Positions 1 to 64,000 of a DNA stretch of 64,000 nucleotides are shown here, in pieces. Source of the stretch: Bradyrhizobium sp. G127 (lineage in GTDB: Bacteria > Pseudomonadota > Alphaproteobacteria > Rhizobiales > Xanthobacteraceae). The stretch is taken from the NCBI RefSeq assembly GCF_021502575.1, contig NZ_JAKFGN010000002.1, forward strand, positions 124,001 to 188,000, read 5' to 3'. Under the pieces are notes generated by a model. That model had not been told where the DNA came from. It worked only from the letters and a program-made list of their open reading frames with translations, and made no database searches. Each line of letters opens with the position of its first letter. The first letter of the stretch is position 1. Made by a program: the position numbers and the translations under genes.

Positions 1-645
1 GGTCAGCTTCATGTTGGCAACATCGCCTTCAAAGGTCGCAACCGTCAATCCCGCCCATTCGGCAATCGCGGCGTCGTCTGTGAAATCGTCGCGGCCCTCG
101 CGCGCGGCGCGGCGATGGGCTTCAAGAATGACATCGAAACGAAATGCCTGCGGCGTCTGCGCGATCCGCAAGTTCGCACGATCCGGCGTCGCGGTGATGG
201 CGCCGGAGCCATCGACCACTTTCACGGTATCGGTGACGGGGACAACCGGAATCGCCGCGCCCGTGATCAGCGCTGCATCGATGGCGCGCGAGATGACCTT
301 GTCGGTGACGAAGGCGCGGGCTGCGTCGTGAATGAGGACGATGTCCGGCGCCTGATCCGCCAAAGCCTCAAGACCCGCGCGCACCGATGCCTGCCGCGTC
401 GCGCCGCCGCCCACGGGGGGCTGATACTTCAGATGACAGACGGCCTGATCGAAGATCTCGGCATCGTCCGGATTGCGTACCGGCTGCACCGCAAAGACGC
501 CGGGATGGGTGCAAAACGGCTCCATCGCCCTCGAAAGGACGGTTTTACCGCCGATGGTCCGATATTGCTTGGGTCCGCCGGTCCCGGCCCGCAGGCCTCG
601 GCCGGCGGCGACGATAATGGCGGCAGTCCGTTTTGACGTAGGCAT
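1..645 (-). CDS. ispD: IspD / IspDF, 2-C-methyl-D-erythritol 4-phosphate cytidylyltransferase (partial, N-terminal 215 residues)
   Basis: Minus-strand frame open from an ATG at 645 to the window edge, so the C-terminus lies outside. It forms CDP-methylerythritol from MEP and CTP in the cytoplasmic non-mevalonate isoprenoid pathway. Visible signatures are the nucleotide-binding loop AAGRGLRAG..PKQY (residues 13-28) and the metal/substrate motif IHDAARAF further on. In this bacterial group the gene is usually a fusion of IspD with IspF; the IspF half cannot be seen here, so the fusion is inferred from family knowledge and from the adjacent divergent dusB-ntrBC block. Confidence 0.9.
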   Translation of the reverse strand, partial: MPTSKRTAAIIVAAGRGLRAGTGGPKQYRTIGGKTVLSRAMEPFCTHPGVFAVQPVRNPDDAEIFDQAVCHLKYQPPVGGGATRQASVRAGLEALADQAPDIVLIHDAARAFVTDKVISRAIDAALITGAAIPVVPVTDTVKVVDGSGAITATPDRANLRIAQTPQAFRFDVILEAHRRAAREGRDDFTDDAAIAEWAGLTVATFEGDVANMKLT

Positions 646-899
646 GGGTAATTTAACGACCAGTGCGGATGGCTGAACGGGATATTGGCAGTATCAGGCG
701 CTGCCCTTACCATATTCGGGCGGTTCACAGCATGATTCCGCATCCATGTGAACAATCAGGAAGAATTGTTGCGCCGCACTTGCATGCCGTTCAGAATTGG
801 CTAAAGTGTAGGCATGATCGTAAGGTGCTTAGAAATTAAGCTATGCGTTCCTCGCAACGACGCGGGGTTCGCGAGAAAACGAGAAACGCAGTGAGTGGC
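646..899. promoter_or_regulatory. Divergent intergenic region between ispD and dusB
   Basis: About 250 bases without a convincing gene. A possible sigma70-like promoter toward dusB is TTGCAT (780-785), a 16-base spacer, and TAAAGT (802-807). I saw no clear sigma54 -24/-12 pair. The promoter call is pattern matching only. Confidence 0.25.
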
Positions 900-1925
900 A
901 TGACTCCGGCACGTCAGTCAGCCCTGACCATTGGCGATATCAAGATCGCCAATCGCGTCCTTCTCGCACCCATGTCCGGCGTGACCGATGCACCGTTTCG
1001 CCGCATCGCCGCGGAACTCGGCGCTGGTCTTGTTGTATCTGAAATGACCGCCAGCGATGATCTCGCCCGAGGCCGTCCGATGTCCGTCCTGCGCTGCGAG
1101 GCCACAGGCATCGGCCCGCACGTGGTGCAGCTCGCCGGTTGCGAAACGCACTGGATGACCGAAGGCGCGCGAATCGCGGAAGCCGCCGGTGCCGACATCA
1201 TCGACATCAACATGGGGTGCCCCGCGCGCCATGTCACAGGCGGTCAGTCCGGCTCTGCACTGATGCGCGACCTCGATCATGCGCTTCGACTTATCGATGC
1301 GACGGTCTCCGCCGTCCGCGTTCCCGTGACGCTGAAAATGCGTCTCGGTTGGGATGAGAAATCCCTCAATGCGCCCGAACTGGCGCAACGCGCCGAAGCG
1401 GCGGGCGCCAAACTCATCACGGTGCATGGACGCACCCGTTGCCAATTCTACAAGGGCAGCGCTGACTGGAGCGCGGTGCGGCCGGTAAAGGACGCGGTGA
1501 GTATTCCGGTGGTCGTAAACGGTGACATCACTTCGTTTGAGCAGGCCCAAAGCGCGCTCGAAGCATCCGGCGCGGACGCCGTCATGATCGGGCGGGGCGC
1601 ACAGGGCCGGCCCTGGCTGCCGGGACAGATCGCCCGACGCCTTGAGGGCGGCACAATCGAGCCGACGCCGCAACTCACCGACCAGCTTGGCTACGTGTGC
1701 AGTCTCTATGACCAGGTTGTCGATCATTATGGGCCGCATATCGGGCTGCGCCACGCACGCAAACATCTCGGCTGGGCGCTCGAAGTGGCGGCCAAGGGCA
1801 GCGCCGCATCGGCCGGCGTTCTCAAACGCTGGCGCCAGACCATTCTGACCGCTACCGATGCGGCTCACGTGCGCCGCTCGCTTCACGATGCCTTCGGTGA
1901 ATTCGCCTGGAGCGCCGCTGCATGA
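900..1925 (+). CDS. dusB: tRNA-dihydrouridine synthase DusB (NifR3)
   Basis: FMN-dependent TIM-barrel enzyme that reduces uridines in the tRNA D-loop; in alphaproteobacteria it was named nifR3 because it heads the ntrBC operon. Motifs in order: [14 protein letters not shown] near the N-terminus, [14 protein letters not shown] with the catalytic cysteine, [21 protein letters not shown], and the FMN phosphate-binding [12 protein letters not shown] prefer the ATG at 900 (341 aa), which matches family length; an in-frame ATG at 843 would add 19 unconserved residues. The stop overlaps the ntrB start by four bases (ATGA), implying translational coupling. Confidence 0.93.
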
Positions 1926-3103
1926 GCAATGTCGCCGAAAAACGCCTCCCAACACTTGCGAGCAGCGACCTCATCCTGAACGCATTGCCGAATCCGGTGA
2001 TGCTGATTGCGCCGGACGGCAAGATCGTCGATGCGAATATTGCAGCCGAATCCTTCTTCGAAACATCGATCCCGCATTTGCAGCGACAGATGCTGCGCGA
2101 ACTGGTGCCGTTCGGCAGCCCGTTGCTGGCGTTGATCGATCAGGTTCGCCGCACCGGTTCGGCGGTGAACGAATATAAAGTTGATCTCGGCACGCCGCGC
2201 ATCGGCGGCGATCGTCAGGTCGATCTCCATGTCGCGCCGCTCAGCGAGCGGCCGGGACATATCGTGGTGATGCTGCAGGAGCGCACCATCGCCGACAAGA
2301 TGGACCGGCAATTAACCCATCGCAGCGCGGCGCGCTCGGTGATCGCACTCGCGGCGATGCTGGCACACGAAATCAAGAATCCGCTGTCAGGTATCCGTGG
2401 CGCAGCGCAACTGCTCGAGCAGGCCGCATCGCCGGAAGACCGCACGCTGACGCGGCTGATTTGCGACGAGGCCGACCGCATCGTGACGCTTGTGGACCGC
2501 ATGGAAGTGTTCGGCGACGAGCGTCCCGTGGCCCGCGGGCCAGTCAACATTCATTCGGTGTTCGACCACGTCAAGCGGCTTGCGCAGTCCGGCTTCGCCC
2601 GCAACATCAAGTTTGTCGAGGAGTACGATCCGTCGCTGCCGCCGGTGCTGGCCAATCAGGATCAGCTTATTCAGGTGTTTCTCAATCTGGTGAAGAACGC
2701 GGCCGAAGCCGTTGCAGACCTCGGTACCGATGGCGAGATCCAGTTGACCACCGCGTTCCGGCCCGGTGTGCGGCTGTCGGTCCCCGGCAAGAAATCACGC
2801 GTATCGCTGCCGCTGGAATTCTGCGTGAAGGATAACGGTCCGGGCGTGCCGGACGATCTTCTCGCCAATCTTTTCGATCCGTTCGTGACGACCAAGCCGA
2901 CGGGGAGTGGCCTTGGCCTCGCCCTCGTCGCCAAGATCGTCGGCGATCACGGCGGCATTATCGAATGTGAATCACAGCCGCGGAAAACCACGTTCCGCGT
3001 GCTGCTGCCGATGTACAACGCATCCAAAAATCAAAATCACAGCAATAGCGACGAGCGCCCGGGAACGCCGTCGCATGCCTCACAGACCGCAGATGAGGAC
3101 TAA
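1922..3103 (+). CDS. ntrB: Nitrogen regulation sensor histidine kinase NtrB
   Basis: Cytoplasmic kinase/phosphatase that controls NtrC according to nitrogen status through PII proteins. A 393-residue protein with an N-terminal PAS-like sensor (about residues 15-120), an H-box around His149 ([16 protein letters not shown]), and an ATPase domain with an N-box ([10 protein letters not shown]) and G-boxes (DNGPGVP and [16 protein letters not shown]). No membrane segment is seen, as expected. It overlaps dusB by four bases and is followed after five bases by ntrC, giving a dusB-ntrB-ntrC operon. The last ~30 residues are polar and probably disordered. Confidence 0.95.
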
Positions 3104-3108
3104 CAAAA

Positions 3109-4551
3109 ATGCCCGCAGGTAGCATACTTGTTGCAGACGACGACACCGCCATCCGGACGGTGCTCAATCAGGCGCTGTCACGCGCGGGATACGAGGTCCG
3201 GCTGACCGGAAACGCAGCCACGCTGTGGCGCTGGGTCAGTCAGGGTGAGGGGGATCTGGTTATCACCGACGTTGTGATGCCGGACGAGAACGCGTTCGAT
3301 CTGCTGCCACGTATCAAGAAGATGCGGCCCAATCTGCCGGTCATCGTCATGAGCGCGCAGAATACATTCATGACCGCGATCCGCGCATCGGAACGCGGCG
3401 CCTACGAATATCTGCCGAAGCCCTTCGACCTCAAGGAGTTGATCGCGATCGTCGGTCGCGCCTTGTCGGAGCCGAAGGAGCGCCCCACCGCCGTCAAGGA
3501 TGAGGGCGAGTTCGATTCCATTCCCTTGGTCGGCCGCTCGCCGGCAATGCAGGAAATCTATCGCGTCCTCGCCCGTCTGATGCAGACCGATCTCACCGTG
3601 ATGATTTCCGGCGAGTCCGGCACCGGCAAGGAACTGGTAGCGCGCGCGCTTCACGACTACGGCAAACGCCGCAACGGTCCCTTCGTAGCCGTCAACATGG
3701 CCGCGATCCCGCGCGACCTGATCGAATCCGAATTGTTCGGCCATGAGCGCGGCGCGTTCACCGGCGCGAATGCGCGGGCGACTGGCCGTTTCGAGCAGGC
3801 CGAAGGTGGCACGTTGTTCCTCGACGAAATCGGCGACATGCCGATGGAGGCGCAAACCCGTTTGCTGCGCGTCCTGCAGCAGGGCGAGTACACGACGGTC
3901 GGTGGCCGCACCCCGATCAAGACTGACGTGCGGATCGTTGCGGCCAGCAACAAGGATCTGCGCATTTTGATTCAGCAGGGCCTGTTCCGCGAGGACCTGT
4001 TCTTCCGTCTCAACGTGGTGCCGCTGCGTCTGCCGCCGTTGCGTGAGCGCATCGAGGATCTGCCCGATCTGATCCGGCATTTCTTCGCGCTAGCGGAAAA
4101 GGACGGCTTGCCGCCCAAAAAGCTCGACGCGCAGGCGGTCGAACGGCTCAAGCAGCATCGCTGGCCCGGCAACGTGCGCGAGCTTGAAAATCTGGCGCGG
4201 CGTCTGGCGGCGCTTTATCCGCAGGACGTCATCACCGGATCGGTCATCGAAGGCGAACTGGCGCCACCCGCCGTGGTCTCGGGCGGCAACATGCCGCAAA
4301 GCGTGGATAATCTCGGCGGGGCGGTTGAAATGTATCTGGCATCGCATTTCGCGGGCTTCCCGAACGGGCTACCGCCACCGGGCCTCTACCACCGCATCCT
4401 GAAGGAGATCGAGGTTCCGCTGTTGACGGCTGCACTTGCGGCCAATCGCGGCAACCAGATCAGGGCCGCGGACCTGCTCGGATTGAACCGGAACACGCTG
4501 CGCAAGAAAATCCGCGATCTGGATATTCAGGTTTATCGCAGCGGCGGCTAG
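3109..4551 (+). CDS. ntrC: Nitrogen regulation response regulator NtrC
   Basis: Sigma54-dependent activator phosphorylated by NtrB; it switches on nitrogen-assimilation genes. 480 residues: receiver domain with phospho-acceptor Asp54 (VITDVVMP), an AAA+ domain with Walker A GESGTGKE, the sigma54-contacting GAFTGA loop (ERGAFTGAN), Walker B-type [12 protein letters not shown], and a C-terminal Fis-type helix-turn-helix ([16 protein letters not shown]). All expected catalytic features are intact. The nitrate-assimilation cluster at 57.7-64 kb is a plausible regulon member in the same window, which is inference. Confidence 0.95.
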
Positions 4552-4745
4552 GCGAGGGCAGTGGCATTCCGGTAACGGCAGCAATCTTGTCAGGCAGCCG
4601 TTCAGCTTAGAACCGGTAGAAGGTGCTGTGCCATAGTGGCCACGCCTAGGAAATGTCGCAATTCAGCAACATTGTGGTATGAATGCATCACTGGGCACGG
4701 CAACCGCCGTGTGCCGGCTCAAATTTGGCCTGACCCAATCCCGGC

Positions 4746-7013
4746 ATGACCACAGCAGAGACGTCGGCCCAAAGCTTCGATCCGTCGGTAGCCGAGTCGC
4801 CCGGCCGGCCATTGCGCCGCCTGTTCGCTCCGGTCGCGGTGGGCTTGGCGCTGCTGTCGGCCTTCCTCACCTTCGTTGTTTTGACCGGGTTGACGCCGAT
4901 TGCGCCCACCCATCAGGTGGTCGTCACCTTCCTGCTGATCAACGGCGCGACCATCCTGCTCCTGCTGGGCATCATCGCCCGCGAGGTCTGGCAGGTGGTT
5001 CAGGCCCGGCGCCGCGGACGTGCCGCCGCCCGACTGCATGTCCAGATTGTCAGCCTGTTCTCGGTGATCGCGGTGTTGCCGGCGGTTCTGGTGTCAATCG
5101 TCGCCAATGTCACCATCGATCGCGGTCTCGACCGACTATTCTCGGTGCGAACGCGTGCGGTAATCGAGAATTCGCTGATCGTTGCCAATGCCTATGTTTA
5201 CGAGCACGCACAGCTCATCCGCGGCGACATTATCGGCATGTCGAGCGACATTGCCCGCGCCCGACCGCTGTTCGATCAGGATCGCCAAACCTTCCGCAAC
5301 ATTCTCACGTCGAGTGCAGCGTCCCGCAATCTTCCGGGCGCGATGATTATCGACAAGGACCGCAATATTCTGGAGACCGCAGCCACCGGCATCCGGCAGG
5401 ATTTCCAGACTCCCGCGGGGGATTTTCTCCGCAACGTGACCGAGGACGAGCCGCAGATCGGCGTCTTCATCGAGCAGAATTACGTCGCCGCGGTCATTCG
5501 TCTGCGCGCCTTCGACAACACATTTCTCTACGTCGCGCGGCTGCTCGACCCGCGCGTGGTCGCGCAACTCAGGCAGACGCAGGATAGCGTCAAGGAATAT
5601 GCCGAGCTTGAATCGCGCCGGCTCGGAATTCAGGTCGCATTCGCACTGATGTTTACGGTGATCGCACTGACGGTGCTGATGTCGTCGGTACTGATCGGCC
5701 TGAATTTCGCCAACTGGCTGGTGGCGCCGATCCGGCGGCTGATGGGCGCGGCCAAACTCGTCTCCACCGGAGACCTCCATGTCCAGGTGCCTGTGATCAA
5801 ATCCGAAGGCGACCTCGCCAATCTCGGCGAGACCTTCAACAAGATGACGCAGGAGCTGCGGACCCAGCGTGACGATCTTGTCAATGCGAGCGGCCTGATC
5901 GACAGCCGCCGCCGGTTCATCGAAGCGGTTCTGTCATCGGCGAGCGCAGGTATCATCGGCGTCGATGGCGACGGCAAGATCGCCGTCCTCAACCGTTCGG
6001 CAGAAAAACTGATCGGACATTCGGAATCGGAAGTGATGGGCAAGCCGTTGTCCGAAATCGTTCCGGAACTCGACGACTTGATGGCGACGGCGCGCAGCAG
6101 TGCGCAGCGCCTTTTACAGGGCCAGATCGACGTCAGCCGCGACAATATCTCGCGCAATCTCTCGGTGCGCGTCAGTTCGGAGCAGACCGGACAATCGAAT
6201 GAGAGTTACATCATCACGCTTGACGACATCACCGAACTGGTGACGGCGCAGCGCACATCGGCGTGGGCGGACGTCGCCCGCCGTATTGCGCACGAGATCA
6301 AGAATCCGCTGACGCCGATTCAGTTGTCCGCCGAACGTATCCGCCGCAAGTTCGGCAAGGTGATTACAGAAGACCGGCCGATCTTTGACCAATGTACAGA
6401 TACAATCATCCGCCAGGTCGACGATATCCGCAGAATGGTCGATGAATTCTCCAAGTTTGCGCGGATGCCGAAGCCTGTCATCGAGGGCGAAGATGTCGCG
6501 GACACTGTCCGTCAGACGGTATTTTTGATGCGGGTCGGATATCCCGACGTCGATATCGAAGTCGACATCAAACAGGAGCCCATGCTCGCGAAGTTCGACC
6601 GGCGGCTAATTTCACAGGGGCTGACGAACATTATCAAGAACGCGACGGAAGCCATCGCGGCTGTTCCTCCTGGAGAAATCGAGCGCGGGCGCATCGACGT
6701 CATCGCCGCGCGCGAAAACGACGATATCGTGATCGATGTTGTGGATAACGGAATTGGGCTGCCCAAAGAAAGCCGTGCACGGCTGCTTGAGCCTTACGTC
6801 ACCACCCGCGAGAAGGGCACCGGCCTCGGCCTCGCAATCGTCGGCCGTGTTCTGGAGGATCACGGTGGACGTATCGAACTGAACGACGCATCCGTACTGC
6901 GTCCCGGCGCACGGGGTGCATGGGTGCGAATGAGATTCTCCATCTCGGGACAGGCGAAAGACGCTGCGACCGAAGAGCCAAAAACAGAAATAGAAGCCGT
7001 AACCGGCAATTGA
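4746..7013 (+). CDS. ntrY: Nitrogen regulation sensor histidine kinase NtrY
   Basis: Membrane-bound kinase partnered with NtrX; linked in this class to nitrogen, redox and envelope control. 755 residues with predicted membrane spans at about 28-49, 59-79, 100-121 and 298-320, a periplasmic sensor loop between the third and fourth, then HAMP, PAS and a kinase core with the phospho-acceptor His516 ([18 protein letters not shown]), an N-box (NIIKNATEAI) and G-boxes (DNGIGLP, GTGLGLAIV). It starts 194 bases after ntrC, so it may have its own promoter, and is followed by ntrX after 17 bases. Confidence 0.94.
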   Translation: MTTAETSAQSFDPSVAESPGRPLRRLFAPVAVGLALLSAFLTFVVLTGLTPIAPTHQVVVTFLLINGATILLLLGIIAREVWQVVQARRRGRAAARLHVQIVSLFSVIAVLPAVLVSIVANVTIDRGLDRLFSVRTRAVIENSLIVANAYVYEHAQLIRGDIIGMSSDIARARPLFDQDRQTFRNILTSSAASRNLPGAMIIDKDRNILETAATGIRQDFQTPAGDFLRNVTEDEPQIGVFIEQNYVAAVIRLRAFDNTFLYVARLLDPRVVAQLRQTQDSVKEYAELESRRLGIQVAFALMFTVIALTVLMSSVLIGLNFANWLVAPIRRLMGAAKLVSTGDLHVQVPVIKSEGDLANLGETFNKMTQELRTQRDDLVNASGLIDSRRRFIEAVLSSASAGIIGVDGDGKIAVLNRSAEKLIGHSESEVMGKPLSEIVPELDDLMATARSSAQRLLQGQIDVSRDNISRNLSVRVSSEQTGQSNESYIITLDDITELVTAQRTSAWADVARRIAHEIKNPLTPIQLSAERIRRKFGKVITEDRPIFDQCTDTIIRQVDDIRRMVDEFSKFARMPKPVIEGEDVADTVRQTVFLMRVGYPDVDIEVDIKQEPMLAKFDRRLISQGLTNIIKNATEAIAAVPPGEIERGRIDVIAARENDDIVIDVVDNGIGLPKESRARLLEPYVTTREKGTGLGLAIVGRVLEDHGGRIELNDASVLRPGARGAWVRMRFSISGQAKDAATEEPKTEIEAVTGN

Positions 7014-7030
7014 CAGAGCGGGCGTGATTC

Positions 7031-8401
7031 ATGGCGAATGATATTTTGATCGTCGATGACGAAGCTGACATTCGGGACCTCGTCGCGGGCATTCTCGACG
7101 ATGAGGGTTTCAAGACGCGCACGGCGCGCGACAGCGACACCGCGCTCGCTGAGATTTCCAGTCGCCGACCGAACTTGATTTTCCTCGATATCTGGCTGCA
7201 AGGCAGCAAGCTGGACGGCCTGCAACTGCTCGAGCAGATCAAGCGCGAACACCCCGAAGTGCCCGTGGTGATGATTTCGGGCCACGGCAACATCGAGACA
7301 GCGGTCGCTGCGATCAAGCGCGGCGCATATGATTTTATTGAAAAGCCGTTCAAGGCCGACCGCCTGATCCTGGTGGCGAACCGCGCACTGGAAACATCGC
7401 GCCTCAAACGCGAAGTCCGCGAACTCAAACAGCATGCGCCATCGTCCGGCACGCTCATCGGCCGATCACCCTGCATGAACCAGTTGCGCCAGACCATTGA
7501 TCGGGCGGCCAAGGCCAACAGTCGCATCATGATCGTCGGCCCGTCGGGCGGTGGCAAGGAGCTAGCGGCGCGCACGCTGCATGCGATGTCGAGCCGCGCG
7601 GAGGGACCTTTCGTCGTCATCAACGCTGCGGCGATCACCCCGGAGCGGATGGAAGTCGAACTGTTCGGCGTCGAATTGTCCGACGGTGAAACCGGCCGCA
7701 AACCGGGCGCTCTCGAAGAGGCGCACGGCGGTACATTGTTCATCGACGAGATCGCCGACATGCCGCGCGAAACCCAGAACCGGATTTTGCGGGTGCTGGT
7801 GGACCAGACTTTCCAGCGCGCAGGCGGCACCACCAAGGTCAGCGTGGACGTGCGCATCGTTTCGTCGACAGCGCGCAATCTGGAAGCCGAGATCGCGGAG
7901 GGAAAATTCCGCGAGGACCTTTATCATCGACTGTCGGTCGTTCCGATCCGCGTTCCGCCGCTGTCGGAGCGGCGTGAGGATATTCCCGAACTGGTCGAAT
8001 ATTTCATGGATCAGATTTCATCAGCGACCGGCCTGCCGAAACGGCGGATAGGCGAAGACGCGATGGCAGTGCTGCAATCGCATGTCTGGCCGGGCAACGT
8101 CCGCCAGTTGCGCAACAATGTCGAGCGCGTGATGATCCTTGCGGGCGGCGATGCTGAGGCCGCCATTACAGCGGACATGCTGCCGCAGGACGTCGGCTCG
8201 ATGATTCCTGCGATGCCGACGGGTAACAACGGCGAGCACATCATGGGCCTGCCGCTGCGCGAAGCTCGCGAGGTGTTCGAGCGCGACTATCTGATCGCGC
8301 AGATCAGCCGCTTTTCCGGCAACATCTCGCGCACGGCGGAGTTTGTCGGCATGGAGCGCTCGGCGCTGCATCGCAAGCTCAAGGCGCTGGGCGTGGGGTA
8401 G
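7031..8401 (+). CDS. ntrX: Nitrogen regulation response regulator NtrX
   Basis: 456-residue NtrC-family regulator partnered with NtrY. Receiver domain with Asp53 (IFLDIW), AAA+ domain with a variant Walker A (GPSGGGKE), Walker B-type GGTLFIDEIADM, and a C-terminal Fis-type helix-turn-helix (EFVGMERSALHRKLKALG). Where NtrC has the sigma54-contacting GAFTGA loop this protein reads LFGVELSDGETGRKPGAL, so the motif is missing. Lack of GAFTGA is known for several alphaproteobacterial NtrX proteins and suggests action with sigma70 or as a repressor. Spacing to the next gene is only four bases. Confidence 0.93.
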   Translation: MANDILIVDDEADIRDLVAGILDDEGFKTRTARDSDTALAEISSRRPNLIFLDIWLQGSKLDGLQLLEQIKREHPEVPVVMISGHGNIETAVAAIKRGAYDFIEKPFKADRLILVANRALETSRLKREVRELKQHAPSSGTLIGRSPCMNQLRQTIDRAAKANSRIMIVGPSGGGKELAARTLHAMSSRAEGPFVVINAAAITPERMEVELFGVELSDGETGRKPGALEEAHGGTLFIDEIADMPRETQNRILRVLVDQTFQRAGGTTKVSVDVRIVSSTARNLEAEIAEGKFREDLYHRLSVVPIRVPPLSERREDIPELVEYFMDQISSATGLPKRRIGEDAMAVLQSHVWPGNVRQLRNNVERVMILAGGDAEAAITADMLPQDVGSMIPAMPTGNNGEHIMGLPLREAREVFERDYLIAQISRFSGNISRTAEFVGMERSALHRKLKALGVG

Positions 8402-8405
8402 TTAA

Positions 8406-9263
8406 ATGTCCCGCATTGCCTATGTGAACGGCCAGTACCGCGACATGCGCGACGCCAGCGTGAATATCGAGGACCGTGGCTATCAATTTTCCGATGGCGT
8501 TTACGAGGTCTGCGAGATCCGCGGCGGCAAGGTCGTCGATCTGCCGCGGCACATGACGCGGTTGCAACGCTCGCTGCGCGAGTTGCGCATCGATATGCCA
8601 ATGCCGTTGCCGGCGCTGGAAGTCGTGATTCACGAAACGGTGCGGCGCAATCGCGTCGCCTACGGTATCGTCTATCTGCAAGTGACGCGTGGCGTGGCGC
8701 GGCGCGACCATGCGTTTCCGGTCAAGCCGGTGAAACCTGCCATTGTTGTAACGGCCCGCGGCCTCAATTTCCGGAAGAATCAAGATACCGCTGCGCGCGG
8801 CATCGGCGTCATCACCATTCCCGAAAATCGCTGGCCACGCGTCGATATCAAATCGGTATCGCTGTTGCCGAATGTGCTGGCGAAGCAGCAGGCCCGAGAG
8901 AACGACGCCTACGAGGCATGGTTCGTTGATGGTGAAGGCCACGTCACGGAAGGCGCGTCGAGCAATGCGTGGATCGTCACCAGGGACGGCAAGGTCATCA
9001 CCCGATCGGCGAAGAGCGGCATCCTTGCGGGCGTCACCCGCGCGGTGCTGACGAATGTGATGTCCGCGCTCCAAATCAAGTTCGAGGAACGTCCCTTCAC
9101 ACCGCAGGAGGCCTATGAGGCCGCCGAGGCCTTCGTGACGGCATCCAGCCAGATCGTCATGCCCGTGGTCCGGATCGACGGCCGCCCCATCGGCGACGGC
9201 AAGCCGGGAGCCATTTCCATGCGTTTGCGTGAAGAATTTCACCGTTTTTCGGATTTTTCCTAA
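8406..9263 (+). CDS. dat: D-amino-acid aminotransferase (fold-type IV PLP enzyme)
   Basis: 285-residue class IV aminotransferase, best matching D-alanine aminotransferases, which interconvert D-alanine and D-glutamate for peptidoglycan precursors. Visible signs: the N-terminal strand IAYVNGQY, EDRGYQFSDGVYE, the PLP lysine Lys149 in VDIKSVSLLPN, and VTEGASSNAW supplying the PLP-binding glutamate. It follows ntrX by four bases and so probably shares its transcript. A branched-chain aminotransferase is the alternative, but the LLPNVLAKQ context fits D-AAT better. Confidence 0.85.
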   Translation: MSRIAYVNGQYRDMRDASVNIEDRGYQFSDGVYEVCEIRGGKVVDLPRHMTRLQRSLRELRIDMPMPLPALEVVIHETVRRNRVAYGIVYLQVTRGVARRDHAFPVKPVKPAIVVTARGLNFRKNQDTAARGIGVITIPENRWPRVDIKSVSLLPNVLAKQQARENDAYEAWFVDGEGHVTEGASSNAWIVTRDGKVITRSAKSGILAGVTRAVLTNVMSALQIKFEERPFTPQEAYEAAEAFVTASSQIVMPVVRIDGRPIGDGKPGAISMRLREEFHRFSDFS

Positions 9264-9268
9264 GTTTT

Positions 9269-9284
9269 GCCGCCGTTTGGCGGC
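9269..9284 (+). terminator. Short GC hairpin after dat
   Basis: Perfect six-base stem GCCGCC / GGCGGC with a GTTT loop, five bases beyond the dat stop codon. There is no T-tract after it, so it may be an mRNA end stabiliser or a weak terminator before hfq. Confidence 0.3.
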
Positions 9285-9433
9285 CCGTCCGACGCAACCG
9301 GTCTTGCCTAACATTCGGGCCTGTCCTTTAATCGCGGTGCAGCACCCGGAGGGGGATCTCAGGGACGCCGGCAGCCGAACCACGCCCCGAAGAGGGCAGG
9401 CTTGGCCCAAAAACAAGACTGCGGGATAAGAAA

Positions 9434-9682
9434 ATGGCGGCAGACCGCGCACAGAATCTACAAGACACTTTCCTCAATCACGTTCGCAAAACCAAAACGC
9501 CTCTGACGATCTTTCTGGTCAATGGAGTGAAGTTGCAGGGCATTGTCACCTGGTTTGACAATTTCTGCCTGCTGCTCCGGCGGGACGGTCATTCGCAGCT
9601 TGTCTACAAGCATGCGATCTCGACCATCATGCCGGGCGCTCCCATCCAGTTGTTCGAAGGCGGCGAGGACGCGCCAGCTTGA
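9434..9682 (+). CDS. hfq: RNA chaperone Hfq
   Basis: 82-residue Sm-like hexameric RNA-binding protein that pairs small RNAs with mRNAs; in this group it also helps express nitrogen-fixation and regulator genes. The Sm1 motif (residues about 10-45, [16 protein letters not shown]) and the Sm2 signature (VYKHAISTI) are intact; the length is usual for alphaproteobacteria, which lack the long C-terminal tail of enterobacteria. It lies 170 bases after dat and 12 bases before hflX, the conserved hfq-hflX pair. Confidence 0.97.
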
Positions 9683-9694
9683 GATTGAACTGAT

Positions 9695-11071
9695 TTGGAA
9701 CCCCGAAACTTCGACGGGGGCGTCGATCGTCCAGGATCGGCGCGGGGCGACACAGGGCGGGTGCTGGTCATCGGCCCGTACAAACGAGTGCGACGGGGCG
9801 ACCCCGACGCGCCGACGGGTAACAATGGGGTTCGCGATCCGGATGCGCGGCTTGAAGAAGCCGCCGGTCTTGCGCGCGCAATCGATCTCACCGTGGCCCA
9901 AGCCATCGTTGCACCCCTGAGCGAAATCCGGCCAGCGACCTATCTCGGCAAGGGCAAGGTCGAAGAGATGCTCGGTCTCATCAAGGCCAACGATGTCGAT
10001 CTGGTTGTTATGGATTGCGCATTATCGCCGGTCCAGCAGCGCAATCTCGAAAAGGAATGGAACGCGAAGGTACTCGACCGCACCGGCCTCATTCTGGAAA
10101 TCTTTGGCCGCCGCGCGAAGACCCGCGAAGGCACCTTGCAGGTCGAACTCGCACACCTGAACTACCAACGCAGCCGTCTGGTTCGGTCGTGGACGCATCT
10201 CGAACGCCAGCGCGGCGGTTTTGGCTTCATGGGCGGCCCTGGCGAAACTCAGATTGAGGCGGACCGCCGGCTGATCGGCGATCGCATTTCCAAGATCGAA
10301 GCCGAACTCAAGAAGGTGCAGGCGACGCGCCGGCTGCACCGGGCAGGGCGCCAGCGGGTGCCATACCGCGTCGTCGCACTGGTAGGCTACACCAATGCCG
10401 GCAAGTCCACGCTGTTCAACCGGCTGACGCGCGCCGAGGTGCAAGCCGCCGACATGCTGTTCGCGACCCTCGATCCGACACTCCGCGCGCTGACGCTGCC
10501 CCATGGCGGCAAGGCGATGCTGTCGGACACTGTGGGATTCATCTCGGACTTGCCGACCATGCTGGTCGCGGCATTCCGCGCCACGCTGGAAGAAGTCATC
10601 GAGGCAGACGTCATCCTCCACGTTCGCGATATTTCGCATGAGGATGCCGAAGCCCAGCAGCACGACGTCGAAGGTGTGCTGCGGCAACTGGGCATTGATC
10701 CTGACGGCGGTCAGCGCATCATCGAGGTCTGGAACAAGATCGATCGCTTCGATGCGGAGGGCCGCGCCAATCTTGCCAACATCGCCGCACGGCGGCCGTT
10801 GGAGCGGCCATGCTTTCCAGTATCCGCCGAAACCGGAGAGGGCATCGACGCCCTGCTTGCCGCGATCGAAGATCGTCTTGCCGCAACGCGGGTGACGCTC
10901 GACCTGTCCATCGATGCCTCCGACGGGGCCGGAATCAGTTGGCTGCACCGCAACGCGGAGGTGCTAGACAAACACATGGAGAACGGACGGTACGCCATGA
11001 CCGTGCGCGTCGACGAGACCAAGCGCGACATCACCATCGCCAAATTCGGTGCAGTACCAAGTACGCATTGA
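9695..11071 (+). CDS. hflX: GTPase HflX, ribosome-splitting factor
   Basis: 458-residue OBG-HflX family GTPase that binds the 50S subunit and rescues stalled ribosomes under stress. The N-terminal HflX domain contains the glycine-rich GFGFMGGPGETQIE stretch and a coiled helix (about 185-205). The G domain shows G1 GYTNAGKST, G3 DTVGF and G4 NKID. The start appears to be TTG at 9695, because the reading frame is conserved from there and no ATG occurs before the domain. The 12-base gap to hfq implies co-transcription. Confidence 0.95.
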   Translation: MEPRNFDGGVDRPGSARGDTGRVLVIGPYKRVRRGDPDAPTGNNGVRDPDARLEEAAGLARAIDLTVAQAIVAPLSEIRPATYLGKGKVEEMLGLIKANDVDLVVMDCALSPVQQRNLEKEWNAKVLDRTGLILEIFGRRAKTREGTLQVELAHLNYQRSRLVRSWTHLERQRGGFGFMGGPGETQIEADRRLIGDRISKIEAELKKVQATRRLHRAGRQRVPYRVVALVGYTNAGKSTLFNRLTRAEVQAADMLFATLDPTLRALTLPHGGKAMLSDTVGFISDLPTMLVAAFRATLEEVIEADVILHVRDISHEDAEAQQHDVEGVLRQLGIDPDGGQRIIEVWNKIDRFDAEGRANLANIAARRPLERPCFPVSAETGEGIDALLAAIEDRLAATRVTLDLSIDASDGAGISWLHRNAEVLDKHMENGRYAMTVRVDETKRDITIAKFGAVPSTH

Positions 11072-11101
11072 CGAGGCGCGGTAGCGATCCCGCGCACGTA
11101 A

Positions 11102-11917
11102 CTACCCTTCCGTCTTCGCCTCGTTCCAGAGCGCATCCATTTCGGCGAGTGTTGCCTTCTCCAGCGATGAACCGCGCGCAGCAAGAGCGCGTTCGATATA
11201 AGCGAAGCGCCGCTCGAATTTGGCATTTGTTGCGCGCAGCGCCATTTCCGGATCGGCCTTGGCATGGCGCGCCAGATTGACCACCGCGAACAGCAGGTCA
11301 CCGGTTTCTTCCGCGACATGAGAGGCATCGCCGTGATCCAGCGCCGCTTCGATCTCGTCAGCTTCCTCGCGGATTTTCGCCAACACCGCACGCGGATCGT
11401 TCCAGTCGAATCCGACGGTCGATGCCGTGCGCTGCAAATCCATCGCGCGCGCCAAAGCCGGCTGGCTCTTCTTCACGCTTGCCAGCAGGCTTGGCTTTTC
11501 GTCAGGTGCTTCGCCGCGCCGCGCCGCACGCTCGGCTTTTTCTTCGGCCTTAATGCGCCCCCACAAGCCTTTGACCTCGTCGGGCGTGAGCTGTCCGGCC
11601 CGGTCGCCAAAGACGTGTGGGTGCCGCCGGATCATCTTAGTGCTGATCGCATTGACCACGTCGCCGAACTCGAACGCACCCTGTTCCTCGGCCATACGTG
11701 CATGGAACACCACCTGCAGCAGCAGATCGCCGAGTTCCTCCTTAAGGTCGTCGAGATCGCCACGCGCGATCGCATCGGCAACCTCATAGGCCTCCTCGAT
11801 GGTGTAGGGCGCAATGGTCGCAAACGTTTGCTCCAAGTCCCACGGACAGCCGGTCTTCGGCGTGCGCAGCGCCGCCATGATCTCGAGCAGTCGGGAAATA
11901 TCTTGGGAGGGGGGCAT
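11102..11917 (-). CDS. mazG: Nucleoside triphosphate pyrophosphohydrolase MazG
   Basis: 271-residue all-alpha NTP-PPase that hydrolyses (d)NTPs to monophosphates. It has the two-repeat form: the first unit shows CPWDLEQTF and TIEEAYEVADAI with the metal-binding EExxE, plus LKEELGDLLLQVVFHA; the second shows VGFDWNDPRAVLAKIREEADEIE and EETGDLLFAVVNLARH. I chose the ATG at 11917, where homologues begin (MPPSQDISRL). Convergent with hflX, with 30 bases between the stops containing a GCGCGG/CCGCGC inverted repeat. Confidence 0.93.
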   Translation of the reverse strand: MPPSQDISRLLEIMAALRTPKTGCPWDLEQTFATIAPYTIEEAYEVADAIARGDLDDLKEELGDLLLQVVFHARMAEEQGAFEFGDVVNAISTKMIRRHPHVFGDRAGQLTPDEVKGLWGRIKAEEKAERAARRGEAPDEKPSLLASVKKSQPALARAMDLQRTASTVGFDWNDPRAVLAKIREEADEIEAALDHGDASHVAEETGDLLFAVVNLARHAKADPEMALRATNAKFERRFAYIERALAARGSSLEKATLAEMDALWNEAKTEG

Positions 11918-12013
11918 GGCACACCGCAGGCTTGAGCAGGTTCTGCCCTCTATGCCGCAATGGCAGCCCGTAGACAATTGGCGGCGCGGTGTCCGGGTGC
12001 TAAGTGCAGTCCC

Positions 12014-12742
12014 ATGAGCGAGTTAGACCAGAACAACGCAGCCTTGGTGCTGTTCTCCGGCGGGCAGGATTCCGCGACATGCCTCGCTTGGGCGTTGTCG
12101 CGGTTCGACCGCGTGGAAACCATCGGATTTTCTTACGGCCAGCGCCATGCCATCGAACTCGAAAGCCGGGCCAAACTGATCGGCAGCATGACGGAGCTGC
12201 GGCCGGACTGGGCAGCTAAGCTCGGCGACAGCCACACACTGGATATTCCGACCCTCGGCGTGATTTCCGAGACGGCGCTGACCCGCGATACCGCGATTGA
12301 AATGGGCGAGGGCGGCTTGCCAAATACTTTCGTGCCCGGGCGCAATCTGGTGTTTCTCACCTTCGCCGCGGCCCTCGCGTATCGGCGCGGCCTCACCCAC
12401 ATCGTCGGCGGCATGTGCGAGACAGATTTCTCCGGCTATCCCGACTGTCGCGACGAGACCATCAAGGCGCTCAACGTCGCTCTTAATCTCGGCATGGCGC
12501 GTCCGTTCGAACTGCACACACCGTTGATGTGGCTTGACAAGGCCAATACCTGGCGGCTGGCGGAAGAACTCGGCGGCAGAGGTCTCGTCGATCTGATCAT
12601 CGAGCACTCCCACACCTGCTACCTGGGCGAGCGGGGCGCGCGCCACGTGTGGGGCTACGGCTGCGGCGAATGTCCGGCGTGCGGCCTGCGCGCCAAGGGC
12701 TGGGCTGCCTACGCCGCTCAGGCCGACATTAACGCGCAATGA
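12014..12742 (+). CDS. queC: 7-cyano-7-deazaguanine (preQ0) synthase QueC
   Basis: 242-residue ATP-dependent enzyme converting 7-carboxy-7-deazaguanine and ammonia to preQ0, a step in queuosine tRNA modification. The PP-loop [14 protein letters not shown] lies near the N-terminus and the C-terminal zinc site is HTCYLGE...[14 protein letters not shown]. The ATG at 12014 places the PP-loop at the expected position. It overlaps the downstream transporter gene by four bases (ATGA), tying synthesis and uptake of the precursor together. QueD/QueE are not visible nearby. Confidence 0.95.
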
Positions 12743-13293
12743 TGCCTGCACAGCGCCGCCGTGCGGAAGGTTTGCTGTTTCTGGCGGCTTACATCGCCTG
12801 CATTCCGATCGCCAACTGGCTGATCCAGTACGTTGGCACGATCTGCCCGCCCGACGGCCCTTGTCTCATCCCCGTTGCGCCGGGCCTGATGGCTCCAAGC
12901 GGTGTGCTGATGGCAGGCCTTGCGCTGGTGCTGCGCGATTTGGTGCAGCGGCGGCTCGGCGTCGCTTACGGATTAGTAGCGATCGGAGCAGGGACCGCGA
13001 TCTCGGCGGCACTGGCACCCGCGCCGCTGGTGGTCGCATCCGCCGTAGCGTTTCTGTTGTCCGAACTGGCTGACTTCGCGGTTTACACGCCGTTGCAGAA
13101 ACGCGGCCTCGTTGTGGCCGTGGCAGCAAGCAGCTTCGTGGGGCTTGTGGCCGACTCGCTGCTGTTCCTGTGGCTCGCTTTCGGCAGCCTCGAATTTCTG
13201 GCGGGCCAAATCGTGGGCAAGGCTGTTATGGTCGTGCTGACGCTGCCGGCGATCGACTGGCTGCGCAATCGCGACGTGCGCCTTGGCATTTGA
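12739..13293 (+). CDS. VUT/YhhQ-family putative queuosine precursor transporter
   Basis: 184-residue polytopic membrane protein with about five to six hydrophobic helices ([18 protein letters not shown] at the N-terminus, then [19 protein letters not shown]). The [12 protein letters not shown] stretch and the later [14 protein letters not shown] and [11 protein letters not shown] segments are typical of the VUT (YhhQ) family, whose E. coli member imports preQ0/preQ1. The overlap with queC supports a queuosine role for this copy; the exact substrate cannot be read from sequence. Confidence 0.8.
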
Positions 13294-13314
13294 GTCGCAG
13301 TGGAGGAGGTGCCA

Positions 13315-13566
13315 ATGTTGAAGCTCAAGCCCAACTGCGAATGCTGCGACAAGAATCTGCCGCCCGACAGCCGTGAGGCGATGATCTGCACCTTCGAATG
13401 TACTTTCTGCGCGACCTGCGCCGACACAGTCTTCAGCGGTATGTGCCCGAACTGCTGCGGCAACTTCGTGCCACGCCCAATTCGTCCGGCGGTCATGCTG
13501 CGAAAATATCCGGCTTCAACCGAGCGGCATTTGCGCGAACAGCCATGTCAGGCGAAAGCCGGCTGA
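13315..13566 (+). CDS. DUF1272-type cysteine-rich zinc protein
   Basis: 83 residues with a dense cysteine pattern (CECCDKNLPP, CTFECTFCATCAD, MCPNCCGNF) that reads as one or two zinc knuckles; the arrangement matches small DUF1272 proteins common in proteobacteria. No function is known. I chose the ATG at 13315 because it has a strong GGAGGAGG Shine-Dalgarno sequence; an in-frame GTG at 13300 has none. It is 21 bases after the transporter gene, so it may share the queC transcript. Confidence 0.75.
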   Translation: MLKLKPNCECCDKNLPPDSREAMICTFECTFCATCADTVFSGMCPNCCGNFVPRPIRPAVMLRKYPASTERHLREQPCQAKAG

Positions 13567-13581
13567 CAAAAGTACGGCAAG

Positions 13582-14151
13582 TCAGTCCTTACGGTTGTCG
13601 CCCACGCGCGGATGCTGTTGCCGCCATTGCCGCGGCGGCGTAAACGATCCCGTCCACAATCCGCGTCGGGCGGATTTTGCGTCCGCCTGCTGCGCTCCGT
13701 AAACATTTGCCTGACCCGAAGTCACCGCCCAGCCTTGCTCAACCATCCACGCGTTGATGTTTGCGCCGTCGGGCAGGGTACAGGTCGCCAGCGAGCGTCC
13801 GTACTGGTCGCGCGAATTCGGCTGACACGTCAGGTCGCGACCGCGAATATGGCTTCGCAACTGCGCCGACGCCTGCCGTCCGCACGGCCAGTCGCGACCC
13901 TGGGCATCGAGGCAGTTCTGATCGAGTTCGGGTGCGTCGATGTCGATCAAGCGAATTCGTGTGCCAGCGATCGTCAATGTATCTCCGTCGGCAACGAAGG
14001 CACTGCCGATGACCGGCGCATCCGGCACCCGCATCCAGCGCTCGGCCACATAGACACCAAGCGAGCCTATCAGCACGATCACCATAAGGGTCCAGCGCCG
14101 GGTATCCGAACCGTATCGAAGCGGTCTGCGTTGTGGTGGCCACTGTGTCAT
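13582..14151 (-). CDS. Membrane-anchored thermonuclease-like protein (SNase family)
   Basis: 189 residues from the ATG at 14151 (AGGA twelve bases upstream). An N-terminal hydrophobic segment (about 21-40, LMVIVLIGSLGVYVAE) should anchor or export it. The OB-fold nuclease domain follows: VADGDTLTIAGTRIRLIDID with the metal-binding acidic residues, APELDQ, DQYGRSLATC and MVEQGWAV. Staphylococcal-nuclease-type enzymes cut DNA/RNA using Asp, Glu and Arg residues near these motifs; activity here is likely but unproven. Four cysteines suggest disulfides and an extracytoplasmic site. Confidence 0.8.
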   Translation of the reverse strand: MTQWPPQRRPLRYGSDTRRWTLMVIVLIGSLGVYVAERWMRVPDAPVIGSAFVADGDTLTIAGTRIRLIDIDAPELDQNCLDAQGRDWPCGRQASAQLRSHIRGRDLTCQPNSRDQYGRSLATCTLPDGANINAWMVEQGWAVTSGQANVYGAQQADAKSARRGLWTGSFTPPRQWRQQHPRVGDNRKD

Positions 14152-14361
14152 CGGGACGTTCCTGGCATCGAAAAGATCATCTACGAATGCCGGCTGTTCA
14201 GATGTGATGTGAACGTTTTGTGTCAGCCGCCTGTACGACGGCGAGTCATTCACCGAATTATCGGCGTCATCGGCTTGGGGTTCAAGCGCACCTTGCCAAC
14301 AACTTTCGCCTGCGCCTATGTGCCAAATATGCGGCAGATTAGATCCGGCATCAGTGGGCCC

Positions 14362-15960
<1,599 letters not shown>

Positions 15961-16339
15961 TCGAGAACGAGGCGGAATGACGCGAGGGAGCCAGCATCAA
16001 TGACGATGCTGAACATATCTTGGATTCGCATAAGGTATATTATGGAATATTTTATCTCAAAATGATTTCAAATAGATCGACCCAGACCCTCATCAAGTAA
16101 TCGCAAAATTTGGCGACTTCTGCCTTCGATGGCCATACCGACCTTGATCCGTCGACATCATACCCGCCGGCCCATCCTGCGCCGCTTATGCCGCGCCTAT
16201 GAGATCGGCCCAGCGCTGCTCTCGAATTCATACGGTGCTCAACCAGACATTAGCGCCGTGATCGCGCAAGGCCGTCCGATTCCCATCCACGATGGCTGCA
16301 CGATCCCGGAACAGCAGATGTCACTCGAGGCACTTAATC
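15961..16339. other. Gene-poor stretch, AT-rich
   Basis: About 380 bases between the GH13 gene and the next plausible gene. 16020-16120 is conspicuously AT-rich and probably holds promoter signals for the downstream genes. A 79-codon frame at 16129-16368 shows no recognisable pattern and no ribosome binding site, so I do not call it. Confidence 0.3.
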
Positions 16340-16633
16340 ATGAAACAGACAGAACCTCCGTCGTGTAGCTCGTCATTGGTTTTCATCGGCAAGAACAGCC
16401 ACGGCAACTGGGTCGCGCAGGAACAAAACGGATTGTTCGGCGGACTCTTCATTAACCGGGCAGAAGCGGTCCGATACGCGCTCTTCGAGAACGGCCATCA
16501 TCCTGAAGCGATCGTGCCAGCTCCCAGCACTCTTGAGCTGGACATGACCAGCAGCCCTACTCCACGCGGCCTTACGGAACCGCGAGAAAACCATTCGGAT
16601 TACGACAGCTTCCGGCTGCGCCGCGTCGCATGA
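16340..16633 (+). CDS. Conserved hypothetical protein, 97 aa
   Basis: Begins at the ATG at 16340. The central stretch (LVFIGKNSHGNWVAQEQ, then GLFGGLFINRAEAVRYALFEN) resembles small proteins common in rhizobia that read as one beta-sheet/helix unit and carry no known function. The stop codon overlaps the start of the next gene (ATGA), so the two are probably translated together. No signal peptide, membrane span or metal site is visible. I do not recognise a function. Confidence 0.55.
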   Translation: MKQTEPPSCSSSLVFIGKNSHGNWVAQEQNGLFGGLFINRAEAVRYALFENGHHPEAIVPAPSTLELDMTSSPTPRGLTEPRENHSDYDSFRLRRVA

Positions 16634-17109
16634 CGCTACGCCTCACTCCAACGTTCGGGGATAAAGCAATGCTTCAGCTCAATTTCGACCTGACCCATGA
16701 TCAGGTCATGGCGACCATGATCGATCTGACGCGTCCATCCATTCTGCATCGGATCATTGTCGCAGGCGGCGACAGCGCTGCGACTGAACTCGAACTGCGA
16801 CACCACGGATTCCTGCGCGTGTCGATAACGAGCCGGTGCGTGCCGCATGGACAATATGCCGTCGGCATTGTCACAGGACAGCATTCGCTACAGGCCCTCG
16901 AAGCAGCTCTGGCCGAAATCTCGCCATTTCTGAGTGCCACGGCTGCGATCGCCGTGGTGATCGATTTTCGCGGCGAGGGTTCCAACATGAAGGTTCGGGA
17001 GAATCTGGAACGTCTCGGCTTCCGCATCGAAGCCGGCGTGAGATGCCATGAGCGTTTCGTGCTGTCGGCGCGGCGGCGAAATTTCAGCAACATGGCCAAC
17101 GCAGCGTGA
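16630..17109 (+). CDS. Hypothetical protein, 159 aa
   Basis: Coupled to the preceding gene by a four-base overlap; a second possible start is the ATG at 16669 (MLQLNFDL). The protein looks globular and cytoplasmic with alternating strands and helices; the C-terminal third contains VVIDFRGEGSNMKVRENLERLGFRIE-like alternation split across two helices. I recognise no family. It ends nine bases before the DapA-like gene, so three genes (16340-18048) may form one transcript. Confidence 0.5.
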   Translation: MTLRLTPTFGDKAMLQLNFDLTHDQVMATMIDLTRPSILHRIIVAGGDSAATELELRHHGFLRVSITSRCVPHGQYAVGIVTGQHSLQALEAALAEISPFLSATAAIAVVIDFRGEGSNMKVRENLERLGFRIEAGVRCHERFVLSARRRNFSNMANAA

Positions 17110-17118
17110 CGACATCTC

Positions 17119-18048
17119 ATGACCTTTTCGACGCACCATCCCGCCACATGGCTGACGGGTTATATTCCTGATCTTCCGACACCTTTCGACGACGCGGGCG
17201 AGGTCGATCTCGGAGCGTTCCGGCGGCTCTGCGAACGGCAGATCGCAGCCGGCGCAACCGCATTGGTGGTCGGTGAAACCACCGGCGAGGATTCCACGCT
17301 CGACCACGCCGAGCATACCGCCCTCGTTCGCGTCGCCGTCCGAGCCTCCAGAGGCCGTGCAGCGATTATCGCCGGTGCGGGATCGAACTCGACAAGCGAA
17401 GCCATCGAACTGACGCGGAGGGCGGAAGCTGACGGCGCCGACGCAGTGCTGTCCGTGACGCCGTATTACAACAAGCCTACGCAGGCCGGGATATATGCGC
17501 ACTTCCGTTCGATTGCAGACAACACCCGGCTGCCGATCATTCTGCACGACGTCCCTTCCCGCACGGTGCGTGAGCTTGCCGACGATACCGTCGCACGACT
17601 GGCGGAATCGCCGCAGTTCGCTGGCCTCCGGGATGCAACCGGCGACCTTGCCCGGCCGCAACGCCTGCGTGTTCTGACAGGACCCCGGTTTCGTCTGCTG
17701 TCGGGCGACGATACAGCCGCGCCGGCTTTCCTGGTGCATGGCGGGGACGGCTGTATATCGATCACGTCAAACGTCATTCCGGAGATCTGCCAGCAGCTTT
17801 ATCGATCCTGCAAGGAGGGGGATCTACAGGTCGCCAGAGCGCTGGCGATGCGCGTCGGACGCCTCACTGCCGCCTTATCGAAGGATTCGACGCCTGCTCC
17901 GCTCAAATATGCCCTGAGTCTGCTCGGATTGATGTCGCCGCGGCTGCGTCTGCCGCTCGTCGAACTTGCCGATTCGGCAAAGCCGGAGGTGGCCGCCGCC
18001 TTGAGGATCGTCAAAGACGCAGAGTGTTTTCAAGAAAATGTTCTATAG
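17119..18048 (+). CDS. DapA-family (dihydrodipicolinate synthase-like) protein lacking the Schiff-base lysine
   Basis: 309-residue (beta/alpha)8 barrel of the DapA/NanA family, members of which condense pyruvate with an aldehyde or run the reverse. Many family marks are present: GETTGE (Thr54-Thr55), VTPYYNKP, VPSRTV and ATGDLARP. But the two key catalytic residues differ: the position of E. coli Lys161, the pyruvate Schiff-base lysine, is Arg171 (GLRDATGD; codon CGG), and the position of Tyr133 is His143 (ILHDVPSR). So it should not be a working DHDPS by the normal mechanism. A true dapA is presumably elsewhere in the genome. Confidence 0.8.
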   Translation: MTFSTHHPATWLTGYIPDLPTPFDDAGEVDLGAFRRLCERQIAAGATALVVGETTGEDSTLDHAEHTALVRVAVRASRGRAAIIAGAGSNSTSEAIELTRRAEADGADAVLSVTPYYNKPTQAGIYAHFRSIADNTRLPIILHDVPSRTVRELADDTVARLAESPQFAGLRDATGDLARPQRLRVLTGPRFRLLSGDDTAAPAFLVHGGDGCISITSNVIPEICQQLYRSCKEGDLQVARALAMRVGRLTAALSKDSTPAPLKYALSLLGLMSPRLRLPLVELADSAKPEVAAALRIVKDAECFQENVL

Positions 18049-18137
18049 TTTCAGATGCCTATGAAAGATTTTGCTGAAATTACCGTGGGATCTTCAATTC
18101 GTTGCTGAATTTTGGGCTTGAGTTGGCCGTCACCCAT

Positions 18138-18162
18138 GGCGAGCCTTCAGGCTCGCCTGAAG
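18138..18162 (+). other. Overlapping alternative hairpins upstream of acyl-CoA synthetase
   Basis: GGCGAGCC-TTCA-GGCTCGCC (18138-18157) forms a perfect eight-base stem. The overlapping CTTCAGG-CTCG-CCTGAAG (18145-18162) forms a seven-base stem. The two cannot coexist. No T-tract follows. It could be a terminator remnant after the DapA-like gene, an attenuator-like switch, or an interspersed palindromic repeat. Confidence 0.35.
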
Positions 18163-18276
18163 CTGTCGTATTGACCATGATTGACCGCGAAGGCAGCCGT
18201 TGTAGAACCGGGTAGCAAATTGCCTGCCCGGCGCCTTGGCGCCGCCGAGAGCAACGGCAAATCAGGGAGTCCGGAT

Positions 18277-19922
<1,646 letters not shown>

Positions 19923-19926
<4 letters not shown>

Positions 19927-20720
19927 GCGACCGTCAACCGCATGCCGTCATAACCCGGCACAACGCCGTCCGGCAGCTTGCCGCGCAGCTCCTCGTAGTC
20001 GAGGTCGGAATGCAGGTTGGTCAGCACCGCGCGGCGCGGTTTGAACTTGTCGATCCAGGCCATCGCGTCATCCACGTTGAAATGACTCGGATGCGGCGCA
20101 TAGCGTAGCGCATCGATGATCCATAGATCGAGATTCTCCAGGGTGGGCCAGCTTTCCTCGGGAATGTCGTGAAGATCCGGCGTATAGGCGGCATCGCCAA
20201 TGCGGTAGCCGAGCGCCGGAATATTGCCGTGCTGAACCAGGAAGGCCGTCAGGGCGAGGGAACCGCCCTTCCCGTTGATGGTTTCGGTTTCGCTGGCCTC
20301 GATTGAACGTTTCTCGAGGATCGCCGGATAATCGCTGCCCGGGGCCTGGTCGAAGCAATAAGCAAAGCGCGTGAGAATGTCCCTGCCTGTCGATCTGTTG
20401 AGATAGACCGGAATGCGCTTTCGCTGGTGCATCACCACCGAGCGCAGGTCGTCGATGCCGTGGGTCTGGTCGGCGTGTTCGTGGGTGAGAAACACAGCGT
20501 CGAGATGATCGACATTGGCGTCGATCAACTGCTCGCGCAGGTCGGGCGAGGTATCAATCAGCACGCGCGTGATGCCGTTCGACCCCGCCTTCTCGGCGAG
20601 CATTGAACAGCGCCGGCGGCGGTTCTTCGGGTTGTTCGGATCACATGCGCCCCAGCCCAGCGCAGGCCGCGGTACGCCGGCAGACGATCCGGATCCCAGT
20701 ATCGTAAGCGTCACCGTCAT
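19923..20720 (-). CDS. MBL-fold metal-dependent hydrolase (PhnP-like)
   Basis: 265 residues. Metallo-beta-lactamase fold with the zinc motif THEHADQTHGID, an N-terminal GSGSSAGVPRP and downstream histidines (HPSHFNVDD). The N-terminal form GSGSS.GVPRPG..WGACDP is typical of the PhnP / cyclic phosphodiesterase branch, so phosphodiester hydrolysis is likely but the substrate is unknown. The start overlaps the tatD stop by four bases, and the gene ends the metG-tatD-MBL block that is conserved as neighbours in many alphaproteobacteria. Confidence 0.85.
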
Positions 20721-21511
20721 GCGGCTTTCGCGTCCGGGCGCGGCACCTTGGCGAACAGCCGAAAGAAATTCTCAGTGGTTTGTTGTGATATCTCTTCGAG
20801 CGACGTGCCGCGCGTCTCGGCGAGAACCTTCGCCGTCTCGACCACGAAGGATGGCTCGTTGCGCTTGCCGCGGAATTTTCCCGGCGCGAGATATGGCGCA
20901 TCGGTTTCGACCATGATGCGGTCCGCCGGCAGTTCGGCAGCAATGTCGCGGATTGATTGCGAGTTCTTGAAGGTCAGAATGCCGGTGAAGGAAATCGACA
21001 GGCCAAGCCCGATAGCCTTCATCGCCAGCTCGCGCCCGCCGGTGTAACAATGCAGTACCGCCTTGAATGGACCTTTCGCCATCTCGTCGTCGAGAATGCG
21101 GCCGCACGCTTCGTCCGCCTCGCGGGTGTGGATCACCAGCGGCAATCCGGTGGCGCGCGCCGCGGCGATATGGGCGCGAAAGCCCCGCTCCTGCGCCTCC
21201 GGCGAGCCATCCCTATAAAAATTGTCCAGCCCCGCCTCGCCCAGCGCCACCACCTTGGGATGCATCGTCAAGGCGATTAGTTCGTCGGACGTGATGCCAT
21301 CTTCCTCCTCGGCGTTATGAGGATGGGTGCCGACCGAGCAATAGACATTCGGAAATCGCGACGTTATCGCAAGCAGCCCGTCAAGTTTCCGCACACGTGT
21401 GGAGATCGTGACGATGCGGCCTATGCCAGCCGACTCGGCGCGCGCGACAATGCCGTCGAGATCGTCGGCGAAGTCGGGAAAATCGAGGTGGCAGTGGCTG
21501 TCAACAAGCAT
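20717..21511 (-). CDS. tatD: TatD-family metal-dependent deoxyribonuclease
   Basis: 264-residue TIM-barrel hydrolase (YcfH/TatD). Signatures: VDSHCHLDFPDF at the N-terminus, VGTHPHNAEE, VALGEAGLDN, PLVIHTREAD, LHCYTGG and VETDAPYLAP, which together supply the two-metal site. Members act as 3'-5' exonucleases or D-aminoacyl-type hydrolases in DNA repair or quality control. It lies five bases after metG and overlaps the MBL gene, so it is co-transcribed with both. Confidence 0.93.
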   Translation of the reverse strand: MLVDSHCHLDFPDFADDLDGIVARAESAGIGRIVTISTRVRKLDGLLAITSRFPNVYCSVGTHPHNAEEEDGITSDELIALTMHPKVVALGEAGLDNFYRDGSPEAQERGFRAHIAAARATGLPLVIHTREADEACGRILDDEMAKGPFKAVLHCYTGGRELAMKAIGLGLSISFTGILTFKNSQSIRDIAAELPADRIMVETDAPYLAPGKFRGKRNEPSFVVETAKVLAETRGTSLEEISQQTTENFFRLFAKVPRPDAKAA

Positions 21512-21516
21512 ATCGC

Positions 21517-23448
21517 TTAACCCACCGCGTCGTCTTTTGGTTCGACATAACGCGGGAAAACCGGCGCGGGCGGCGGCAATTGCGTGCCGCCTTTGATCCG
21601 GGTTGCGAGTGCCGCGAAGTCACGCGCATCCGGTGCGATGCCGAGAATGTCGAGCAGCTTCGCGCACGCATCAGGCATCGCGGGCTGCGCCAGCATCGCG
21701 ATCTGCCGCACGACTTCGGCGGTGACATACAGCACCGTCTGCTGGCGTGCGGGATCGGTCTTCGCCAGCGCCCACGGCGCTTCGCCCGCGAAGTATCGGT
21801 TGGCTTCGGCGACAACCGCCCAGATGGCATTCAGCGCATGGTGAATCTGCTGCGTGCTCATTGCGGCGCGCACCTGATCAAGCATGCCGTCCGCCATCGC
21901 GAGAATGGCGTTGTCATTGTCGCTGAATGCGCCCGGCTCAGGCAACACGCCGCCATATTGCTTGCCGATCATCGACAGCGACCGCTGCGCCAGATTGCCG
22001 AGGTCATTGGCAAGATCCGCATTGGTGCGCGCGACGATGGCTTCATGGTTGTAGTTACCGTCCTGACCGAACGGCACCTCGCGCAGGAAGAAATAACGGA
22101 GCTGATCAACGCCGTACGTATCCGCAAGACTGAACGGATCGACCACGTTGCCGACCGACTTCGACATTTTCTCGCCACGGCTGAACAGGAAGCCGTGCGC
22201 AAACACGCGCTTCGGCAGCGGAATGCCGGCCGACATCAGGAAGGCAGGCCAGTACACCGCATGAAAGCGGATGATGTCCTTTCCGATGATATGCACATCC
22301 GCCGGCCAGTAGTTCCAGTTCGCGTCGTTCTCATCCGGAAAGCCGACGCCGGTAAGGTAGTTCGTCAGGGCATCGACCCAGACGTACATCACATGCTCTT
22401 CGTCACCCGGCACCTTGACGCCCCAGTCAAACGTCGTGCGCGAAATCGACAGATCCTTCAGGCCGCCTTTGACGAAACTGATGACTTCATTTTTGCGCGA
22501 GTCCGGGCCGATGAAATCGGGCTGGCTTTCGTAGAGCGCGAGCAGCTTGTCCTGATAGGCGGAGAGGTTGAAGAAGTAGCTCTTTTCCTCTACCCATTCC
22601 ACGGGTGTGCCCTGCGGACCGCGGCGCACGTTGTCCTCGCCAACGACGGTTTCATCTTCGGCGTAATACGCTTCGTCGCGCACGGAATACCAGCCGGCGT
22701 AGCTGTCGAGATAGATGTCGCCGTTCGCGGCCATCCGCTTCCAGATTTCCTGCACCGACCGGTGATGCTGTTCTTCCGTCGTACGAATGAAGCGGTTGAA
22801 CGAGACGTTCAGTTTCTCGTCGAGCTTGCGGAGCAGGCCGGCATTTCGCGTAGCCAGCTCAAGCGTCGGGATGCCCTCCTTCTGCGCGGTCTGGACCATT
22901 TTCTGACCGTGCTCGTCGGTGCCGGTCAGAAAGAACACCTCTTTGCCTTCGAGGCGCTGGAAGCGTGCCAGTGCATCGGTCGCGATCGCCTCATAGGCGT
23001 GGCCAATATGCGGCGCGCCGTTCGGATAAACGATCGCGGTAGTGATGTAGAAAGAATTCTTTGAGCAGACGTTCGCGACACTCTGCGCAGCAGCCTGCGG
23101 TTTGGGGGGCGCCGGTCTTGCTGGTGCTTTTGTCACCGGCTTGGCCGGTTCCACCGTCTTCGCGACGACTCTCGCAGAACGGTTCTTCGTCACAGGTTTT
23201 TTAGCAGGCTTCTTGGCGCCGGTCTTATTTGCTGTGGCCTTCTTGCCTGCACGCTTTGCAGCAGTTCGCTTTGCAACTTTCTTGACCGTCTTCTTGACGA
23301 CTTTCTTTGAAGATTTTTTGCTGGTCTTTTGGGCCGCCTTGCGTCCCTTTTTCTTGGAGGACACCGTCCCGCGTCGGGACGCTGCGTTGCCAGCCTTTTT
23401 GGCTGCCTTCTTTTTCTTCTTCGCGGCGGTTTTCTTGGCTTTGGCCAT
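21517..23448 (-). CDS. metG: Methionyl-tRNA synthetase with a lysine-rich N-terminal extension
   Basis: 643 residues. The catalytic core is ordinary: [20 protein letters not shown] (HIGH at 147-150), [10 protein letters not shown], and KMSKS ([14 protein letters not shown]), with an anticodon-binding helical domain. The oddity is residues 1-127, a low-complexity tail packed with lysine, alanine and threonine (repeated KK, AKK, TKK) like bacterial histone-H1-like tails, before the usual MetRS start. The ATG at 23448 has AAGGAAG upstream, and no in-frame start codon lies just before the core, so the tail is really translated. It may bind nucleic acid or tRNA. Confidence 0.93.
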
Positions 23449-23527
23449 TACGCTTCCTTAAAATTCCAAACGGCCCCGACGGGCGGGCGATCACTCACGG
23501 GGTGCTGCAAGACCGCTGGCTGTCCGG

Positions 23528-24592
23528 TTAATGAGCCTGCGACGGGCGACCTGCTGTCGCCTCGGCGAGCATGCCAAATACAGAGAAAATCAACGGTTTT
23601 CGCTCCAGATTGAAGCCTTCCGTCTCGCGCGCGGCACGGTTGATCTTTTCCCATACCTCGGCAAGCCGTGCAAGGCGCGGCAGGTTTGCGCCCGCGTCCG
23701 GCGCATGCAGATGTCCCGTCAGCCAACGGTCTACGGTATCGACAAACGCTTTCAGCCCGACGCGGTCGTTGAGCGGAAGCGCATCGCCAAGCGCATGAAG
23801 AGCGCGCTGGTCGAGCTGTGGCAGTCTGTTCAGCAGGTCAAGCGTACGCTGGTGCAAACCCAGCGACTGGCCGCCGAACAGCGTCAATGCGCGCGATACA
23901 CTCCCCTCCGCGGCTTCTGCTGCATCTCGCAGAGCCGGATCATTACGATCCTGTCCCGCGGCTTCTGCCGCCGCGCGAACCACATCGTCCGGCTCCAGCG
24001 GCCGCAACGGCAGTTTCCGGCAGCGTGACTGGATCGTGGCGAGCACCCGCGCGGGCGCGTGGCTGATCAAGAGGAACAAGGAGCGCGCCGGCGGCTCTTC
24101 CAGAATTTTCAAGAGCGCGTTCGATGCGTTGGCGTTGAGTTCGTCAACGGTATCGACCACGCAAATTCGCCAGCCGCCGACGGACGCGGCGGTCGAGCCG
24201 AAAAACCCGATAGTCTCTCGCGACTCGTCTACGGTGATGACGGTGCGCATCGTGCCCTTGTCGTTAACGGTGCGCTCCAGCGTCAGCAGGCCGCCATGGC
24301 TGCCGTTGGCAACCTGACGCGCAACCGGATGATCCTCATCGACGTATAGCGTATCGGCATCCTGAACGGATCGAGCGGACGGATCGGGATGCGCGAGCAC
24401 GAAGCGCGCCATGCGATAGGCCAGCGTTGCCTTGCCGATGCCCTGGGCGCCGCCGATCAGCCACGCATGAGGAATTCGTCCGCTGCGATAGGCATTCAGC
24501 AAAGTCTGTTCCGCCTCGCGATGACCGAACAGAGCAGTTGTCTCGCGGGCGGCGCGAACAGCAATTTCAGGCTCGGCGTTGCGGGCGCTCAT
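23528..24592 (-). CDS. holB: DNA polymerase III subunit delta'
   Basis: 354-residue clamp-loader subunit. AAA+ features: P-loop-like GGAQGIGKATLAYRMARF, WRICVVDTVDELNANASN at the Walker B position, LLKILEEPP and the SRC motif (IQSRCRKLPL). As part of the gamma complex it loads the beta clamp onto primed DNA at the replication fork. The start overlaps the tmk stop by four bases, the conserved tmk-holB arrangement, and metG follows after 79 bases. Confidence 0.93.
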   Translation of the reverse strand: MSARNAEPEIAVRAARETTALFGHREAEQTLLNAYRSGRIPHAWLIGGAQGIGKATLAYRMARFVLAHPDPSARSVQDADTLYVDEDHPVARQVANGSHGGLLTLERTVNDKGTMRTVITVDESRETIGFFGSTAASVGGWRICVVDTVDELNANASNALLKILEEPPARSLFLLISHAPARVLATIQSRCRKLPLRPLEPDDVVRAAAEAAGQDRNDPALRDAAEAAEGSVSRALTLFGGQSLGLHQRTLDLLNRLPQLDQRALHALGDALPLNDRVGLKAFVDTVDRWLTGHLHAPDAGANLPRLARLAEVWEKINRAARETEGFNLERKPLIFSVFGMLAEATAGRPSQAH

Positions 24593-25281
24593 GCCTTGGC
24601 GGTCTCGCGCGTGGCCGCCACAGAAAACAGATGATCGCGCAGAGCTTTCCAGACCCGCTCGGCGACGGTCTTGGGATCGGCATTGGCGTCCACAAGAGCG
24701 CAGCGCTGCGGATCGTTTTCCGCAATTCGGCGATAGGCCTCGCGCAGCTTCTCGTGGAAGTCCCCGCTCTCACCTTCGAACCGGTCCGGAAGCGCGGCTC
24801 CTCGCCGCTTCATGGCGCGCTCCATGCCGATCGCGACCGGAACGTCGAGAATGATGGTGAGATCGGGCTTGAGATCGCCGATGGTGACACGCTCCATCGC
24901 CCGGATCAGCTTGGGATCGACCTTCCCCAACTCGCCCTGATACACGCGCGTCGAATCCGTGAAGCGGTCGCACAGTACCCACGTTCCCTGATCCAGCGCC
25001 GGGACAATTACCTGGGCAACGTGATCGTCGCGCGCTGCGGCAAACAGCAACGACTCAGTCTCAGGGCCGAACATCTTGCCCATACCCGACAGCAGCAGAT
25101 GCCGAACGATTTCGGCGCCCGCCGATCCGCCGGGTTCGCGCGTGGTGATGGTACGCAGCTTGGCTGCATTCAGCCGTTCCGCCAGCATCTGGATTTGAGT
25201 GGACTTGCCGGAGCCTTCGCCGCCTTCGAAAGTGATGAAACGGCCCCGCACGGGCTTCCGGGCCTTGGGGACTTCGGTCAT
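24589..25281 (-). CDS. tmk: Thymidylate kinase
   Basis: 230-residue dTMP kinase making dTDP for DNA synthesis. Walker A is EGGEGSGKSTQIQ, the dTMP-binding DR motif is DRFTDSTRVYQGE, and a LID-region stretch MKRRGAALPDRFE follows. I start at the ATG at 25281 (MTEVPKARKPVRG), which gives the usual short lead before the P-loop. It sits one base after the D-Ala-D-Ala carboxypeptidase stop and overlaps holB, so it is one transcript with both. Confidence 0.94.
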   Translation of the reverse strand: MTEVPKARKPVRGRFITFEGGEGSGKSTQIQMLAERLNAAKLRTITTREPGGSAGAEIVRHLLLSGMGKMFGPETESLLFAAARDDHVAQVIVPALDQGTWVLCDRFTDSTRVYQGELGKVDPKLIRAMERVTIGDLKPDLTIILDVPVAIGMERAMKRRGAALPDRFEGESGDFHEKLREAYRRIAENDPQRCALVDANADPKTVAERVWKALRDHLFSVAATRETAKA

Positions 25282-25282
25282 G

Positions 25283-26530
25283 TCACAGTTTCTCTGCGCC
25301 GGCGCGGAAAAGTCCGACAACGAGTTCACTGGCGCCATCGAGCGCACGGCGGGTCGTCGATCCGGTTGCCACGGCTTCGGCGGCCACCAGCGGTAACTCC
25401 AACGCGATGTTGCTCCCCCGCCAGACCTTCAGCATACCGACGCGTTGTCCCGGCTGAACCGGCGCAGGCACAGGGCCGGTATAGACAATGCGGGCCACCA
25501 GCTTGTCGTTGCCGTTCCGCTGCACCATGACTTTGACAGGCTCAGGACTTGCCAGTTTGACGGAACGGCTTTCGCCGCCGAACACCCGCGCGTAACCGAC
25601 AGTCTGATCTGCAGCGAACAGCGTCCGCGCCTCGAAATTGCGGAAACCCCATTCCAGCAGTTTCTTGGCCTCAGTGGCGCGATCGTCGGAATCCTCGAGG
25701 CCGTTGACCACCACGATCAGCCGCATGCCGTTCTGCACGGCGGAACCGACCATGCCGTAGCCGCCCTCCTTGGTGTAACCGGTTTTCAGGCCGTCGGCGC
25801 CTTCCAGCATCGTGAGCAGCGGATTGCGGTTCTGCTGGCGGATCTTGTTCCAGGTGAACTCACGCTCATTGAACAGTTTGTAGAAGTCCGGATAAGTCAG
25901 GATGATGTGGCGCGCGAGCATGCCGAGTTCACGCACGGTCATCTTGTTGCCGGGGTCCGGCAGACCGTTGGAATTGGCAAAGGTAGATCTCGTCAAGCCA
26001 AGTTCCCGCGCGCGCTTCGTCATCCGCTCTGCGAAGGCTGCCTCAGTGGTGGAGAGGCCTTCGGCGAGCGCCATGCAGGAGTCATTGCCGCTCTGGATCA
26101 GCGCGCCGTGCAGGAGATCGTCGACGCTGACTCGGCTGTTGATCGCGGCGAACATGGTCGAGCCCCCCGACGGCGCGCCGCCCTTGCGCCAGGTGTTCTC
26201 GCTGATCCTGAATTCATCGTTGAGCTTGATCTCGCCCTTCATGATTGCATCGAAGACGACTTCGGCGGTCATCAGTTTCATCATGCTGGACGGCGCACGA
26301 AGTTCATCTGCATTCTTCTCGAATAGAATGCTGCCGGATTTAGCCTCGATCAGGATCGCTGTCGGTGCATCGGTGTCGTAGCCATCGTCCTTCTTCGCGC
26401 CCTGCACGCTGTTGTTGGCGGCTTGAGCCGCGCCCAATGCGACGCAGCCGATCAGGACCGCAGCACAGACACGCCAAAACCGCCCGCTCGGACGCCCGCG
26501 AAATCGGGGTGCTGTTTGAATGGCTGCCAT
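25283..26530 (-). CDS. D-alanyl-D-alanine carboxypeptidase (DacC/DacF-like, PBP5 family)
   Basis: 415 residues from the ATG at 26530 with a signal peptide (RVCAAVLIGCVALGAAQAAN). Penicillin-binding serine peptidase trimming pentapeptide side chains of peptidoglycan in the periplasm. Catalytic motifs: SMMK (SxxK, in APSSMMKLMTAE), SGN (IQSGNDSCM) and KTG (LKTGYTKEGGYG). The C-terminal domain (after about residue 300) is the PBP5-type beta-sandwich. It heads the tmk-holB-metG series on the minus strand. Confidence 0.9.
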   Translation of the reverse strand: MAAIQTAPRFRGRPSGRFWRVCAAVLIGCVALGAAQAANNSVQGAKKDDGYDTDAPTAILIEAKSGSILFEKNADELRAPSSMMKLMTAEVVFDAIMKGEIKLNDEFRISENTWRKGGAPSGGSTMFAAINSRVSVDDLLHGALIQSGNDSCMALAEGLSTTEAAFAERMTKRARELGLTRSTFANSNGLPDPGNKMTVRELGMLARHIILTYPDFYKLFNEREFTWNKIRQQNRNPLLTMLEGADGLKTGYTKEGGYGMVGSAVQNGMRLIVVVNGLEDSDDRATEAKKLLEWGFRNFEARTLFAADQTVGYARVFGGESRSVKLASPEPVKVMVQRNGNDKLVARIVYTGPVPAPVQPGQRVGMLKVWRGSNIALELPLVAAEAVATGSTTRRALDGASELVVGLFRAGAEKL

Positions 26531-26634
26531 GCTGAGATTCCTGAGGGTCGTCTTGTACCAGTTGGACTGATACCAAACAACGTGCCGCTGACCGCCCCAC
26601 ACCGAGAATTCCCCCAAAAAGAGGCAGAAAATCG

Positions 26635-27573
26635 ATGTTGTCATCGCGATTGATTTCAGCCAACGGCATTGAAATTTTTGTGACCGAGCAGGGCTCCGGC
26701 CCCCTCGTCCTGCTTTGCCATGGCTGGCCGGAATTGTCGCACTCCTGGCGGCATCAGCTTCCCGCCATCGCCGCCGCCGGTTTCCATGTCGTCGCGCCCG
26801 ACATGCGGGGATTCGGGCGTACCTCGGCGCCGGAAAGCGTCGAATCCTACTCTATCTTCGACCTGGTCGGGGACATGGTCGCCCTCGTCGCAGAGCTGGG
26901 CGAAACCAAAGCGATCATCGTCGGCCATGACTGGGGCGCGCCGGTCGCCTGGCACGCCGCTCTGTTCAGGCCGGACATTTTCACCGCCGTCGGCGGCCTC
27001 AGCGTCGCGCCACCCTGGCGGGGTCATGAGCGGCCGATGGAGACGCTGGCAAAGAGCGGGATTACCAACTTCTACTGGCAGTACTTCCAGAAGCCGGGCG
27101 TCGCCGAAGCCGAATTCGAGCGCGACGTCGATTACACCATGCGGGCTATCTCCTTCGGCGTGGACGATTCATTGTACCTGAGGGAGGGATTCGGGTTTCT
27201 GGGCAATCCGGCCATCGAACGGAAGCTGCCGGACTGGATCGGCCCAGCGGACCATGCGCACGTCGTCGAAACCTATCGCCGCACCGGATTTCGCGGCGGC
27301 CTGAACTGGTATCGCAATATCGACCGCAACTGGGACCTGACCGCGCCGTGGCACGGCGCCCAGATCCATCAGCCCGCCATTTTCATCGCGGGTGCAAAGG
27401 ACTCGGTTGTCACCAGCATTCTTGGCGGCAAGCGCGTGACTGAAATGCATCGCGTGCTGCCGAACCTGAAGCGCAAGCTGATTATCGAGGGTGCCGGTCA
27501 TTGGATTCAACAGGAGCGACGCGATGAGGTCAACGCTGCGCTGATCGAATTTCTGAAAGACGTAAGCGGCTGA
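26635..27573 (+). CDS. Alpha/beta hydrolase, epoxide-hydrolase-like
   Basis: 312 residues. Canonical alpha/beta fold with the oxyanion HGWPELSHSW, the nucleophile elbow VGHDWGAPVAWH (Asp nucleophile), a cap domain, and a C-terminal catalytic His in GAGHWIQQERRDEV. The Asp nucleophile with HGWPE is typical of soluble epoxide hydrolases or haloalkane dehalogenases; two cap-domain tyrosines typical of epoxide hydrolases may be YQYFQ/Y-type residues but I cannot prove the pairing. The gene is transcribed divergently from the carboxypeptidase gene; its substrate is unknown. Confidence 0.8.
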   Translation: MLSSRLISANGIEIFVTEQGSGPLVLLCHGWPELSHSWRHQLPAIAAAGFHVVAPDMRGFGRTSAPESVESYSIFDLVGDMVALVAELGETKAIIVGHDWGAPVAWHAALFRPDIFTAVGGLSVAPPWRGHERPMETLAKSGITNFYWQYFQKPGVAEAEFERDVDYTMRAISFGVDDSLYLREGFGFLGNPAIERKLPDWIGPADHAHVVETYRRTGFRGGLNWYRNIDRNWDLTAPWHGAQIHQPAIFIAGAKDSVVTSILGGKRVTEMHRVLPNLKRKLIIEGAGHWIQQERRDEVNAALIEFLKDVSG

Positions 27574-27575
27574 TT

Positions 27576-28475
27576 TCAGTAAAGGCCGCGAGCGGACATG
27601 AGACTGACGCCGGTGTCGCGTGGCGCATAGGCCGCGACCGGCCGCGTCGTGCCAGGCGCGTCCTCAGCGATCTGTGCATCGTCGGGAAAGCTGCGCTCGA
27701 ACCGCCGTCCGCCCGGACGCGTGCTGCGGGCAGAAGCCGAGACTTCAGATGACCCCGATGCAACGTCATCTGCCGTATGGCCGAGCGTATAAGGGCGGCC
27801 GGCGGGCAGCGGAACATCTCCCCGCACCACCCCGCGCGATGGCGGCAGTTCGGGAATGAAGGCATTCGCGGATGCAATCCGCACAGTGGACGGCGCCGGC
27901 GCAGGCACGCCGGTCCGTAGCGTCGCCATCAACTGGCGATCATCAGATCCTTCAAGCGGTGCACGAGCGACATATTCCACACGGACACGGCCGATGCCGT
28001 TGTCCCGAAATTCGAGCAACTTGGCTGCGGTGTTGGACACATCGATCAGGCGGTTGCCGTGATACGGGCCACGATCATTGACGCGCACGATGACGGATTT
28101 GCCGTTCGCCAGATTGGTGACGCGCGCATAGCTCGGCAGCGGCAGCGTCGGATGCGCCGCCGTGAGCGAGGTCATGTCAAAGACCTCGCCGTTGGCGGTC
28201 AGACGACCGTGGAACGCGTCGCCGTACCATGATGCCATTCCCTCGGCGCGATAATTCGGGTCTTCTTCCGGAACGTAAGTCCGGCCTGCGACCACGTAAG
28301 GCTTGCCGACGCGATAGGTCCCGCCGCCCTTGGGAACGGGCTCGTTGAAGTCGACAACCCGAGGGCTGCTTGAGACGCCATATTTCGGATCCACGCGGCT
28401 GGAGAATTTGCTCGACGCCGCGCAGTTAGCCACCAACAGGCACAACGCCCCCGCCGCAAAAATGCGCGCGACCAT
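27576..28475 (-). CDS. rlpA: RlpA-family septal ring lytic transglycosylase lipoprotein
   Basis: 299 residues from the ATG at 28475; the signal sequence (ARIFAAGALCLLVANC) ends in a lipobox with Cys18, so it should be an outer-membrane lipoprotein. An in-frame ATG at 28505 would add ten residues before a normal signal. The double-psi beta-barrel domain shows SWYGDAFHGRLTANGEVFDM and VRVNDRGPYHGNRLIDVS, including the catalytic Asp region. RlpA cuts naked glycan strands at division sites. The C-terminal 100 residues are low complexity and no SPOR domain is apparent. Confidence 0.88.
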   Translation of the reverse strand: MVARIFAAGALCLLVANCAASSKFSSRVDPKYGVSSSPRVVDFNEPVPKGGGTYRVGKPYVVAGRTYVPEEDPNYRAEGMASWYGDAFHGRLTANGEVFDMTSLTAAHPTLPLPSYARVTNLANGKSVIVRVNDRGPYHGNRLIDVSNTAAKLLEFRDNGIGRVRVEYVARAPLEGSDDRQLMATLRTGVPAPAPSTVRIASANAFIPELPPSRGVVRGDVPLPAGRPYTLGHTADDVASGSSEVSASARSTRPGGRRFERSFPDDAQIAEDAPGTTRPVAAYAPRDTGVSLMSARGLY

Positions 28476-28744
28476 CCCGCCAGATTCAGTTACGCAAATC
28501 CCCATAGAACCCCAATAGCACTTTCACCGCCGCCTTGCCTACCGGCCACAGTGGCACAAGCCCCGCCTTCATACGTTGCATACCTTAACCCATTGCTTGT
28601 GCGCCCAAAAAGGTCCGGCCCCGGAGGTGGTAAACCGGAGATTGATTTTTCCGGATTTAAGGCCTCCGCTGTTCATAATCCTTCGGATCGCCAAGTCAGC
28701 GGCGCTTCGCGCTGGGACACTAAGCGGTTACGAGGGGATGAACG

Positions 28745-29059
28745 ATGGGCTGGATTTCGGCTTTTCTCATCACCCTCGCCTTGATTACCGGGGCGCTGGT
28801 TCTGATCCGGCATGCAGCCGGGCAGTGGTGGGACTATCTCCTGATCGTGGCGCTGGCGGCGCTACTGTTCCGGCCCCTGTACACGCTGGTCAGCGGTGAC
28901 GTGTCCCGCTACCTGCCAGCGTTTCTCTGGTCGGACGGGAGCGACGGCAAGGATCAGATCATCTGGGCCAGCATCGCGAGTACGTTTCTCTTGCCGCTTG
29001 TCCTGTCAGCGCTCGTGCTGATGATCGCAAAATGGGTTTGGCGCATCAGCCGACGCTGA
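28745..29059 (+). CDS. Small three-span membrane protein, 104 aa
   Basis: Strong Shine-Dalgarno GAGGGG before the ATG at 28745. Hydrophobic spans at about 4-20 (FLITLALITGALVLI), 29-44 (LLIVALAALLFRPL) and 78-97 (STFLLPLVLSALVLMIAKW), ending in a basic tail (WRISRR). I do not recognise a family. The preceding 240 bases (28506-28744) hold only short hairpins such as CAGCG..CGCTG and no gene. Confidence 0.6.
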   Translation: MGWISAFLITLALITGALVLIRHAAGQWWDYLLIVALAALLFRPLYTLVSGDVSRYLPAFLWSDGSDGKDQIIWASIASTFLLPLVLSALVLMIAKWVWRISRR

Positions 29060-29205
29060 TTATCGGACCATGCCTTGTGAACGGCCAATACCGCGGTTCG
29101 CGTTGACGAAGCACACCCCGCTGCCATAAAGAGGCGCACCAGCCACATCCGGCAGAAACGGTCCTCGAAGTCCGATTCGAATAGCGGGGGTGGTGTCAAA
29201 GCTTT

Positions 29206-29295
29206 GGAAGGGTGGCCGAGTGGTTTAAGGCACCGGTCTTGAAAACCGGCGTGCCTGCAAGGGCACCGTGGGTTCGAATCCCACCCCTTCCGCCA
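29206..29295 (+). tRNA. tRNA-Ser(UGA)
   Basis: Class II tRNA fold: acceptor stem GGAAGGG/CCCTTCC, D arm, anticodon stem CCGGT/ACCGG with loop CTTGAAA (anticodon TGA), long variable arm, T arm GTGGG-TTCGAAT-CCCAC, discriminator G and encoded CCA. Its 3' end is the insertion site of the element to the right. Confidence 0.97.
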
Positions 29296-29296
29296 A
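29282..29296 (+). repeat. Left attachment repeat (attL) within the tRNA-Ser 3' end
   Basis: CACCCCTTCCGCCAA, covering the end of the T arm, acceptor strand, CCA and one base beyond. Identical to 36345-36359. Confidence 0.88.
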
Positions 29297-29359
29297 TATT
29301 TCTTATAAATATTTGATATTACTAAGTAATTTTAAACGCTGCTCTCGCCGCGTCCACCG

Positions 29360-29369
29360 CTACGTACAC
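29360..29369. promoter_or_regulatory. Possible integrase arm-type site near attL
   Basis: CTACGTACAC, identical to 36215-36224 at the opposite end of the element; 64 bases inside the left repeat. The rest of 29296-29459 holds no gene. Confidence 0.3.
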
Positions 29370-29433
29370 ACAATCGCCGCGAGCCAGCCACGCCGTTGAG
29401 CGCGAGCGTCGCGACCCCGGTACTCGGCTTCTT

Positions 29434-29452
29434 TCAGGCTAAAATAGCCTGA
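29434..29452 (-). terminator. Hairpin at the end of the HNH/unknown/NTase cassette
   Basis: Perfect eight-base stem TCAGGCTA / TAGCCTGA around a three-base loop, seven bases beyond the nucleotidyltransferase stop. No T-tract follows on the minus strand, so it may be an RNA-stabilising hairpin or weak terminator. Confidence 0.4.
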
Positions 29453-29459
29453 GGCGGCT

Positions 29460-29768
29460 CTAAGCAGCGAACCCCGGTATCTCTTTTGCACTCTCGCTTA
29501 CAACAAAGTCGAGTTCGAGTTCTTCCGCTCGCGTCATAAGCATCAAGTGGACCGGGTATTTGAGACAACAGTCGCGCAGCTCGTTCCTGACAATTGCGCA
29601 ATCCTCGGCTTGCTCGCAAACCACAAGTAAATCGATATCGCTCACTGGCCTCTTGGTACGTGTGACCGAGCCGAACAGATACCACTTGGTCAGAGGGATA
29701 ATCTTCGAAATCCTCGCCCTCTCGCTGCGGACGAAGTCAACTGCAACATCCGCTGCTGGCCTAGTCAT
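29460..29768 (-). CDS. Minimal nucleotidyltransferase (MNT-like), last gene of cassette
   Basis: 102 residues with the pol-beta-type signature WYLFGSVTRTKRPVSDIDLL: G33-S34 and the metal pair Asp44 and Asp46. The third acidic residue expected on the next strand seems to be replaced, since the strand reads PVHLMLM with His74, so activity may be weak or specialised. Stand-alone MNT proteins transfer nucleotides to proteins or tRNA, often as antitoxins of HEPN toxins. It overlaps the 217-aa gene by four bases (ATGA) and is the gene nearest the tRNA. The upstream partner is not an evident HEPN protein. Confidence 0.75.
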   Translation of the reverse strand: MTRPAADVAVDFVRSERARISKIIPLTKWYLFGSVTRTKRPVSDIDLLVVCEQAEDCAIVRNELRDCCLKYPVHLMLMTRAEELELDFVVSESAKEIPGFAA

Positions 29769-30418
29769 GCCTTATTCAAACGACCGAAGAAGGGAGCCCA
29801 CTTGAGAACTTCTACATCCATGTTCACGGCAGCTTCATCCGCTGCAGTAGTGGACTGACCATTTGGATTTGTAATCACCGCTACCGAAAACGGGCCGTAG
29901 CGGTCACGGGCAGCGCGGAGATGGTCCGCAGTGAGTTCATATTCGTTCAGCATCACCGCGATCAGGTCGGGTAAACCCTTCCTGCTTATGGAATAGAGGC
30001 GATCATGCAGCCGGTCGAATGTTGTCACCCGGCTGTGTTGGCGAAGGCCCCGCTCCACAAATGCCGTTTCACTAGGTTGAAAAGCTCGAACATCCTCCTC
30101 GCGAATGGCCCGATACAAATCGCCGAATGAACCTGTCGCCATATTGTGCTCAGCCGCGAGCTTCAATGCACCGCCCGTCCAAAATGCTTCCTTTGGTATG
30201 TTTGCAACGATCTCGACGCCTAGGTTGGGACTGACGACGGGCTGCAGAGTCTCTCTTTCAACACGCGGCGCGGATACGATGCCAGCGATAAAGGGCTCGA
30301 ACGTACTGCGGGTCACTCGGATGACGCGGTCCGACAGGACCTCAACTTCCGAAACGTCTTCGGCTTCTCTCAGAGAAGTCGCGACCCATTCAGTGGTGCT
30401 TCGCGGGCTACGAGCCAC
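29765..30418 (-). CDS. Unknown 217-aa protein, middle gene of cassette
   Basis: I do not recognise this family. The sequence alternates strands and helices with no membrane span; the N-terminal third (VEVLSDRVIRVTRSTFEPF) looks beta-rich, the middle is helical, and the C-terminal part has LPDLIAVMLNEYELTADHL and FSVAVITNPNG. An isolated R-x4-H (R123-H128) exists but the surroundings do not look like a HEPN fold. It overlaps both neighbours (11 bases with HNH, four bases with the nucleotidyltransferase), so the three products are made together and probably work as one system. Its own activity is unknown. Confidence 0.6.
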   Translation of the reverse strand: MARSPRSTTEWVATSLREAEDVSEVEVLSDRVIRVTRSTFEPFIAGIVSAPRVERETLQPVVSPNLGVEIVANIPKEAFWTGGALKLAAEHNMATGSFGDLYRAIREEDVRAFQPSETAFVERGLRQHSRVTTFDRLHDRLYSISRKGLPDLIAVMLNEYELTADHLRAARDRYGPFSVAVITNPNGQSTTAADEAAVNMDVEVLKWAPFFGRLNKA

Positions 30419-31118
30419 TGGCTTCCTCCAAAAGTATTTTATTCATGCCATTAGGAAATCGCTGCGCAACATTCCCGCCCTCACCGAGATGTTTTACTTC
30501 CAGATCATCAACGTGCTGCCGGAACGCTTCAAGAACGCCGCTCTCACCCTTGTTTAAGTGACGTCGGTTCGCATCAAGTATAGCTAATACCTTCCGGTTG
30601 TTCGGCAGAATGATCGAACGCATCTTGCGCTGCCAAGCCTTAGCATCGTCGCTTTCGGGATTTTCACGATAATCATTATCGGGTCCGTACTTCTCGAAAA
30701 TCGCTCGGTTCTCAGCGAGCGCCGGTTCGAGAGCCTTTCGTGCGGTCGCGCGATCTGAATACTCGAAGGCACCGAAAAGCGCCGCGATGCGCTCGACGTG
30801 CTTGCGTTTCCAGTCCTGCATAAGCGCATCCGGAAAATCCTCAGGGACCTTATCGACCATGGTGTGGCAATTTGCGCAAAGCAAAATCAGATTGCCATAC
30901 GCGCCCTTATCTTCTTGCGATACCGAAGCGTCGCCACGAGGGCCATCGCCACTCGCCGCGATGATATGCGCCATTTCGGCTAAGTGAATATTCTTCGAGC
31001 CTGTATCAACGAAAAGCCGGTTCGCACAATCAGGTCTTTGGCAATATCCGCCGGAGTCAGCAAACAACCTCAGCTTTGTTTGCGTATCTGGATTGGCCTG
31101 TCCTCGGCTGCAACTCAT
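30408..31118 (-). CDS. HNH endonuclease, first gene of cassette
   Basis: 236 residues. A zinc-type HNH domain fills residues about 18-110: YCQRPDCANRL (Cys pair), EMAHIIAASGDGP (first His) and GNLILLCANCHTMVDK (Asn, second Cys pair, His). This is a DNA-cutting nuclease fold seen in restriction and defence proteins. The C-terminal 120 residues (after LFGAFEYSD) are helical and not recognised; they may sense or bind a partner. ATG at 31118 is preferred; a TTG at 31127 is possible. A likely promoter sits just upstream. Confidence 0.82.
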   Translation of the reverse strand: MSCSRGQANPDTQTKLRLFADSGGYCQRPDCANRLFVDTGSKNIHLAEMAHIIAASGDGPRGDASVSQEDKGAYGNLILLCANCHTMVDKVPEDFPDALMQDWKRKHVERIAALFGAFEYSDRATARKALEPALAENRAIFEKYGPDNDYRENPESDDAKAWQRKMRSIILPNNRKVLAILDANRRHLNKGESGVLEAFRQHVDDLEVKHLGEGGNVAQRFPNGMNKILLEEASGS

Positions 31119-31151
31119 AGCTAGCAATCCAATTCCACGGTTGACTGAACA

Positions 31152-31181
31152 ATCATATGGTCGGGGCTAAATCTGGCGCAA
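31152..31181 (-). promoter_or_regulatory. Possible sigma70 promoter of the HNH cassette
   Basis: On the minus strand TTGCGC (31181-31176), an 18-base spacer and TATGAT (31157-31152), about 34 bases upstream of the HNH start. Close to consensus at -10, moderate at -35. Confidence 0.35.
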
Positions 31182-31220
31182 TAGAACAACTTTGTTTCTC
31201 AGACCGTAGATACAGGCGTA

Positions 31221-32189
31221 TCAGGAAACCAGAGCATTTTCACCGCTCGACGGCAGAAAATGAGCAATGGGGATGTTCTTGAGAAACGGCCCGGATCCGT
31301 AGTTCTGGATAAACGCCTGAACGCATAAGCTACCCGATGCATCATAGGCGTTCGCGCGCCAGTGAACTTGTCCGGTACGGCGGTCGTCGGGTCCCCATTC
31401 TTGCCGCCGCTCCCCGAAACGCTTGTTCAGGCTATGACGACCTAGCCGCTCAATATCAACGTCGCGCAAAATGAGATGCTTCTGCCAGAAGGCGCGGAAG
31501 TCGAACGCGAGCAAATCCGCGATGCTGGCAATACCAATGTCGCGTACGGCGCGAGTTGAGCAAATCCGATATTCGATATGCAGGCAATCGACCTCGCCGG
31601 TGACCGGGCTGGGTTTCGAGATGTACCCGCTGACGTATTTGCCATTCCAGCGGCGGCCGGTGGACATGCCGCCGTTGTCAAACTCAACGGACTCATGCTT
31701 GCCGTTCCAAAGCTGCACGAAGCATCGCTTGAACGCGGCGAACGCCTTCCTCAAGATCTGTTCGTCGGGAAGAATGATGTCGAGCGCGATTTCGAGATAG
31801 ACGATCCGTGGCGGATTACGGTCACGCTTCGGCAAAGCGCCGTTGCTTTTCGGTATGCGGTCATCGCGTGAGGCGAGGAATGTGAGGGCCACGAGGTTTG
31901 CGCCGACAACCTGAACCTGCTCGCGGTAGGGAAAGATGTTCAACTGACGGAATGCGCCGTTCGCATCTCTTATCCATTCGCCATGATAACGAACGTCGAG
32001 GCTTTGGCAGTTGTCCGCGAGATGCTGACGTTCTTCCGGTGTCAGCTTTCGCTTGAAATGAGAACGACCGGAGTGCGCGTAACCGTAAACATCGAGCGGC
32101 GCGAGCGCGGCAAGTATGTCGGCGGCGGTGGGCGCGGCGCGAGTCGAGCGGCGGACCCGGTCTGGTTTTGGTGGGGTCGCCGCGCGCAT
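31221..32189 (-). CDS. Possible replication-initiation protein of the element
   Basis: 322 residues from the ATG at 32189 with GGAAGGG upstream. No family is certain. The pairing of a strand such as VYLEIALDIIL (about 125-140) with VDCLHIEYRICSTRAVRDIG (about 205-225) is reminiscent of Rep-type initiators of small plasmids and filamentous phages, which have two strands of that kind around a catalytic region. No HUH motif could be seen. Its place directly beside a hairpin-rich non-coding region supports a replication role, but this is inference. An unknown phage-type protein is the alternative. Confidence 0.35.
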   Translation of the reverse strand: MRAATPPKPDRVRRSTRAAPTAADILAALAPLDVYGYAHSGRSHFKRKLTPEERQHLADNCQSLDVRYHGEWIRDANGAFRQLNIFPYREQVQVVGANLVALTFLASRDDRIPKSNGALPKRDRNPPRIVYLEIALDIILPDEQILRKAFAAFKRCFVQLWNGKHESVEFDNGGMSTGRRWNGKYVSGYISKPSPVTGEVDCLHIEYRICSTRAVRDIGIASIADLLAFDFRAFWQKHLILRDVDIERLGRHSLNKRFGERRQEWGPDDRRTGQVHWRANAYDASGSLCVQAFIQNYGSGPFLKNIPIAHFLPSSGENALVS

Positions 32190-32435
32190 GAAGGCCCTTC
32201 CGAGGCTGAATTTTTACAGTGATGCCCGGCCCCGCCGGGGTCCGGGAAGTTCAAGAAACACCGGCTAGCCGGGCCTTCTTTGAGCGCCGCATCCCGATTT
32301 CGGGGGTTCTCCCCGGCCTCAGAACGCGGTTTGTCGGGGCACACGCGGCCGCTGAGGGGCCTTCCGGCCCGGCCTGCGGCAACGTCCTGACCGGGAGCCT
32401 CGAAAGCGGCCGTCCGTTCGCGACAAGCCGTTCTC

Positions 32436-32455
32436 AAAAATCCCGCTTTGCGGGA
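32436..32455 (-). terminator. Rho-independent terminator downstream of the 297-aa gene
   Basis: On the minus strand a six-base stem TCCCGC / GCGGGA with an AAA loop, followed directly by five T residues. It lies 250 bases after the 297-aa gene stop and would close the integrase-side transcript before the possible rep gene. Confidence 0.5.
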
Positions 32456-32471
32456 CCTTCAGGCGAACGCA

Positions 32472-32506
32472 ACCGGCGGGTGCGCTAGGGTACTTCACCC
32501 GCCGGT
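32472..32506. repeat. Perfect 11-bp inverted repeat with 13-base loop
   Basis: ACCGGCGGGTG (32472-32482) and CACCCGCCGGT (32496-32506) around CGCTAGGGTACTT. Too long for chance in a short region; candidate origin, protein-binding site or structured RNA. Confidence 0.6.
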
Positions 32507-32702
32507 CACGGCGCGCGAAGGAAGCCCCGCCGCGCGCTAGGTGTTCGCCGCGCTTCAAAGGAGTCCCAAGCCGCGAACGTGTCAGCGGTTAGTTTCTATG
32601 TCGAGGCCACTCACTGACTAACGCCTCGGCAGCGCAGGTAGTTGTCAGACCCCGCTGCTAGCATCCGCTGAGAGACGGCGTTACTGACCCCAGCGAATTC
32701 GA

Positions 32703-33596
32703 TTACGCGGCGGCCGTGCGAGCGGTTTCCTTCTTCATGATCTTGACCGATAGGACCGCGCAGGGATCGGCTGTGGGGCGGCGGGCAAGGAAAACATCAT
32801 CCTGCGCGGCTTCCGAAATTAAATATTCCTCGATGGACTCCAGTTCTCGCAAACGGGTACGAATTTCGACGAGTCGCTCCGCTCTCGCATCGGCGGTCAT
32901 GACGAGTCGATGCTGCGCCTGAGCAGCGTCATGCGCCTCAACCATATCGATGACCTTTCGCAGAAACCTATCGCGATCCAGAAAGACCATCGCCGCTGCG
33001 AGGTTCGCCTTCGGCGTGAATGAACCTTCGACCGAAAAATCCAATTCGAACGCATCGCGCGAGATTTTCAGGCGCGGTTTGGTCTTAGCATCCAAACCGT
33101 CCACATATCGCTCAACCAACTTTAGCTTTTCGGTCATGCTCGGATGGCTGTTATGGACTGCGTGGTGCTCGGAACTGAGCGTCGCAATCTCTTGTCGAAC
33201 ACGGCCGATTGCACTCATGTAGGTTTCGCCATCGCCCAACGTCAATTTGACGGCGGGCGTATCGACCAGCTTCACGTCAGGGCTGAGGGTCGTCAACCAG
33301 TGCTCAATATGGGCGATGAGTTGCATCGCGGTCGCAGCCTTCGCGTGCTGAACACCAGCGTGAGCCTGAAGCCGATCGATCTCAGCTTGCAACTCTTTCG
33401 CCTCGACGCTCATCGCGCCCGGCGGCCTTTCGCTGCCATGGGGCGGTGGTGGCGGTGACGGCGCGTGTGCCAAACTGGCCCGCATCTCGGCCGCGCGCAA
33501 ACTAGCGTTGTTCGCGATGGCCCTGAGGTCGGCAGTCCACGCGGTGAGCGCGTTCATTTTGGCGGCCGCCTTTTTTGTAAGGATGGCGCTGCTCAT
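32703..33596 (-). CDS. Coiled-coil protein of the element, 297 aa
   Basis: Function not recognised. The N-terminal 80 residues are alanine-rich with a PSPPPPPHG stretch that is probably disordered; residues about 60-110 (EAKELQAEIDRLQAHAGV) and 240-265 (AERLVEIRTRLRELES) look like coiled coils around a globular centre. It may be a structural or DNA-associated protein of the element. The start overlaps the stop of the 130-aa gene by four bases (ATGA). Confidence 0.5.
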   Translation of the reverse strand: MSSAILTKKAAAKMNALTAWTADLRAIANNASLRAAEMRASLAHAPSPPPPPHGSERPPGAMSVEAKELQAEIDRLQAHAGVQHAKAATAMQLIAHIEHWLTTLSPDVKLVDTPAVKLTLGDGETYMSAIGRVRQEIATLSSEHHAVHNSHPSMTEKLKLVERYVDGLDAKTKPRLKISRDAFELDFSVEGSFTPKANLAAAMVFLDRDRFLRKVIDMVEAHDAAQAQHRLVMTADARAERLVEIRTRLRELESIEEYLISEAAQDDVFLARRPTADPCAVLSVKIMKKETARTAAA

Positions 33597-33985
33597 CGCG
33601 CTACACCCGAATAAGCGGCTTCGAGCCGACGATTGCGGGCCTCGTATGCATCCTCACGCGCATCGCCGGTATTGATCGGCGCGCGCTCAACATCGGCCGC
33701 CAGTGGCGGCACGTCGCGATAAGCGTTCGAAAGCCGCGCCTTCTGCGCATCGTACATATCCGCGCGGCGGTCGCGTTCAGCGTCGTTGAGCGTTACCGCG
33801 CCGGGCCGGTGCAGCGGCGCGGCGGACGTCATGCTATCCTGCAAGACGGCCCGCTGAAGCGGGTCCATCGAGTCCATGAACTGCACGCCGCCGAAGCTGA
33901 TAGTCTCGCCATCAGCCGCCACATAGCCGGGTTCGACATCGCGCACGTATTTCCCGTTTCGATATAGCTTGGCAGGCTTCTTCAT
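33593..33985 (-). CDS. Hypothetical protein of the element, 130 aa
   Basis: Begins at the ATG at 33985 with GAGGACC as Shine-Dalgarno. The N-terminus MKKPAKLYRNGKYVRDVEPG is followed by a charged, Ala/Asp/Arg-rich tail (DAERDRRADMYDAQKARLSN) that is probably helical or disordered. No family recognised. It lies two bases after the AlpA-like gene and overlaps the 297-aa gene, so all are one transcript. Confidence 0.5.
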   Translation of the reverse strand: MKKPAKLYRNGKYVRDVEPGYVAADGETISFGGVQFMDSMDPLQRAVLQDSMTSAAPLHRPGAVTLNDAERDRRADMYDAQKARLSNAYRDVPPLAADVERAPINTGDAREDAYEARNRRLEAAYSGVAR

Positions 33986-33987
33986 TA

Positions 33988-34305
33988 TCAGGTCCTCGCT
34001 GAGCGCCGACCATCGGCGCGGGTTGATTTCGTGCTGCGCTGAACGCGCGCCGTTTTCGGCGGGCGACAGCCGCGCTGGCGGGTAGCTTCGGGAGTCTCGT
34101 TCTTGGTTGCTTCGATTTTTGCGTAAAGCCACGCCTGCACGTCTGACAGACTCCAGCCCACGCGCTTTGCTCCGAGTGCTATTGGCCTCGGAAATTCATC
34201 CTTCGCGATAAGCGCATAAATGCTCGACTCCGGCAGGCCGGTCATGCCGATGACATCGGGCAATCGCAAAATGCTGATGAGCGGGCGGGCTTGTTCTGAA
34301 CTCAA
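33988..34305 (-). CDS. AlpA-family transcriptional regulator / excisionase
   Basis: 105 residues. The first 65 form the MerR-like winged helix of AlpA/Cox-type proteins: ILRLPDVIGMTGLPESSIYALI, FPRPIALGAKRVGWSLSDVQAWL. Such proteins activate the integrase or act as directionality factors in P4-like elements. The basic tail (residues 80-105, TARVQRSTKSTRADGRRS) is unusual. Its place in the integrase transcript fits control of excision. Confidence 0.85.
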   Translation of the reverse strand: MSSEQARPLISILRLPDVIGMTGLPESSIYALIAKDEFPRPIALGAKRVGWSLSDVQAWLYAKIEATKNETPEATRQRGCRPPKTARVQRSTKSTRADGRRSART

Positions 34306-34367
34306 CTGTCGGCTCCATCGCTAGACGCGACAAAACCTCTATCCAAACCTAAGCACGAAATATTCGG

Positions 34368-34949
34368 CTATCTACCGGGCTTGGATTTTACCGCATGGGC
34401 GGTGAGCGCAGCGACCAGTTCGTTGGTGATCGAAGGCGCAAGCGGCCACAACTCATCCTGAATGATGCGTTCGATGTTTTTACTCACCTTGCGGCCATAC
34501 GGATGTCCCCGCGAGTTCTTGCCTTTGCCGATCAAGCTGCCCTTTTTCAACGGTGGCTTCAGACCGCGCGCGAATTCCTCGTTCGCATGTTTGAGGACGC
34601 TCGCTTCCAACACCTCAAGTTCAGCGCGCGTGAGACGGCGCGGCTGGGGCAGGAAGCGGTCGCGTGCCGCGTGCATGAACCACACCGCGATTTGTTTAGC
34701 TTCCTGTTCCGCGTTCGCGGCCCCCGAAGGCCGACCGGCGCGGTGTTCTGAAAGCTGCAACAGCAACAGGGCCAGTGAGGCGCGGCCTTGCCGGGTGATC
34801 GGCTTGTTTCCGTTGATATGCTCGATCAGGTCATCCCATTCGCCGTCCCGTGCACGGATGACGAGGCCGGAAAGGTGGTCGAGCGTTTTCGTTTTTGTTG
34901 GCCGCGTCGGGCTGCATTGGGCAAGCACCTTTTCAAAGCGGGAGGACAT
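34368..34949 (-). CDS. Hypothetical protein of the element, 193 aa
   Basis: Follows the integrase; its ATG (34949-34947) shares a base with the integrase stop (TGATG), implying re-initiation. Mostly helical and basic; the segment GSLIGKGKNSRGHPYGRKVSKNIE is strongly positive and could bind nucleic acid. I recognise no family. Proteins of this size commonly sit beside P4-type integrases and may help regulation or excision. Confidence 0.5.
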   Translation of the reverse strand: MSSRFEKVLAQCSPTRPTKTKTLDHLSGLVIRARDGEWDDLIEHINGNKPITRQGRASLALLLLQLSEHRAGRPSGAANAEQEAKQIAVWFMHAARDRFLPQPRRLTRAELEVLEASVLKHANEEFARGLKPPLKKGSLIGKGKNSRGHPYGRKVSKNIERIIQDELWPLAPSITNELVAALTAHAVKSKPGR

Positions 34950-36193
34950 CACGCGCGTTCCTTCTTTCTAAACGGCGTCACCACGCCATCACGCTTCGCC
35001 GGTGGCTGAGCGCAGAAGCCTTCCCAATCTCGCATCAACTTGCGGCGCTTCTCTAGGAGTACGCCCCGTCTATAAGCCCGTTCCGTTTCGTCCTTCACGA
35101 CGTGGAACAGTGCCATCTCACTCACAATATTATCTGCCCGCGTGCACTCCGACGCCCAATCCTTGAAGGAAGACCTAAATCCGTGAACGGTGAAATCGCT
35201 CCGCATATCATGAAGCAGATTGAGCATCGCCATGTTGCTCAGCGGATAGCGCAGCTTGCCTCCGGGGAACACGTAAGGGCTGTCGTCGGTGCGCTCGCGA
35301 AAACTATCCAAGATTTCCAGCGCGCGTTTACAGAGCGGGACGAACCTAGGCTTGCCGTCAGTGATTTTGACATCAGCGCGCTCAGCCGGGACCGTCCACA
35401 ACTTCGCGTCGAAATCGAACTCATCCCAAACCGCACCGATTGTTGCGCTGGTGCGGACGGCGGTGAGGACGGTGAACTCAAGCGCGCGGGCGCTGGTGCT
35501 GTTCTTGATGCGCAGTTCGGCCATGAACTGCGGAACATCCGCATACGGCATCGCGGGGTGATTTTTGACCGGCGCAACGTCCGCGCGCTTCGGCAGCACA
35601 TGCTTGAGGTTGGCGCGCCAGCGTGCGGGATTTTCACCGGTGCGAAGGCCCTCGACCTTTGCCGCATCCAAGATGTTCTCGATCCGTGACCGTATGCGGT
35701 TCGCGGTTTCGGTTTTGCCGTTCCAGATCGGCCGCAGAATTTTGAGGATGTGGCTTTGGTCGAGGCTGTCAATCGGCAGGTCGCCTATGACGGGGTAGGC
35801 GTAGGTCGTGAGGGTGTTGGTCCATTGCTGGCGGTGCTTCGGATTTTTCCAACCGGGAGACTGCGCCTTGATGTAGTCCGTGGCGAATGCCTTGAACGAC
35901 ACGCCCCTCAGTTTCTCAGCGCGCTTTTCGACGATGAGATCGACGCCGTCACGTACCAGCTTCCGCAGATCGGCGGCGCGTTCGCGCGCTTCCTTCAGCG
36001 TGACATCGGGATAAGCCCCGAGTCCGTGCCAGCGAACGCGCCCGCCGATGACATAACGAAAAATCCACGAGCGCGTTCCGGACTTCGACACCTGAAGCCA
36101 GAGGCCGCCGCCGTCCGAATATCGCCGGTGAGCTTCAAGGCCATGCTTCAGCTTCGCTGAGGTCAATCGGTGCAGGGCGGTATTCGTGGCCAT
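34949..36193 (-). CDS. int: P4-type tyrosine site-specific integrase
   Basis: 414 residues from the ATG at 36193; a TTG at 36205 is an alternative. N-terminal DUF4102-type domain (KLKHGLEAHRRYSDGGGLWLQV, YPDVTLKEARERA), SAM-like core-binding domain, and a catalytic domain with the first Arg in LTAVRTSATIGAVWDEFD, HGFRSSFKDWASE (His and second Arg), and LFHVVKDETERAYRRG (His and the nucleophilic Tyr). All catalytic residues appear intact. It would recombine the element at the tRNA-Ser 3' end and sits within 170 bases of the right repeat. Confidence 0.93.
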   Translation of the reverse strand: MATNTALHRLTSAKLKHGLEAHRRYSDGGGLWLQVSKSGTRSWIFRYVIGGRVRWHGLGAYPDVTLKEARERAADLRKLVRDGVDLIVEKRAEKLRGVSFKAFATDYIKAQSPGWKNPKHRQQWTNTLTTYAYPVIGDLPIDSLDQSHILKILRPIWNGKTETANRIRSRIENILDAAKVEGLRTGENPARWRANLKHVLPKRADVAPVKNHPAMPYADVPQFMAELRIKNSTSARALEFTVLTAVRTSATIGAVWDEFDFDAKLWTVPAERADVKITDGKPRFVPLCKRALEILDSFRERTDDSPYVFPGGKLRYPLSNMAMLNLLHDMRSDFTVHGFRSSFKDWASECTRADNIVSEMALFHVVKDETERAYRRGVLLEKRRKLMRDWEGFCAQPPAKRDGVVTPFRKKERA

Positions 36194-36202
36194 GGAAAAT
36201 CC

Positions 36203-36224
36203 CAACGTACATGTCTACGTACAC
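36203..36224. promoter_or_regulatory. Possible integrase arm-type binding sites near attR
   Basis: CAACGTACATG (36203-36213) and CTACGTACAC (36215-36224) are near repeats of each other; the second recurs exactly at 29360-29369 near the other end of the element. Repeats at both ends inside the att sites are typical of integrase arm sites. Confidence 0.35.
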
Positions 36225-36250
36225 GCGAGCGCGCGCAGTGGTGAAAACCC

Positions 36251-36278
36251 CTTAGAGCTAGCTGGACGATAAAGTCAA
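36251..36278 (-). promoter_or_regulatory. Possible sigma70 promoter of the integrase operon
   Basis: On the minus strand TTGACT (36278-36273), a 16-base spacer and TCTAAG (36256-36251), about 60 bases upstream of the integrase ATG. Good -35, modest -10. Confidence 0.3.
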
Positions 36279-36344
36279 TGAAAACGGGGTGTTAGTGCGG
36301 CCTCAGTGTTCTAGCTGGTTCTAGCCAGATATAGAATAGGCGGA

Positions 36345-36359
36345 CACCCCTTCCGCCAA
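36345..36359 (+). repeat. Right attachment repeat (attR)
   Basis: CACCCCTTCCGCCAA, exact copy of the tRNA-Ser 3' end at 29282-29296, marking the right boundary of the element. Confidence 0.88.
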
Positions 36360-36398
36360 GCTTTAGCCGTTCGAATGGTTCGCCAGTTTCTGCCATAT

Positions 36399-36620
36399 CT
36401 ACGCGGCAGATCCGCGCGCGGAAGTGATGGTCAGCATGGAGAATATCTCGGAGATCGGAACATGAAACCTGATCGGCTTCAGCTTTAGCTGGAAGGTCAT
36501 GATCGGTTCGTGGCAACGCAGCCCCTTCCCGCCCTTTACCAGACCCAGATCGCGTATCAGCTTAAAGGTTTTACCGTCAGCCATTCGCACAAGACGAACA
36601 TTCTCAAAATAACTGAGCAT
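36399..36620 (-). CDS. Small hypothetical protein, 73 aa
   Basis: Begins at an ATG at 36620 with a strong AAGGAG Shine-Dalgarno eight bases upstream, which is the main reason to call it. The sequence (MLSYFENVRLVRMADGKTFK at the start) has no recognisable motif. It lies just outside the attR repeat and may be chromosomal or the remnant of another insertion. Confidence 0.4.
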   Translation of the reverse strand: MLSYFENVRLVRMADGKTFKLIRDLGLVKGGKGLRCHEPIMTFQLKLKPIRFHVPISEIFSMLTITSARGSAA

Positions 36621-36765
36621 TCGCGCTCTCCTTGTCCCAAGAAGAGCAGCGGTTCATTACGATTCGGTCAATGCTTGACCGCGATAGAATCGGCTTCCGA
36701 CTGCCATCCAACAGCGAACCTCCGTCATCGATGGTCCCTCACTAATCTGGCGACAATACTTCCGC

Positions 36766-37170
36766 TTACTGCGCCCCTGTCTCCTTGTCGAACTTATGCG
36801 CCAGCCAGGACGAAATCGTCGCAGGTATAAATCCAACGAGCCCGTAGAGCGCATAGTGCTTAAGGCCGGTCTCGGTGCCCAATGTTCCATACAGGAACGC
36901 CGTCGCCGCAAAGGCAACGAGGCCGGTCAATAACATCCGAACACTCGGCTTGATGGATCTGACATGCAAAAGAATGTCATCGACCGCGCCAATCATCAGG
37001 GCGGGAATGAATCCGAAAAGATAATTGTAGGGCACGGTCTTGACGACAACCGTCAACAGATTTCCGAGAACATTGGGCTTGTCCCAGTATCCGGCAGGCG
37101 CACCGAGCACGAGAAGGAAAAAGCCTGCGACCAGCGGCCCTATCGCCGCGAAAATGACGTATCGTTTCAT
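36766..37170 (-). CDS. Four-span membrane protein (DUF5413-like)
   Basis: 134 residues from the ATG at 37170 (MKRYVIFAAIGPLVAGFFLL). Hydrophobic segments at about 4-24, 50-66, 77-98 and 104-120, ending in a polar tail (HKFDKETGAQ). The N-terminal motif resembles DUF5413 proteins seen in Bradyrhizobium relatives; the identification is tentative. Function unknown; no operon partner. Confidence 0.55.
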   Translation of the reverse strand: MKRYVIFAAIGPLVAGFFLLVLGAPAGYWDKPNVLGNLLTVVVKTVPYNYLFGFIPALMIGAVDDILLHVRSIKPSVRMLLTGLVAFAATAFLYGTLGTETGLKHYALYGLVGFIPATISSWLAHKFDKETGAQ

Positions 37171-37453
37171 CCCACCCCACCCGCTCTGCCCCAGTTTCCG
37201 CGCATGCAAACTGTCCGGCAATATCGCCCCATAAGAAAACGAGATAAGAACGCGCGCAAGCAGCAGTTTCGTTTCATCCTCGCATGTCCAAGAGTGCGCG
37301 CCTGCCGGAAAATGACGCGGAAAGCCGCCGCCCTGGTGTGCTGGCCACACGGTGATGGTTAACGAATCCCTAAACGCCCTTGCCCCGTCTTCGGGCTTTG
37401 ATTCAAATTTTCAGAAACGTCCGCCGGGTATAAACACGCCTCAAGCAGGAGAG

Positions 37454-37726
37454 ATGCCGATGGTCGTCTTCAAGAAAGAAGCCCGCAAACCCCGTCACAG
37501 CATGCGATATCACGCATGGATGCTGCTCGATGGCGGATTTGCAAAACGCCACTGCACGATCCTCGATCTGTCGTCCACCGGCGCGCGTATCAAACTGACC
37601 GACAGTGGATCGATCACTAGCGACCTCAGCCTTGTGCTTACCGGCGACGTGAGGAAGGTGACGCGCTGCCGGCTCGTCTGGCGGAAGGAGTCAGTTATCG
37701 GCGTCGAATTTATTGAACGGACCTGA
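37454..37726 (+). CDS. PilZ-domain protein, probable c-di-GMP receptor
   Basis: 90-residue stand-alone PilZ domain. The c-di-GMP-binding signatures are present: RHSMR (R14-x3-R18) and, on the following strand, DLSSTGARIKL (D-x-S-x-x-G). Such proteins bind cyclic di-GMP and alter motility, cellulose or adhesion. I chose the ATG at 37454 with CAGGAGAG upstream; the frame is open to 37352 but without a ribosome site. It lies 4 kb from the adhesin operon, and any link is only suggestive. Confidence 0.85.
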   Translation: MPMVVFKKEARKPRHSMRYHAWMLLDGGFAKRHCTILDLSSTGARIKLTDSGSITSDLSLVLTGDVRKVTRCRLVWRKESVIGVEFIERT

Positions 37727-37748
37727 CGGGAAGCCGCTCCACTCACCC

Positions 37749-37984
37749 TTAATGGCGAATACGCTTCTTCCTGGCCACAGGCGCGCCGGCATCCGGGGTT
37801 TGGCTCCGGCTCCATCCCAAACGCCAGTTCGCCAAACACGGTCCGCCCAGCCCTGCGCCCTCGCCTGGCATTGCGCCGTTGTTGAATAATAGCACCGCTC
37901 GGTCGCGCCCCATGGATCCCCCATGGATCCCCCTTGGATTCGAACGGTTAGGAACGGCGGACATACGATATCAAACATCGCCAT
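37749..37984 (-). pseudogene. Probable frameshifted DUF3551-like gene remnant
   Basis: On the minus strand one frame reads DPWGATERCYYSTTAQCQARAQG and the next frame continues GLGGPCLANWRLGW with a basic end (APVARKKRIRH). Joined by a one-base shift near 37850 they give the Cys-x(n)-QC...GLGG-x-C pattern of small secreted DUF3551 proteins common in Bradyrhizobium relatives. No signal peptide is left at the N-terminus, so the gene looks decayed. Two 9-base repeats of CCATGGATC-type sequence lie just upstream (37909-37938). Confidence 0.35.
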
Positions 37985-38170
37985 CTCTCAAGGGATCCTG
38001 CCGTGTCATGCAATCACGGTTCGGGGAACACAGTTGCGACGAAGACGTTGAAGGATGAGACATGCACGGACCGCAGGGCCGGCCCGCAATTGATTTTGCA
38101 ATGCAGCAATTCGGCGCGAATCCTGCTTGAATGACAGGTGCTGCCGGGCTTCAAATCAAGGAAGTGTCCC

Positions 38171-38332
38171 ATGGACCTGTCATTGACTGCTGCCGATCTT
38201 GCTTTTGTCCTGTGCGGATTGATTGCGATGCTTGGGATGCTGCTGGTGTGGGCCATCCGAACGGCCGACCAGTGGATCGTCCTCCAGCGCCCTGCCAAGA
38301 TCAGGAGCAACCGTGAGCGATCCGGATCATAG
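38171..38332 (+). CDS. Small single-span membrane protein, 53 aa
   Basis: ATG at 38171 with AAGGAAG nine bases upstream. One hydrophobic span (AFVLCGLIAMLGMLLVWAI, about 11-29) followed by a basic tail (RPAKIRSNRERSGS). It overlaps the next small membrane gene by 20 bases in another frame, suggesting a coupled pair. Function unknown. Confidence 0.45.
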   Translation: MDLSLTAADLAFVLCGLIAMLGMLLVWAIRTADQWIVLQRPAKIRSNRERSGS

Positions 38333-38471
38333 CAACCGCAAGCGCAACCAGAAAATCGCGGAGAACGAAGCCGCGCGCGAATTGACCGGCGACGTCCGGT
38401 TGAGCACTTGGGCTATCGGTATGGCGATCGTGATCGCGCTGATCATTCTGGCGATCTTTCTGAAGCGATAG
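38313..38471 (+). CDS. Small single-span membrane protein, 52 aa (GTG start)
   Basis: GTG at 38313 preceded by AGGAG. Polar, charged N-terminal half (SDPDHSNRKRNQKIAENE) and one C-terminal span (WAIGMAIVIALIILAIFLKR). Its start lies inside the preceding gene. The topology (cytoplasmic charged part, C-terminal anchor) suggests a small membrane regulator, but nothing more can be said. Confidence 0.45.
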   Translation: MSDPDHSNRKRNQKIAENEAARELTGDVRLSTWAIGMAIVIALIILAIFLKR

Positions 38472-38533
38472 CTCGAGTACGAAGCACAACCGATCGCACC
38501 CAGAAGCCGTGGCCGAGCTTCAAGCCGACCGTG

Positions 38534-39034
38534 CTATTTATTGAAGGTCATGTCCACGCATTTCAGCACATCCGGCCCCACGCCGACATTAAGCAGAATG
38601 CACCCTCTCGCAGCGAGCTTGGTGGTATCGCTGGTCCAGATTGCGGTGCCACCCGATCCGAAGAACGCATTGGTGTTCGGCGGCTCGGTTTCGGTCGCAT
38701 CGAACGCATAAGTCGAGTCGCCCGGGAAGATGCGCGCCTTCAGGCTGCACGAACCATCGGTATCGACTTTGAGAACTTCCTTGTTGTCGCGCGTCACGCC
38801 GACACTCACCTGACAGCGATAAAACTCCGACGTCCGCGAGTTGAAAAGATACGCATAGGATTTGCAGTTGATGTTCTGGAGCTTGCCGGCGTTGAGTCCT
38901 CGACCGCAGGCGATCCGCTGGTTATTGCTGAGCTTGATAATGTCATCGGCAGCGCGTGCTTCGCCGATAGCGGCAAAAGCGGACAGCGCCAGAGCAGGAA
39001 TGAGTCCAAGAAATAACCCCGAAAGCATCTTCAT
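38534..39034 (-). CDS. Secreted hypothetical protein, 166 aa
   Basis: Starts at the ATG at 39034 with AGGGGACG upstream; signal peptide LSGLFLGLIPALALSAFAAIGEARA. The mature part has five to six cysteines (IACGRG, INCKSY, YRCQVS, GSCSLK, ARGCIL, LKCVDM) that would form disulfides, suggesting a periplasmic or extracellular binding or inhibitor-like protein. I recognise no family. It ends a short minus-strand group with the two genes upstream. Confidence 0.6.
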   Translation of the reverse strand: MKMLSGLFLGLIPALALSAFAAIGEARAADDIIKLSNNQRIACGRGLNAGKLQNINCKSYAYLFNSRTSEFYRCQVSVGVTRDNKEVLKVDTDGSCSLKARIFPGDSTYAFDATETEPPNTNAFFGSGGTAIWTSDTTKLAARGCILLNVGVGPDVLKCVDMTFNK

Positions 39035-39183
39035 CGAACGTCCCCTATGCGCCTGCGCGTCGCAGCAAATCGTGCCGGGCGCCGCGCTCCTGATAACTGT
39101 AGGACATGATGCCGAAAAGCGGAAACTGGTTTTCGGAGTTATCACGCCCCAACAAAAGCGTTTGAACAGCGGCCGGCCTGCGA

Positions 39184-40089
39184 TCACGCTCCGGCCAGCG
39201 CCTGCGATCTTTGTTGTTCGACCGCGCTCAAGAGCAGGCTTTGCGCCTGCTCACCGATGGCCGCTTCGCGCACCTCCTGAATGGCATCGCCAAGCCTCCG
39301 CAGAGGCAGCGTGCCGTCACATGTCGGCTTGACCAGACCATCAATGATTGCATTCCACTGCGCGAGACCGTTCTGGTAGGTATCGCCATGCCCCTTGATG
39401 AGGTCGGCCGTTCTGACGACCGCGACGGTGGCTTCGGGCTGTTTCACCAGACTTCGATCGACCATATGAAGCCAGCGCTCAACCCAGACCCTCTCCCGTT
39501 TGAAGCGTTCGGAAAAGGGCCGGGTGACCCTTGCCCCGGCGAGCCATTTCAGCCGTTGCAGCTTGAAACGGGTTCTGGAACTGAAACGGAGCCGGACGCT
39601 CCTGCGCGACAATCGTGCCAGATGCAACCGTTGAAACAGATCCAGCGCCGGGCCGGCAGCCTTCGTCGGCAGCATCGGGATCACTTCATCCCAACGGAAT
39701 TTTTCAATTCTGTCGGTGCTGGCCGGATTGGGCTGGGCGGTCACGCCTCCGGCTTCAACGAGTTTCAATTGCGCGATCCGGATCGGATCCTCGAAGTGCA
39801 TCCGGTCCGACAGCAACTGGGCAAGTTCGGCAAGATTGGGCAACATCGGGCCCGCCGGTCCTATATAGCGCTCGATCCTGTCGAGATAAGCCAGAGCATA
39901 GTCCGGGTCTTGATAGTCGATCAGCGAGTTGACGGCCTCGCTGACGATGGGGACGACATCGGGCGGCAGACGCGCGGACAATCGCGCCAGCGCCGCGCGC
40001 GCCACCCTCGGATTGCGTGTCTCCTCGCCGAAGTACCGCTCCTTGAGCAGCCGGAACGGCGACGGCGGGACTTTGACCCGGATCCTCAC
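39184..40089 (-). CDS. DUF6537-like protein (orphan C-terminal domain of indolepyruvate oxidoreductase type)
   Basis: 301 residues. The stretch SEAVNSLIDYQDPDYALAYL followed by DRIERYIGPAG resembles the DUF6537 region at the C-terminus of indolepyruvate:ferredoxin oxidoreductase beta-family proteins (usual form LVDYQD.AYA..YLDRL). The catalytic gamma domain of those enzymes is absent here, so this is a stand-alone or truncated copy. Highly basic in the middle (FSERFKRERVWVERW). It overlaps the cyclic-nucleotide-binding gene by four bases (ATGA), which hints at a regulatory rather than metabolic role. Confidence 0.45.
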   Translation of the reverse strand: MRIRVKVPPSPFRLLKERYFGEETRNPRVARAALARLSARLPPDVVPIVSEAVNSLIDYQDPDYALAYLDRIERYIGPAGPMLPNLAELAQLLSDRMHFEDPIRIAQLKLVEAGGVTAQPNPASTDRIEKFRWDEVIPMLPTKAAGPALDLFQRLHLARLSRRSVRLRFSSRTRFKLQRLKWLAGARVTRPFSERFKRERVWVERWLHMVDRSLVKQPEATVAVVRTADLIKGHGDTYQNGLAQWNAIIDGLVKPTCDGTLPLRRLGDAIQEVREAAIGEQAQSLLLSAVEQQRSQALAGA

Positions 40090-40730
40090 GACGATGCCCG
40101 TGCGCCACTGCTGGCCAGCTGTTCCTCAAGCCTGCCGAGATTCTGGAACAGCCGTGCACTGACCAGGCGGAGAAAGTAGAAGCCGAACTCGGGATTCTGA
40201 ACGTAAAGCTCCTCCACCTTCTGATAGGTCACGCTGAGGATGATCCCGCCTTCCAGACATTCGAGCGTCTGGGTCCGCTTGTTTGACGGCGACAGCATAC
40301 CGAGTTCGCCGACGATGGCGCCGATCGGAAGTTCGATCCCTGACTCCACCAGCCGGAAGCGCCCGCTGACGATGTAGAACATCTCCTCGGCTTTTTCGTG
40401 CTTGTAGAACAATATCTCACCGGCCTTGCATTTCCGCTCGGTCATGAACGGCTTCAGCCACGCCATCGATAGATCGCTATTAACGGACTTCTTCACTTCG
40501 CGAACCAGCAGCAACATTTCGCGCAAACGGTAGACGTTCAGCGGCAGCAGAATGAGATGCAGCACCATTACCGGGTAATGGTGATGCACGATCGAAAATG
40601 CAATCAGCAACAGATTGGTGAGAATTCCGAAGATGCGCAGCGGGATCATCGTCCGCATCGTGTAGCCGGCGACTACGAACGCAGACGCGATAAAACCGCC
40701 GGCGCCGGAAACGAGTCCTGACATGTCCAT
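40086..40730 (-). CDS. Membrane-associated cyclic-nucleotide-binding protein (Crp-like domain)
   Basis: 214 residues from the ATG at 40730. The first 75 residues have about three hydrophobic spans (GGFIASAFVVAGYTMRTM, FGILTNLLLIAFSIVH, VMVLHLILLPLNVYRL). A cNMP-binding beta-roll follows (AGEILFYKHEKAEEMFYIVSG, then IVGELGMLSPSNKRTQTLEC with the phosphate-binding cassette GELGML..NKRTQT). No DNA-binding domain is seen, so it should relay cAMP/cGMP at the membrane. It lies 1.1 kb from the CHASE2 cyclase gene on the same strand. Confidence 0.78.
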   Translation of the reverse strand: MDMSGLVSGAGGFIASAFVVAGYTMRTMIPLRIFGILTNLLLIAFSIVHHHYPVMVLHLILLPLNVYRLREMLLLVREVKKSVNSDLSMAWLKPFMTERKCKAGEILFYKHEKAEEMFYIVSGRFRLVESGIELPIGAIVGELGMLSPSNKRTQTLECLEGGIILSVTYQKVEELYVQNPEFGFYFLRLVSARLFQNLGRLEEQLASSGARASS

Positions 40731-40903
40731 CGGAATCAACCTGATGCTGAAAGATATCTGGTATGTATTATGCCGCGCCGCGCCTTGCGCGACAACGGTT
40801 CTCACTCCTGATGTGTCAATCCGGCGTCAAATCTGAGTGCGACAATTCATAAAAATGGCATCTAGCGACGGCGAGCTTTGCCAAAAACATTCGCAAGCCT
40901 CGC

Positions 40904-41734
40904 CTAAATTTCTATTGAGAGCCCTTCCCTTGCGACCACGGTGCCTGGCCGCGCCTTCGCTGCGGCTTCCGCTATTCGGTCCATTTCGTCATCGTCATGC
41001 TCGGGATCGTGATGAAACAGGTAGAGCTTCCCGACACCGGCTTCATTGGCCAGCCTCACGGCCTGCTGCCAGCTCGAATGGCCCCAGCCGACATGCTCCG
41101 GCAACTCCTCATCGGTGTAAGTCGTATCGATGATAACGATCGACGCGTCGCGGGCGAGCGCTAGAAGCGCCGGATCGATTTCATCCGCGCTGAGTTCCGT
41201 ATCGGTGATGTAAGCCATGGCGCGGCCGCCAAATTCAACACGGTAGCCGGTGGCGCCGCCGGGATGATTGAGCGCAGCGCTCGTGACCTTAATGCCGGGC
41301 CGTGGCGTCAGCACATCGCCCGGATCGAAATCGGTGAATGCGACACTCCCCTGCGCGGCTTCGATCTCGATCGGGAACAGCGGATAGCTCATCAGCTTCC
41401 GGACAGTTTCCTTCACGCCGCCCGCGGGCTTCAGGTTGCCCGCCCACAGGCGAAGCCGATTTCCCTTCACGAAAGCTGGAACGAAGAAGGGTAGTCCGAT
41501 CAGATGATCGATGTGACAGTGGCTCAGAAACAAATCGATATCGACATGCGCCGCCTCTTCCGCCAGCGCGCCGCCAAGCAATCGCAATCCCGACCCCGCG
41601 TCAAAAACCAACAAATGTTCACCGCAGCGAACTTCAACGCACGACGTATTGCCGCCATAGCGCACGGTGTTTGGACCGGGACATGGAATACTCCCGCGAA
41701 CACCCCAGAACCGCACGGACATTGTGGTCGACAT
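40904..41734 (-). CDS. MBL-fold metallo-hydrolase
   Basis: 276 residues, start ATG at 41734. Zinc motif SHCHIDHLIGLPFF near residue 90, with GVRGSIPCPGPNTVRYGGNTSC at the N-terminus and later metal ligands in NHPGGATGY, TDTELS and HSSWQQ, FHHDP. The opening VRGSIP.PG..T.RYGGNTSC is typical of a cytoplasmic group of MBL proteins related to ribonuclease Z and phosphodiesterases. Because it sits just downstream of a cyclase gene on the same strand, cyclic-nucleotide phosphodiesterase activity is a tempting idea but unproven. Confidence 0.8.
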   Translation of the reverse strand: MSTTMSVRFWGVRGSIPCPGPNTVRYGGNTSCVEVRCGEHLLVFDAGSGLRLLGGALAEEAAHVDIDLFLSHCHIDHLIGLPFFVPAFVKGNRLRLWAGNLKPAGGVKETVRKLMSYPLFPIEIEAAQGSVAFTDFDPGDVLTPRPGIKVTSAALNHPGGATGYRVEFGGRAMAYITDTELSADEIDPALLALARDASIVIIDTTYTDEELPEHVGWGHSSWQQAVRLANEAGVGKLYLFHHDPEHDDDEMDRIAEAAAKARPGTVVAREGLSIEI

Positions 41735-41867
41735 GAAAGAACTCAATAAACCCTGCGCGAGAATTGCATGCGGCTGTCATATTCGCCAGCGCGATAGCGC
41801 GCGCTGTTCACCGAAAAAGGTCTTGCCAGATGACGGCGCGGACGATAGCGACGGCATTTCGTCTCTT

Positions 41868-44120
41868 TTATTTCGTCGTTAAGGCAAACACGCCATTCCA
41901 GTCATCGGGTGGGGGCGTCTTCCGGAACGCCTCGATACGCTCGGAATAAAGATCGTAGAACGCCGTAAAATTCCTGGCTTCATCGGCAATACGGCCCTTC
42001 GCAATCGCAGCGAGCGCGCCGTCCCAGTCGCGGCTGCGGTAACAGGCCAGCATCTCGATGCTCAGATTGCGCAGCCGCTGGAACTGGCCTGATTTTGCGA
42101 CATCTTCCCGTCCCGCGATAGCATAGATCACCTCTGGCTCCTTCTTGCCCTTCACGGTGATGAAATCGAGTTCGAGGATTGCGAACTTGTCCTTCGCCGC
42201 CAGAGCCGTCGCCGAACCGGCAATGATCGGAACGCCGTAGGATTTCGACTGCCCCTCCAGACGGGAGGCAAGATTCACACTGTCACCCAGCACCGAGTAG
42301 TCGAACCGCAGGTTGGATCCCATGTTGCCGACCACGCAAGTGCCAGTGTTCAATCCGATACCGACATGCATCGGGATGAAGGGCTTGCCACTCTCTTTGG
42401 CCTCACGCTCGCGTTCGACATTCAGCAGTTCGATACGGTCGATCATGTCGAGCGCCGCCTCGCAGGCGTTGATCTGGTGCGCCTGATCGTTTAGCGGCGC
42501 GTTCCAGAATGCCATGATGGCGTCGCCCATGTATTTGTCGATGGTGCCCTTGCGATCGAGGATCGCGTTGGTCAAGGGGGTCAGGAACCGGTTCATCAAC
42601 GAGGTCAGACCTTGAGGATCATGCTTGAACGATTCGGAGATCGTGGTGAAACCTCGCACGTCGCTGAACATGATGGTCATGTCGCGCTCTTCGCCGCCGA
42701 GCACGAGCTTTTCCGGCGACTGCGCCAGCTGCTCGACCAGTGCCGGCGACAGATATTGACCGAATGCGGAGCGGATGCGGCGGCGCTGGGCCTGTTCGCG
42801 GAAATAGCTGCTGAACACCAGCACCAGATAGATGGCCGTGCTGGCGAGCAATGGAAAGGTGAAATCGATCAGCAGCCGGTGTTGCGTGAAAAAGTACCAT
42901 GACGTCGCCACCATAATGGCAACGATAACGGCTCCAAAGACCAGTAGCATGACGGCGCTAAGAACCGGTGCCAACCAGATGATCGCCAGCCCGAACAGGA
43001 TTGCCGCCAGCAGTTCCGCTCCAACGGCGTAGTTCGGCTGCGACAACACCGAACGCGTCAACGCGCTTTCCAAGACCTGTGCGTGGACCTCAACGCCAGG
43101 CATCACCGGATCGAGCGGCGTGGTCTTGACGTCCAGCAATCCGACGGCCGAGGTGCCGATCAGAATCAGCTTGCGGGAAATCTTGTCCGGACCGATTGTG
43201 CCATCCAGCACGTCGGCCGCGGACACGTAACGAGCCGCATCATGTTTGGCGAAATGCACCCAGAGCTGGCCGTTGCGATCGGTCGGGATTTCAAACCCCG
43301 GCACGGCCACGCTTTTGACGCCGGCTTCGTCGGATTTGACGAGGATGGTGTCGGATTTGGTGACGATGCGCAGCATCTCGAATGTCAGCGAGGGCATCAG
43401 TTCGCCCTGCGCCTCCATGATCATCGGGACGCGCCGTACGATGCCGTCGCGTTCGGTGCGGATCGTGAACAGCCCCCGTCCCGGCGCCGCTTCCTCGAGA
43501 ATGGGGACGTTGCGAAGCAAGCCGGGGAAGTTGAGCAGGAACGGGCGCGGATCGCCGCCCAGGGTCGCTAATCCGGTCAACGGCAGTTTCAGATCAGGCT
43601 GCGGCACAAATTTCGGCAAACCGGATTCACCGAGAACGGAAGGCGATTGTCGTAACACGTCGGCGAACACCTGATCGTTGCTGGGCAGCGTCCGCAACTT
43701 GGCGCGGCTATCTTCATCGAGATCGCGGAATGAATCAGCCACAAGGGCTGGCGACAGCCGGTCCGGCTCCGCAAAGACAATATCGAAGGCGATCGCAGCT
43801 GCGCCGAGATCGGTCAGGCGCTTGACGAGATCGGCGACGCGCGTTCGCGGCCACGGCCATTGCCCGAACTTCGCGAGACTCTTTTCATCGAGATCAACAA
43901 TGACGACCGGACGTTGCGTCGTGTTACGCGGCTGAAGGATCTGATAGCCGTCGAAGGTGCGGACGCGTAATTCCTCTAGCGGAATCGGATCAGCCACGCG
44001 CACGCCGAGCAGCGCGATCAGCAGCAGGATACACAGCATTCGCGCGTAGCCGAACAGCCTCGCGTAGTGCCGCAGGCGGGCGAGGAAACGGACCGCCGAT
44101 TTCAGGACGCCATGCACCAT
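41868..44120 (-). CDS. CHASE2-domain adenylate/guanylate cyclase
   Basis: 750 residues: an N-terminal membrane span (about 28-45), a large extracytoplasmic CHASE2 sensor (about 50-330), three further spans (about 350-430), and a class III cyclase domain (about 470-670). Cyclase marks: MFSDVRGFTTISESF and DKYMGDAIMAFWNAP provide the two metal aspartates, and SVLGDSVNLASRLEG the adenine/catalytic region. It makes cAMP (or cGMP) in response to an unknown periplasmic cue. Its start is 18 bases after the membrane-fusion gene, so it is in the adhesin secretion operon. Confidence 0.9.
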   Translation of the reverse strand: MVHGVLKSAVRFLARLRHYARLFGYARMLCILLLIALLGVRVADPIPLEELRVRTFDGYQILQPRNTTQRPVVIVDLDEKSLAKFGQWPWPRTRVADLVKRLTDLGAAAIAFDIVFAEPDRLSPALVADSFRDLDEDSRAKLRTLPSNDQVFADVLRQSPSVLGESGLPKFVPQPDLKLPLTGLATLGGDPRPFLLNFPGLLRNVPILEEAAPGRGLFTIRTERDGIVRRVPMIMEAQGELMPSLTFEMLRIVTKSDTILVKSDEAGVKSVAVPGFEIPTDRNGQLWVHFAKHDAARYVSAADVLDGTIGPDKISRKLILIGTSAVGLLDVKTTPLDPVMPGVEVHAQVLESALTRSVLSQPNYAVGAELLAAILFGLAIIWLAPVLSAVMLLVFGAVIVAIMVATSWYFFTQHRLLIDFTFPLLASTAIYLVLVFSSYFREQAQRRRIRSAFGQYLSPALVEQLAQSPEKLVLGGEERDMTIMFSDVRGFTTISESFKHDPQGLTSLMNRFLTPLTNAILDRKGTIDKYMGDAIMAFWNAPLNDQAHQINACEAALDMIDRIELLNVEREREAKESGKPFIPMHVGIGLNTGTCVVGNMGSNLRFDYSVLGDSVNLASRLEGQSKSYGVPIIAGSATALAAKDKFAILELDFITVKGKKEPEVIYAIAGREDVAKSGQFQRLRNLSIEMLACYRSRDWDGALAAIAKGRIADEARNFTAFYDLYSERIEAFRKTPPPDDWNGVFALTTK

Positions 44121-44138
44121 GCCGCAGACCGATATCCG

Positions 44139-45536
44139 TCACTTTTCCCGGAACGCGCGCATGAGCTGGTCGCTCAGCGGCTTCGCGAGATAGGATATCA
44201 TGGTACGTTCGCCGGTCTGCACAAAAGCCTCAACCGGCATGCCGGGAATCAGTTTGACATCTCCCAGCTTCGCAACCTCCGCCGGAGGCAAGGAAACGCG
44301 GATGGTGTAATAGCTTTGGCCGGTGCGCTGGTCGACGGTGGTGTCCGGCGAGATGCGACTGATCGTCCCATTCAATTCGGGCGTGGTGCGCTGGTTAAAG
44401 GCAGAAAGCCGCAGCAGCGTCTTCTGCCCGATCCGCAACTGGTCGATGTCCTGCGGATTGACCTTGGCCTCGACCGACAGATTGTCGGATTCCGGCACGA
44501 TCAGCATGACGGCGTCGCCGGCAGTGATGACGCCGCCCACCGTATGCACTGTGGACTGCAGCACCATGCCGTCCTGCGGCGCGCGGATGTCGATGCGGCG
44601 CAGTTGATCCTCGGCAGTGACTTTGCGCTCGACGAATTCGCCGATCTTGTCGTTGATCTCGCGCATCTCCTTGGAGACTTCGCTGGAGAGATCCTTGTCG
44701 ATCTGGATGATCTGCAATTCGATTTCTGTGATCTTGCCCTTTGCCTGCGCCTTCTGGGCGACGAACTGCGCACGGTCTCCGTCCAGCCGTGCGGCGTCCC
44801 GTTCAAGCACCGTCAGCCGGGAGATCTGCACGAGGTTCTTGGCGAACAGATCGCGGACGCCCACAAGCTCTTTCTGGATGAGTTCGATCTCGCGCGACTT
44901 GGCGTTTTCCTGTGCTTCCAGGCCGCCGATCTCTTCCCGGAGTTGCAAGATGCGTTCCTTGAGCTGGGCCTTCTGGCCGACACGCCCCGATGAGCGGACC
45001 TGAAACAGCTTGATCTCGTTTCCGATCAGCGACTGCACCTCGGGATCGGCGAACGACTCCATCAATTCCGGCGGAAACGTAATCCGCTCCGCGCCGTCCT
45101 GCTCGGCCAGCAGCCGCGCCCTGCGCGCCAGAAGCCCGTTGAGACCCTTGGTGACGATCGCGAGGCTCGCCTTGGTGATCGTATCGTCGAGGCGCACCAC
45201 GACATCGCCGGCCTTGACGCGATCGCCGTCACGCGCCCTCACCTCACCGACAACACCGCCGGTCGGATGCTGCACTTTCTTGACGTTCGAATCGACCACG
45301 ATGGAGCCCGGCGCGATCAGCGCGCCGGAGATTTGCGCCGTCGAGGCCCAGCCGCCCAGTCCACAGGTCAACAGCGTAACCACGACGAGGCCCACGATCA
45401 GATGAAAGCGGATCGAACCGCGCGAACCCGGCTGGTCGAGACTCTTGAAAATCGAGAGACGATCCAGCGGCGAAAGCACCGCGTTCAAGAGGCGGCGGAT
45501 GACGCTCTCGGTGCCAGCGAGGCTTGGCCCTTTCAC
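44139..45536 (-). CDS. Type I secretion periplasmic adaptor (HlyD/PrtE family)
   Basis: 465-residue membrane-fusion protein. One N-terminal span (FHLIVGLVVVTLLTCGLGGW), then a lipoyl-like half motif (GSIVVDSNVKKVQHPTGGVVGEV), long paired coiled coils (about 130-330), and a C-terminal beta-barrel domain with the family signature GMPVEAFVQTGERTMISYLAKP near the end. It bridges the inner-membrane ABC transporter to a TolC-like outer-membrane channel, which is not encoded nearby. It overlaps the ABC gene by four bases. Confidence 0.92.
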   Translation of the reverse strand: MKGPSLAGTESVIRRLLNAVLSPLDRLSIFKSLDQPGSRGSIRFHLIVGLVVVTLLTCGLGGWASTAQISGALIAPGSIVVDSNVKKVQHPTGGVVGEVRARDGDRVKAGDVVVRLDDTITKASLAIVTKGLNGLLARRARLLAEQDGAERITFPPELMESFADPEVQSLIGNEIKLFQVRSSGRVGQKAQLKERILQLREEIGGLEAQENAKSREIELIQKELVGVRDLFAKNLVQISRLTVLERDAARLDGDRAQFVAQKAQAKGKITEIELQIIQIDKDLSSEVSKEMREINDKIGEFVERKVTAEDQLRRIDIRAPQDGMVLQSTVHTVGGVITAGDAVMLIVPESDNLSVEAKVNPQDIDQLRIGQKTLLRLSAFNQRTTPELNGTISRISPDTTVDQRTGQSYYTIRVSLPPAEVAKLGDVKLIPGMPVEAFVQTGERTMISYLAKPLSDQLMRAFREK

Positions 45537-47281
45537 GATTGCGCTCCTCCCTTGTCCGACACGATCTTGATCGCGGATGGCACCGCCACGGGACGTTGCA
45601 GCACCTGACCGAGAACGCTGTCCTTCGGGCCGAACGCCTGCACCCGTCCGTCCTTCAGGACCAAAACCTGATCGACGCTCTCGATGCCGACCGGGCGATG
45701 CGCCACGACCACCACCACGCCGCCGCGCTCGCGAACCGCGAGAACCGCTTTGTTCAGCGCCACGTCGCCTTCGCTGTCGAGATTGGAGTTCGGTTCATCC
45801 AGCACCACGAGGAACGGATTCCCGTAGAGCGCGCGGGCCAGCGCGACCCGTTGCGCCTGCCCTGCGGAGAGCACGCTGCCCTGATCGCCGATCTGGGTGT
45901 CGTAGCCGTCCTTCATGCCGATGACCATGTCATGGACGCGCGCGTCGCGCGCCGCGGCGATGATGTCGTCGGACGATGCATTGTCCTCGAACCGCGAAAT
46001 GTTCTGCGCGATGGTGCCGGCGAACAGTTCAACGTCCTGCGGAAGGTAGCCAATATAGCGGCCGAGGATCTCCGGCGACCATTGATCGAGCGCCGCGCCG
46101 TCAAGCCGTACCTTGCCGCGCAGCGGCTGCCAGACGCCCACCAGCGCGCGCACCAGCGAGGATTTACCGGCACCGCTGGGGCCGATGACGCCGACGGCCT
46201 GACCGGCGTCCAGAGCGAACGTAACGTCGTGGACCACCGCCTTCTGCTCACCTGGCGGACTGACGGTCAGCGCCTCGACGGACAGCTTGCCGGACGGAGC
46301 TTCCAGCAGCGTCGGCGCATCCTGCTCCGGCATCATGCCGAGCAGCCGGTTGAGGCGATGCCAGCTTTGCCGCGCGGCGACAAAGCCCTTCCAGTGCGCA
46401 ATGGCCAGATCGACCGGCGCCAGCGCCCGAGCGCTCAGGATCGAACCTGCGATGATGATGCCGGCCGTCGCCTGCTGGTTGATGACGAGATATGCGCCGA
46501 CGCCCAGCACGGCGGATTGAAGCATCATGCGCATCACCTTGGCGATGGCGCCGAGGCCGCCCGCGACGTCGCTCGCCCGCTGGTTACTGGCGAGATAATC
46601 CCGGTTGGAGCTTTCCCAGTGCTTTCCCACACGACCCGCCATGCCCATGGCGGTGAGCACTTCGGCATTGCGGCGACTGGCCAGCGCAAGGTCCTGCCGC
46701 CGCATGGCCAAGCCGGTCGAGCGCTTCATCGGCTCGTGGGTGAGGTATTCCGTCAGGATCGTCAGCGCGATCAGGATAACGGCGCCGACCAAGGCGGTGA
46801 CACCGATCAGGGGATGGAAGGCAAAACAGATCGCGAGATAGAGCGGCAGCCAGGGCAGGTCGAACAGCGCGCCCGGCCCCATACCGGACAGGAACGAGCG
46901 GACGTTATCGAGGTCGCGCAGCGGCTGAAGACCCTCGCTGCGGTTGCCGATCAGCAGCGGCATCCGCACAACGATGTCATAGACCCGGCGGCTCAGCATT
47001 TCGTCCAGCGTCGATCCGATCCGGATCAAGATGCGGCTACGGATCAGGTCGAGGATGCCCTGCACGACGTAGAGCCCTCCCGCCAGCACGATCAGGCCGA
47101 CCAGTGTCGGAACGCTGCGGCTCGGCAGCACGCGGTCGTAGACCTCGAGCATGAAGAACGAGCCCGTCAGATAGAGAACGTTGATGACGCAGCTCATCAC
47201 GCCGACGCCGACGAACGCGCTGCGGCAGGCGCGCAGCGAAGCACCGAGTTCGGATTTTCCGGACTGCGGAGCGGTACTCAT
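45533..47281 (-). CDS. Type I secretion ABC transporter (PrtD family)
   Basis: 582 residues: six-span membrane domain (residues about 20-300) and a C-terminal ATPase with Walker A GPSGAGKSSLVRAL, signature LSAGQAQRVALARAL, Walker B PFLVVLDEPNSNLD and the switch His (VVVVAHRPVG). No N-terminal C39-like domain is present, as in PrtD rather than HlyB. The start shares one base with the adhesin stop (TGATG), so it should export that adhesin. Confidence 0.93.
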   Translation of the reverse strand: MSTAPQSGKSELGASLRACRSAFVGVGVMSCVINVLYLTGSFFMLEVYDRVLPSRSVPTLVGLIVLAGGLYVVQGILDLIRSRILIRIGSTLDEMLSRRVYDIVVRMPLLIGNRSEGLQPLRDLDNVRSFLSGMGPGALFDLPWLPLYLAICFAFHPLIGVTALVGAVILIALTILTEYLTHEPMKRSTGLAMRRQDLALASRRNAEVLTAMGMAGRVGKHWESSNRDYLASNQRASDVAGGLGAIAKVMRMMLQSAVLGVGAYLVINQQATAGIIIAGSILSARALAPVDLAIAHWKGFVAARQSWHRLNRLLGMMPEQDAPTLLEAPSGKLSVEALTVSPPGEQKAVVHDVTFALDAGQAVGVIGPSGAGKSSLVRALVGVWQPLRGKVRLDGAALDQWSPEILGRYIGYLPQDVELFAGTIAQNISRFEDNASSDDIIAAARDARVHDMVIGMKDGYDTQIGDQGSVLSAGQAQRVALARALYGNPFLVVLDEPNSNLDSEGDVALNKAVLAVRERGGVVVVVAHRPVGIESVDQVLVLKDGRVQAFGPKDSVLGQVLQRPVAVPSAIKIVSDKGGAQS

Positions 47282-50200
47282 CAGACCACGAAATGGAAAT
47301 CGGACGCCGCGAGCTGTGCTTTTTCGACGCCGGTGATCGTAATGCTGCCAGAACCTACCAGCGGATTCGCGATCACGGCGTTACCGCTGACGTCGGTCGT
47401 ATGTGCGAGCAAATCGGCGAAGTCCGCGATGCCGCTTTGCGCAAGCGCAATAAGGTCTTCGCCGTGATGGAAATCCTCGATCGTGTCGTTGCCCAACATT
47501 CCCTTGAATACGAAGACGTCGTTACTTGCCTCCCCCCAAAGGTTATTAGAACCGAAATTGGAGGTAATCACATCTCGCCCGGCGGTGCCATGAACGTCCA
47601 CAACACCGGATAAACCCGAACCATGCTGCGGAAATATGAAATTCACCGTATCAAACGCGCCGTGGCTGTCGGTCAGCACGGCGGTCACCTGCTCAACGTT
47701 CGCGTCGTTCAGGCCCGACGTGTAGCTGACGCCCTGCGCAAGCGCATCGTTGAGAGATCCAAGCAGCCCGCTGACCGTAAGCGAAGCGGTTCCGCTATTG
47801 CTGACAACAACTCCTGATCCCGATCCGGCCAATGACAACGTGCCGTGTTCGGCGGTGGCCGTCAGCGTGAATGACTCGAAATCGCCACCATCGACATCGG
47901 AGGCAATCAGATTATGAATCGTCGATGTGTATGTGGCCGAAGGACCTGGCGGATCGAACGTCTCCACCACATAGTGATTCATGACGTTCAGTACCGGTGC
48001 GTCATTGACATCCGTTACCGTCAGTGTCGCGGTCTGACTGCCCTGCGAGAATGGATCGGAATGCAGCCCGCCGGAAATGCTTGTCGTCTGGCCATGAGTT
48101 GCGGTGGTGGTCTGGTCCCAGGCAACGTAGGTCAAGGTATTTGAGCCGCCGTGGCCGCCATCCGGAACGAAACGCACCTTGTCGTCGAGCGTCAACAACA
48201 ACCCGGACGATAACGAATATGCGCCGAACGCAGTCCAACTCGTGCCATTGTTGATCGAGTATTCCCAATGCCCATGCTGGCTCGTGAAGCCGGTGATCGC
48301 AATTCCCTTCACCGAGCCATCGTCCGCGTCGGCAATGGCGGTGGCGAACGAACTGACAAGTTGCCCGCCATTCGCCGTGTCATTCTCAGTAATCGTCGTA
48401 AGGTTCTGGCCCGCGCCGAGCACAGGCCGGTCGTTCGCGCCGGTGACAGTAATAGTTTCAGTCTGCGCGACAGTCGCGTCATGAGCATCGGTGACATCGT
48501 AACTGACGAGAATCGTCTGGGTCTCCCCCGCCGCCAGATGGTCGAAGGCAGGATGTGCACCGTCCACATTGATCTTGATCGTCCCCGCGTCCGGGAAAAC
48601 AAGGACGCCCGGCGGCGTGGCAGACCCCGCCGCAACTCCGTCGATCGTATAACTGAGATTGGTGACGCTCAGCGTGTCGCCGATATCGGCGTCAGCGGCC
48701 CCTTCAAGCAAGTCCTTGACGACCGGCGCGCTGCCTTCAGTCGTATTAAGAGTCAGGGCGGCACCGACCGTCGGCGCGTCGTTAGCGCCGGTAACGTTGA
48801 CCTGGAATGTCGCGGTGCCGGCCGCGCCGTGAATGTCTTTGGTTTGCACGATGAACGTATCGACGTAGTTCCCGGCACCCAGCGCGTTGATCGCCGCAGC
48901 GTTGGCCACATAGCTGTAGGTGCCGTCGACATTGACCGTCAGCGCGCCGTAGACGCCGACAATCGCGCTGTTGACGTAGTTTGTTCCATCGAACGCCGCG
49001 TAAGTCAGCCCGGCTGTCTCGCCGTGGTCGACATCGCTACCGACGAGCGTACCGGTCTGGTCGGCAAAGGTGTCGATTGCAGCCGTATCGACGACCGATT
49101 TAGTGACCGCCGTCACCATCGGCGCATCGTTGGTTCCAGCGATGGTGATCTCAAACGTTGCAGGCGTGACGCCGCCATTTCCGTCGCTGATGGAGATTAT
49201 ATACGTCAGCGTTAGGATCTGGCCGGCCGCCAGATAATCGAAAGCCGTGGACGGCGCGGAAAATCCAAGATCAACCGATCCACACGAATCTCCCGAGAGT
49301 TTCGATACCGCGCCCGGAGTTACCAACGCTTTCAACGCGTCAGTATCCAGCGCGAGGCCGTCGGTCACGCCCGTTGCGACGACTGCGGTGATCGACGCGG
49401 TGTGGCCTGCGTCGGCGAGATCGACATCGGCGAACGTGACATGGATAGGCGACGCCAGCAGCGGACAAGTATCGGTTTGCTCGTTCAACGACGTCGCGGC
49501 GACCACATCGACCACCGGCGCATCGTTGGTTCCGGTGATGGTGATGTCAAACGTTGCAGGCGTGGTCCCGCCGTCGCCGTCGTTGATGGCGACCGTGTAG
49601 GTCAGATTCAGCGTTTGGCCTGCGGCCAGGTAGTCGAATGCCGTGGACGGCGCGGAAAATCCAAGATCAACCGATCCACTCGAATCTCCCGAGAGCTTCG
49701 ATACCACGCCCGGAGTCACAAGCGCTTTCAGCGCGTCAGTATCCAGCGCGAGTCCAGCGGTCACACCCGTTGCGACGACTGCGGTGATGGTTGCGGTATG
49801 GCCCACGTCGGTGAGGTCGACATCGGTGAACGTGACATGGATAGGCGACGCCAGCAGCGGACAGGTATTGGCTTGTTCGTTCAACGACGTAGCGGCGATC
49901 GCATCGATCACCGGCGCATCGTTCGTTCCGGTAATGACGACTTGGATGGTCTGGGTGATGGGCGCACCGCCAGTGGTGCCATCGGCGATCGTGATCGTGA
50001 AGTTTTCGGTCACCTTCTGGCCCGCGGCGAGATATTCGACATTGGCCGGATCGACACTGTAGGTCCACGTGATTTTGCCACCGGTGCCGTTCGTCGTATC
50101 GCTATCCCTTACGGCCGTCAGCAAGCCTAGTGCCACATCACCAGCATTCGCCGGTACGAACGTGCCAATCGCCGACACCGCATGCGTATCGCTCAGATCG

Positions 50201-52284
50201 ATGTCGGTAAAAGTGATGACGCCACTATCGGTCAAAGGCGTAGAATTCAGTGGGGTGCCGGACGTCTCGGTGACCCCGCCAGCCAAATCCAAGGTAAATA
50301 CCGGCACATCGTTGGTGCCCCTGATTGTGATTGTCACATCCTGTGTAACAAAGGCCCCGTGAACGTCTTTGATCGTGATCGTGTAGACCTGCGTAATCGT
50401 CTGCCCCTCGGCAAGCGATTGCAGGACCGGATCGTCGTCGGGCAGCGAGAAGTGCCACTGAACCGTTCCGGTATTGATGGTATCAGTTGTATTCTCTGGA
50501 TCGAGACCGATCGTAAATGTTCCGAGATGCTGCCCCGTCACAAAACCAGGCAACGTCGAGCACGACGACGTAAACTCATGACAGACAGTATGCGTGTCGG
50601 TCAGATCAACGTCCTGGAATGTGATCGTTCCGTTGCTCGCGACGGTGTTGCTAGGCGTGACGCTCGCATCTTCCTTGACCTCACCGGTAACAACCGTCAC
50701 CGGTCCGACAACAATAGTCGGCGGGCCGTTTGGTATGTCGTTGTCGCCAGTGACGATGATCGAAATCAGAACCAGCGCGGAATCGGGACCGGACCGCGAC
50801 ATTACCTGCAGTACGAAGGTCGCGGTTTCACCTTGGCCCAGGAAGTTGAAGCCGAGGCGATCAAATGAAACATCACCGGTTTCCTGATCGATGTGCAGGA
50901 ACTGCGAGAGAAAATTCGCATCCAGATTGGGATTGCTGCTAACCGCGCTCTTGATTACGGCGCTGCCGGGGACAAAAGGGGTCGCGGTGTCGTAGAACGG
51001 CTGACTACCGATATCGGGATCGTCAATATGGACGACATCCGAAATCTTGAACGTCTTGACGGATGATACAGTGGACTGCTCTGCCGTCACCATATCTGCG
51101 GAGAATACCGCCTTGGTATTGTAAAAAATCCGGTTCTGATAGGTGACGACCCCGGTCACCGGATCGGTCACGGCAAAACGCAACTCAATCTGGTTCAGGA
51201 ACGTCTGCTGATTAAACGTCGACGTCGTGAACACGATGTCAGCCAGGTTGTTATAACTCGATGATCCGAATTTCTGCGATTTCGGATTGGAGTTATCCGG
51301 ATTGTAGTTCGGAAAATAGAGCTGGAAGACCTGCTGGATCAGTGCCTTTTCCTGCTGCTGGTCCTGAAGCGTCTTGAGTTGCTCGATCGCCGTCGGCGGT
51401 TGGCCGATGCCGCCGACCGAAACGAACGTCACCTGCCCGGCCTGCGACACGGTGCCGATCAACTGACCTGAAGCCTTGTCATAGAGGTTGTAGGAGCCGG
51501 TGTGCCCGTCAGGTTCGACCAGCACGGAAAATTTGGTCGGACCGTTGTCGGCCGCGATTTCCACCAGCACCGCCGTGCCGCGAATGCCCATGGTGGCAAC
51601 GGGCGTCTCGACACGCATGTTGCCGTTCTTGGCGGTCTGGCCGGCGACGAAGGTGATCGTGCCCTGGACGAGGCTGATCAGCGACGAATTCGACGATCCG
51701 TTGGGATCGTAGATCATCTCGTTCAGCACCATGCGCGCATTCGACGTCATGCCGAATGCGCTGCCGTCGACGAATGTCATGCCGATGGAGGAATCCGATC
51801 CGGTCTGGATCACGTCGCCCTTCTGAACGGCATCGCCGATGTGGAGTTCGATCGACACGCCGTTCCGGACCGCCGTGGCGCTGCCTGACATTTTCAGAAC
51901 ATGCCCGATCACCTGAGCGGCGGCGGGCGCAGCCCCGGCCTGCGCGACATGAACATGGCCGGTCAGCGCATCCACAATCTGGCCGGACAGCGTCGCGCCA
52001 TCAGCCGACGACAACGACGGCCGTGTTTCGCCCTTGAAGTAATTTCCGACCACAAATTTCTGATCGGCGCCCGAGATGATGAGGTCATTGCCGATTCGCA
52101 CGTAGGTGCCCGAAAACAGCAGATGGGCATCGGGTATGACAATGTAGGCATCCGACGGATGATGCTGAACGAATCCGGGCTTTGCGCCGAACGAAAAACC
52201 CTCTCCACCCAGCGAAACTGGGGAGTCGGTCAGGGATCTGGCGTCAAATGGTCCAGCAAAATTCAATGGAGCCCGCCCGCGCAA
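47281..52284 (-). CDS. Giant FecR/VCBS-repeat adhesin, LapA-like type I secretion substrate
   Basis: 1667 residues. N-terminal retention-like region (1-125) ending in an alanine-rich site GAAPAAAQ (117-124), a FecR-type domain (about 125-290: GDAVQKGDVIQTGSDSSIG, MGIRGTAVLVE), then at least seven VCBS/cadherin-like repeats marked by TNDAPV, and a C-terminal secretion end with RTX-like GTAGRDVITSNFGSNNLWG and FEDFH-type turns (ending SDFHFVV). Reading frame begins at TTG (52284) next to an A8 run; no ATG is in frame upstream. Function: surface attachment or biofilm formation; release by the divergent LapG-like protease is inferred. Confidence 0.88.
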   Translation of the reverse strand: MRGRAPLNFAGPFDARSLTDSPVSLGGEGFSFGAKPGFVQHHPSDAYIVIPDAHLLFSGTYVRIGNDLIISGADQKFVVGNYFKGETRPSLSSADGATLSGQIVDALTGHVHVAQAGAAPAAAQVIGHVLKMSGSATAVRNGVSIELHIGDAVQKGDVIQTGSDSSIGMTFVDGSAFGMTSNARMVLNEMIYDPNGSSNSSLISLVQGTITFVAGQTAKNGNMRVETPVATMGIRGTAVLVEIAADNGPTKFSVLVEPDGHTGSYNLYDKASGQLIGTVSQAGQVTFVSVGGIGQPPTAIEQLKTLQDQQQEKALIQQVFQLYFPNYNPDNSNPKSQKFGSSSYNNLADIVFTTSTFNQQTFLNQIELRFAVTDPVTGVVTYQNRIFYNTKAVFSADMVTAEQSTVSSVKTFKISDVVHIDDPDIGSQPFYDTATPFVPGSAVIKSAVSSNPNLDANFLSQFLHIDQETGDVSFDRLGFNFLGQGETATFVLQVMSRSGPDSALVLISIIVTGDNDIPNGPPTIVVGPVTVVTGEVKEDASVTPSNTVASNGTITFQDVDLTDTHTVCHEFTSSCSTLPGFVTGQHLGTFTIGLDPENTTDTINTGTVQWHFSLPDDDPVLQSLAEGQTITQVYTITIKDVHGAFVTQDVTITIRGTNDVPVFTLDLAGGVTETSGTPLNSTPLTDSGVITFTDIDLSDTHAVSAIGTFVPANAGDVALGLLTAVRDSDTTNGTGGKITWTYSVDPANVEYLAAGQKVTENFTITIADGTTGGAPITQTIQVVITGTNDAPVIDAIAATSLNEQANTCPLLASPIHVTFTDVDLTDVGHTATITAVVATGVTAGLALDTDALKALVTPGVVSKLSGDSSGSVDLGFSAPSTAFDYLAAGQTLNLTYTVAINDGDGGTTPATFDITITGTNDAPVVDVVAATSLNEQTDTCPLLASPIHVTFADVDLADAGHTASITAVVATGVTDGLALDTDALKALVTPGAVSKLSGDSCGSVDLGFSAPSTAFDYLAAGQILTLTYIISISDGNGGVTPATFEITIAGTNDAPMVTAVTKSVVDTAAIDTFADQTGTLVGSDVDHGETAGLTYAAFDGTNYVNSAIVGVYGALTVNVDGTYSYVANAAAINALGAGNYVDTFIVQTKDIHGAAGTATFQVNVTGANDAPTVGAALTLNTTEGSAPVVKDLLEGAADADIGDTLSVTNLSYTIDGVAAGSATPPGVLVFPDAGTIKINVDGAHPAFDHLAAGETQTILVSYDVTDAHDATVAQTETITVTGANDRPVLGAGQNLTTITENDTANGGQLVSSFATAIADADDGSVKGIAITGFTSQHGHWEYSINNGTSWTAFGAYSLSSGLLLTLDDKVRFVPDGGHGGSNTLTYVAWDQTTTATHGQTTSISGGLHSDPFSQGSQTATLTVTDVNDAPVLNVMNHYVVETFDPPGPSATYTSTIHNLIASDVDGGDFESFTLTATAEHGTLSLAGSGSGVVVSNSGTASLTVSGLLGSLNDALAQGVSYTSGLNDANVEQVTAVLTDSHGAFDTVNFIFPQHGSGLSGVVDVHGTAGRDVITSNFGSNNLWGEASNDVFVFKGMLGNDTIEDFHHGEDLIALAQSGIADFADLLAHTTDVSGNAVIANPLVGSGSITITGVEKAQLAASDFHFVV
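49125..49916 (-). repeat. Two near-identical 396-bp tandem repeats in the adhesin gene
   Basis: Units 49125-49520 and 49521-49916, each exactly 132 codons, encoding near-identical domains (e.g. LALDTDALKALVTPG and DLGFSAPSTAFDYLAAGQ in both). The marker CATCGTT(G/C)GTTCC recurs at 49125, 49521 and 49917. Recent duplication or homogenisation is likely. Confidence 0.9.
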
Positions 52285-52832
52285 AAAAAATTTAATCTTA
52301 AGAAATCGATAAGGCCGGATTCATAGCATCAAAGGGTGCAAGTCCATAGCGGATTGACCCAAACGATCTGATTCAACTCGCGAATTTTAAGTAAAGTTGC
52401 TTCCGGGTGACGGAGTAAGCGCGGCTACGTATTCCAAATCCATGAGTTTAAATCGATATTTGCGACCTCGCACGAAACCCGCAACAGCCATCAGCGGCAA
52501 ATCGAACCTATAAATGGGACTACAGGCATCGCAAAAATGCGGAAATATCTTTCTTTCATCGAGTCTATAGCTATATTTTACCGGATCTTTTGTCAGATAT
52601 ATTATGATTACTAGGACATTTGCAGATTTATAGATAAGACCGACCGCCATTAGCCCTATTTCCAATTTTACACAATCTGCTCAGCACTAGTTCCTCATAT
52701 TTGAATCCAAATCACACCTTGCCCTTCCGCTTAAGGCGCTGAAAAGCGTCCGCACTCTACAGCTTGTGTCGAAAAGATCCGGGCACGAGCGCGCAGACCA
52801 TTGCAAGCCGATGCCCGGACAAGGGGCGTCAC
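52285..52832. other. AT-rich divergent control region between adhesin and LapG-like gene
   Basis: About 550 bases, much richer in A+T than the flanks. Besides the doubtful 87-codon frame listed separately, I see no gene. An A8 run (52283-52290) abuts the adhesin start. It should contain the promoters of both the adhesin operon and the protease gene, and could be a target for nucleoid-associated regulators. Confidence 0.4.
52387..52650 (-). CDS. Doubtful small ORF, 87 aa, possible membrane protein
   Basis: ATG at 52650 with GGAAATAGGG upstream. One hydrophobic N-terminal stretch (MAVGLIYKSANVLVIIIYL), and two cysteines in FCDACSP. No family recognised. It is in the AT-rich control region and may be spurious; the ribosome-binding-like sequence is the only support. 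Confidence 0.25.
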   Translation of the reverse strand: MAVGLIYKSANVLVIIIYLTKDPVKYSYRLDERKIFPHFCDACSPIYRFDLPLMAVAGFVRGRKYRFKLMDLEYVAALTPSPGSNFT

Positions 52833-53684
52833 ATGTCTGTTTTCATCACTGCGCGCGCAGGCGCTTTGGCATTTGTGCTTGCTATCAATGTATTGTGCGA
52901 AAGCGCTCATGCGGCAGCCTACGCGCCGCCTGACAGCTTTGCCGGCCCCCTGGAAAATCAATCAGCCCTTACTTCGGAGCCTTTCGGGCTTCCGACATCC
53001 ATGGTCAGCGAGGGGCCGCTCCGCGCCAAGTGGGTGGAGGTCGAACGCGCCATTGCCGCGGAAGCCAGCATCATCGCCGGTTGCGCAAACGATCCGACTC
53101 ATTGCGCCTCCCGCCCCGCGCTGCGGTTTCTCGAGATCGTGAAAGCCGCCGCAGCCCGGCAGGGTCTCGCCCGGCTCGGCGAGGTCAATCGCGCGATCAA
53201 CCTGGCGATCCGTCCGGTTAGCGATCGTGCGCAATACGGCGTCGAGGACCGCTGGGCATCGCCGCTGGCCACCCTCGCGTCAGGAGCTGGCGATTGCGAG
53301 GACTATGCGATTGCGAAGCTGGTGGCACTGCGCGCGGCCGGCGTTCCAGCGGAAGATCTTCGTCTCGTCATCATTCGTGAAACCGCGACCGGTGAAGATC
53401 ATGCCGTCGTCACGGCGCGTGCCGACGGACACTGGCGTGTGCTCGACAATCGTACCTTTGTGATGATCGACGACAGCGACCTCGTCAAATACCGGGCTCT
53501 CTTTGCGATCGACGCGGAAGGCGCGAAGCGCTTTGAGCAGCCGGCATTCGCGCAGGCCGCGCGCAATATGCAGGTTCGCCCGGCAGAGATCGATACTCGC
53601 GATCCCGCAACTGACGCGAACATGTCAGCCACTGGTCCGCAAGCAGCCGCGGCCGACGAATTTATTCTGACGCTTGCGATGTAG
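52833..53684 (+). CDS. LapG-like periplasmic transglutaminase-type cysteine protease (BTLCP)
   Basis: 283 residues. Signal peptide (ALAFVLAINVLCESAHA), ATG at 52833 with AAGGGG upstream. The bacterial transglutaminase-like cysteine protease triad is visible as Cys155 (GAGDCEDYAIAK), His190 (GEDHAVV) and Asp205 (WRVLDN); Asp154 and Glu156 match the Ca-binding pair of Pseudomonas LapG. LapG cleaves the retention region of LapA-type adhesins at di-alanine sites to release biofilm cells. It is divergent from the adhesin operon, strongly suggesting that adhesin as substrate. A LapD-type inhibitor is not visible here. Confidence 0.85.
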   Translation: MSVFITARAGALAFVLAINVLCESAHAAAYAPPDSFAGPLENQSALTSEPFGLPTSMVSEGPLRAKWVEVERAIAAEASIIAGCANDPTHCASRPALRFLEIVKAAAARQGLARLGEVNRAINLAIRPVSDRAQYGVEDRWASPLATLASGAGDCEDYAIAKLVALRAAGVPAEDLRLVIIRETATGEDHAVVTARADGHWRVLDNRTFVMIDDSDLVKYRALFAIDAEGAKRFEQPAFAQAARNMQVRPAEIDTRDPATDANMSATGPQAAAADEFILTLAM

Positions 53685-53697
53685 TCCGATCATCCCC

Positions 53698-53895
53698 TCA
53701 CGTTTTCGCGATAGTCTGGATGGTCGCAACAAACACCAGCACCGCGCTGATGGCCACCACCCATCCCGGATTGTCGCACAGGATTGCTCCCTGAGCACAA
53801 ACCTGATCGGCCAAGTACCAGCCCCGGTTCCGCATAGCGCCCGCAAGCAGAAACAGGCCGCCCACACCGATAATTGCGAGAATGAATTGCCGCAT
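53698..53895 (-). CDS. Small two-span membrane protein, 65 aa
   Basis: ATG at 53895 with AAGGAG upstream. Spans at about 4-20 (FILAIIGVGGLFLLAGA) and 45-62 (WVVAISAVLVFVATIQTI) flank a loop with two cysteines (QVCAQGAILC). Convergent with the LapG-like gene, 13 bases apart. Function unknown. Confidence 0.55.
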   Translation of the reverse strand: MRQFILAIIGVGGLFLLAGAMRNRGWYLADQVCAQGAILCDNPGWVVAISAVLVFVATIQTIAKT

Positions 53896-54122
53896 GGTTC
53901 GACTCCTTTCCGCCGCGGATGGTCGGCGGAAAGACGTAAATCAATGCTTGTTCCGATCGCCGAAACTCCGGTGCTTTGACGCAAAATCCACCTGCCGGTT
54001 CCATTGTGACTACATGGCCCAACGTCACAGGAAAAACGCAAATCTCCCGGACTCATTGTGGTTTCAGGCGCCGGGACAGTTCGTGGCGCCGACGCATTTT
54101 ATGCGTGGAAGGAGAATTGCCG

Positions 54123-54329
54123 ATGGCCACACGTTTACAGCGGCTTGCGGAGTTCGACGGCAACGGAGAGCCGTCTCCCGAAGAAGCGGTTCAGGTGCTG
54201 TGCGAAGACAAGAGCGGGACCTATCAACTGCCGTTTTCATGCCGTCGCGTGAATGGCGAATGGCGCAACAGCGAATCCGGAAGTCTGGTCGAGGCGACAG
54301 TCGTCGGCTGGCGCCGCGCCAGAATCTAA
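54123..54329 (+). CDS. Small hypothetical protein, 68 aa
   Basis: ATG at 54123 with GAAGGAG upstream. A soluble, mixed alpha/beta sequence (EEAVQVLCEDKSGTYQLPFSC and VEATVVGWRRARI) that resembles small conserved proteins of this family of bacteria; no function known. It is convergent with the RraA-like gene, 12 bases apart. Confidence 0.5.
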   Translation: MATRLQRLAEFDGNGEPSPEEAVQVLCEDKSGTYQLPFSCRRVNGEWRNSESGSLVEATVVGWRRARI

Positions 54330-54341
54330 TATTGTTTCGCG

Positions 54342-55040
54342 TTACTTCTTCGACGCGGCATAGCGCGCCTTGGTTTCCGCGTTCATCGGATAGAGGCCGG
54401 GCAACGCCGCGCCGTTGTTGACCTGGTTGACGATCCAGCCCTCCATCGCTTCCTGTTCCGGGCCTTCCGTCAGAATGAGGTCGAGAAACGCTTGCGGGAT
54501 CAGCACCGCGCCATCCTGATCGGCCACAATCACGTCGTCCGGAAACACCGCGACACCGCCGCAGCCGATCGGTTCGCCCCAGTTCACGAACGTCAACCCG
54601 GCAACCGACGGCGGAGCAGCCGCGCCGTCACACCACACCGGCAAACCGGTTCCCAGCACGCCTTCGAGATCACGCACCACACCATCCGTCACCAGCGCGG
54701 TGACGCCGCGCTTGGCCATGCGCGCACACAGGATGTCACCGAAGATGCCTGCATCGGTAATCCCCATGGCATCGACCACGGCGATGCAGCCAGCCGGCAT
54801 CGCCTCGATGGCCGTGCGAGTGGAAATCGGCTTCGACCAGGATTCCGGCGTCGCCAGATCCTCGCGCGCCGGTACAAAGCGCAAGGTAAAGGCTGGACCG
54901 ACCAGACGCTCCTGCCCCGGACGCAGTGGACGCGATCCGCGCAGCCACACATTGCGAAGACCCTTCTTGAGAAGGATGGTCGTGATGGTGGCGGTTGTGA
55001 TCTTTTTGAGCGTTGCGACGGCTTCGGGCGAGAGCGACAT
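54342..55040 (-). CDS. RraA-family protein (HMG/CHA aldolase or RNase E inhibitor type)
   Basis: 232 residues, ATG at 55040. Matches the RraA / S-adenosylmethionine:demethylmenaquinone-methyltransferase-like fold: VVDAMGITDAGIFGDILCARMAKRGVTALVTDGVVRD carries the G-D-x(20)-R-D metal/substrate motif (split here: GDIL and GVVRD) of class II pyruvate aldolases. Members include 4-hydroxy-4-methyl-2-oxoglutarate aldolase and the RNase regulator RraA; the aldolase residues are present, so an aldolase is possible. It is divergent from the 5-oxoprolinase genes, so a metabolic role is likelier. Confidence 0.82.
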   Translation of the reverse strand: MSLSPEAVATLKKITTATITTILLKKGLRNVWLRGSRPLRPGQERLVGPAFTLRFVPAREDLATPESWSKPISTRTAIEAMPAGCIAVVDAMGITDAGIFGDILCARMAKRGVTALVTDGVVRDLEGVLGTGLPVWCDGAAAPPSVAGLTFVNWGEPIGCGGVAVFPDDVIVADQDGAVLIPQAFLDLILTEGPEQEAMEGWIVNQVNNGAALPGLYPMNAETKARYAASKK

Positions 55041-55217
55041 GAGAGAAACTCCGGTGTGGTGTGCCACGCCTTGTTGCGAAAGCCCGGCATGGCGTCAAGG
55101 CGACAATCGCGTGAGCGGTAATGCTCATTTATGCGTTGCGATAACCACCACTTATTTGCCATTCGAGCCCATTTATCGGACAACAGAAACCCGTCTGCGA
55201 GATTCAACAACCGATCG

Positions 55218-55955
55218 ATGACCACCGCTTCGCCCAGTGCCTTGCCCCGCATCCTGCCGTCCGGCGACATGGCTCTCGTCGTCGAATTCGGCCGCAGCAT
55301 CGATCCGGCGATCAACCGGCAGGTCCTGAACCTCGACCGCAATGTTGCCCGCGAAGCCATTGGTGGCGTTCTGGAAACCGTTCCGACCTATCGCTCCCTG
55401 CTGGTTCATTACGATCCAGTCCGGATCGGCTACGCGGCGCTGTCCCAGAAACTTCTCGCGCTCGCGAAACTACCTGTTCCGGCTGAGGCCGTCGTTCGGC
55501 GGTGGCGCGTGCCGGTGGTCTATGGCGGCGAATACGGCCTCGATCTCGACGATGTCGCGCGCGCGCACAACATCTCTACGTCGGATGTGATCGCGAAACA
55601 TAGCGGCAGCGAGTATCGCGTAGCGATGATCGGCTTCACGCCCGGCTTCGCCTATCTCGGCGGTCTCGATCCTTCGATCGCCACCCCAAGGCGCGAGAGC
55701 CCGCGCACCGCAACGCCGCCCGGCACCATTTCCATTGGCGGCGTGCAGGCCTGCGTGCAATGTCTCGCGGCGCCGAGCGGCTGGCACCTTCTGGGGCGCA
55801 CGCCCGTGCGTACCTTCCATCCGCATCGCGATCCGGTGTTCCTGATGGAGCCCGGCGATGCGGTCCATTTTCACGCCATCGACGCCAAGGAGTTCGACGC
55901 CCTCAACCGCGCCGCCGAGCGCGGCGACATCGTCGCCGAATTGATCGCGTCATGA
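55218..55955 (+). CDS. pxpB: 5-oxoprolinase subunit B (KipI-like)
   Basis: 245 residues from the ATG at 55218. Cyclophilin-like carboxyltransferase domain family; signatures VPVVYGGEYGLDLDDVA and RVAMIGFTPGFAYLGGLDP, then ATPPGTISIGGVQACVQ and PSGWHLLGRTPVRTF are typical of PxpB/KipI. With PxpA and PxpC it forms the ATP-dependent 5-oxoprolinase that opens 5-oxoproline to glutamate. It overlaps pxpC by four bases (ATGA). Confidence 0.92.
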   Translation: MTTASPSALPRILPSGDMALVVEFGRSIDPAINRQVLNLDRNVAREAIGGVLETVPTYRSLLVHYDPVRIGYAALSQKLLALAKLPVPAEAVVRRWRVPVVYGGEYGLDLDDVARAHNISTSDVIAKHSGSEYRVAMIGFTPGFAYLGGLDPSIATPRRESPRTATPPGTISIGGVQACVQCLAAPSGWHLLGRTPVRTFHPHRDPVFLMEPGDAVHFHAIDAKEFDALNRAAERGDIVAELIAS

Positions 55956-56962
55956 GCCAGCTTGTCGCCCTCACCGTCGGCCCCGTGACTTCCGTACAGG
56001 ATGCCGGGCGCTTCGGCGCGCAGCGCTACGGGCTCACCACCAGCGGCGCGATGGATCACGTCGCGCTCGCCATGGCCAATCGTCTTGCAGGAAACAAGCC
56101 GTTCGCCGCCGCCATCGAGATCGGCCCGTTCGGCGCATCGTTCACGGCGCGCAACGGCGCGATCCGCATCGCGGTGTCAGGCGCAGCGCGCGTCGCGAAC
56201 ATTGCTGGCACTCCGTTCCCACTCAACGAGACCGCGCTGATCGCAGAGGGCGAAACACTCAATCTTGGGCCCGCACGTAACGGCGTGTTCAGCTATCTCG
56301 CCATTGAGGGCGGCATTGCAGGCGAGCCCGTGTTCGGCAGCCTCTCGGTTAATGCGCGCGCCGGTCTTGGCAGCCCCTTCCCCCGTCCGTTGCAGGCGGG
56401 TGACGTGCTCGATGTCGGCACCGCGCAGATTGCGCCTCACGAACGCGCACTCGACGCTTTCGATCAGCCGCAGACGCCGATCCGCGTGGTGATGGGACCT
56501 CAGGACGACGAGTTCGGCGCATCTTGCGAGGTGTTTCTCAATAGCGACTGGCGCATCTCGGCCACCAGCGACCGCATGGGCTATCGGCTCGAAGGCCCGA
56601 AGGTTGTGCATCCCGGCGGCCACAATATCGTCTCGGACGGCGCGGTTCACGGCAGCATTCAGGTGCCCGGCAACGGCCAGCCCATCGCCTTGATGGCCGA
56701 TCATGGCACGACGGGCGGCTATCCGAAGATCGCAACCGTTATCAGCGCCGATCTCGGTCGCTTAGCCCAGATGCCCGCAGGCTCGACCTTTCGCTTCAAG
56801 GCCGTCAGCGTCGCGGACGCGCAGACCGAAGCACGCAAGGTGGCGGAATTCCTGCACGTGTTGCCGGACCGCGTTCATGCCGCCGGCGGCTCCAGCCTCA
56901 ATCTCGCCGAACTGCAACAGGCCAATGTCGCGGGCGCCGCCATCAATGCCATCGATCCTTAA
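55952..56962 (+). CDS. pxpC: 5-oxoprolinase subunit C (KipA-like)
   Basis: 336-residue biotin-dependent carboxyltransferase-fold protein (AHS2 family). N-terminal VGPVTSVQDAGRFGAQRYGL and SGAMDHVALAMANRL are the family signature, with FSYLAIEGGIAGEPVFGS, GPQDDEF and DHGTTGGYPKIATVI further on. It works with PxpA and PxpB in 5-oxoproline use. Overlaps pxpB; pxpA follows after 18 bases, so the operon order is pxpB-pxpC-pxpA. Confidence 0.92.
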   Translation: MSQLVALTVGPVTSVQDAGRFGAQRYGLTTSGAMDHVALAMANRLAGNKPFAAAIEIGPFGASFTARNGAIRIAVSGAARVANIAGTPFPLNETALIAEGETLNLGPARNGVFSYLAIEGGIAGEPVFGSLSVNARAGLGSPFPRPLQAGDVLDVGTAQIAPHERALDAFDQPQTPIRVVMGPQDDEFGASCEVFLNSDWRISATSDRMGYRLEGPKVVHPGGHNIVSDGAVHGSIQVPGNGQPIALMADHGTTGGYPKIATVISADLGRLAQMPAGSTFRFKAVSVADAQTEARKVAEFLHVLPDRVHAAGGSSLNLAELQQANVAGAAINAIDP

Positions 56963-56980
56963 TTTCGCACAGGCACAGCC

Positions 56981-57748
56981 ATGACAGTCGATCTGAACAG
57001 CGATCTCGGCGAAGGCTTCGGCGCATGGAACATGGGCAATGACGAGGCGATGCTCGGCCTCGCCAGCAGCGTCAACGTCGCCTGCGGATTCCATGCCGGC
57101 GATTCCGACATCATGCTCAAGACCGCGACATTGGCAAAAGAGCGCGGCGTCAGCATCGGCGCTCATCCGGGCTACCGCGACCTGCACGGTTTCGGGCGGA
57201 GGCCAGTCCCCGGCCTGACAAAGTCCGAGATCGAGACCATGGTGGCCTACCAGATCGGCGCGCTGCAGGCGGTGGCCGCACTCGCCGGCCACAAGGTCAC
57301 CCACGTCAAGGCGCATGGCGCGCTCTCCAACGTCGGCTGCGTGGATGACATGACCGCACGCGCCATTGCGGCGGCGATCAAGGCGGTCGATCCGAAACTG
57401 TATTTCGTGGTGCTGCCGAACACCGCGCTGGAACGTGCCGGCGAAGCCGCCGGATTGAACCTGATCTCCGAGGTGTTCGCCGACCGCGCCTATGAGGACG
57501 ATGCGCAATTGATGTCACGCAGCAAGCCAGGCTCCGTGCTGCACGACGCACCACAGATCGCGCAGCGCGTGGTGCGCATGGTGCAGGACGGCGCGATCAC
57601 GGCGGCGTCGGGCAAGATCATCAAGGTGAAGATCGATACCGTGTGCATCCACGGCGACACGCCGGGCGCGGTGGACATTGCGCGTCAGGTACGCGCGGAG
57701 CTGGAGTACAGCGGTATCAAGGTGGCGCCGTTCAGCTCGCGACGCTAG
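56981..57748 (+). CDS. pxpA: 5-oxoprolinase subunit A (LamB/YcsF family)
   Basis: 255 residues with the family opening [43 protein letters not shown] and [10 protein letters not shown]. It supplies the phosphorylation/hydrolysis part of the PxpABC complex that breaks down toxic 5-oxoproline. Its last 17 bases overlap the end of the convergent nasA gene, an unusually tight arrangement. Confidence 0.94.
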
Positions 57749-60437
57749 CGGTCAGCGGCTGCGGTGCATCCGTCTGCGCGATGAGCCGCTTCAGTTCCGG
57801 AATACACGAGCCACAATTGGTGCCGGCCTTGAGCTTTGCGCCGATCTCGGCCGCCGTGCGCGCGCCGTTACCGATCGCACCGCAGATCGTCGTTCGTCCG
57901 ACACCGAAGCAGGCGCAGACCACCGGACCGTCGCTGGTCACGCCGTCGGCGGACTTGCCCGAGAGCAACAGCCGCCGCTGCTCGTCGCTGATCGTCTCCG
58001 CCGCGAACACAGCTTTCATGGCATCCCAGTCCGGCGCGTCCGCCGCCGGCCCGATGAACAAACACGCATCCATAACGTCATCGGAAAATTGCGCCGCGCG
58101 ATAAACGCTGCGCGCAGCATCCTCGTATTCGGCGATGTGACGCGCCTCATCCTGCGGCGCGAGAAAGGTTTTCCACGTTGCCAACTCGGCGTTGCTGGCC
58201 AGAAGGTAGCCATAACCGCCGGTGACGGCGACGCGCGCCCACCACACACCCTTGGGAAAAGCCATTTGCTTGCGCGACAGCACGAAGCCGCGCTGGGTGA
58301 AGGCAAACGCCTCGATCGCGACCGGCGTAGCCTTGTTCTCGGGTTGACCGGAGAACGGATCGGTGAACGGCGCGACCAGTGCGCCGATACGGCCCGACGC
58401 GGAATTCTCCGCGCTCCAGTGGATCGGCGCGAACAGCATGCCGCGCTGCTGACGCTCACTGACCACGACCTTGAGAATGCATTGCCCGAGATCGGTCGCG
58501 AGCCGCGCGAAGCCGCCGTCGACGAGGTCTGCCTGCGCAGCATCCGCCGGATGAATCTCGACATAAGGCTCCGGCAGATGCTGGCCGAGCCGCGGGCTCA
58601 TGCCGGTCCGCGTCATGGTGTGCCACTGGTCGCGGATACGCCCGGTGTTCAGGCGCAGCGGCCGCGCGGACGAGGTTTCGCCACGCAACATCGGCATGTC
58701 GGGCGCGATGAAGCGGGCCTTATGATCGTTGGTGAAGAAGCCGCCGTCAGCGAAGAAGCGCGGCGTCGGCTCCGTGGCGCCTTCCCGCATCGGCCACAGG
58801 AACGGCTTCATGCCATCGAATTCGGTTTCGGAAACAGACCTGACCGCCCCGATGTCGAAGTCGCGGCTGCCGTTGTTCTCGAACGCCGAGAGGTCGGCAT
58901 GCTCGCGGAAAATATCGGCGGCCGACGTGTAGGCGAAAGCCGCACCGTAGCCGAGGCGCTTGGCAACCTCGCTCATCGCCCACCAGTCCGGCTTAGCCTG
59001 TCCTGGTGCCGGTAGAAACGCGCGCTGCCGCGAGATTCGGCGTTCGGAGTTGGTCACCGTGCCGGACTTCTCGCCCCAAGCGTGCGCGGGCAACAGCACA
59101 TGCGCGCCGGAATTCACGCTGTCGTTGGACTGCACATTCTCCGAGATCACCAGCAGGTCGAGCTTGCGCATGGCTGCGCGCACTGCGTCTGCATTCGGCA
59201 GCGATACCGCCGGGTTGGTGCCCATCACCCACAGCGCCTTGATCTCGCCGCGGCCGATGGCCTGAAACATTTGGACGGCTTTCAGCCCTTCATGGGTCGC
59301 TATGTGCGGCGCTTTCCAGAACCGGCGTACGCGATCGATATCCGGCGGCGTAAAGCCCATATGCGCCGCGAGCTGGTTGGCGAGACCGCCGACCTCGCGG
59401 CCGCCCATCGCGTTCGGCTGGCCGGTCAGCGAGAACGGCGACGCGCCGACCTCGCCAACACGCCCGGTCGCGAGATGGCAATTAATGATGGCGTTGACCT
59501 TGTCGGTACCCTGCGCCGACTGGTTGACGCCCTGCGAATACAGCGTGACCGCACGCGGCGTGGTCGCGAACATCTGAAAGAATGTGGCTACATCGGATTC
59601 GGACAACCCTGTCGCCAGCGCGGTCGCGGTGATGCTGCCGGCGATGCGGCGCGCCTTGACGAGCGCATCCTCGAAACCGCTCGTGTGCGCGGCGATATAA
59701 GCCTGATCCACCGCGCCATGGTCTGCGAGATACGTCAGCAATCCGCTGAACAATGCGGTGTCGGTGCCGGGCTTGAGCCCGAGAAACAGATCGGCATCGC
59801 CGGCAGTCTCAGTCTGGCGCGGGTCGATCACCACAATGCGCGCACCACGGTTCTGCTTGTTGGCGATCATCCGCTGGTACAGCACCGGATGGCACCACGC
59901 GGCGTTGGAGCCGACCAGCACCAGCAGATCAGCCTGATCAAGATCCTCATAACAGCCCGGCACGGTGTCCGCGCCGAACGCGCGGCGATGACCGGCAACC
60001 GACGAAGCCATGCAGAGCCGTGAGTTGGTATCGACATTCGCCGTGCCGATGAACCCCTTCATCAGCTTGTTGGCGACGTAATAGTCCTCGGTCAGCAATT
60101 GCCCCGACAGATAGAACGCGACCGAGCCCGGTCCGTGCTTGGCGATGACGTGTTGCAGGCGGTTGGCTACATGATCGAGGGCGTCGCTCCAGTCCACCTG
60201 CTCGAACTTGTCGTTCGAACAGCGGATCATCGGATGCAGCAGGCGTTCGCCAAGGCCCAACGTTTCGCCGAGTGCCGATCCCTTCGAGCAGAGCCGGCCG
60301 AAATTGGCAGGGTGTTCAGGATCGCCGGAGATCGCCGCACCGCCGCGACCATCGGGCGTCGCAATGACGCCGCAGCCGACGCCGCAATAAGGACAGGTGG
60401 TCTTGGTGGATTTGAGGTCGAGATCGACGGCGGTCAT
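57732..60437 (-). CDS. nasA: Assimilatory nitrate reductase catalytic subunit
   Basis: 901-residue molybdopterin-guanine-dinucleotide enzyme reducing nitrate to nitrite in the cytoplasm. N-terminal [4Fe-4S] site [10 protein letters not shown]...LCSKG; molybdopterin regions include [46 protein letters not shown] and [18 protein letters not shown]. The C-terminus carries a BFD-like [2Fe-2S] domain ([10 protein letters not shown] and [10 protein letters not shown], four cysteines), as in NasA of many proteobacteria. It ends a minus-strand cluster with the nitrite reductase and a flavoprotein reductase. The stop overlaps the pxpA stop by 17 bases. Confidence 0.93.
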
Positions 60438-60468
60438 GCGGTCACCCGCATGACAAACAGATCAGGAA

Positions 60469-60627
60469 TTAGAACGGATGATAGGACAGCGTGCCGAACA
60501 CGATGGCCGCGATCAGCGCGAACGCTCCGTAGACGGCGAGTGTATGGATGCGGGTGTCCTGCTCCTGCGACGCCACCCGGGCGCCGGTCCGGATCGGGCT
60601 TTCCGCCCCTGACACAATATCGCTCAT
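60469..60627 (-). CDS. Small single-span membrane protein in the nitrate cluster, 52 aa
   Basis: ATG at 60627, TAA at 60469-60471, 31 bases before the nasA start. N-terminal polar part (SDIVSGAESPIRTGARVASQ) and one C-terminal span (IHTLAVYGAFALIAAIVFGTL) ending YHPF. Too short for most gene callers. Its place between the flavoprotein and nasA genes suggests a nitrate-assimilation role such as membrane docking, which is inference. Confidence 0.55.
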   Translation of the reverse strand: MSDIVSGAESPIRTGARVASQEQDTRIHTLAVYGAFALIAAIVFGTLSYHPF

Positions 60628-60810
60628 CGCCAATCTCCAGTCGATCATGACATGCGATATAGTGGCGCTTTGTCAGAGGGTTACAAGGAGCCTTGGCAAA
60701 AGACGATAAAGTTGCCTCCGCCCGCCTTCCGAGAGAGAAAATTCCTCCCGAGATGCTCGGCAGAGAACGAACCATCTCCGTCAAAATACGCGTTCCGCTC
60801 CCCTTCGTCA

Positions 60811-62418
60811 TCAATAGACGTCCTGCTGGTAGCGGCCCTTCTTCTTCAGATCGGCCACATAGGCGATTGCCTCGTCGGTGGTACGCGCGCCGAACTGCGC
60901 GGCGATGTCCACCAGCGCGCGCTCGACATCCTTCGCCATCCGCTTGGCGTCGCCGCAGACATAGACATGCGCGCCGTCGGCCAGCCACGTCCACAACTCG
61001 CGTCCGACCTCGCGCATGCGATCCTGCACGTAGAACTTTTCCGCGCCGTCGCGCGACCATGCCAGCGACAGCCGCGTCAGCACACCGGACGCCTTCATGG
61101 CGTTCAACTCGTCGGCGTAGAAGAAGTCGTAATCGCTGCGCTGATGGCCGAAGAATAGCCAGTTGCGGCCCGGCGCTTTCGTCGCCTGCCTGTCGTGCAG
61201 GAAGGCGCGGAATGGCGCGATGCCGGTGCCGGGACCGATCATAATGATGGGCGTGTTCGGATCCTGCGGCAGGCCGAAGCCATGGGCCTTCTGCACATAA
61301 ACGTCAAGCTGGTCGCCGGGATTGATGCGTTCGGCCAGAAACGTTGACGCCAAGCCGAGACGCTTGCGCTTGCCGATCACATAACGCACCGCATCGACGG
61401 TCAGCGACAATCGCCCCGGCGTGGCGTTGTTCGATGACGAGATCGAATAGAGCCGCGGCTGCAACGGCTCCAGCGCTTCAATGAAGGCCTCGGGATGCGG
61501 ACGCACGCCAGAGAATTTTTGCAGCGCTGCCAGCACGTCGAGATTGGCGGCATCGCCGTCCGGATCGTCACCATGAGCCAGCGCCCGCGCCTTTTCGCGT
61601 TGAGCACCCCCGGTGACGAAGGAGATGAGTTCGAACAGCGTATCGGGTGCGGGCGATAGCGATACATCGTTGAGCAACACGTCGCGCAACGGCTTGCCGT
61701 TGATCTCCGTCATGTGCGATGCGCCCAGCATGGCGATGATCTGATCCACAAGGCCGAGATCGTTGCGCGCGAACACGCCGAAGGAATCGCCGACAACGTA
61801 ATCGAGACCGGCCTGTTCCAGATCGAACTCGATATGCCAGGTCTCTTTGTCAGAGCCGGACTTGTTGAGCAGACGGCGCGAAAGGAACGATGCCTTCGCC
61901 GGATTATCACGCGAGCGGCCTGCTTCTCCGGCGGATGCAGCTGCGACGCCTGGCGCGGGTATTGCTGGCACCACCGCGGCGGGTGTCTTGTCCAGTTCTT
62001 CGTACAGAGACTTAAGCATCCGCGCGGTTTCCTTACCGCCCGGAACGCAGAGGTTGAGCCGTGCCTCACTCTTGTTGGCAATCACCTCGGAATAATCGTG
62101 ACAGTTGTAGCCGCACTGGCCGCAATCCTGCTGCGCCATCGCCGCCATCATGCGCCGCCGCAGCGGCCGGCCCTCGGCTAGTTTCATGCGCTCGGCGATC
62201 GGCATGGTCTGGTCGTGCCACGGCGCTTCGCCGTCGTCGCCATCGCCGGTGGCTTCCTTCATCACCGCCGCGCCCTGCTCCGGCGACAGCGGTGTTACGG
62301 CGTTATCGAGCGAGACGAGTCCGGCGAAAAAGCCATTCAGCCACGAGCGCTGCTCCGGCGAAAACGGAGCGGTCTCGGGAATGATCTCGAAGTTCGGCGC
62401 TGGGGACATCTGGTTCAT
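60811..62418 (-). CDS. Fe-S flavoprotein reductase (CysJ-like FNR domain) for nitrite/nitrate reduction
   Basis: 535 residues. The C-terminal two-thirds is the FAD/NADPH module of CysJ-type sulfite reductases: RLYSISSSNNATPGRLSL (FAD), IMIGPGTGIAPFRAFLHDR (pyridine nucleotide), GRNWLFFGHQRSDYDFFY, and a final VYVCGDAKRMAKDVERAL. In place of the usual flavodoxin domain there is an Fe-S motif C99-x2-C102-x3-C106-x17-C124 (CGQCGYNC). Probably passes electrons from NAD(P)H to the nitrite and/or nitrate reductase next to it. The start overlaps the nirA stop by four bases. Confidence 0.85.
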   Translation of the reverse strand: MNQMSPAPNFEIIPETAPFSPEQRSWLNGFFAGLVSLDNAVTPLSPEQGAAVMKEATGDGDDGEAPWHDQTMPIAERMKLAEGRPLRRRMMAAMAQQDCGQCGYNCHDYSEVIANKSEARLNLCVPGGKETARMLKSLYEELDKTPAAVVPAIPAPGVAAASAGEAGRSRDNPAKASFLSRRLLNKSGSDKETWHIEFDLEQAGLDYVVGDSFGVFARNDLGLVDQIIAMLGASHMTEINGKPLRDVLLNDVSLSPAPDTLFELISFVTGGAQREKARALAHGDDPDGDAANLDVLAALQKFSGVRPHPEAFIEALEPLQPRLYSISSSNNATPGRLSLTVDAVRYVIGKRKRLGLASTFLAERINPGDQLDVYVQKAHGFGLPQDPNTPIIMIGPGTGIAPFRAFLHDRQATKAPGRNWLFFGHQRSDYDFFYADELNAMKASGVLTRLSLAWSRDGAEKFYVQDRMREVGRELWTWLADGAHVYVCGDAKRMAKDVERALVDIAAQFGARTTDEAIAYVADLKKKGRYQQDVY

Positions 62419-64000
62419 GCCGCGACTCCCTGGCCGATCAGCTGGCGCAGTGCATCGACATCGTAACGGCTGGCGAAGCCGAGGAATGTCTCGTCGCTGG
62501 ATGCACGATTGGCAACATAGGCTTTCAACACGCGTTCGATGGCCTGCGGCGCGTTCTCGGCCCTCACATTCTGGATCAACTCGCGGGCAATCGCGGCTTC
62601 GGGACCGAAACCGCCGCCGACATAGACGTGATAGCCCGCGACCGTATCGCCGTCATCGTTGATCGGCACCCGCGCGCCGATCAGGCCGATGTCGCCGATA
62701 TAATGCTGCGCGCAGGAATGGTGACAGCCCGTGAGATGAATGTTGACCGGCGTTTCCAGCGGCACGCGATCTTCGCACCACGCAGCGATCTCGTCGGCGT
62801 TCTCCTTGGTGTGGGCAGCAGCGAAGCGGCAGCCAGTGGCTCCGGTGCAGGCGATCAGGCCCGCGCGAAGCGTCGACGTCGCCGCGGCAAGCCCGAGCGC
62901 CTCAATGGCGGCCACGACGGTGGCGACATTGGCGTCTGCGACGCCGGAAATCAGCAGGTTCTGCCAGACCGTGAGGCGAATATCACCGTCGCCAAAATCG
63001 GCGGCGAGTTTCGCCAGGCCGCGGATCTGCTCCGGCAACAGGCGACCGAGTTTCAGCGCAACGCCGATCCAGTTCAGGCCCGCCTGTTTCTGCGGATGGA
63101 CGCCGATATGGGCGAGCCGGTCATAGGCCGGACGCGGCGCGATGGCCTCTGCCGGCACGCGTGCCAGCTTGCGCCCCAACCGCTCCTCGACGACTGAAAG
63201 AAACTTGTCGAAGCCCCAGGAGTCGAGCACATACTTCAGCCGCGACTTGTTGCGGTTGGTGCGGTCGCCGTTCTCGATGAAGACGCGGACGATGACGTCG
63301 GCGAGGCCAATGGCGTCATTCGGCTTGAGGATCACACCGGTATCACGGGCGAAATCCTTGTGGCCGGTGATGCCGCCGAGCGCGAGGCGGAAATAGATGC
63401 CGGGCTCGACGCCAAAGCCTTCGCGCACATCAACTGCCTGAAAGGCAATGTCATTGGTTTCTTCCAACGTCGCGATGCGCCCCGCTCCATCGAACGCGAC
63501 GTTGAATTTGCGCGGCAGCCCGTACAGAGCCCGCTCGTTCAGGATGTGATAGTGCCACGCCCTGGCGAAAGGCCGCGTATCCAGCAGTTCCTGCGGATCG
63601 ATGCCCGCCGTCGATGTGCCGGTGACGTTGCGGATGTTATCCGCGCCGGAGCCGCGCGAGCACAGGCCGAGATCCTGCAACCCCTCGATGATATTGATCG
63701 CGTTCTTCGGCTCGATCTCTCGGAGCTGAAGATTGGCGCGCGTTGTCACATGGGCATAGGGGCCGGCGAAGTTCTCGGCGAGATCGGCAATGCTGGCGAA
63801 CTGCCAGTGCTTGAGGATGCCGTTGGGAATCCGCATCCGGCACATGTAGGACGACTGCGTCGGCGCGACGTAGAAGATACCGTAGTAGCGCCAGCGGAAA
63901 TTGTCCGCCGGTTTCGGCGCCTCGTTGTGTTCTGCCTGCCTGACAAGACGCGAATAGGCATCGAACGGATGTTCCTCGCGCTTCCATTTCTCCTGATCGA
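62415..64000 (-). CDS. nirA: Ferredoxin-type nitrite/sulfite reductase (partial, N-terminus outside window)
   Basis: Frame is open from the stop at 62415 to the right edge; at least 528 codons are present. Six-electron reduction of nitrite to ammonium using sirohaem and a [4Fe-4S] cluster. The cluster cysteines are visible as ACTGATGCRFAAA (C-x5-C) and HLTGCHHSCAQHYIGD (C-x3-C), and the first half has YAHVTTRANLQLREI and CSRGSGADNIRNVTG. The neighbouring nasA makes nitrite reductase likelier than sulfite reductase. Confidence 0.88.
   Translation of the reverse strand, partial: DQEKWKREEHPFDAYSRLVRQAEHNEAPKPADNFRWRYYGIFYVAPTQSSYMCRMRIPNGILKHWQFASIADLAENFAGPYAHVTTRANLQLREIEPKNAINIIEGLQDLGLCSRGSGADNIRNVTGTSTAGIDPQELLDTRPFARAWHYHILNERALYGLPRKFNVAFDGAGRIATLEETNDIAFQAVDVREGFGVEPGIYFRLALGGITGHKDFARDTGVILKPNDAIGLADVIVRVFIENGDRTNRNKSRLKYVLDSWGFDKFLSVVEERLGRKLARVPAEAIAPRPAYDRLAHIGVHPQKQAGLNWIGVALKLGRLLPEQIRGLAKLAADFGDGDIRLTVWQNLLISGVADANVATVVAAIEALGLAAATSTLRAGLIACTGATGCRFAAAHTKENADEIAAWCEDRVPLETPVNIHLTGCHHSCAQHYIGDIGLIGARVPINDDGDTVAGYHVYVGGGFGPEAAIARELIQNVRAENAPQAIERVLKAYVANRASSDETFLGFASRYDVDALRQLIGQGVAA

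Follow-up and report, generated by a model that had tools for sequence, protein, structure and literature searches.

A conserved HNH-X-nucleotidyltransferase gene trio of proteobacterial mobile elements as a candidate anti-phage system

What is the function of three overlapping genes that lie at the tRNA end of an integrated element in Bradyrhizobium sp. G127, and do they belong to any defence system that already has a name? The genes are found in the window, the stretch of 64,000 nucleotides analysed here, and are all on the minus strand: an HNH nuclease gene (30408-31118; 236 aa, ATG start), the gene of a protein called X below (29765-30418; 217 aa, GTG start) and the gene of a minimal nucleotidyltransferase (NTase; 29460-29768; 102 aa). 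The trio combines a nuclease effector and a nucleotidyltransferase, a pairing of known kind, with one protein family, X, that has no name in the libraries searched.

The trio and its host element

All three frames are open, and they overlap by exactly 11 bp (HNH/X) and 4 bp (X/NTase). The G+C content of the trio is 53.8%, compared with 59.4% in the remainder of the element and 60.6% in the window. Past the stop codon of the NTase gene, on its 3′ side, lies a perfect hairpin, TCAGGCTA-TTT-TAGCCTGA (29434-29452, minus strand), with a stem of 8 bp; a stem as long as this appears in 17 of 2000 letter shuffles of the surrounding 96-nt stretch. The hairpin is not a canonical intrinsic terminator, because the T run is absent and a terminator scan gave no site at the trio.

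The trio forms the final cargo, on the tRNA-Ser side, of an element of about 7.1 kb. The integration site is a tRNA-Ser (TGA) gene identified by ARAGORN at 29206-29295 on the plus strand. Its 3′ end contains one copy of the att core CACCCCTTCCGCCAA (29282-29296), which is found again as a direct repeat at the far end of the element (36345-36359); the identical core of 15 bp is part of a 20-nt pair of 90% identity. The element encodes, on the minus strand, a tyrosine integrase (34949-36205; Pfam Arm-DNA-bind_3, Phage_int_M and Phage_integrase), an AlpA-type regulator or excisionase (33988-34305; Pfam Phage_AlpA, 57.6 bits) and a 322-aa protein without a family (31221-32189), the product of a core gene. 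One genome of this genus, out of 121 genomes searched, carries two related elements, whose copies of the core gene are 81-86% identical. In the first of them (L050), other genes fill the slot between the core gene and tRNA-Ser and the trio is absent, and it is likewise absent from the second (L051) as far as that element was traced; the trio is therefore exchangeable cargo.

These results bear out most of an earlier note on this DNA, which had described a minus-strand trio with overlaps of 11 and 4 bp, lower in G+C than its surroundings, followed by a perfect hairpin after the last stop and placed as cargo at the tRNA end of an integrated element. The "likely own promoter" that the same note gave to the trio does not stand: a scan of 29290-31400 for sigma-70-type promoters gave 2 sites, with 1.5 expected, and neither is upstream of the HNH gene.

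Recurrence of the trio and its genomic settings

The order HNH-X-NTase is found at 26 distinct loci in Proteobacteria, alpha-, beta- and gammaproteobacteria (classified by their names) among them, and many of these loci are on plasmids, prophages or integrative elements, and the same trio is recovered whether the HNH protein or X is used as the query. Among these loci, the HNH reading frame is split into two parts in a plasmid lineage of Rhizobium leguminosarum (L009), where X and the NTase are open, and is cut by a contig end in L015; L023, whose trio is divergent and whose X frame is short (139 aa), is retained but enters the HNH alignment only. The alignments of X and of the NTase thus contain 23 rows (without L023, L028 and L043), and that of the HNH protein contains 22 (without L009, L015, L028 and L043).

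A search of plasmids with X matches 9 of 72,556 records, from five lineages, and in all five records opened, one per lineage, HNH, X and NTase follow one another in order, the NTase of the Polymorphobacter locus being present though unannotated. In whole genomes, X is found at E ≤ 0.001 in 4 of 296 genomes of the family, 3 of 385 of the class and 6 of 398 of the phylum, each count including the genome of the window itself; the loci that were kept (the window's own, G075, G463, G837, G757 and the divergent G876) are trios. Five weak matches to X (L003, L004, L020, L024 and L025; E 6e-5 to 4e-4) were dropped before counting as chance, because no HNH or NTase frame adjoins them and the X profile misses L003 and L004. 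When 84,980 species genomes were scanned for patterns of the HNH C-terminus, 10 loci were obtained, with X behind the HNH gene in 10/10 and the NTase in 9/10, the contig of the tenth ending inside X. This number is a lower bound, because the patterns of this single scan were fitted to the subfamily of the window.

Viral contigs contain the trio as well. The HNH alignment finds at least eight loci there, six of which are trios (one with the HNH gene cut by the contig end), and L016 and L017 have the HNH domain alone in common, with different partner genes. Searches of viral contigs with X of three other subfamilies gave 0, 3 and 1 loci; all four are trios, and only one of them (L043) is on a contig not found before. 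Two scans of viral contigs, one of them the X search with 0 loci just named, gave no locus, and neither the window's X nor one HNH C-terminus has a match in 50,697 phage records.

The three genes are co-inherited and are under purifying selection. Pairwise distances among 21 loci are correlated between HNH and X (0.78), X and NTase (0.75) and HNH and NTase (0.60), and none of 2000 permutations reaches any of these values. dN/dS is 0.04-0.30 in the 12 gene comparisons, out of 14, that have usable dS, and is highest for the NTase (0.16-0.30 in its 4 usable comparisons). A chance cluster of open reading frames is rejected on the basis of the 26 loci, the co-inheritance and the dN/dS values. The earlier note had proposed to look for consistent three-gene neighbourhoods elsewhere and had regarded homologues of X and of the NTase that routinely occur without the HNH gene in unrelated contexts as evidence against a unit. 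With X as the query, this condition did not refute the unit: HNH coding sequence, broken in L009, stands before X and the NTase gene behind it at each kept locus that was opened.

In E. coli, 16 of 5426 complete genomes match, ATCC 8739 included, always on the chromosome; 14 do so along the entire trio (≥99%) and the other 2 in the HNH part (71%), and ECE228, one of these two, has a full divergent trio. In the four records opened out of these 16 (ATCC 8739, ECE228, LR-29-1 and F374), a P2-like prophage contains the trio between its replication-endonuclease (P2 A) and portal (Q) genes; in all four the trio is the final cargo ahead of the portal gene, and the genes that precede it differ. Four validated systems map to this interval (Vassallo et al., 2022; PMC9519451), and eight further systems were cloned from it, three of which were protective (Rousset et al., 2022; PMC9122126). 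Besides those three, old-tin and the phage AC1 system are also protective, and the interval carries partition and toxin genes too (PMC9122126). The position of the trio in the P2 interval therefore makes a defence function likely, not certain.

Other settings point in the same direction. On a Phaeobacter plasmid the trio adjoins a gene annotated as Shedu, and in Polymorphobacter ABC-three-component genes are located approximately 4 kb from it. Annotated tyrosine integrases are near the trio at two plasmid loci, that of Polymorphobacter included, and integrase-like frames, read by eye, are beside it in L013, L014, L021, L027 and L028; none was seen in the flanks listed for L026 and L030. The trio looks like an unnamed anti-virus system because its E. 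coli copies occupy a known hotspot of anti-virus genes, and the anti-phage unit suggested earlier is supported, on genomic evidence, by this hotspot, the Shedu neighbour and the nearby ABC-three-component genes.

The three proteins and the systems that they resemble

The HNH protein has a Cap5-type HNH DNase domain at residues ~8-118, in which the zinc and catalytic positions are retained among the HNH proteins of the trio. The window protein falls narrowly under the Pfam cut-offs for HNH (19 vs 21.4 bits and 17.6 vs 21 bits), and the relationship of its domain to Cap5 is clear. The C-terminus (residues ~119-214) is modelled as a helical bundle in place of SAVED (pLDDT 84.5). Matches to the PADLOC SAVED_HNH models are confined to residues ~3-124 in the three HNH proteins scanned, and the HNH domain was not found to carry a fused SAVED receptor, the remainder past the HNH half being modelled as helical. 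Further PADLOC matches are to PDC-M68A (residues ~12-112 only), to SduA of Shedu (6e-13, residues 12-142) and to AbiQ (0.0028), the last for only one of the three proteins scanned and in its C-terminal half. The best match of the HNH proteins in a sequence-profile search of the PDB is 9om4 (E 2e-24), a 435-aa "HNH endonuclease" that is matched over the HNH half only and for which the literature search found no paper. For the HNH protein and X of the window, NCBIfam gives no match at E ≤ 1, and no HEPN family is among their Pfam matches at E ≤ 1. A match to phrog_29098 (2.7e-12), a family of unknown function, is listed together with the matches of the HNH protein.

The predicted structure of X (pLDDT 94) consists of two tandem restriction-endonuclease-like repeats. 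Only G82, A84, Q127, Y160, R168 and A193 are invariant in 23 X proteins. No Asp, Glu or Lys is invariant among them, and an active nuclease is for this reason rejected as the most likely reading of X. Several positions are commonly acidic (139, Asp in 18 of the 23; 165, Asp or Glu in 18; 178, Asp in 20, where the window protein has Ser), which counts against reading X as an inactive nuclease. Membership of a named family is likewise rejected: the window's X has no match in any family library searched, PADLOC and NCBIfam included, and its relatives give scattered matches only. Among the 23 proteins only three PADLOC families are matched, by one protein each (DruF, the best at 9.6e-5, PDC-S39 and E2), and the Pfam matches, with one to three members each, are to DUF7380, Oxidored_nitro (0.0043), DUF4438_C and three more. 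In the PDB, the profile built from 18 X proteins has one chain of L-asparaginase 2 as its sole match (E 0.67).

The NTase passes the cut-off of Pfam Polbeta (29.1 vs 26.9 bits) and reaches 21.0 bits for NTP_transf_2, whose cut-off is 21. The identities proposed in the earlier note, an HNH nuclease and a minimal nucleotidyltransferase, are both upheld. The motifs GS and DxD are invariant in 23/23 NTases and are spaced as GS-x9-DxD, the form found in the window, or GS-x7-DxD. In MNT antitoxins the motif is GS-x10-DxD, and the third metal (Mg) ligand of S. oneidensis MntA is D71 (PMC7641770). In an alignment of trio NTases only, the column that is tentatively equated with D71 contains His in 15 of 23 proteins, the window's included, and Asp in 8. 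On a tree of HNH and X from 21 loci, the His/Asp state requires at least 4 changes; with shuffled labels the mean is 6.6, and 26 of 1000 shuffles need 4 or fewer. The state is therefore partly inherited and has repeatedly switched; such a recurrent exchange of a probable metal ligand in the active site of a Pol-beta-type enzyme raises an enzymological question in itself.

Among curated families, MntA is the commonest relative of the NTases (9 of 23 members at E ≤ 0.1, best 5e-6), followed at the same threshold by ANT(9) (4/23) and HalB (3/23); the window protein scores 26.3 bits against the NCBIfam MntA model, with a cut-off of 60, and 19.3 bits against the HalB model, with a cut-off of 190. 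In PADLOC it matches only PDC-S09, a small protein (3.3e-6), and PDC-M05A (0.0015), which are both unnamed candidates, and PDC-S09 is unmatched by two other NTases scanned. The NTase profile matches chain E of 9xbd in the PDB at E 0.042.

No named defence system was found to fit this combination, as the earlier note had also stated: the window's X is unmatched in PADLOC, the window's NTase matches the two unnamed candidates only, and the HNH protein matches the Cap5-type, PDC-M68A and SduA models over its HNH half. CBASS has the Cap5-type HNH nuclease domain in common with the trio. However, Cap5 (HNH-SAVED) carries SAVED where the HNH protein of the trio has the helical bundle, and the trio differs further in the extra gene X and in a minimal NTase of ~100 aa that is outside the CBASS cyclase model; with neither a CD-NTase nor SAVED recognised, the trio is not assigned to CBASS. 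Type VII HEPN/MNT (HepT/MntA) resembles the trio in that one operon encodes a nuclease together with a minimal MNT-type NTase, but its nuclease is a HEPN toxin with the motif RX4HXY and not HNH, and X is an additional third gene. Its NTase has GS-x10-DxD instead of the GS-x7-DxD or GS-x9-DxD of the trio, whose NTase misses the MntA cut-off, and its third ligand, Asp, may correspond to a column in which most trio NTases have His. This assignment is therefore rejected on the absence of HEPN and on the motif spacing.

Hailong (HalA/HalB) and Clover resemble the trio in having a small Pol-beta NTase with a non-CBASS effector, the Panoptes enzyme being of another kind than these small NTases. In the trio, however, the partner is an HNH nuclease with X, no HalA or HD-dNTPase is matched, and Hailong is rejected because the HalB score is far under its cut-off and the HalA partner was not found. 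PDC-M68 is rejected as well: PDC-M68A is of a like kind in its HNH half, but the match extends no further than that domain, and neither X nor the NTase matches an M68 model. The literature search found no paper that names PDC-M68. Rst_3HP, which consists of three genes in the E. coli P2 interval like the trio, is presumably the name of a three-gene system reported from that hotspot. The system in question has no clear domains and is active against P1 (PMC9122126). Models of 3HP are matched by none of 23 X, three HNH and three NTase proteins in the library copy used, which may lack them; 3HP is listed in a result table of PADLOC v2.0.0 (PMC10855318). No description of the trio was found among the literature matches listed, which leave most subscription papers, preprints and supplementary P2-hotspot lists uncovered.

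A possible mechanism and its alternatives

We consider it somewhat more probable than its contrary that the three genes form a single nuclease system against phages (or mobile elements), of a kind for which no description was found, and that X and the NTase gate its DNase. Defence activity, formation of a complex, negative control by the NTase and the trigger are what we infer from the genomic and structural comparisons, and a toxin-antitoxin-like or signalling step may be involved. The HNH protein would be the effector, a metal-dependent DNase that is probably assembled via its C-terminal helical bundle. X, as a catalytically silent REase-like tandem, may serve as an adaptor for binding and sensing, which would hold the effector, recognise nucleic acid, or both. 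In healthy cells the NTase would keep the effector quiet, and the most likely means is that it nucleotidylates X or the HNH protein, much as MntA adenylylates HepT. Infection would then disturb this hold, possibly through a change in the nucleotide pool, a block of the transferase or a phage ligand offered to X, and once the hold is lost the HNH protein would cut DNA.

A role of the NTase as a safety catch is favoured because MntA, its nearest curated relative, is an antitoxin, and because the protein is too small for a CD-NTase. It is also favoured because negative regulation of defence is described for the nucleotide signals of Clover (p3diT), of Hailong and of Panoptes (PMC12265719). If the gated-nuclease reading is true, the trio is a compact (1.7 kb) phage-defence operon, which E. 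coli ATCC 8739 carries and which is hence directly testable, and it links the DNase arm of CBASS to minimal NTases, a combination of which no report was found. The trio would also test whether the restraint that MNT-type enzymes exert on HEPN ribonucleases extends to DNases. Only tentatively can it be proposed that the trio constitutes a distinct class of immune system, in which a receptor-less Cap5-type HNH protein would be gated by a dead-REase X and an NTase, reversible nucleotidylation would be the safety catch, and the alternation of His and Asp would tune or switch the chemistry.

It is unlikely that the control is positive, as in CBASS-like signalling, in which infection would cause the NTase to make an (oligo)nucleotide that binds X, and X would then activate the HNH protein. 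The HNH domain is indeed that of CBASS Cap5, and X, in which an apparently silent alpha/beta unit is duplicated, could accommodate a ligand between its halves; its structure matches, which are modest and mostly to REase-like folds, include Can2, Cdn1 and Card1, which are nucleases activated by cyclic oligonucleotides. However, the matches to Can2 and Cdn1 fall in the C-terminal part of these proteins, which we take to be the nuclease domain and not the sensor. SAVED and CARF families have no match in the 23 X proteins, and neither is recognised past the HNH half of the effector. CD-NTases are larger than the ~100-aa NTase, and the window protein matches the NCBIfam CBASS_cyclase model only at E 0.17 (11.4 bits, with a cut-off of 200); the seven families that at least one of the 23 NTases matches at E ≤ 0.1 do not include CBASS cyclase.

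Compared with an NTase that restrains the effector, a restriction-like unit is a doubtful explanation, and we give it still less weight than positive signalling. In such a unit, a dead-REase X would read the sequence or modification of phage DNA and direct the HNH protein to it, and the NTase would modify DNA ends or tRNA or would be vestigial. The conserved unit contains no methylase gene at the loci opened, and the NTase is not simply vestigial, because its GS and DxD motifs are invariant throughout the alignment and its dN/dS values indicate constraint. The least probable explanation is a selfish addiction (maintenance) module of mobile elements with no anti-phage role, which is consistent with the many loci on integrative elements, prophages and plasmids and with the R. 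leguminosarum locus, where the broken HNH frame beside open X and NTase frames is as expected if the nuclease is harmful, but which is opposed by the richness of the P2 interval in anti-phage cargo and by the defence-annotated neighbours; moreover, addiction and defence can coexist.

Variation at a putative metal-ligand position of the nucleotidyltransferase

The alignment column that contains residue 74 of the window nucleotidyltransferase (NTase) is likely to represent the third metal-ligand position of Pol-beta-type NTases. In the alignment of NTase proteins (A9, 23 rows), His and Asp are exchanged at this column at least four times on the HNH+X tree of 21 trio loci; the sister loci L010 (His) and L013 (Asp) are one example.

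Broken, divergent and poorly annotated trios

In one record of a Rhizobium leguminosarum plasmid (L009, 4184-4899), the HNH gene is split across two frames while the X and NTase genes are open; the putative effector may have been lost here naturally. The divergent trio of genome G876 (L023, 1037-2449) has an X frame of just 139 aa, similar to the C-terminal repeat; this X may consist of one repeat only, or its gene may be disrupted. The NTase is missing from the gene table of a Polymorphobacter plasmid (L008, 5405-5746), and all three trio genes of E. coli ATCC 8739 (L037, 20001-21669) are annotated as 'hypothetical protein'.

Element genes, related elements and a related HNH domain

For three genes of the integrative element (window 31221-32189, 32703-33596 and 34368-34952), neither Pfam nor PHROGs gave a match good enough to place them in a family. 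The trio is absent from two related elements, L050 (contig C4, 5033-6904) and L051 (contig C2), of genome G197, which belongs to the same genus as the window; both retain the core of integrase, AlpA and 322-aa genes. The L050 cargo adjoining tRNA-Ser includes a 177-aa frame whose CxxC and H motifs look HNH-like by eye.

In the viral contigs L016 and L017 (5878-8659), a related HNH domain is followed by 81-aa and 586-aa proteins in a three-gene arrangement unlike the trio, which is perhaps ABC-three-component-like.
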